Shown in pieces: positions 1 to 24,272 of a DNA stretch of 24,272 nucleotides. Positions within the stretch are counted from its first letter, which is position 1. Every line of letters begins with the position of its first letter. The DNA is from a virus: positions 1 through 24,272 of IMG/VR virus record IMGVR_UViG_3300013129_000032. One strand, 5' to 3'. The notes beneath the pieces are model-generated. The model ran no database searches and was not told where the DNA came from. It saw nothing but the letters and a program-made list of their open reading frames with translations. The translations under genes and the position numbers were made by a program.

Positions 1-63
1 AGCGGCTATTTTGAGCGGCTTATGAGCAAAGAAGTTTGTGCCGAGATGGAAGAAAAACTCTAA
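1..63 (+). CDS. C-terminal end of an upstream gene (partial)
   Basis: The first reading frame is open from the window edge and ends at TAA (61-63), giving the last 20 residues of a protein, finishing EMEEKL. It lies one base upstream of the ATG of the polymerase gene, the same tight spacing seen throughout the window, so it is probably the preceding gene of the replication operon. The fragment is too short to assign a function. It could be a chance open frame, but the spacing argues for a real gene end. Confidence 0.6.
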   Translation, partial: SGYFERLMSKEVCAEMEEKL

Positions 64-64
64 A

Positions 65-1816
65 ATGAAACAATTCGCAACATGTCACTGTCATCCAGCA
101 TCGCTTGACTCTGGGTCTACGCCTGAGGCATTTGCAAAACGGGAGGTAGAACTCGGTAGCGGGGTTATCACCTGTACTGACCATGGGTCTCTGGCTGCAG
201 CCCAGGAGATTTATTCACTGGGTAAGAAATACAACCTACAGCCAGTCATTGGTCTAGAGGGATATTACCGAGATGACGACTGCCCCTTGCTAAAGGGGGC
301 TGGTATCGAAAAGACCGATACCGTGCCCAGGGGCATGGACAAGGAAAAATGGGTAGATGAGCACAAAGACGGTAGTTTCTTTGACTACTTGAAGTATCAG
401 CACATTACCACCCATTTTATGGATTACGACGCCTACACCACGGGCGTGCAGCTGCTTTCCAAAGCAGATGCACGAGCGGAGCGCCATGGTTCAGAGCGTA
501 AGCCACTGTTCGCGTGGTCTGATATCGAAGAGCTTGCCGCCAAAAACGTCACAGCAACGTCGTCTTGCCTCATCGGCATGATTCAGCGGCATTTATTCGA
601 GGCTAAACGCCCTGACATCGCCCAGAAGTATTTTGAGCGTATGCATCATTTGTTTGGCGACCGATTCTACGTAGAGGTCTTCCCCCACGTCTGCTCCCAT
701 AACTGGACCAAGGCAATTATTGTCACAACTCCAGAAGGCAAGCAGGAAAAGTTTTTCTTCACGAAAAAGCTGAAGACCTCAAGTAACATGCAATTGACGG
801 CAGAAGAACTTGAGGCGGTAATCAATGACCGGGGTGGCGAAAAAGTCACTATCGTCGAGGTAATGAACTACCGGAAGTGGACCCCTCTGGAGACACCTAT
901 TGTAGTGGCAAAAATCGAACGGAAGGAAGGCTTCTTCCGTAACGAGTGTTCCGATACGGCACCAGATGGCGATATTCAATTGGGCTGCAATAAATTCGTA
1001 ATCGAACTTGCACAAAAATACAACACAAAAATCCTCATTGCCGATGACTCACACTTCGCCCATCCACACGAGAAGGTGGCCCAGGACGTTCGCTTGGCTC
1101 AGCAGGGTAATTGGAAGTTTCATAACAGCTACCATCGCCAAAGTTCTAACGAAGCCTGTGACTACTTCAAAAACAAGCTAGGAATCGAGCAGTCACAATT
1201 TGATGCCTGGGTAGACAACACCCAGGAGTGGGCTGCACGCTTCAAGGGCTTCGAGCTGGATACCACCACGTCATTGCCCACCAGATTTTTTCCGTCTGAT
1301 TCGTTGGCACATACAAAGCGCCTCATTCTGCAGAAGGGGCGTCTGCCACGGGATAACCGGTATGTAGAGCGCCTAAAGCTGGAGATTGATATTCTCCATC
1401 GCAATGGCGTCATTGACCTCTTGCCCTACTTCCATATTGACGAAGAGGTCTGCCGAATATACGACAACCAGGGGTGGCTTACAGGCCCAGGTCGTGGCTC
1501 TGCCGCTGGTCTGTTGCTCTGCTACCTGTTGGGCATCACCCATATTGACCCAATTAAGCACGGTCTATCTCTAGACCGTTTCATTACCCTGGACCGCATC
1601 AAGTCTGGAAAACTGCCTGACATCGACCAAGACCTACCTTTTCGTGAACCTTTAGTTGGTAAAGAGGGTGACGATGTGATAGAGTTCCTGGTTGAGGATG
1701 GAACTAAGCACATTGTGCCTAAGGATTTTATCTTGGAGACAGAGCAAGGCAAAATGACTGCCCAACAAGCATTTGAGACCGGTGCCGACCTCATTCCTTT
1801 CTGGACCAATAAATGA
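65..1816 (+). CDS. dnaE: DNA polymerase III alpha (DnaE-type), N-terminal part of a split gene
   Basis: N-terminal part of a C-family replicative polymerase, 583 aa from ATG 65. A GTG at 38 would add nine residues, but the PHP domain begins at once after ATG 65. The PHP domain keeps likely metal ligands: HCH at residues 8-10, TDH at 38-40 and Glu65, followed by a family-typical ADDSHF motif. Next comes the palm: GPGRGSAAG, then PDIDQD carrying the first two catalytic aspartates (about D519 and D521). The family normally continues directly into the rest of the palm, fingers and beta-binding region. Here the chain runs on through about 60 residues of foreign-looking sequence and stops. The stop overlaps the next gene's start as ATGA, so the two are probably translationally coupled. 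Residues about 210-300 hold another insertion absent from ordinary DnaE. Identification is by motif recall; the split is read directly. Confidence 0.93.
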   Translation: MKQFATCHCHPASLDSGSTPEAFAKREVELGSGVITCTDHGSLAAAQEIYSLGKKYNLQPVIGLEGYYRDDDCPLLKGAGIEKTDTVPRGMDKEKWVDEHKDGSFFDYLKYQHITTHFMDYDAYTTGVQLLSKADARAERHGSERKPLFAWSDIEELAAKNVTATSSCLIGMIQRHLFEAKRPDIAQKYFERMHHLFGDRFYVEVFPHVCSHNWTKAIIVTTPEGKQEKFFFTKKLKTSSNMQLTAEELEAVINDRGGEKVTIVEVMNYRKWTPLETPIVVAKIERKEGFFRNECSDTAPDGDIQLGCNKFVIELAQKYNTKILIADDSHFAHPHEKVAQDVRLAQQGNWKFHNSYHRQSSNEACDYFKNKLGIEQSQFDAWVDNTQEWAARFKGFELDTTTSLPTRFFPSDSLAHTKRLILQKGRLPRDNRYVERLKLEIDILHRNGVIDLLPYFHIDEEVCRIYDNQGWLTGPGRGSAAGLLLCYLLGITHIDPIKHGLSLDRFITLDRIKSGKLPDIDQDLPFREPLVGKEGDDVIEFLVEDGTKHIVPKDFILETEQGKMTAQQAFETGADLIPFWTNK

Positions 1817-4260
1817 AGATACTTGCTATCACCAATAGCTCTGAGACTGGTACTTTACCAAAAAACTATCCAGGGTGGTTCGAGGACCGGTTTGGTGAGT
1901 ACTATGCCCAAATTTCAGTTGACACCACCCTGAAGGTAAAATCTGCGGTCAAGGACGTTTCGCGAGCTTGCCGCAAGATTTGTAACAAGTGTGGTGAATT
2001 GCACGTCACTCAAGAGCCTATCTCAGAGTGTAAAAAGTGCGGCGGGCACGTTACTGGCTACGTGCCTCCAGACATTGAGCAGCTGACAAAGAAGTTCTAC
2101 AATCCGCCTCAGGGTGTCGATGACCACCAATTCTGCGTAGGTTACACCCTGGACGGCTCTTGGGTTAAGGGTAGTTCCGAGCCAGGCCACGGTGGCACTG
2201 ACGAAGCCTTGTGTACCTACATCGAGCGTTATCCTGAGGACTGGGAAATTGTTAAGTCGTGCATCGGTCTACCTCGCCAGAAGGGGCGACACGCCTGCGC
2301 CTATCTAATCTCCAACAAGAAAATTTCATCATTCGTGCCACTGACCTCTGTCGGTGGTTACAATGTCACCGCTTTCACGGCTGAGGGTGTCGAGGGTGTT
2401 GGTGGCATCAAGATGGACTTCTTGGTTATTAACTCTCTGCGAGATATCCAAGACTGTATCCGCCTGATTCAGGAGAGACATTCAGGTACATATAGCGACA
2501 AAATCGCCAAACACAAGACGGTGTTCTCGATTGACGGTACGCAAACGTACGACATATGGGACCTGCCCGACGACCAGAAAGTGTTTGCCGATATTACGGC
2601 TGGCAACGTCGAGTCAGTGTTTCAGCTTGCCAAGGCAGCACGGTGGCTGAAGTACTTCGACTATAAAAAGATTGACGGGTCGCACGCTATTTCATCTGTG
2701 CGAGACCTTGCAGCATTCACCGCACTTGACCGCCCAGGTCCTCTTGACGTTATGGTCAGTGACCCAGAAACAGGAATCGGCCACAATGCTCTCATCGAGT
2801 ACGCCAGACGTGCTCGTGGCCTTACTCCAAGCCCAGACATTCTGCCAATCTTGGAGACAATGCTACCAGAGACGTATGGCATTTTGTGTTTCCAGGAACA
2901 GCTGCAGGCCATTTACCAGAATCTGACAGGATGCTCTGGTAGCGATGCAGAAGAGTTCCGCAACAGCGTTGCCAAGAAGAAGAAGGACAAAGTTGACGCA
3001 GCATTTAGTTTCTTTGTCGAGAATGCATCTAAGCAGATTGGTGAAGAGAATGCCCATAAGATGTGGGACTTCCTCAAGACCTGGGCTCAGTATGGATTCA
3101 ATATGTCACACGCGGTATCTTACGCAGTCATTGCTTATGCGTGCGCGTGGCTGAAATTCTACTACCCTCTTGAGTGGTGGTGCTCGGTCCTCAAGAATGC
3201 AGATAAAAACGACATCAACGAAAAATTCTGGGTCCAGTGCTCGAAGTTTATTTCCCTGCCAGACCTCACAAAGTCAACCCACTATTGGGAAATCCACGGC
3301 GACAAGGTTGTCGCACCAGTTGGTTTGCTCCACGGCGTTGGCGAGAAGGCAAACGAGCAAATTTCCCAGTATGCGCCATACGTCTCCATGCAGGATTTTG
3401 TCTCGAAAATCGTGGCACATCGAGAGACTGGTCTCACGTCATCTGAGGTAGACGGCAAAACAAAGTACACCCTTGCCAAGAACTCAATCAGTCGAACACA
3501 CGTATATTCGATGATTGTGGCAGGCGTGATGGACAGCCTGTTTGAAGAGCAAATTTCAATTATTGAGAAATTGGAAAAGTTTGACAATGCGATGATAGAG
3601 GCGTACGCTCAGAAAATTGAAGAAGCGAGAATCCCAGAACTGAAGAAGACCTGGAAGACAGCATTGACCCAGGCCAAGAACGCAAAGAAGACAAACTATG
3701 CACTACTCGACTCCATCGGTAAATATCAAGCACGCAAAAAAATCCTGCCTGCATACGGTGAAGACCTTCGCGCAGTCGTCAAACCGCTGATTGAAGAGTT
3801 TGAGTGTCTGTCTCTCCTGGATAAAGACCAGCCGAGAATGAGGTACAGGTGGAAGGCCTGGAATCGAGATACAAGGATTAACGAGTCGAAAGAATGCCCA
3901 GTTATTGATCTGGTGACGTACGAAAAAATTGAGGCAGCACAGAAGATGCCAAATGGCGGATACATGTGTGCCGCACTTGGGTATATCGAAGATAGAGATA
4001 TCTTCAATTACCAGTCTACAAAAGAGGCAATGAGCCTGTTGGTAGATATCGGCGGGTCAAAGAAACGACTGGTAATCTGGCCTTCATATGACACAGGAAA
4101 ACTGAAACAAGAAATCAAAGACGAGGTTAAGAAGGGCGCTGTAATGGCCTTTCTGCTGCACATTCGTGAGCCTGGACAGGGCTTCAGCATCAAGAAATAT
4201 TCAACCATTAGAGAGCCACTTAAGCTAAAGGCAGAAGAAGAAGATGAGCAAGAAAAATAA
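1813..4260 (+). CDS. dnaE: DNA polymerase III alpha (DnaE-type), C-terminal part of a split gene
   Basis: C-terminal part of the split polymerase, 815 aa. After about 20 unmatched residues it resumes the DnaE fold at GWFEDRFGEYYAQI, followed by the KSAVKDVSRA segment. Cysteines C57, C60, C73 and C76 (C-x2-C-x12-C-x2-C) form a probable zinc ribbon. KMDFL at about D202 matches the family KFDFLGLRT motif that supplies the third catalytic Asp. Further landmarks in order are DRPGPL, YGILCFQEQLQ, FNMSHAVSYA (family FNKSHAAAYA), a helix-hairpin-helix-like HGVGEKA, and a C-terminal OB-like domain from about residue 700. The frame is closed by TAA at 1810-1812, so translation must begin at ATG 1813. 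The active polymerase presumably needs this chain and the upstream product together. The 3' end overlaps the next gene by 17 bases. Confidence 0.93.
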   Translation: MKILAITNSSETGTLPKNYPGWFEDRFGEYYAQISVDTTLKVKSAVKDVSRACRKICNKCGELHVTQEPISECKKCGGHVTGYVPPDIEQLTKKFYNPPQGVDDHQFCVGYTLDGSWVKGSSEPGHGGTDEALCTYIERYPEDWEIVKSCIGLPRQKGRHACAYLISNKKISSFVPLTSVGGYNVTAFTAEGVEGVGGIKMDFLVINSLRDIQDCIRLIQERHSGTYSDKIAKHKTVFSIDGTQTYDIWDLPDDQKVFADITAGNVESVFQLAKAARWLKYFDYKKIDGSHAISSVRDLAAFTALDRPGPLDVMVSDPETGIGHNALIEYARRARGLTPSPDILPILETMLPETYGILCFQEQLQAIYQNLTGCSGSDAEEFRNSVAKKKKDKVDAAFSFFVENASKQIGEENAHKMWDFLKTWAQYGFNMSHAVSYAVIAYACAWLKFYYPLEWWCSVLKNADKNDINEKFWVQCSKFISLPDLTKSTHYWEIHGDKVVAPVGLLHGVGEKANEQISQYAPYVSMQDFVSKIVAHRETGLTSSEVDGKTKYTLAKNSISRTHVYSMIVAGVMDSLFEEQISIIEKLEKFDNAMIEAYAQKIEEARIPELKKTWKTALTQAKNAKKTNYALLDSIGKYQARKKILPAYGEDLRAVVKPLIEEFECLSLLDKDQPRMRYRWKAWNRDTRINESKECPVIDLVTYEKIEAAQKMPNGGYMCAALGYIEDRDIFNYQSTKEAMSLLVDIGGSKKRLVIWPSYDTGKLKQEIKDEVKKGAVMAFLLHIREPGQGFSIKKYSTIREPLKLKAEEEDEQEK

Positions 4261-5044
4261 AGAAGAGAAGCAAGAGGCAAAACAACAAGAGCCAGAGGTA
4301 GAATCACAGAGCCCAGTACCGGCACTGATTGCTGCCATCAAGGCAGCACAAATTGTGGTAGACCGACCAACGTCTGAGGTTCCCTACTCGATTAAGAGCG
4401 GTTACGAAGTCATACGTGAACAGTCTCGCGCCAGTGTGAAAGAAGACAAAGAAAAACTTTTGCAACTCACTGTCCCCAACCGATTGATTGGTGTGTTCCT
4501 TGATGGAGACGCCTCGAAGCTCGCAGAGGTAGACCTGTTTGTGCGAGAGTCCTCCATTGTCATGCAGGGAGACTATCCATTCACAATCTTCACGGATGCA
4601 GTAGAATTGACCTACGGCCAGCCGGTGGACGACCTGCCCCAAAATGCCCGCTATCAGCCCACTTTTAGTACGTCGCAGTATATTGCTTTGACCAATGAAA
4701 TCAACAGGTTGGCTAGTAATTTTGATGTTGATGGGGACATTGTTTCGACTCTTAATCTTACACCTGTAGTAAAGAGGGTAGACCTCAGAAACGCAATCGC
4801 AAATCACATCCTGCCTTTGGCAAACAAACTGTTGACAGCAATTTATCGTGCTGATATCGTAAACCAAACAATCACAAAAAAATTGACAAATGACCGAGTT
4901 CCGGTATTTGTCCTTAATACACCAGACCCCAGAGTAAAAGAACTCATCGAGGGGCTTTTCGCCAGAACGGCATCTGAAATTCTCGACCCATCGTTCACAG
5001 TGAACAAAGAAAACATCGTTGAAATCATCAAGAAAGCAAAATAG
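4244..5044 (+). CDS. Unknown protein after the polymerase
   Basis: 266 aa; function not recognised. The N-terminal 25 residues are Lys/Glu/Gln-rich and probably disordered. The rest looks globular and mixed alpha/beta, without cysteine clusters, membrane segments or a Walker motif. The start ATG 4244 lies inside the end of the polymerase gene (17-base overlap), implying coupled translation. Position between polymerase and SSB suggests a replication accessory role, for instance a polymerase-associated factor, but no clamp or clamp-loader signature is visible. Codon use and spacing match its neighbours, so the gene itself is secure. Confidence 0.85.
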   Translation: MSKKNKEEKQEAKQQEPEVESQSPVPALIAAIKAAQIVVDRPTSEVPYSIKSGYEVIREQSRASVKEDKEKLLQLTVPNRLIGVFLDGDASKLAEVDLFVRESSIVMQGDYPFTIFTDAVELTYGQPVDDLPQNARYQPTFSTSQYIALTNEINRLASNFDVDGDIVSTLNLTPVVKRVDLRNAIANHILPLANKLLTAIYRADIVNQTITKKLTNDRVPVFVLNTPDPRVKELIEGLFARTASEILDPSFTVNKENIVEIIKKAK

Positions 5045-5058
5045 AGGTAATAAAAACC

Positions 5059-6081
5059 ATGAGTAACATCGAAAACAATGAAATGCCGGAAGGCTTTGCG
5101 GACCCCAATTACGGAGGGGCACGCTTCCAAAACTGGTCCCTGGAGAAGGACAGCACCGCTGTTTTTCGTATTCTCCCTGCAATGAAGAGCTTGGTCAAAG
5201 GGCGTGACTACACCACCTTTTGGCACACCTACTTCTGGCAAGGTCGCGATGCGAAGGGTAAGGTTCGAGGCATCCCAATCCTCTGCACTCGCGAGCGCGA
5301 ATTTCAGTTCGGCAAGTCCACTGTCACTAAAGAGTGTCCCCTCTTTGTGAAGCGCCAGAAACACCTTGACCGTATTGAGGAAATCAAGGCAATTGGCAGG
5401 CAGAAGAACGCCTCTGAAGCGCAAATCAAGAAGGCGCAGGCACCTCACACTCAGTGGCTGAAAGACCACGGCTACGACGGGAAGTATCGTGTGTATGCCG
5501 TCAATCAGCGTGGCGAGCTTGGTGTGTTGCGTCTCAACACGCAGGCCATGAAGGCACTTCGCACGAAGGTGAAGGCTCTCATTCAGGACGGCTACACCCC
5601 GATGGGTGTTAAGGGTGTCTGGTTTGAGTTCACTCGCACTGGCAACGGCTTCGGTACTCCAGACACGGTTGATGTGCATCGCACCAAGCGTCCTGATGGC
5701 TCTGAAGTCATTGCCACTCACATTCTCGACAAGAGGCTGGCACAGGAGGCTCTTGCCGTCCTTCCAGACTTCGAGGCAGAGAAGGCGAAGATTCGTTACT
5801 CGGATGAGCAGTTGCAGCAGATTGCTGACCTGGAGGATGATAATCCCGACGAGGTGTCTCGCATTCTCGGCATCAAGGCAGAGCCAGTCGATGAAGAGGC
5901 TACCTTCCTTGAAGAAGGTGCAACACCTGCAGAGGAAGACCTCTTTTCAATGGCTTCTGACGAAATCAAGACGCCAGCGAAGGCAGCAGCAAAGCCTGCA
6001 GCAGCAAAGGCTGTAAAGCCAGCTGCAGCAGCTGAAGAGGTTTCAAACGACGAGTTTGAAGCCGAGTTTAACGCAATCTAA
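5059..6081 (+). CDS. Probable single-stranded DNA binding protein
   Basis: 340 aa. The N-terminal core (about 10-240) has an opening of the kind seen in phage gp32-like SSBs (a short lead, then TAVFRILPAMKS, aromatic-rich YTTFWHTYFWQG, and two cysteines in ILCTRE and KECPLF). The tail is typical of SSB architecture: an acidic stretch (about 255-300), an Ala/Lys/Pro-rich flexible linker (about 305-328), and an acidic, aromatic end, DEFEAEFNAI, of the sort that docks partner proteins. Position between the polymerase and a RecA-like recombinase supports the role. A clear ribosome binding site, AGAGGTAA, lies just upstream of ATG 5059. A strong terminator follows, so this gene ends the transcript. 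Family assignment rests on architecture and context rather than a diagnostic motif. Confidence 0.65.
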   Translation: MSNIENNEMPEGFADPNYGGARFQNWSLEKDSTAVFRILPAMKSLVKGRDYTTFWHTYFWQGRDAKGKVRGIPILCTREREFQFGKSTVTKECPLFVKRQKHLDRIEEIKAIGRQKNASEAQIKKAQAPHTQWLKDHGYDGKYRVYAVNQRGELGVLRLNTQAMKALRTKVKALIQDGYTPMGVKGVWFEFTRTGNGFGTPDTVDVHRTKRPDGSEVIATHILDKRLAQEALAVLPDFEAEKAKIRYSDEQLQQIADLEDDNPDEVSRILGIKAEPVDEEATFLEEGATPAEEDLFSMASDEIKTPAKAAAKPAAAKAVKPAAAAEEVSNDEFEAEFNAI

Positions 6082-6092
6082 TTAACCTGTGC

Positions 6093-6152
6093 CCCGTCTG
6101 TTGGTGTGATGTTTGTGGTGTTGTTTTTTTACACCAACAGACGGGCTTTTTT
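6093..6152 (+). terminator. Rho-independent terminator after the SSB gene
   Basis: CCCGTCTGTTGGTGT (6093-6107) is perfectly complementary to ACACCAACAGACGGG (6131-6145), a 15-bp stem with a 23-nt loop, followed by C and six T (6147-6152). It lies between SSB and the following gene, whose GGAGAG ribosome binding site (6153-6158) starts directly after the T-tract. Confidence 0.92.
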
Positions 6153-6164
6153 GGAGAGCTTTAA

Positions 6165-6746
6165 ATGTCTATTGATTCACCTATTGGAAAATACATTGTT
6201 CCCGCTGGAGACGGAGTAGGCAACCCAATCCTTTTGGATATCGCAGCGGTGGTTGCGGCGGAAGTCAGGTTGCAGGAAGTTGCTCAAACTAATTCGCACA
6301 ATGCGGCTGAGTTGTTGAGTTGCTTTGCAGACAATTGGGGTAAGTTGAACAGAACTATCACCCTGTTGACCCATGAACGGAACGTAGCAAAGCACCATCG
6401 CGATATTGCCTATGCCGAAGCACTTCTTGGTGCAGATGCAGAGCTTGAGAAGCGCAAAACAAAGTCGTCGAAGGAAATGCGCGAAGCTGTCGCAGAAGTC
6501 AACCCACAGGTTAGGGCTGCGACTGAGAGACTGAATGAAATTATCACAGTCCTTTCATACATAGGAGGAAAGGCTCTTGAGTTCCAGAATGCGTACAACT
6601 CTGTAAAGAAACTGATTTCAGAGCGTTCAAGCTGGCAACCCAATCAACCTCTTCATTCACCACAACCTTCTGAGTCGAAAGACTCGGGCGATGACGACTT
6701 TGAGATGCCAGCAGGATTCGCAAACCCACACGCAAACAGGTACTAA
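6165..6746 (+). CDS. Unknown helical protein, possible recombination mediator
   Basis: 193 aa. Mostly helical with heptad-like spacing from about residue 50 to 155, rich in Glu, Lys, Asn and Ala; then a Pro/Ser-rich linker and an acidic end, DDDFEMPAGFANP. That last motif nearly repeats the N-terminus of the SSB (EMPEGFADP). GGAGAG at 6153-6158 supports ATG 6165. It sits between SSB and the RecA-like gene, with only two bases before the latter. In T4 the small mediator UvsY links gp32 and UvsX; size, helicity and location fit such a role, but I see no sequence match and this is inference only. Confidence 0.85.
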   Translation: MSIDSPIGKYIVPAGDGVGNPILLDIAAVVAAEVRLQEVAQTNSHNAAELLSCFADNWGKLNRTITLLTHERNVAKHHRDIAYAEALLGADAELEKRKTKSSKEMREAVAEVNPQVRAATERLNEIITVLSYIGGKALEFQNAYNSVKKLISERSSWQPNQPLHSPQPSESKDSGDDDFEMPAGFANPHANRY

Positions 6747-6748
6747 AA

Positions 6749-7909
6749 ATGGCAAATAAATGGGCAGAACAACTTAAGAAGTTGGATGGTGCAGTGAAAG
6801 AGCGGGTAGACCGCTTTTCAAAAGTCATCCGAACACCGTCACCTTCCGTGAATTTTATTTACGGCAAGACGCATGGGCTACCTCTTGGATACTCTACACT
6901 CTTGTGGGGTCCACCTGGAGGTGGTAAATCACTGTTGACCAATGCCACCATTGGGCAGCTGCATCGAGACGACCCTGAGGCAATTGTCATCAAGTTCGAC
7001 ACCGAATTTCGTGATGATGGTCAAATGTCGGTCGATACTCTGAAGTCGCTCGGGGTTGACCTTGACCGGTACATCGTCTTCGAGGTAAATCGAGCTGGAG
7101 AGGTTTTTGACACAATTGCAGGTGAAATCAATGCAATGTGCCAGAAGGGCGCTCCAGTCAAGATGGTCATTGTTGACTCTATCAACGGTATTCAAGGCCG
7201 ACGAGAAGCAGAGCTTGAGACCGTCGAAAAGCACACAATTGGCGACCACGCAATGACGATGCAAGTTGGCTTGAAGAAAATTCTCCCAGTCCAACGACGC
7301 AACAATTTCCACCTTGTGCTCTGTTGTCAGCAGCGAGCAGAAATGGATATGCTGGAGCAAAAACGAGGCAACAAGACAAAAGCAGCAGCGAGCTTCGGCG
7401 TCCTCCACCACTGTGAGTATTTTGTTCACGTTGAGCGGAATAAAAACAAGGCGGGACGTACTGACGAGCTTGGTAATGCGTTTGAAAATGAGGCTCGTAA
7501 AGACGTTTCAGACACTGCAGATATCACCGGTCATAAGGTGGCAGTCTGGATGCAAAAATCATCGGTTGGCCCTGCAGGGCGTTCTGGTGAGTTCACGATT
7601 GACTATGCCAATGGTGTAGTAAATCAGCATGAAGAGGTGTTCCGTCTCGGTACTCGGTGGGGAATTATTGAGCGCATCAATAACACCACTTATTCCGTCG
7701 ATGGCAAGAAGTTCACTGGCAAGCCAGCTTTGCTGAACGGGCTTCGTGACTCTGTGGACCTGCAGAAGTTCGTTGTCAAGCGTCTCCTGGAGGAAGAGAA
7801 AAATTCCAAGTTCCAGGTAGGAAGTGGCCCCAGTGACAATATTCTGGACGCTCCAACTGACACGGACGACGATGTGGAAGAAATGCTAGAGAATAGCGGA
7901 GACGAGTAA
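6749..7909 (+). CDS. uvsX: RecA/UvsX-like recombinase
   Basis: 386 aa RecA-fold strand-exchange ATPase. Walker A GPPGGGKS is at residues 54-61, the KFDTEFR strand with the likely catalytic Glu follows near 82-88, and Walker B MVIVDS is at 139-144 with NGIQGRR after it. QQRAEM near residue 190 may correspond to the L2 region. An acidic C-terminal tail (about 365-386) resembles regulatory tails of RecA and UvsX. It would coat single-stranded DNA, displacing or cooperating with the SSB, for recombination-dependent replication and repair. The gene starts two bases after the preceding stop and ends at a terminator hairpin. The gene symbol is given by analogy with T4; cellular recA-like origin is possible. 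Confidence 0.9.
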   Translation: MANKWAEQLKKLDGAVKERVDRFSKVIRTPSPSVNFIYGKTHGLPLGYSTLLWGPPGGGKSLLTNATIGQLHRDDPEAIVIKFDTEFRDDGQMSVDTLKSLGVDLDRYIVFEVNRAGEVFDTIAGEINAMCQKGAPVKMVIVDSINGIQGRREAELETVEKHTIGDHAMTMQVGLKKILPVQRRNNFHLVLCCQQRAEMDMLEQKRGNKTKAAASFGVLHHCEYFVHVERNKNKAGRTDELGNAFENEARKDVSDTADITGHKVAVWMQKSSVGPAGRSGEFTIDYANGVVNQHEEVFRLGTRWGIIERINNTTYSVDGKKFTGKPALLNGLRDSVDLQKFVVKRLLEEEKNSKFQVGSGPSDNILDAPTDTDDDVEEMLENSGDE

Positions 7910-7916
7910 AAACAAA

Positions 7917-7958
7917 AATCAAGGGGCTGTGAATGATTCATGGCTCCTTGATTCTTTT
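7917..7958 (+). terminator. Hairpin terminator after the recombinase gene
   Basis: Arms AATCAAGGGGC (7917-7927) and GCTCCTTGATT (7943-7953) pair over 11 bp with one G-T wobble. The intervening bases can continue the stem through TGAAT/ATTCA, giving one long hairpin with a very small loop. CTTTT follows. The short T-run makes it weaker than the terminator after the SSB gene. The rest of the gap to 8006 shows no clear promoter. Confidence 0.75.
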
Positions 7959-8006
7959 GTGCGGTTGTGTTAGGGTTCGTTTTGTAGGTCTGTCTGGAAT
8001 TTTCTT

Positions 8007-9485
8007 ATGTCTGCCAAAACCGAAGAATTTACAAAAATACACCAACAGGCAGTAATCGGGCACGCGCTGCAAGATTCTGAGTTTGTTCGCCAGCTTGATG
8101 CCATCGAGGTTAACAAAGACTGGTTTGCCACGACATCTGCGGTTCTGGTAGAACTGTGGTCCATCTTTGGTAAGTTCCGCGACAAATACAAACGGCCTCC
8201 CACGTTGCTTGAGTTTGAGGCCTTTGTCAGTACGCATGGTTCTGATAACACAGCCAGCCTTGCTAAGGCAGCTAGTGAGTGTGTCGGCATCGCCAATAAA
8301 GTAGGCATGGACATTATCCAGTCCAAGCTGACCAACTGGGCAAAGAGCCGCTTAATTGTCTCCCAGGCGATTGAGCTTAGTACTGCATTCAATGCAGGTC
8401 AGTACCAAATTGCCTACGAACTCTGGGAACAGGGTGCAAACAAGCTCCAGAAGCTGGACTCGACCCTTGGCCTTACTCCAGACGCCATGGAGTCAATGGC
8501 AGACCGCGTTTCCAGGGAGAAGTCTGAGCGTTACAAAGAGAACCTTAAGCCATTGGCTTACGGTGTCAATTTTCTGGACGATTCACTGATTCAGATTGCT
8601 CGCAAAGACTTGATTGTTATTGGGGCACGTACCGGCGTCGGTAAGACCGAAATAGCAAAAATCGTCGCCAAGTGCAATGCCGAAAGGGGTTTCCGAGTTA
8701 GTGCATTCTTCCTCGAAGCTGAGGAAAATGAAATCGAGCGGCGTATCAAGTACAACCTTTTGCTAGAGAGATTCCTTGACGAGAATCCAGGCACGGGCGA
8801 TTGCTTTGGCTATGCCGAGTGGCGTCTGGGGCGCTATAAAGAGACGTTGGATAAGTTCTCCGATGAAGTGGACGAAGAAATCAAGAAAAAATACTCGACT
8901 CTCAGTACGTACTACCGTGTGCGCGGCGACTTTGATATCGACACACTTGACCGAGAGGTCATGAAGGTCCACAAAAATTCTGACCTTATCATCATTGACC
9001 ACTTGCACTACATTGACCTCGACGGCAAGGACAGCAACAAGAACGACGAAATGGGCAAGCTGTTGAAGAAGTTGCGCTACCTAACCCTCGTGCTAGGTAT
9101 CCCCATTTTATGCATTGCCCACCTACGTAAAGGTGCATCTAAGAACATTGTCCCAGAGCTTGACGACTTCCATGGCTCTTCCGAAATCACAAAAATTGCC
9201 ACCACTTGTATCATGCTTGCACCTTGCAAAGAGTTTGTGTGTTCAGACCCAGACCAAGACATTTCCAGTGCTACATTTATTCGAGTTGCTAAGTTCCGCC
9301 TCGACGGTTCACGCACTGGCTACGTTGGGGTTGGATTTTATGACAGGAATAGGGGCATGTACTCGCAAAAATATTCTATTGGGCGTTTGAATTTTGCAGA
9401 GACAAAGTGGATTCCATTAAAGGCAATGTGGCCTTACTGGTCAACTGAGGCTAACCTTATCAAAGAGGTTCAAGAGGCTGGCTAA
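8007..9485 (+). CDS. dnaB: DnaB-like replicative helicase
   Basis: 492 aa RecA-fold hexameric helicase. The N-terminal region (about 1-170) is helical and probably the oligomerisation and primase-contact domain. The C-terminal ATPase has Walker A GARTGVGKTE at 206-215, the Glu-containing FFLEAEE strand at about 234-240, Walker B LIIIDH at 327-332, an AHLRKG arginine/lysine motif near 371-376, and the DnaB H4-like motif ELDDFHGSSEI at 384-394. It would unwind the fork ahead of the split DnaE polymerase. No primase domain is fused to it and no separate primase is visible in the window. The stop overlaps the next gene as TAATG. Confidence 0.92.
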   Translation: MSAKTEEFTKIHQQAVIGHALQDSEFVRQLDAIEVNKDWFATTSAVLVELWSIFGKFRDKYKRPPTLLEFEAFVSTHGSDNTASLAKAASECVGIANKVGMDIIQSKLTNWAKSRLIVSQAIELSTAFNAGQYQIAYELWEQGANKLQKLDSTLGLTPDAMESMADRVSREKSERYKENLKPLAYGVNFLDDSLIQIARKDLIVIGARTGVGKTEIAKIVAKCNAERGFRVSAFFLEAEENEIERRIKYNLLLERFLDENPGTGDCFGYAEWRLGRYKETLDKFSDEVDEEIKKKYSTLSTYYRVRGDFDIDTLDREVMKVHKNSDLIIIDHLHYIDLDGKDSNKNDEMGKLLKKLRYLTLVLGIPILCIAHLRKGASKNIVPELDDFHGSSEITKIATTCIMLAPCKEFVCSDPDQDISSATFIRVAKFRLDGSRTGYVGVGFYDRNRGMYSQKYSIGRLNFAETKWIPLKAMWPYWSTEANLIKEVQEAG

Positions 9486-10072
9486 TGCGTAAGAAGAAAA
9501 AAAACTTCGAGGAACACACAATTGTTGAACTCAATCCCAAGTATCGGGAGTTATATCTGTTTGGGCCAATTGATACGCCAACGGCTGGCGAACTAATTTT
9601 CCACCTGCGACAGCTGGACCGCACGCGAGGTCCAATCCAGCTTGTGCTCTCTTCCCTCGGTGGCGAGGAAGGTGCAGGATGGGGCATTTACGATGCAATC
9701 AGAACGGCTAACAACGATGTGCATTGCTATGCCTACGGTGAGTGTCAGTCAATTGCTACCCTGATTATCCAGGCCTGCAAGACTCGGATGCTTTCAGAGA
9801 ACACCCGCTTTATGATTCACAACGGTGGCGTAGCGGCAGACATGACGACCAACCAGGTAATTGCCCTGGCGAAAGAGGTAGAGGCTCTGTCAGCTATGTA
9901 CTACTCCACCCTTTCCCTCCATTCTGGTGTTCCAGCTGAGGAAATTCAATCCCTCTGTGCAAACGACTACTACATGTCTGCAGCGACTGCAGTACAGAGA
10001 GGTTTTGCAGATGGAATTATCAAAAAGAATAATAATGTGAGAAGCAGAAGGGGTAAGAAGCGTGCTAAATAA
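9485..10072 (+). CDS. ClpP-like serine peptidase
   Basis: 195 aa, the usual size of ClpP. The conserved substrate-binding strand is seen as LSSLGGEEGAG (about 55-65). The full triad is present: Ser89 in YGECQSIAT, His112 in MIHNGG, and Asp161 in CANDYYMSAATAVQRGFADGI, which copies the ClpP arrangement around its Asp. There is a short basic N-terminus and a basic tail, and no signal peptide. Phage ClpP-like peptidases often act in capsid maturation, but this one lies between the helicase and a membrane protein, and another protease candidate occurs in the head block. Its role could be turnover of phage or host proteins; no partner unfoldase is visible here. It overlaps its upstream neighbour by one base and its downstream neighbour by 11. 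Confidence 0.9.
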   Translation: MRKKKKNFEEHTIVELNPKYRELYLFGPIDTPTAGELIFHLRQLDRTRGPIQLVLSSLGGEEGAGWGIYDAIRTANNDVHCYAYGECQSIATLIIQACKTRMLSENTRFMIHNGGVAADMTTNQVIALAKEVEALSAMYYSTLSLHSGVPAEEIQSLCANDYYMSAATAVQRGFADGIIKKNNNVRSRRGKKRAK

Positions 10073-10673
10073 GAAGACTGCAATTATAGCTATCGTAGCA
10101 ACAATCGTACTGGCAGGTGCATTCACGGCAGGCCGATATACTGCGCCCACCAAGGTCAAGACTGTGGAGGTTGAGAAGCGTGTTGAGATTCACCACGAGA
10201 CCAAGCAGACTACCGTGAACCTGGAGGAAATTAAGACGCTAATCACCCAGATGACTGCCTCAAAGAAATCCAACCTGCAGAGGACCACCACCACGACCGT
10301 CAAGCCTGATGGAGAGAAAACCATTACAGAGACGGAGATTGACAAGAGCGAGACCAGCACCCAGACCAATACCAATTCGTCCTCTCAGACTAAGTTGAAT
10401 GTGGACGAGCTTGTGAAGCTCTGGAAAGAGAGTACAGTCGAGAAGGTCAAGATAGTCGAGAAGGAAGTAGACAGGCGTCCCAAGTGGTCTGCAGGTGTTC
10501 AGCTTGGCTTGTCTCTGACCGACCCACTTGGCAGCACAAAGCCAGTCATACCTATCCCCGATCAAATGATTTTAGGGGTGTTTGTTGAACGAAATTTGTT
10601 TTGGGGTGTCAATCTAGGACTATGGGCAAATAGTAGGCTTGATGGAGGCATTCAAGCCAGAATCGGATTCTAA
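10062..10673 (+). CDS. Membrane-anchored protein with a beta-rich C-terminus
   Basis: 203 aa; not recognised. GTG 10062 is chosen because AGGGGTAAG lies just upstream. Residues about 6-25 form one hydrophobic segment after a short basic end, a signal anchor that would place the rest outside the cytoplasm. Then come charged heptads (VKTVEVEKRVEI), a Thr/Ser/Lys-rich low-complexity stretch (about 65-110), a second charged helix, and an amphipathic C-terminus ending in GGIQARIGF that resembles alternating beta strands. An inner-membrane or spanin-like role is conceivable, but no lysis cassette surrounds it. It overlaps the ClpP-like gene by 11 bases. Confidence 0.75.
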   Translation: MLNKKTAIIAIVATIVLAGAFTAGRYTAPTKVKTVEVEKRVEIHHETKQTTVNLEEIKTLITQMTASKKSNLQRTTTTTVKPDGEKTITETEIDKSETSTQTNTNSSSQTKLNVDELVKLWKESTVEKVKIVEKEVDRRPKWSAGVQLGLSLTDPLGSTKPVIPIPDQMILGVFVERNLFWGVNLGLWANSRLDGGIQARIGF

Positions 10674-10674
10674 A

Positions 10675-11691
10675 ATGGACAGCTTGATAAATAGAGGCAA
10701 TGTACCTGGATGGACCAATCTCGCAATCGGTGAAGCTACCGTAGTGAGAGAGGCATACGCAATTGCGCGGAACCGCCCGGTAGACTGGGTGGCAGAAGAC
10801 ATCGCATACCCTCAATGCGAGGGGCTTCCGCAGCTGACGAAGGCTATTATGGCTTACTCAATCGCCAACGGTATCTGTGACGAGGACCACCCTGGTCACG
10901 TAGTGGTTACCAATGGAGCGACCCAGGCCTTGTTGGCAGCTATTCACCAGTACAAGAAGGTCTACGCAGAGGCACCCTACTGGCCGAGAATCCCTGTCTT
11001 GGCTGGCGACAAGTTCACCTCTGTGTCACCTGACAAAAAATACTTTGACGGTACTGTCTCTGTCGTCACCTTCCCTAATAATCCAACCGGCAATGACGAT
11101 GGGGTCCACCTTCCAGGTGAGTCGATAATTTGGGACTCGGTGTATGCATCTGATATTTACGGTTTTAACCAAAACTCAGAAGAGGCTCAGTCGCTTAAGC
11201 GGGCAGATGTTATAATCGGCTCAATGTCCAAGGTGTTTGGCATGTCTGGTCTTCGGGTAGGTTGGGCAATCTTCAGAAAGCGGGAAGAGGCTGAACTGGC
11301 TGCAAAGTACGTTGAGACCACCACGTCAGGCGTCTCCACGTTGTCACAGCTGATGGCAATCGATATGCTTGAGCACAACATGAAATTCGAGGTCATTTAC
11401 AAGAAGGTGCGCGAGTCCATCAGGAACACGATTTCTCAGAATGCTGCAGCAATTAAATCCGTGCTGCCTCAATGCCATATGGATGGCGCACTTGGTAAGA
11501 GTGGCGGTATGTTTGCTTGGATTAATGCCACGGACGATGCTGACCGTTTCAAAAATGCATTTAATGCCGCAAAGGTGTTCGTTGTTCGTGGCGACGCATG
11601 TGGGGTATCAAATAACTACTTCCGCCTCAACTGTGCTGCATCTACCCTGGCTGTCAGAGAGGCTGTAGAGAAGCTGAAGAAGGTATTTTAA
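10675..11691 (+). CDS. PLP-dependent aminotransferase (class I/II, fold type I)
   Basis: 338 aa from ATG 10675, two bases after the previous stop and right at the usual family beginning (TNLAIGE). An ATG at 10642 and a TTG at 10639 would add only an unlikely tail. All hallmark residues are present: NGATQAL phosphate-binding region (80-86), NNPTGN (135-140), D154 and Y157 in WDSVYAS, Schiff-base Lys186 in SMSKVFGMSGLRVGW with Arg194, and the carboxylate-binding Arg317 in YFRLNCA. It is shorter than the usual 390-400 residues. The stretch around SKVFGMSGLRVGWAI resembles the alliinase/TAA1 branch as well as class I enzymes. The substrate is unknown. An enzyme of amino acid metabolism is rare in phages; base hypermodification or an auxiliary metabolic role are possibilities. 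Confidence 0.92.
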   Translation: MDSLINRGNVPGWTNLAIGEATVVREAYAIARNRPVDWVAEDIAYPQCEGLPQLTKAIMAYSIANGICDEDHPGHVVVTNGATQALLAAIHQYKKVYAEAPYWPRIPVLAGDKFTSVSPDKKYFDGTVSVVTFPNNPTGNDDGVHLPGESIIWDSVYASDIYGFNQNSEEAQSLKRADVIIGSMSKVFGMSGLRVGWAIFRKREEAELAAKYVETTTSGVSTLSQLMAIDMLEHNMKFEVIYKKVRESIRNTISQNAAAIKSVLPQCHMDGALGKSGGMFAWINATDDADRFKNAFNAAKVFVVRGDACGVSNNYFRLNCAASTLAVREAVEKLKKVF

Positions 11692-11692
11692 C

Positions 11693-11938
11693 ATGGAACG
11701 GATTGTTAGGAGAATCAGAGTAGGTGACGGCAGTGGCGAGAAGGTAATCGTCAAAATCCTTGACATTGATTCTTCTGGACCAGAAATTCCCAGACGGCAG
11801 TTTCAATTTCTCAAAGACGTTGTTATCGACGGAGAGGTTAACTTCGCTCTATACGCAGGAAGACTGCCGTTCGAGAAGCTAGAGATGACGCACGACGGTA
11901 GTAGATGGGTCATAAAAATAGAGGCAACCGAAGTATGA
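11693..11938 (+). CDS. Small unknown protein
   Basis: 81 aa; not recognised. It looks like a compact beta-rich domain with alternating charged and hydrophobic residues and no cysteines. It begins one base after the aminotransferase stop and ends in an ATGA overlap with the next gene, so it is firmly inside the operon. Co-transcription with the aminotransferase suggests, but does not show, a related task. Confidence 0.75.
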   Translation: MERIVRRIRVGDGSGEKVIVKILDIDSSGPEIPRRQFQFLKDVVIDGEVNFALYAGRLPFEKLEMTHDGSRWVIKIEATEV

Positions 11939-12645
11939 CAAAAGAAAATCTTGATAAGATTGTTCAAAAACTGAAAGTCGCAGCTGCCGAGGAGGGGAGA
12001 GCCCAACTGCTTGCAGACCTGACATTCGCTGCAGAAGAATTTGGAAATCAATGCAAAGACAGTGCATTGGCAAGGACTACTTTAGTCCCGTTGCTTTACA
12101 GTCCAGACGTTGTTGTCCGCGAGGGTGCTCTAATAGGTATTCAAGGCCACATTGACAATAACGTTGCCCTGTTGCTTGCAGACATGGTACGGAATGACCC
12201 GAGTCCAACCATAAGAGACTGCGCTGCCCAAACCTTAGACTACCACTCATCGGTATTGCTGTCAGAAGAATTAGTTAATAAAATAAACCACTTGCCACCA
12301 AAAAATGAAGAGATTAAGGTAATACAAATGAAACCACCCAATATGCTGTTTTTTACGGATGAACACGTTGTACTCTGCCTTGCTCCCAATAGACCAGACA
12401 ACAAGACAGCAAACAAAGGCCTGTCGTTACTCAGCGGAGAAAAGTCCCTGATGCGGTTGGAGGTATTTGCTCCCCCTACTTCTGTCGGGAGGGCAGATTG
12501 CGTTTACGTGGAAGAGGACTGGAGCAAAGACTACTACAGGAACGCTTATACCGGTATCGTTCCAGACAAAAAGGTCGTTGTTATTCCACGCTCTGCAGTT
12601 GTGGCGTGGGGTTACAAACCACTGACGGCGGGACCAAATGATTAA
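11935..12645 (+). CDS. HEAT-repeat-like unknown protein
   Basis: 236 aa from ATG 11935, which overlaps the previous stop (ATGA) and has GAGG upstream; an ATG at 11905 is less likely. Residues about 10-115 form short paired helices with the HEAT-type pattern, for example SPDVVVREGALIGIQGH followed by NDPSPTIRDCAAQTL, where Asp and Arg occupy typical repeat positions. The second half (about 120-236) is a different, beta-rich domain that I do not recognise. HEAT-like repeats normally serve as protein-binding scaffolds. It overlaps the next gene by eight bases. Confidence 0.8.
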   Translation: MTKENLDKIVQKLKVAAAEEGRAQLLADLTFAAEEFGNQCKDSALARTTLVPLLYSPDVVVREGALIGIQGHIDNNVALLLADMVRNDPSPTIRDCAAQTLDYHSSVLLSEELVNKINHLPPKNEEIKVIQMKPPNMLFFTDEHVVLCLAPNRPDNKTANKGLSLLSGEKSLMRLEVFAPPTSVGRADCVYVEEDWSKDYYRNAYTGIVPDKKVVVIPRSAVVAWGYKPLTAGPND

Positions 12646-13645
12646 TCTGGTAGTTGGCGATGTACATTGCACGCCTGACGAGTTGGAAGACTGTGAACGT
12701 CTCCTGTCGCTCGTGGTGACCACGATAGACAAGAACCGAGACATTGACACCATCACGTTTCTTGGCGACCAATTTAATACGCATGACGTGCTAAATGTTC
12801 GCTGCATCGAGCTTTGGCGTCGATACTTGGAGCTGTTTGCAGGTTCACCTAACATCGAGAAAATTATCTTGATGGTTGGCAATCACGACCAAGTGACACC
12901 AACCAGCGGTTACCCCCACTCCATGATTTCATTTGTTGGAATGAATAAGGTGACAGTGGTAGACAAGCCTGTCGTAATAAATGGGAATGGCTTTATGCCG
13001 TATTACTTCGACCATTCCCAGTTCATTGAGGCATTCAATGCGCTGAACGTAAAGACGGTGTATTGTCACCAAACGTTCCAAGGTGCATTGTTTGAGAATG
13101 CGTTCTATGCACCTGACGGCATTGACCTTGCCCTCTTGAACAACAAGAAAATCATCTCAGGGCATATCCACCTGCCTCAAGAGATTGGGCGTGTGACGTA
13201 CGTTGGCGCTCCACGTTGGCGTACCAGGAGTGATGCAGATATCGACAGGAAGCTGTCTCTCTACAATGGAGACGGCGACTTAATTAACACAGTAAATACC
13301 GGCATTGCTTGCTCTGTCATTCGCTCGTTTGCTATTAGAGTAGATAGCGAAATCACCGCTGCGCACTTCGAGCATGTCAAAGCCTGGGACAAGACACTGA
13401 TTGACATCTATGGACCAGACAAGGCTTACGTCGATGAGATGCAGGAAGCAGTCAAAAAACTTGTCCAAGGCAAGAAGGTCGTCTTCCGTATGTTTGCCGA
13501 CAACAAGAAGGCCAAGCTCAAGCGAGTGTCTGAGAAGGAAGGCATACAGGCTGCCTTTGATAAGTTCCTTAACTCTTTCGCACCACCTAAGGGGACCTCA
13601 AAAGAGAGACTGCGACAGATGCTGCATGAAAGGGGAGGTATTTAA
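12638..13645 (+). CDS. Mre11/SbcD/gp47-like metallophosphoesterase
   Basis: 335 aa calcineurin-like phosphoesterase. All metal-ligand motifs appear in order: GDVH (D8, H10), GDQFNTH (D44), GNHD (N82, H83), CHQTFQG (H144) and GHIH (H176, H178). The C-terminal third (about 215-335) is a charged helical extension. This layout fits Mre11, SbcD and T4 gp47, nucleases that process DNA ends together with an ATPase (SbcC, gp46). No SbcC-like gene is present in the window, so the partner may lie elsewhere or be absent. The gene overlaps both neighbours by a few bases. Confidence 0.85.
   Translation: MINLVVGDVHCTPDELEDCERLLSLVVTTIDKNRDIDTITFLGDQFNTHDVLNVRCIELWRRYLELFAGSPNIEKIILMVGNHDQVTPTSGYPHSMISFVGMNKVTVVDKPVVINGNGFMPYYFDHSQFIEAFNALNVKTVYCHQTFQGALFENAFYAPDGIDLALLNNKKIISGHIHLPQEIGRVTYVGAPRWRTRSDADIDRKLSLYNGDGDLINTVNTGIACSVIRSFAIRVDSEITAAHFEHVKAWDKTLIDIYGPDKAYVDEMQEAVKKLVQGKKVVFRMFADNKKAKLKRVSEKEGIQAAFDKFLNSFAPPKGTSKERLRQMLHERGGI
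13631..13638 (+). promoter_or_regulatory. Strong ribosome binding site for the gene at 13645
   Basis: AGGGGAGG lies seven to eight bases before ATG 13645 and inside the end of the phosphoesterase gene, fixing the start despite the TAATG overlap. Confidence 0.7.
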
Positions 13646-14100
13646 TGTCAACTAAAGACGAAAGCGTGGGGAACATCTCTTCCGTTACGGAGGAAGGTGA
13701 CGGTATCAAGAAACAGCTGATGCAGTTGAAGCCCATCCTCAAACAGTTTGGCATCATGCACGAGGCGCAGGTGATGCAAGTCAAACTGTGGCCATACGCA
13801 GTGGACCCAAAACTTGAAACCTCTGTGGCAGAGGTAGACATCGAAGGTGCAGTACTGTCCTATAAATGGAACTCTGCATTTATCAATCCAGACAAGCCCT
13901 ACTTCGAGCGTCTGACTGAATTGCAAAATACCGTAAAAATGTTTTTTGGTTCCGAGTGGGAACTGAAGGTACTTTTGAATGGTAATCCAATCTTTCCTGT
14001 AACAAAGGAAAAGCCGCCAAAGAAGGCCAAGAAGAAGAATGTCAAATCAGCTAGAAAAAAGAGGAGAGCAAGTACTGTCCCTCGAAGAACTAGGAAATAA
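13645..14100 (+). CDS. Unknown protein with a basic tail
   Basis: 151 aa; not recognised. Residues 20-115 look globular (mixed alpha/beta, aromatic FFGSEWEL). The last 35 residues are almost entirely Lys, Arg, Pro and Ala (PPKKAKKKN, ARKKRRAS, PRRTRK), suggesting nucleic-acid binding. The final 62 bases also encode the start of the next gene in another frame, so the basic tail may have arisen by extension into that gene. It sits directly before the terminase genes. Confidence 0.75.
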   Translation: MSTKDESVGNISSVTEEGDGIKKQLMQLKPILKQFGIMHEAQVMQVKLWPYAVDPKLETSVAEVDIEGAVLSYKWNSAFINPDKPYFERLTELQNTVKMFFGSEWELKVLLNGNPIFPVTKEKPPKKAKKKNVKSARKKRRASTVPRRTRK

Positions 14101-14725
14101 CCACCCGTGGTTGACAGCGCCAGAGCTATCAGCACTTAGGTATTTCTACGTCAATTTCAAGAAGGGTGGGTCTGAGACCTATCCCCTATCGGAATCCGTG
14201 AGTGAGAATCTGTTCGCAGTTTTCTTGCAGGGTAGAACCTTGTCTGAAATCAGGGCATTGCGGTCTGAGTTTGGCCTGGGACAGATAGTCCACACTGCAG
14301 TTGCAAATAATTGGGACACCAAAGCTCGTGACTACATTGCCTTAGCCGGTGAGAGGGCAAAGGCACGGGCTCTGATTACCATTGCCCAGGGCATCGACCT
14401 TGCGGCAGATATGATGGGCGTTATGCGCAAGATGCATGGCGACAACATGGCCATGTACATGATGACTGGTGATGTAACCTACCTGGAGAAGGCAGATCAA
14501 ACACCTGCCCAAGCCATCAAGCAATTGAAGGAAATTGTAGAAGCTCTGATGAAGCTGACAGGACAAGACCAGAAGCGTTCTATCGGTGGCACTATTGAGG
14601 TGAAGCACAGTGGCCTCCCCATTGTCCCCACTGCCCACTTGCCGCTGCCTGAAGACACAGAAGCAGATGTTCTCTCTATTTGGGCAACCAAAGAGAAAGA
14701 AAAAATCAAGAAGAGCTTAGAGTAA
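14039..14725 (+). CDS. terS: Terminase small subunit candidate
   Basis: 228 aa immediately upstream of TerL, ending on the base before the TerL ATG. Residues about 60-98 (TLSEIRALRSEFGLGQIVHTAVANNWDTKARDY) have the shape of the helix-turn-helix plus tryptophan seen in many phage TerS proteins that recognise packaging sites. A central helical part with a Met-rich stretch (DMMGVMRKMHGDNMAMYMM, about 122-140) may mediate ring assembly. The C-terminus is charged and could contact TerL. Assignment rests on position, size and the HTH-like segment. The start lies 62 bases inside the previous gene. Confidence 0.65.
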   Translation: MSNQLEKRGEQVLSLEELGNNHPWLTAPELSALRYFYVNFKKGGSETYPLSESVSENLFAVFLQGRTLSEIRALRSEFGLGQIVHTAVANNWDTKARDYIALAGERAKARALITIAQGIDLAADMMGVMRKMHGDNMAMYMMTGDVTYLEKADQTPAQAIKQLKEIVEALMKLTGQDQKRSIGGTIEVKHSGLPIVPTAHLPLPEDTEADVLSIWATKEKEKIKKSLE

Positions 14726-16717
14726 ATGAGCGACGAAGAAGATATCAAACTTGCAGACGAAGAAGCCCTTAAAAGACGGTTTCTCTTTCGCATCTGCAAG
14801 AACAAGCAAGAGCTGCACGACTGGATAGTGATATTCCTTGCCTTGGACCTGCCCGATGGGATGGTCGATGAGGCAACTACATCCTCACCCATGGACATGG
14901 TGTGGGAGGTGTACAGTAAGATGCTTGAGGGTACTGATGAAGAGTTTATGCGGGTGCTGTACTTCGCGAGTCGTGACTCTTTCAAGACTCTCTCAGCCTC
15001 CGTAATCGAAGTCTTGGCCTTGCTCCACTGTGGTAGAAATGTTGCTCACATGGCGGCTATCCAAGACCAAGCCCTGAAGGCGCAGGAGTACGTCAAACGC
15101 TCTTTCCGTCGTCCCTACCTGCGCGATTTCGTTGTTGGTGATAACGAGCGTATGACAAAAATCGTGCGCTTCTACAATCCACGCACCAGACACTCCCTCA
15201 CCCAGGATGAATATGCCGCCTATAATGCAGACGAGAAGGGTGAGTTTATTGAAATCAAGAAGGTCATTGACGAGTACGTCGAGAAGGACCACTACGTCAA
15301 AATCGTTATTTGTACGATGGCCGGTGCCAACAGCGAACACGTCCCTTTGTTTGTAATTGATGAGGTTGACGTTGTTTCTAACCCAGCTGCCTATGCAGAA
15401 TCTCAGAACATTCCTGCCGGTCGTGGCAAGAATCTGCCAATTACCATGCTTACCTCAACCAGGAAGCAAGCATTCGGTTTGGTGCAGAAGGAAATCGACA
15501 ATGCAAAGAACTCTGGCCTCAAAATCCGTTCATGGAACATTATTGACGTAACACAGGCCTGTCTTCCATCCAGACACAAGCCTGAGAAGCCCAGGCTCAA
15601 GCTGTATGTCTCAGATGAGGACTTGCGCCATGTAGATGAGCAGACATATGCTTCCATGAACATCAAAGAAAAGGAAACCTACTTTCCTATGGAGGGTTTT
15701 GCAGGTTGCAAAAACTGCAAGCTATTCCCTGCATGTAAGACACGTCTGGCAACTCACCAAAAATCAACGTCGTCTCTGCTCAAGACCATCCCTGAAACCA
15801 TCGGTAAGTTCAATGGTAACTCAACTGAAATGGCCCAGGCGCAGCTTCTGTGCCGCAAGCCAAGTTCGTTTGGCTTGGTGTACCAGCGACTAAATAAAAT
15901 GGTACACGTCATTACGCCAGCCCAGGCGCACGAGAAAATATTTGCCGAGGCTCCACCCGGAGATCCAAAGGACTTCACCAAGGCCCAGCTAATGGTGATT
16001 CTAAAGGAGACCCGAAGCGGACAATTTATTGGTGGTATCGACTGGGGGCATACACACAACTTCGTGTACACCCAAGGTCTCAAAGAGGGCGGCAGGTGTT
16101 TCGTGACCCATTTTGTGACCATGCCAGGCCTCGACCCAGACCAGATGCTAGAGTCCTGCGAGCCATTTTTGCAATACAGTGCAGGCATCTTTCCTGACAA
16201 TGCAGACCCAAAGATGATAAAACTCTTTTCAAAAAAGGGGTTTAACATGAAAAAGACCGAGAAAGGTGCAGGCTCTGTTGTTGGTGGCATAAGCGTTGTT
16301 AAATGGTTGTTAAATCCTCCTGGTACTGACCAGCCTAATTTGTATTTTATCCATGACATCGGTGAAGACCCGATGATGAATTTGTCGATAAATAACATTG
16401 CCCAGTACCACTGGAAGAAGGACGCTGCAGGGAGGATAACTGAAATCCCAGATGATGACGATGACGACGAAGCAGACGCTCTGCGCTACATGCTGTCCGG
16501 TGCATTCAAGATGTCCACCGGTCTGGTGGTTTCAAAGGAAGTAGAAGAAGGGCCAAAGAATGTTTACAAAGAGGACAGCTGGATGACAAAAATGATTCAA
16601 CAGCGCCTGGGGTCAGCTTCTAACGGCAGCGATTTTTTATCAAACGTGGATGAGTCTCAGGACAGTTCTGAAAAACAGGGCGGCAAGGGCGGCGGCGGAA
16701 TTATCTGGGATATATAG
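14726..16717 (+). CDS. terL: Terminase large subunit (packaging ATPase and nuclease)
   Basis: 663 aa motor that cuts and pumps DNA into the prohead. The ATPase has a deviant Walker A, ASRDSFKTLS (81-90), where the usual glycines are replaced as in other TerLs; Walker B LFVIDE (208-213); and TSTRK coupling motif (243-247). The RNase H-like nuclease shows GGIDWGHTHN (D439), FPDNADP (D491, D494) and the Asp-rich DDDDDDEADALRYML (about 576-590). Between the two domains are cysteines C279, C328, C331 and C337, the last three as C-x2-C-x5-C, a likely metal site not found in textbook TerLs. A Gly/Lys-rich tail follows. It abuts the TerS candidate directly. Confidence 0.95.
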   Translation: MSDEEDIKLADEEALKRRFLFRICKNKQELHDWIVIFLALDLPDGMVDEATTSSPMDMVWEVYSKMLEGTDEEFMRVLYFASRDSFKTLSASVIEVLALLHCGRNVAHMAAIQDQALKAQEYVKRSFRRPYLRDFVVGDNERMTKIVRFYNPRTRHSLTQDEYAAYNADEKGEFIEIKKVIDEYVEKDHYVKIVICTMAGANSEHVPLFVIDEVDVVSNPAAYAESQNIPAGRGKNLPITMLTSTRKQAFGLVQKEIDNAKNSGLKIRSWNIIDVTQACLPSRHKPEKPRLKLYVSDEDLRHVDEQTYASMNIKEKETYFPMEGFAGCKNCKLFPACKTRLATHQKSTSSLLKTIPETIGKFNGNSTEMAQAQLLCRKPSSFGLVYQRLNKMVHVITPAQAHEKIFAEAPPGDPKDFTKAQLMVILKETRSGQFIGGIDWGHTHNFVYTQGLKEGGRCFVTHFVTMPGLDPDQMLESCEPFLQYSAGIFPDNADPKMIKLFSKKGFNMKKTEKGAGSVVGGISVVKWLLNPPGTDQPNLYFIHDIGEDPMMNLSINNIAQYHWKKDAAGRITEIPDDDDDDEADALRYMLSGAFKMSTGLVVSKEVEEGPKNVYKEDSWMTKMIQQRLGSASNGSDFLSNVDESQDSSEKQGGKGGGGIIWDI

Positions 16718-16740
16718 GAAACTCAATCTTACTACCAGCA

Positions 16741-17727
16741 ATGTCTCTATTAAATCGAACCTCACACATTCTCGTCTATGATGACGCCCCGACACCCACA
16801 AATTCCCCTATGCGGCGAATGGCTGACTGGAAACGTGCAAACGTACGTGTGCCGGTGTCAAATCCGAAGTCTCAGACCTTTGAGATTCAACCATTTGCAG
16901 AGGTTGCGATTTTCAATGGGGCTCGCGCCATCACTCACGACAACACGTCTGAGTATGATTTAGTAATCCGGTCTGCAGCCCACCCTGAGACCTACAGACT
17001 GGTGTGGACCGGTACGGGTACTGCACCCGGTTTCCGCACCAATCGCAACCTAACGCTGTCTACTGGCTCACTGACCTTCGTTCTGAATGCCAATCAGACT
17101 GTCACTGTTACCCACAGTGGCGGTGCAGTGTTTGCCGGTGTCTTGGTTGGTGATATCTTCCACGTTGCTGGCGCTGTTACCGACGAGGTAGGCCCAGCGG
17201 ACCCAATGAATCAGGGTGACTGGACTGTCCTTTCTGCCACCTCGACCACGCTTGTCCTGGCCCGAGAGGCTGGCACTGTGTTTAGTGGGGCCAGCGAAGT
17301 TGTTGCCCTTACCACGAATAACCAAGCAGTTGCCTATTCTGCCACAGGCGTTCAGATTAACGATACCGTTGATATTTCTGGTGGGTTCTCGGTGGCTACC
17401 CGTACAGCCTACAAGGTTTCTTACGTCACTGCAAACTACATTGAGTTTATCTCAACCACCGCACTGGCCCAGCAGCTGGCAGTTATTCCAGGTACAGCCA
17501 GCCTGTCGATTTTCTCTGCAGCTAACCGCTATGTGAGCGTTGAATCAAACCAGAATTGTGCTCTCAAGTTCAATGGCTCCACTGATGAGACGGTCAGGTT
17601 AGAACCACTGATTCCTGCCAGTGCAGACCATGTTGGATTTTGTGAGAAGTGGGGTACCACCTACTCTCTCTCAATTAAGAATCGCAGTACTGGCATTGCG
17701 ATGGTAACTGTGTTCACGGCGGAATAA
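16741..17727 (+). CDS. Beta-rich virion structural protein
   Basis: 328 aa. Very rich in Thr, Ser, Val, Ala and Gly with alternating beta-strand pattern, few charges, and no catalytic motif or membrane segment. After an N-terminal segment (about 1-45) that could anchor it to the virion, the body looks like stacked beta domains, with repeated phrases of the type VLVGDIFHVAG and VQINDTVDISGGF. I believe similar proteins occur as structural proteins near TerL in other phages, but cannot check. Decoration, head-fibre or adaptor roles are all possible. It lies between TerL and portal. Confidence 0.75.
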   Translation: MSLLNRTSHILVYDDAPTPTNSPMRRMADWKRANVRVPVSNPKSQTFEIQPFAEVAIFNGARAITHDNTSEYDLVIRSAAHPETYRLVWTGTGTAPGFRTNRNLTLSTGSLTFVLNANQTVTVTHSGGAVFAGVLVGDIFHVAGAVTDEVGPADPMNQGDWTVLSATSTTLVLAREAGTVFSGASEVVALTTNNQAVAYSATGVQINDTVDISGGFSVATRTAYKVSYVTANYIEFISTTALAQQLAVIPGTASLSIFSAANRYVSVESNQNCALKFNGSTDETVRLEPLIPASADHVGFCEKWGTTYSLSIKNRSTGIAMVTVFTAE

Positions 17728-17732
17728 AACCA

Positions 17733-19850
17733 ATGAGCGACGAAAAACAAAGTACGGTAAGGCGCAAGTCGGTCACTTTTGGTTTGGCCAAAAACGAGGA
17801 CAGGCTCATGTCCTCTACCGTCACCTATAAGAGTAATTACACTCTACTCCAGAAGTCAATTGTCAATATCCTTAACGGTGAAGAGGGCTCCGTCGAACGC
17901 CTCGCATTTGAGGCAGACCCTACCAGACATGCAAGCCTAAATGGCATCTGGGAACCCAAGCACATGGGTGTTCCAGATGAAATCCTCAAGCGCATTGCAG
18001 TCCAAGACTCTCTGGTGTCTAACATCGTACGCGCACGTCAGAACCACATTTCTGTCCATGCTAAGCCACGTCCTGACCGTTTCTCTAACGGATTTATCAT
18101 CGAGCCCAATACTGGCGTCCTCGACGGGCTGAGCAAAGAAGATAAGGATGTACTCAACAAGAAAATTGAGACAGCCATCTTCAACTTGAATAATTGCGGC
18201 TACACGTTCGGCATGGACGATGAAGACAAGCTCACTCTTGCCGAGTGTATGACTCAGTTGACTCGCAATGCAGTTGTCAATGGTCGTATTGCAGTTGAAA
18301 TTATCTACACTGGCGAGGGCGACCAGAAGAAGTTCCACCATTTTGCACCAATTGACGCCGGTACGATTTACAAGGCAGCTGTTAAATCAAACACAGCCTT
18401 ATCATCACTTCGCGAGCAGGCCTACCATACCCTTGTTGAGGTAACTGGCAAGAAGCTGGTTGAAGAGCGTTTCAAGAGGGACGATAACTATAGATGGGTT
18501 CAAGTCTTTGGTGGCCGCCCCCAGAATGCTTTTACCGGTGCAGAGGTTAAGTGTTACAATTTCTACACTGTTCCCGATATTGAGTGGAATGGTTACCCTG
18601 TCACACCAATTGATACGGTAATTACCTCAGTCACTACGCACATCAATATTGTGCAGCACAATCGACTCTATTTCCAGTCTGGCAGAGCTTCGCGAGGCAT
18701 GTTGGTTATTACGTCGGATGACACCAATCCCTCGACCATCCACCAAATCAAACAGCAATTCAATGCCTCTATTAACAACGTAAACAACTCGTGGCGTATG
18801 CCGGTATTCGGCTGTGGCACAGGTGAGACGATTCAGTGGCAACCTATTGATAGCGGTGGCGGTAAAGATGCAGAGTTCCAATACCTGACCGATATGAATG
18901 CTCGTGAAATCCTCACTGCATTTATGATGTCACCAGATGAGCTTCCAGGTTGGTCCTACCTGAGCCGTGGTACTGCAAACCAGGCTCTGTCAGAGTCAAA
19001 CAACGAATACAAATTGCAGGCAGCACGCGACGTTGGTATCCGCCCCTTGCTCCAAGGGTTTGAAGATTTCTTCAACTCTAATATCATGCCCTTGATTGAC
19101 CCAGAACTCGCAAAAATTACGCGACTTCGTTTCATGGGTCTGGACGCCGACAATGCTGAGAAGGAAGCAGTCAGGCTCCAGCAAGATATGTCGATTTGGG
19201 AGACCTATGATGGTATCCTCCGTCGCGTCGAGAAGAAGCCAATTGGCAAAGAGTGGGGCGGTGAGCTTCCATTTAACACAACTGTCAAAAGCTATCTCGA
19301 CCAGTATTTCACAGTGGGACAAATCCTTGAGCAGTTTTGTGGAATCAAGGGAGCGTCACAAGACCCATCCCTTGCCTACCGCCGAGACCCGATGTTTTTC
19401 CAGTGGTATCAGATGCAGCAGCAGGAAAGAATGATGCAGCAGCAGGCACAGATGCAGCAACAGCAGGCGCAAGCTGCAGCAGCTGGCGGTGGGGGTGGTG
19501 GCGATGATGGAGGCGGCGGCGACGATGGAGGCGGTGGAGGCGGTGGTGTCCAACCAACCCAAGACCAACAGGGCAGACCGACTGAAAAACAGGCAACGGA
19601 GGCAGTTGAGAACTCCAGTGCTACCGGTGGAGCTACTGCAAGTGCGGGTGGCGACGAGCTTGCCCGGTCAATTGATATGGCCCTTGAGTCATTGACCAAG
19701 AACGAGAGCCGCCTGCCTCCAGGTAAGCGCAAAATCTTGGCTCAGCACAAAAAAACTGTTGACTTCTTTTTGTCTGGCTGGGAAGAAGATGCTAAACACG
19801 CAATGTCGGAAGTCTTGAACATCGCGAAACATCACGGTAAGAAGAAGTAG
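17733..19850 (+). CDS. Portal protein
   Basis: 705 aa, in the upper size range for portals. Residues about 40-510 carry the portal-like core: a stem/wing region with conserved phrases such as QDSLVSNIVRARQNH and DMNAREILTAFMMSPDELPGW, the latter typical of the portal segment near the channel (AREI.AAF.VPP.LLG in relatives). After about residue 550 the chain becomes Gln/Met-rich, then Gly/Asp-rich, then helical and basic at the end. The dodecameric portal would form the packaging vertex with TerL upstream and the minor head protein downstream, the classic order. Assignment is from size, order and local motifs. Confidence 0.88.
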   Translation: MSDEKQSTVRRKSVTFGLAKNEDRLMSSTVTYKSNYTLLQKSIVNILNGEEGSVERLAFEADPTRHASLNGIWEPKHMGVPDEILKRIAVQDSLVSNIVRARQNHISVHAKPRPDRFSNGFIIEPNTGVLDGLSKEDKDVLNKKIETAIFNLNNCGYTFGMDDEDKLTLAECMTQLTRNAVVNGRIAVEIIYTGEGDQKKFHHFAPIDAGTIYKAAVKSNTALSSLREQAYHTLVEVTGKKLVEERFKRDDNYRWVQVFGGRPQNAFTGAEVKCYNFYTVPDIEWNGYPVTPIDTVITSVTTHINIVQHNRLYFQSGRASRGMLVITSDDTNPSTIHQIKQQFNASINNVNNSWRMPVFGCGTGETIQWQPIDSGGGKDAEFQYLTDMNAREILTAFMMSPDELPGWSYLSRGTANQALSESNNEYKLQAARDVGIRPLLQGFEDFFNSNIMPLIDPELAKITRLRFMGLDADNAEKEAVRLQQDMSIWETYDGILRRVEKKPIGKEWGGELPFNTTVKSYLDQYFTVGQILEQFCGIKGASQDPSLAYRRDPMFFQWYQMQQQERMMQQQAQMQQQQAQAAAAGGGGGGDDGGGGDDGGGGGGGVQPTQDQQGRPTEKQATEAVENSSATGGATASAGGDELARSIDMALESLTKNESRLPPGKRKILAQHKKTVDFFLSGWEEDAKHAMSEVLNIAKHHGKKK
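19417..19550 (+). repeat. Low-complexity Gln and Gly/Asp tract within the portal gene
   Basis: CAG-rich DNA encodes a Gln/Met/Ala stretch, directly followed by GGN/GAT-rich DNA encoding repeated Gly runs split by Asp pairs (GGGGGGDD, GGGGDD, GGGGGGG). It is probably a flexible linker joining the portal core to a separate C-terminal helical segment, and may vary in length between relatives. Confidence 0.85.
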
Positions 19851-20644
19851 TGCGCTACCTCCTCAATAAGACTGCAATTAAGGCGGTACATGCTGCCATT
19901 GAGCAGCTGTACGACCGGGCGAAGCTACGCCTGATGGGAAAGAGGGGGAATAAAGAAATTCGCGTTTCGGTAACTAAGCCGGTTGGTGTTCGAGCAGATC
20001 TGACGGTACCTGCCCTTTACCGCGCAAGTGCAGAGCAAGAGGGCTTCAAAGGGTCTGATGCAGTGGAACATTCCCTTAACTCCGTGGTTGAGGGCTACAT
20101 GGACGCCCACAAAGAACTTGCCAAGGTCAGGGTTGTTAAGGCCGTGCAAGACTGGTTGTTAAATGCGGAGACCCAGGGCGTACGGACAGATGCTCATACC
20201 GTGCTAGGCGGCGAGCTTACCAAACTTTTTGGAGAGCTTACCCACAACGTTAAAAAAATTGTAGGTACCGAGACCACCAAGGCCAGGAATATGGGCTCCT
20301 TAGATGCCGTAAGCAGAATTGCGGCTATCTCATCTGAGTCTGACCCTAACGTTTATTTCGCGATTGTGAAGGATGATAACGTTTGTGCCGAGTGTGTCAG
20401 GCTACACCAGCTAAATGGCACACTAGGTGGACCCCCGAAGGTCTACAAGATGTCGGAAATCGGGCATGGTTACCACAAGAAGGGCGAATCACAACCAAAG
20501 GTAGGCGGATTACACCCTCACTGCCGCTGTACGCTATGTAAGCTGGCAAAGGGGTTTGGATTCAATGAAGGTGGGCAAGCTACCTTCATTTCTTTGGAGC
20601 ACGACGAATACGCTGTGCAGCAAGGCTTCAAGAGCGAGGAATAA
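19850..20644 (+). CDS. Minor head protein (SPP1 gp7 / Mu gpF-like head morphogenesis)
   Basis: 264 aa starting at GTG 19850, which overlaps the portal stop. The diagnostic C-terminal domain is present: DDNVCAECVRLHQLNG (C179, C182), then a GLHPHCRC motif (H222, H224, C225, C227). This cysteine/histidine set is the hallmark of the phage head morphogenesis family (SPP1 gp7, Mu gpF) and probably binds zinc. The N-terminal half is basic and helical. These proteins bind the portal, are packaged at few copies, and in some phages protect or guide the ejected DNA. The position right after portal fits exactly. Confidence 0.9.
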   Translation: MRYLLNKTAIKAVHAAIEQLYDRAKLRLMGKRGNKEIRVSVTKPVGVRADLTVPALYRASAEQEGFKGSDAVEHSLNSVVEGYMDAHKELAKVRVVKAVQDWLLNAETQGVRTDAHTVLGGELTKLFGELTHNVKKIVGTETTKARNMGSLDAVSRIAAISSESDPNVYFAIVKDDNVCAECVRLHQLNGTLGGPPKVYKMSEIGHGYHKKGESQPKVGGLHPHCRCTLCKLAKGFGFNEGGQATFISLEHDEYAVQQGFKSEE

Positions 20645-20832
20645 TGCTTAAAAAAATCGTAACATTTGAGATGGTCAAGGCAGTGCATTTGATAGAAGTG
20701 CCTGAAGACTTCTCTGCGGCAGAGTTGGACGACTACGCAGACCTGATTGCAGAGCAAGACTCACAACCAATTGAAATATTGGACGCACAAATCTACGAAG
20801 TCGTCTCTGTGTCTGGCAACGTTCTCAACTGA
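20644..20832 (+). CDS. Small unknown protein at the end of the head operon
   Basis: 62 aa, acidic, with a LIEVPEDFSAAELDDYADLI segment, not recognised. It starts in a one-base TAATG overlap with the minor head gene and ends tail-to-tail with the reverse-strand gene, overlapping it by eight bases. Spacing supports a real gene, though it is short. Confidence 0.65.
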   Translation: MLKKIVTFEMVKAVHLIEVPEDFSAAELDDYADLIAEQDSQPIEILDAQIYEVVSVSGNVLN

Positions 20833-21262
20833 ATTTAAGCAATTTCTTGTTGAAAAGATGCCACTGCACGTCAGTGGTGTCATTTTCCGTGACGACGCAG
20901 TAACCCCTAACCTCCTCGTTGTTGATAAATACGAGGTTAGTTGTTTTGTCGATAAAAATCACCTGTACGTTCTTGCTGATGTCTGTCCAGGATGATACAT
21001 CGCGAATTGTCTGTGCAAGGCGTGAGGCGGAGAATGCCTCGTAATACTGCATCGAGTCGCCAGTAGCCACTACGAAAAACAGCTTATCACCCAGCTCAAG
21101 ATTTAGCGTGTGGCAATCGTCTTGGCACCAGTGTAGGTTGTCGTATTTTTGGGCTGGCGGGATTGACGCACAGTCGCCAATGGTCCCAGAGTAGGCCAGC
21201 ATCCCGTCAGCAGATCCAGACTTGGCCTTTGCAATTGCATTCTTTACGATTATAAATGGCAT
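20825..21262 (-). CDS. Lone reverse-strand unknown protein
   Basis: 145 aa from ATG (complement of 21260-21262); an in-frame TTG at 21301 would add 13 residues but lies upstream of the predicted transcription start. The protein begins MPFIIVKNAIAKAKSG and contains DCASIPPAQ, HWCQDDCHTLNLELGDKLFFVVATGDS and KNVQVIFIDK; it looks globular and soluble with four cysteines (three in the first half), and I do not recognise it. No + strand gene explains this 430-base stretch. It is the only reverse gene in the window, with its own promoter, and interrupts the head module: features of a moron. It could be expressed when head genes are silent. Confidence 0.75.
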   Translation of the reverse strand: MPFIIVKNAIAKAKSGSADGMLAYSGTIGDCASIPPAQKYDNLHWCQDDCHTLNLELGDKLFFVVATGDSMQYYEAFSASRLAQTIRDVSSWTDISKNVQVIFIDKTTNLVFINNEEVRGYCVVTENDTTDVQWHLFNKKLLKFS

Positions 21263-21268
21263 ACCCTC

Positions 21269-21297
21269 AGCGTACTTTGTATCGACAAATATGTCAA
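21269..21297 (-). promoter_or_regulatory. Sigma70-like promoter of the reverse-strand gene
   Basis: On the reverse strand TTGACA (21297-21292) is followed after 17 bases by TACGCT (21274-21269), a weak -10. The start codon follows after only six bases (GAGGGT), placing the predicted transcription start at or near the ATG. Confidence 0.5.
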
Positions 21298-21304
21298 ACA
21301 AAAT

Positions 21305-21325
21305 GGTATCGGAATAATCGATACT
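21305..21325. promoter_or_regulatory. Inverted repeat between divergent promoters, candidate operator
   Basis: GGTATCG (21305-21311) and CGATAC (21319-21324) form a dyad with a seven-base spacer, centred between the -35 boxes of the divergent promoters. A further GTATCG half-site lies at 21279-21284 inside the reverse promoter spacer. This arrangement suits a dimeric repressor. A matching dyad, GGTATCG-N7-CGATACC, occurs at 302-322. Confidence 0.4.
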
Positions 21326-21343
21326 GCTAGTGAAGATTTCTGC

Positions 21344-21372
21344 TTGACATTTAATCGGTAAATGGATATATT
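21344..21372 (+). promoter_or_regulatory. Strong sigma70-like promoter
   Basis: Perfect -35 TTGACA (21344-21349), 17-base spacer, and -10 TATATT (21367-21372, five of six consensus). The ATG at 21380 follows seven bases after the -10, so the transcript would start at or beside the start codon. Confidence 0.75.
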
Positions 21373-21379
21373 AAATCTC

Positions 21380-21607
21380 ATGAACAACATCATCAACGTC
21401 ACGGAAGAGATCGAACGCGGTATAGCCAAGCGGAAACAGTGGGAGACCTTGTGGGGTATCTACATTGAAAAGCACCAGCGACTCGACGAGTTGAAAGGCC
21501 TGGGACGCTACGGCTACCAACTCAGAATGCCCAAGCGAGCAATTGCCATTGCCGCAGAAAATCTGCGCGCATGGTGTCTCGCCAATGGAGAGACTTTTGT
21601 CGGGTGA
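21380..21607 (+). CDS. Small unknown protein with its own promoter
   Basis: 75 aa, basic and helical (EEIERGIAKRKQWETLW, then LRMPKRAIAIAAENLRAWC), not recognised. ATG 21380 is preferred over ATG 21362 because the earlier codon lies between the -35 and -10 boxes of the promoter. No ribosome binding site is visible, which agrees with a leaderless message. Start sequence ATGAACAAC is identical to that of the next gene. Probably a moron or early-expressed gene. Confidence 0.65.
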   Translation: MNNIINVTEEIERGIAKRKQWETLWGIYIEKHQRLDELKGLGRYGYQLRMPKRAIAIAAENLRAWCLANGETFVG

Positions 21608-21616
21608 GATTCCCGC

Positions 21617-21644
21617 TTGACACTAAATAAAAATCGTGTAGGAT
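21617..21644 (+). promoter_or_regulatory. Sigma70-like promoter of the gene at 21652
   Basis: TTGACA (21617-21622), 16-base spacer, TAGGAT (21639-21644, four of six). The ATG follows seven bases later, as at the promoter beginning at 21344, and the -35 box is preceded by GC in both. Confidence 0.6.
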
Positions 21645-21651
21645 ATCCCAT

Positions 21652-22020
21652 ATGAACAACTTCAAAAACGCAGAAGAGCGATTCTTGGTTTCTGTCTATG
21701 TTCCAACCGTCACCAAGAACGGCGATGTAATCCGAACCAGAGACCACGATGACTGGGTAGAGATTATCAGCACTCGCCTCGCAGCCTTCTATGGAGGGGT
21801 AACGTCCTATAAGGCAGCCGGTGGTTGGATTGACGACTTTGGATGCTTGGTCAAGGAAGAGGTGACTGTTGTCAATAGCTATGCGACTTTTGATTGCTTC
21901 AACAGCGAGATTGTGCAGGAAAAGTTACTCGCCCTTTGCGATGTGATGCGCAGTAGTCTGAACCAGACTGAGATTGCGCTTTTTGTTAATGGCAAGTACC
22001 TTGGAGTGAGGGAACATTGA
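21652..22020 (+). CDS. Unknown protein, possibly DUF3574-like
   Basis: 122 aa. The pattern FLVSVYVPTVTKNGDVI, DDWVEIISTRL, FYGGVTSYKAAGGWID, GCLVKEEVTVVNSY recalls small alpha/beta domains of the DUF3574 kind, where a Trp-containing helix, a GxT motif and a GxW motif recur; I cannot verify this. No function is known to me. ATG 21652 sits seven bases after a -10 box, without a visible ribosome binding site. The gene ends in a TTGA overlap with the phosphoesterase, so the promoter beginning at 21617 may drive all three genes to 23724. Confidence 0.75.
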   Translation: MNNFKNAEERFLVSVYVPTVTKNGDVIRTRDHDDWVEIISTRLAAFYGGVTSYKAAGGWIDDFGCLVKEEVTVVNSYATFDCFNSEIVQEKLLALCDVMRSSLNQTEIALFVNGKYLGVREH

Positions 22021-22799
22021 TTCTCACCATCATTAGCGACACGCACAACAAACACCACCAGCTCAAGCTGCCTGGTGGTGATATACTAATTCACGCAGGA
22101 GACTGCACTAGAAATGGAACCCTCTCGGAGGTTGAGAACTTCCTTCAGTGGCTATCGGTACAGCCTTACGAGCGTAAGGTATTTATTGCCGGTAATCACG
22201 ACATGCTGTTTCAGCAAAGGCCGGTCAGGTCCAGAAGGCTCTTGAAGAAGTTTCCAGGTATTACCTACCTGCAGGACAGTGGTGTCACGATTGGTGGGCT
22301 CCATATATATGGCAGTCCGTGGACGCCACGTTTTGGTTGCTGGTCCTTTACCCTCGACCGGTGGGGCGATAACCTAGCGCATAAATGGTTTAATATACCG
22401 AAAGACGTGCATGTGTTGCTTACACATGGGCCACCATACGGAATCCTCGACACGGCGTATAATAACCACTGTGGGTGTGAGATATTGGCAAACGTGTTGA
22501 AAGACTTGAAGCCTCTCATTCACGTATTTGGTCACATCCATGAGTCTCCAGGCATGGTCGGATTCTATTCAGACACGCTGTCAATCAATGCCTCCATGGT
22601 TGAGCATCACAGTGAGAGAATCACGCGCAAGCCAATCAACATTTTAATTACAGAGATAATTGAAGAGACTTGTCAAGAAAATTCTGACGTGGTAGCTTCA
22701 AAGAAGTTCACTTATTCAATAATTGAGGAAGAAAACAAAAATGACGACGATGACCTTCGTGACAGTGGTGCGGTTCCCCAGGGTGGGGAAACATCCTAA
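22017..22799 (+). CDS. Calcineurin-like metallophosphoesterase
   Basis: 260 aa, starting at TTG 22017 with GGAG at 22003-22006; the stop of the previous gene overlaps it as TTGA, and the SDTH motif follows within ten residues. Ligands in order: D8 and H10 in SDTHN, D29 in IHAGD, N60 and H61 in AGNHD, H137 in THGPP, H173 and H175 in GHIH. The compact arrangement resembles the MPPED/UPF0046 type, which includes cyclic-nucleotide phosphodiesterases, rather than Mre11. The last 20 residues (NKNDDDDLRDSG and onward) are low complexity and overlap the RNA ligase gene. Adjacent RNA ligase suggests action on RNA ends, for instance removal of a 2',3'-cyclic phosphate; this is inference. Confidence 0.9.
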   Translation: MILTIISDTHNKHHQLKLPGGDILIHAGDCTRNGTLSEVENFLQWLSVQPYERKVFIAGNHDMLFQQRPVRSRRLLKKFPGITYLQDSGVTIGGLHIYGSPWTPRFGCWSFTLDRWGDNLAHKWFNIPKDVHVLLTHGPPYGILDTAYNNHCGCEILANVLKDLKPLIHVFGHIHESPGMVGFYSDTLSINASMVEHHSERITRKPINILITEIIEETCQENSDVVASKKFTYSIIEEENKNDDDDLRDSGAVPQGGETS

Positions 22800-23724
22800 T
22801 GCAGATACCCTATCAATTGGTAATGTATATGACTTCCCGGTCATTGTAAGGACTGGCGACTTCGTGGAGGGACAGTTGTGTGTATATGTCCCCGTTGAGG
22901 CAGTTGTCCCCACAGGTCCAGGCCCATTTGAGTTTCTGAGTAACGGCAAGAGTCCTACTGCCCGAATCAAGGCTAAGAAAATCCGTGGCATTTTCTCTAT
23001 GGGGGTAGTCGTCCCTGTGCCTGAGGGTTTGGGTCCTGTCGTCGAGGGTCAGGATGTCACCATGGATATGGGTATCTTTAAGTATGAAGAGCCTGAGCCC
23101 ATCATTCTCAGCGGAGAACAGAGTGCTCCTCCTAGCTCTGCCAGAATCAATACCAGCGCATACGGTGTTGAGAACATCCGGCGCTGCCCTGATGCGATTC
23201 AACCTGGAGAGGATGTCTACGTCACAGAGAAAATACATGGTAGCAATGCACGGTTTGTCTATTCGTCGGAGGACGATAAGTTCCATGTTGGCAGTCATCA
23301 CTGTTGGTGGAAAGAGAAGGAAGGAAATCTGTGGTGGAGGGCTGCACGCCAGTACGGACTGGAAGATATCTGCCGAGCAATGCCTGACACTACCATTTTT
23401 GGCGAGGCTTTCGGCAACCAGGACCTGAAGTACGGACTGCAGAATGGGAAAATTGACTTTCGGGTGTTTTCAATTGTTGATAAATACGAGCCTTACCATT
23501 TTAGTAAAGTGGTTTCTACTTGTGAGGCTATCGGACTGCCTGTTGTGCCGGTTCTGTATCAAGGCCCCTTCGACCTCGCTCTGGTCAAGTCTCTGATCGA
23601 GTGTCCATCCACATTTGACAAAAATCAAATCATGGAAGGCGCTGTAATCCGGTCCTCTAAACATACACTAAAAATCCATTCTGAGAAGTATTTATTGCGA
23701 AAAAACGGCACAGAACACAAGTAG
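22741..23724 (+). CDS. RNA ligase, Rnl5 (Deinococcus DraRnl)-like
   Basis: 327 aa from ATG 22741, supported by AGGAAG at 22726-22731. An N-terminal OB-like domain (about 4-130: VRFPRVGKHPNADTLSIG through RIKAKKIRGIFSMGVVVP) precedes the nucleotidyltransferase domain, the order known for the Deinococcus enzyme. Motif I is EKIHGSN with nucleotidylated Lys164; FGEAFGN matches motif III; EGAVIR (about 299) is motif IV; LKIHSEKYLLRK (about 311-322) is motif V. Size also fits. The Deinococcus enzyme seals 3'-OH/5'-phosphate nicks with a preference for RNA at the 3'-OH side. In a phage it may reseal host tRNAs cut by anticodon nucleases. It overlaps the phosphoesterase by 59 bases in another frame. 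Confidence 0.9.
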   Translation: MTTMTFVTVVRFPRVGKHPNADTLSIGNVYDFPVIVRTGDFVEGQLCVYVPVEAVVPTGPGPFEFLSNGKSPTARIKAKKIRGIFSMGVVVPVPEGLGPVVEGQDVTMDMGIFKYEEPEPIILSGEQSAPPSSARINTSAYGVENIRRCPDAIQPGEDVYVTEKIHGSNARFVYSSEDDKFHVGSHHCWWKEKEGNLWWRAARQYGLEDICRAMPDTTIFGEAFGNQDLKYGLQNGKIDFRVFSIVDKYEPYHFSKVVSTCEAIGLPVVPVLYQGPFDLALVKSLIECPSTFDKNQIMEGAVIRSSKHTLKIHSEKYLLRKNGTEHK

Positions 23725-23757
23725 GGTGTGATCTGCCTTAATCTTTGCATCAAAGAT

Positions 23758-24272
23758 ATGGGCAGCAAGAAAAATACCGGAATGTTAATTGACGGGGTAT
23801 TTGCCTCGCAAGCAATTGACTCGTCAGGCGAGGTCCTTTCTATCGAAGGGCTCGACATCACCACCCTCGAAGAAGGGTGGGGTGTCGCCAATTACGAGCA
23901 CCTGGGTGAGAAGGACGGTTGCGGTCGTGAGGTGGTCGGTAAAATCGTGTATGCTAGGAAGATTTTTGACGAAAAAGACTGCGAAAACGAGCGTCAGCTA
24001 GACTACTTCAAGAAAATCAAGGAAGTGCCATACTTGTATGGCATTGTCCGTCTCCATGACGGTGCTGGCCACGATGGTGCGCGTGCCCTTGCAGCCCAAA
24101 TTCGCGACGCTGTTGCAAATGACGAGAAAATTGTTGTCAGGTACTCCATAGAGGGTGCAACTACAAAAAAAGACGGCAACAAGATTTCGCAAGCCATTGC
24201 CAAGAAGGTGGCAATGACCCTGAAGCCGTGCAATAAGACTGCTATTTCAGGACTGATTGAAGACCCCAATGC
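23758..24272 (+). CDS. Capsid maturation protease candidate (cut by window end)
   Basis: The first 171 complete codons are visible; the gene runs off the window. ATG 23758 is chosen; GTG 23728 in the same frame would add ten residues with no better ribosome binding site. The sequence follows the prohead protease (S78-like) plan: an opening strand GVFASQAIDSSGEVLSIEGLD, His48 in ANYEHLG followed by VGKIVYARKIF, then Ser130 in VVRYSIEGAT, and further on LKPCNKTAISGLIEDP. His48 and Ser130 are the likely catalytic pair. Such proteases cut scaffold and coat proteins before packaging and normally follow portal and minor head genes, as here after the inserted island. The identification is from pattern and context. 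Confidence 0.65.
   Translation, partial: MGSKKNTGMLIDGVFASQAIDSSGEVLSIEGLDITTLEEGWGVANYEHLGEKDGCGREVVGKIVYARKIFDEKDCENERQLDYFKKIKEVPYLYGIVRLHDGAGHDGARALAAQIRDAVANDEKIVVRYSIEGATTKKDGNKISQAIAKKVAMTLKPCNKTAISGLIEDPN

Follow-up and report, generated by a model that had tools for sequence, protein, structure and literature searches.

Organization of the split DnaE locus

The window, i.e. the whole stretch of 24,272 nucleotides analysed here (positions 1 to 24,272 of the IMG/VR virus record IMGVR_UViG_3300013129_000032), encodes a DnaE-type polymerase (Pol III alpha) in two consecutive genes, p1 and p2 (Table 1). Pfam searches affiliated p1 with PHP (4e-17) and DNA_pol3_alpha (1.1e-20), and p2 with DNA_pol3_alpha (2.9e-12) and DNA_pol3_finger (4.4e-17); the PHROG assignment was DNA polymerase. 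The PHP domain, the palm with its three catalytic aspartates and the fingers of DnaE are all present across the two proteins. In BLASTP comparisons with the DnaE of Myxococcus phage Mx1, p1 was 51% identical up to residue 543 and p2 was 37% identical from residue 21 on. An earlier sequence-only reading had assigned the catalytic aspartates to two proteins, and this holds, its D519 and D521 (a numbering that implies an ATG start nine codons after the GTG) being the D528 and D530 of p1 that are complemented by D202 of p2.

Table 1 Features at the break in the window
Feature	Position	Strand	Evidence
p1, DnaE N-half, 592 aa, GTG start (PHP, first palm/NTPase part, tail)	38..1816	+	Pfam, BLASTP
PDIDQD motif containing the catalytic aspartates D528 and D530	1616..1633	+	Sequence; aligns with PDIDMD of unsplit Mx1
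Tail of p1, 52 residues, lacking in unsplit relatives	1658..1813	+	Comparison with Mx1 and unsplit loci; kept in 14 split loci
Intein-homologous tail core, 43 residues, block B region	1670..1798	+	PDB hmmsearch, hhalign, Foldseek
p2, DnaE C-half, 815 aa (remaining palm, fingers, later domains)	1813..4260	+	Pfam, BLASTP
ATGA, p2 start overlapping p1 stop	1813..1816	+	Sequence
p2 head MKILAITNSSETGTLPKNYP	1813..1872	+	Alignment; AF2 on L010; weak sequence support
Third catalytic aspartate, D202 in KMDF	2416..2418	+	Sequence; aligns with KMDF of Mx1

The split is genuine. Both frames are open, a second IMG/VR contig (99.9% identical overall and without a difference over the window's first 6 kb) has an identical junction, and 14 distinct phage loci are broken at this same position and carry homologous tails and heads. 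The frame change with overlapping stop and start could raise the suspicion of gene decay or of an assembly error. Either is extremely improbable given that two assemblies agree, that both frames are open in 14 lineages and that five contigs of 107–169 kb carrying the split DnaE yielded neither a second DnaE nor a Pol A or Pol B. The same observations bear out the earlier view that the locus is not in decay.

The ATGA overlap, also recognized earlier, makes translational coupling of p1 and p2 plausible, but some relatives have other sequence between the halves, and the equal synthesis read from the overlap earlier is at most a possibility. Among the relatives the junction is an overlap, a one-base gap, an in-frame adjacency or a stretch of 420–1250 bp with or without intervening frames. 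The p1 stop codon of the related locus L010 shares its frame with p2, and the two frames of the window would be fused by a −1 slip at AAATGA. Both junctions would suit a programmed frameshift or stop read-through that yields one fused chain and renders the split only apparent; with no recognisable slippery heptamer and with a junction geometry that varies this widely among relatives, we give this explanation hardly any credence.

The sequence-only reading had the gene broken immediately after PDIDQD, which does not hold. In BLASTP against the unsplit Mx1 DnaE, homology continues through LPFREPLV and resumes in p2 at GWFEDRFG. The sequence between these two points, which that reading overlooked, amounts to about 52 residues added to p1 and about 20 added to p2. 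Unsplit forms of the phage DnaE, which that reading had proposed to search for, were found (Mx1 and other unsplit loci) and contain neither tail nor head.

Intein origin of the p1 tail and probable intein origin of the p2 head

Searches with single tail sequences gave no credible match in Pfam, NCBIfam, PDB or annotated phages. The best tblastn matches (H61/H62), to pyruvate phosphate dikinase fragments and to P1 PdcB, had E values of 0.1 or worse and were dismissed as chance. A profile of the 14 tails, searched against PDB with hmmsearch, had DnaE inteins as all of its 14 best matches (E 5.9e-5 to 0.003), always in the same part of the intein, and the tail core corresponds to about residues 55–98 of the Npu DnaE N-intein. 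In hhalign, tails and N-inteins of related phage DnaEs aligned over 43 gapless columns with a score of 51.5 (P 2.5e-10), the maximum among 150 column-permuted controls being 16.7. The tail HMM also matched the split N-inteins of L019 and L018 (E ~1e-8), and when 11 phage contigs were scanned with it, the matches ranking next included the real p2 inteins of L022, L020 and L024 (E 5e-4 to 0.014). The charge of the tails ranges from −5 to −10; that of the Npu equivalent is −8.

The structure was modelled with AF2 for the relative L010 instead of the window. The L010 stop codon was read as one residue, so the chains were joined and the model says nothing on the association of free chains. The alignment was a selected one, a script having picked rows in which heads, tails and the GWF helix were correctly placed, and the four-letter-code fusion of L036 was left out as a second bridging row. 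The model (795 aa) reached a pLDDT of 84 and a pTM of 0.77, with about 87–95 in tail and head. Foldseek listed Pol III/PolC first and inteins next, among them Npu DnaE with 63 columns at 3.1–3.2 Å and a probability of 1.00; an overlay of tail and head on Npu DnaE gave 2.6 Å over 63 columns. In the model, tail and head together form half of a Hint fold. With the predicted Hint fold and the sequence homology both pointing to the C-terminal half of an N-fragment, we identify the p1 tail, on profile evidence and the fold model, as the C-terminal half of a DnaE-type N-intein.

The heads measure 14–24 residues across the split loci. In L010, about the first nine head residues were modelled as a beta strand at the position of C-intein strand 1 (E300-308, pLDDT 92–94). 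By sequence the head matched the C-intein over 5 columns only weakly (P 0.023; 2 of 150 permuted controls scored higher). The p2 head is thus probably the first C-intein strand, an assignment carried mainly by its position and the model, the sequence alone being too weak.

Absence of the splicing residues

In none of the 14 loci is there a Cys, Ser or Ala nucleophile or a block A at the N-extein junction, LPFREPLV running straight into the block-B-like segment. The Thr position of block B is occupied by P, S or R and the His position by F, A, Q or D in all 14 tails (Pro and Phe, respectively, in the window), so that the catalytic Thr and His are retained in none, whereas the block B His persists in 8 of 8 real inteins inspected in relatives. 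A block F/G ending in (H)N and followed by Cys, Ser or Thr is absent, and the head has no conserved Asn, this position being A, R, H or another residue in several relatives. The earlier observation that the tail does not start with Cys or Ser and that the head does not end in HN is confirmed, and the break is likewise beyond repair by canonical protein splicing, since Cys1, block A, the block B Thr and His and block F/G are all missing.

An unusual active split intein, ligating the chains without Cys1 or the block B His, might still be envisaged, for the tail is truly intein-derived, some heads contain an N-S pair (residues 8–9 in the window) and class 3 inteins use non-standard nucleophiles (PMC11766414). 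This is very unlikely: the extein directly adjoins block B and hence leaves no block A for attack at the N-junction, and the substitutions in block B and in the head extend over the lineages as described above.

Distribution and conservation of the split

The split loci fall into three separate clades, with the same site and homologous tails; a single clade was rejected (AU p 0.0003). The clade of the window comprises nine members separated by long branches, and its split is old. The tail yielded dN/dS-like values of about 0.1 in two close pairs (0.10 vs 0.90 for L012/L024 and 0.016 vs 0.147 for L022/L023), which at the level of sequence shows purifying selection. Between the window and L010 the tail is more divergent (46% identity) than the palm (91%). 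L022 carries an Endonuclease VII-family gene between the halves (Endonuclease_7, PF02945, E 1.6e-11), which is shortened in L023; the window and several other split loci have no endonuclease gene at the break. No active intein at exactly this site was found in about 80 further DnaE loci, and 101 pattern matches in GTDB genomes gave 0 confirmed cases.

In another large group of phage DnaEs the break lies about 200 residues past PDID, and the three inspected members have no intein-like tail. Together with the split minimal Pol III alpha of jumbo phages (PMC7824862) and the large natural interfaces formed by palm and finger domains, this group would agree with plain gene fission, in which the interface of the palm itself brings the halves together and tail and head are functionless leftovers. 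Unused tails would be expected to be lost or to decay; their retention together with the heads in 14 lineages, the purifying selection on the tail and the age of the split in the nine-member clade render plain fission unlikely.

Proposed role of the intein remnant

We consider it likely that DnaE was broken by an insertion of the split-intein type, the remnants of which now clamp the two chains of the palm together non-covalently; that the chains associate, need the clamp and form an active enzyme is what we infer. The insertion would have broken DnaE in the loop just past the catalytic PDID strand. The N-terminal lobe including Cys1, both catalytic residues of block B (Thr and His) and the C-terminal HN|C block would then have disappeared from the intein. 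The parts left, most likely serving as a permanent non-covalent clamp, would be the N-intein's C-terminal half, on p1, and probably C-intein strand 1, on p2. The products of coupled translation would fold into one palm with two aspartates from p1 and one from p2. The earlier proposal of a palm built from two unjoined chains thus stands in so far as a genuine split without canonical splicing implies unjoined chains; their association remains part of our interpretation. In active split inteins, the corresponding regions form part of the interface by which the fragments recognize each other, and the extra sequence at the break is probably how p1 and p2 find each other. Split inteins assemble via a disordered anionic region of IntN and a cationic IntC (PMC11766414). 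In our case the heads are weakly basic or neutral (−1 to +4), and the electrostatic part of intein docking may hence not apply in full.

The three clades with the same site and homologous tails, along with the endonuclease gene between the halves of L022, suggest a more speculative extension: the spreading unit could be a non-splicing mobile element, i.e. a homing endonuclease gene flanked by intein-derived clamp halves that restore the broken essential protein without splicing. We hold this only tentatively and think it doubtful, as the pattern also agrees with a single old gain after which unsplit genes were restored, or with active split inteins that decayed repeatedly.

Comparison with known systems

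Similar to the cyanobacterial DnaE split inteins (Npu, Ssp), the phage system has two genes of the same host gene family and a tail homologous to the C-terminal half of the N-intein, and the L010 model overlays Npu DnaE. In contrast, the cyanobacterial break lies in the Y|CFNKSHS region and the phage break after PDID, and the phage keeps about half an intein without splicing residues, so that the halves stay separate. The sequence-only reading was therefore right to set the two apart in position and activity, but not in ancestry, the junction being related to a split intein.

Dassa reportedly described in 2009 fractured genes in phage metagenomes that combine split inteins with a free-standing endonuclease gene. 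Among the loci of this study, L018, L019 and probably L042 show the order N-half, endonuclease, C-half together with an active-type intein, and L022 shows it with a remnant; the intein of the fractured genes splices, whereas the remnant cannot.

The NrdA tails of Aeromonas phage Aeh1 are said to be interaction domains, as put forward by Crona in 2011. In this phage, NrdA-a and NrdA-b are split by mobE (reviewed in PMC2988022). As in our case, an essential phage replication enzyme is made as two proteins, and extra conserved terminal sequences, a tail and a head absent from the unsplit enzyme, lie at the break. The Aeh1 break is linked to a homing endonuclease gene, as the phage DnaE break may be in view of L022; Aeh1 retains function without splicing, as we presume for the phage DnaE. 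Host gene and endonuclease family differ, and the tail profile gave no match to NrdA-a and only noise to NrdA-b. The split DNA polymerase of Aeromonas phage 25, gp43A/gp43B, is likewise a phage replicative polymerase in two proteins, which co-purify and are active; it is, however, a family B enzyme for which no intein relation is reported (PMC2988022). Lastly, jumbo phages divide the catalytic module of a minimal Pol III alpha between two proteins thought to reconstitute one enzyme. In contrast to our locus, their halves are encoded by distant genes, this minimal version exists beside a family B polymerase, and intein-derived tails are not described (PMC7824862).

If the clamp interpretation is true, the locus would show that in nature a split intein can survive its own chemistry and be retained as an assembly clamp, and how the insertion of a mobile element may lead to an enzyme with two subunits for good; it would also encode a replicative polymerase with catalytic aspartates drawn from two chains. 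Tail and head would then be a pair of short association tags that evolved naturally. Within the phage DnaE family, clamp remnants could be compared directly with active split inteins and with uninterrupted genes.

The split gene and its break point

The DnaE-type polymerase of the window is encoded by two open frames at its start, which overlap as ATGA. Their products, p1 and p2, were both assigned in PHROGs as DNA polymerase, matching consecutive stretches of one profile. The sequence-only reading had placed the catalytic aspartates on two proteins, and they are indeed divided, with PDIDQD on p1 and KMDF on p2. The same junction recurs in a second, separately listed IMG/VR contig that is 99.9% identical over 9.3 kb (nearest difference about 6.1 kb). 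That reading also set the break immediately after PDIDQD; the split stands, whereas this position does not, since homology to the unsplit DnaE of the Myxococcus phage relative Mx1 continues to ...PFREPLV and resumes from GWFEDRFG. Between these two points lie about 52 extra residues at the C-terminus of p1 (the tail) and about 20 at the N-terminus of p2 (the head). Mx1 DnaE has only a short loop at the break site.

Features of the window and of related phage DnaE loci (designated L)
Location	Feature	Remarks
Window 38..1816	p1, DnaE N-half	Pfam PHP and first part of DNA_pol3_alpha
Window 1813..4260	p2, DnaE C-half	Pfam rest of DNA_pol3_alpha and finger domain
Window 1969-2043	CxxxCxxC...CxxC zinc-ribbon-like insertion in p2	Shared with L010 and L011; missing from Mx1 and the remaining aligned relatives
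Window 9485-10072 and 10639-11691	ClpP-family protease gene and class I/II aminotransferase gene	Phage replication-to-head region
Window 22723-23724	RNA ligase domain and PHA02142 OB-fold domain	
L018:6001-9361 and L019:6001-9362	DnaE split inteins at RHA|C	HNH-like endonuclease frame between halves; no closer relatives of the window's tail were found than their N-fragments (E about 1e-8)
L036, G007:C1:9430-9531 (-)	Weak tail-profile match in p1, away from the tail	E 8e-4; possibly chance
L042:7573-11240	Phage DnaE with apparent split intein	362-aa intervening frame without Pfam match; ends HN|CFNYSHS, the same gene region as the cyanobacterial DnaE split intein
L067, L083 and L127, about 4193-7976	Different, common DnaE split	Many similar loci in L066-L133; about 200 residues past PDID, after the third Asp; DnaQ-like exonuclease gene between halves

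Split and unsplit relatives

Viral contigs were scanned with p1, p2 and tail alignments. Among the phage DnaE homologs collected, unsplit relatives were found beside 14 distinct split loci (the window, L010, L011, L012, L020, L022, L023, L024, L026, L036, L049, L050, L052 and L054); only short branches (about 0.04) separate L022 from L023, and a few additional contigs are near copies. In all 14, a related tail closes p1 and a related head opens p2. The spacing of the two genes differs, from an ATGA or similar overlap to in-frame adjacency (L010), a one-base gap (L036) and long intervals of 420 to 1250 bp (L011, L020, L022 and L050). The halves of L022 enclose an Endonuclease_7 gene (141 aa; PF02945, E 1.6e-11) that overlaps both neighbours as ATGA; L023, a near twin of L022, has a shortened copy of 81 aa.

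In a quick, unrooted extein tree the split loci fell into three clades, the window's with nine members. A single split clade, the group having been named before the tree was built, was rejected (AU p 0.0003). With a tree of this kind, gain and loss of the split are not separable. The same DnaE family carries further inteins at several other sites (p2 of L020, L022, L024, L025 and L026; p1 of L049), overlapped by a long frame in L022 and L024. In three inspected loci of the common L066-L133 type of split, no intein-like tail was seen.

Affiliation of the tail with inteins

A profile of ten tails retrieved DnaE inteins from the PDB sequences at E 0.003-0.015, with a few unrelated matches similarly ranked; with 14 tails, DnaE inteins were the 14 best matches (E 5.9e-5 to 0.003). 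The matches always cover the same intein part, and since the PDB intein entries form one family, they count as one independent match and not as fourteen. Aligned by hhalign with the N-inteins of related phage DnaEs, which were identified by eye, the tails gave a probability of 96.8 (P 2.5e-10, 43 gapless columns) and a score of 51.5, against a maximum of 16.7 from 150 column-permuted tail alignments. The tail HMM also matched the split N-inteins of L019 (E 9e-9) and L018 (E 1.4e-8). In 11 phage contigs scanned with the tail profile, the one strong match per contig was the p1 tail; three of four weaker matches (E 5e-4 to 0.014) were real inteins in p2 of L022, L020 and L024, and the fourth fell within p1 of L036.

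The block-B segment directly follows the extein, so that neither Cys1 nor block A remains. Other residues take the place of the block-B Thr and His in all 14 tails; the His is kept in each of eight inspected real inteins of relatives. The head, of 14-24 residues, lacks block F/G as well as a conserved Asn. With Cys1, block A, the block-B Thr and His and block F/G missing, splicing is excluded on sequence grounds as far as canonical chemistry is concerned; wholly unknown chemistry falls outside this exclusion.

Structure models

Models were computed for L010, where p1 and p2 share a reading frame across the stop of p1 and the junction was accordingly modelled with the stop as one residue. A 300-aa model (27 rows, mean pLDDT 78.8) has a strand in the head and, in the tail, four strands plus a helix. 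Foldseek placed Pol III/PolC first and inteins from rank 18; 63-66 columns aligned with Npu DnaE at 2.6-3.2 Å (probability 1.00). A 795-aa model, its 44 rows chosen by script for correct alignment of heads, tails and the GWF helix, reached a mean pLDDT of 84.0 and a pTM of 0.77, with tail and head at about 87-95. Inteins again came next after polymerases, at E of at least 0.18 with this larger query. The predictions support a tail-plus-head fold; having been obtained with artificially joined chains, and of L010 rather than the window, they have no bearing on the association of free chains.

Selection and proposed mechanism

Tail changes in close pairs are mostly silent (L012/L024, dN 0.10 and dS 0.90; L022/L023, 0.016 and 0.147), more distant pairs being saturated. 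The split DnaE is the sole DnaE in all six contigs examined (the window's 36-kb twin and five of 107-169 kb), and no Pol A or Pol B family member was found in these six, the completeness of which is not stated, so that a further polymerase may lie beyond them.

Phage enzymes that are split and assembled without splicing are already known, namely Aeh1 NrdA, T4 topoisomerase and phage 25 gp43 (PMC2988022); jumbo phages likewise have a minimal Pol III alpha in split form (PMC7824862). For the putative use of intein remnants as joining parts, no earlier description was found in the literature searched, most subscription journals lying outside its scope.

Active split inteins associate via an anionic, disordered segment of IntN together with a cationic IntC (PMC11766414). 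The tails carry charges of -5 to -10, similar to the corresponding part of Npu DnaE (-8), and the heads -1 to +4. The retained tail presumably corresponds to this anionic segment of IntN as it is reported in the capture-and-collapse work (Shah 2013, cited in PMC11766414). We propose that a split-intein-type element was inserted into the variable loop right behind the catalytic strand, and that this element later lost both its endonuclease and the catalytic portions of the intein but kept the portions that join the fragments. Coupled translation across ATGA would produce the chains side by side, and tail and head, as a non-splicing remnant, probably serve as a non-covalent clamp for a two-chain palm to which p1 would supply two aspartates and p2 one.
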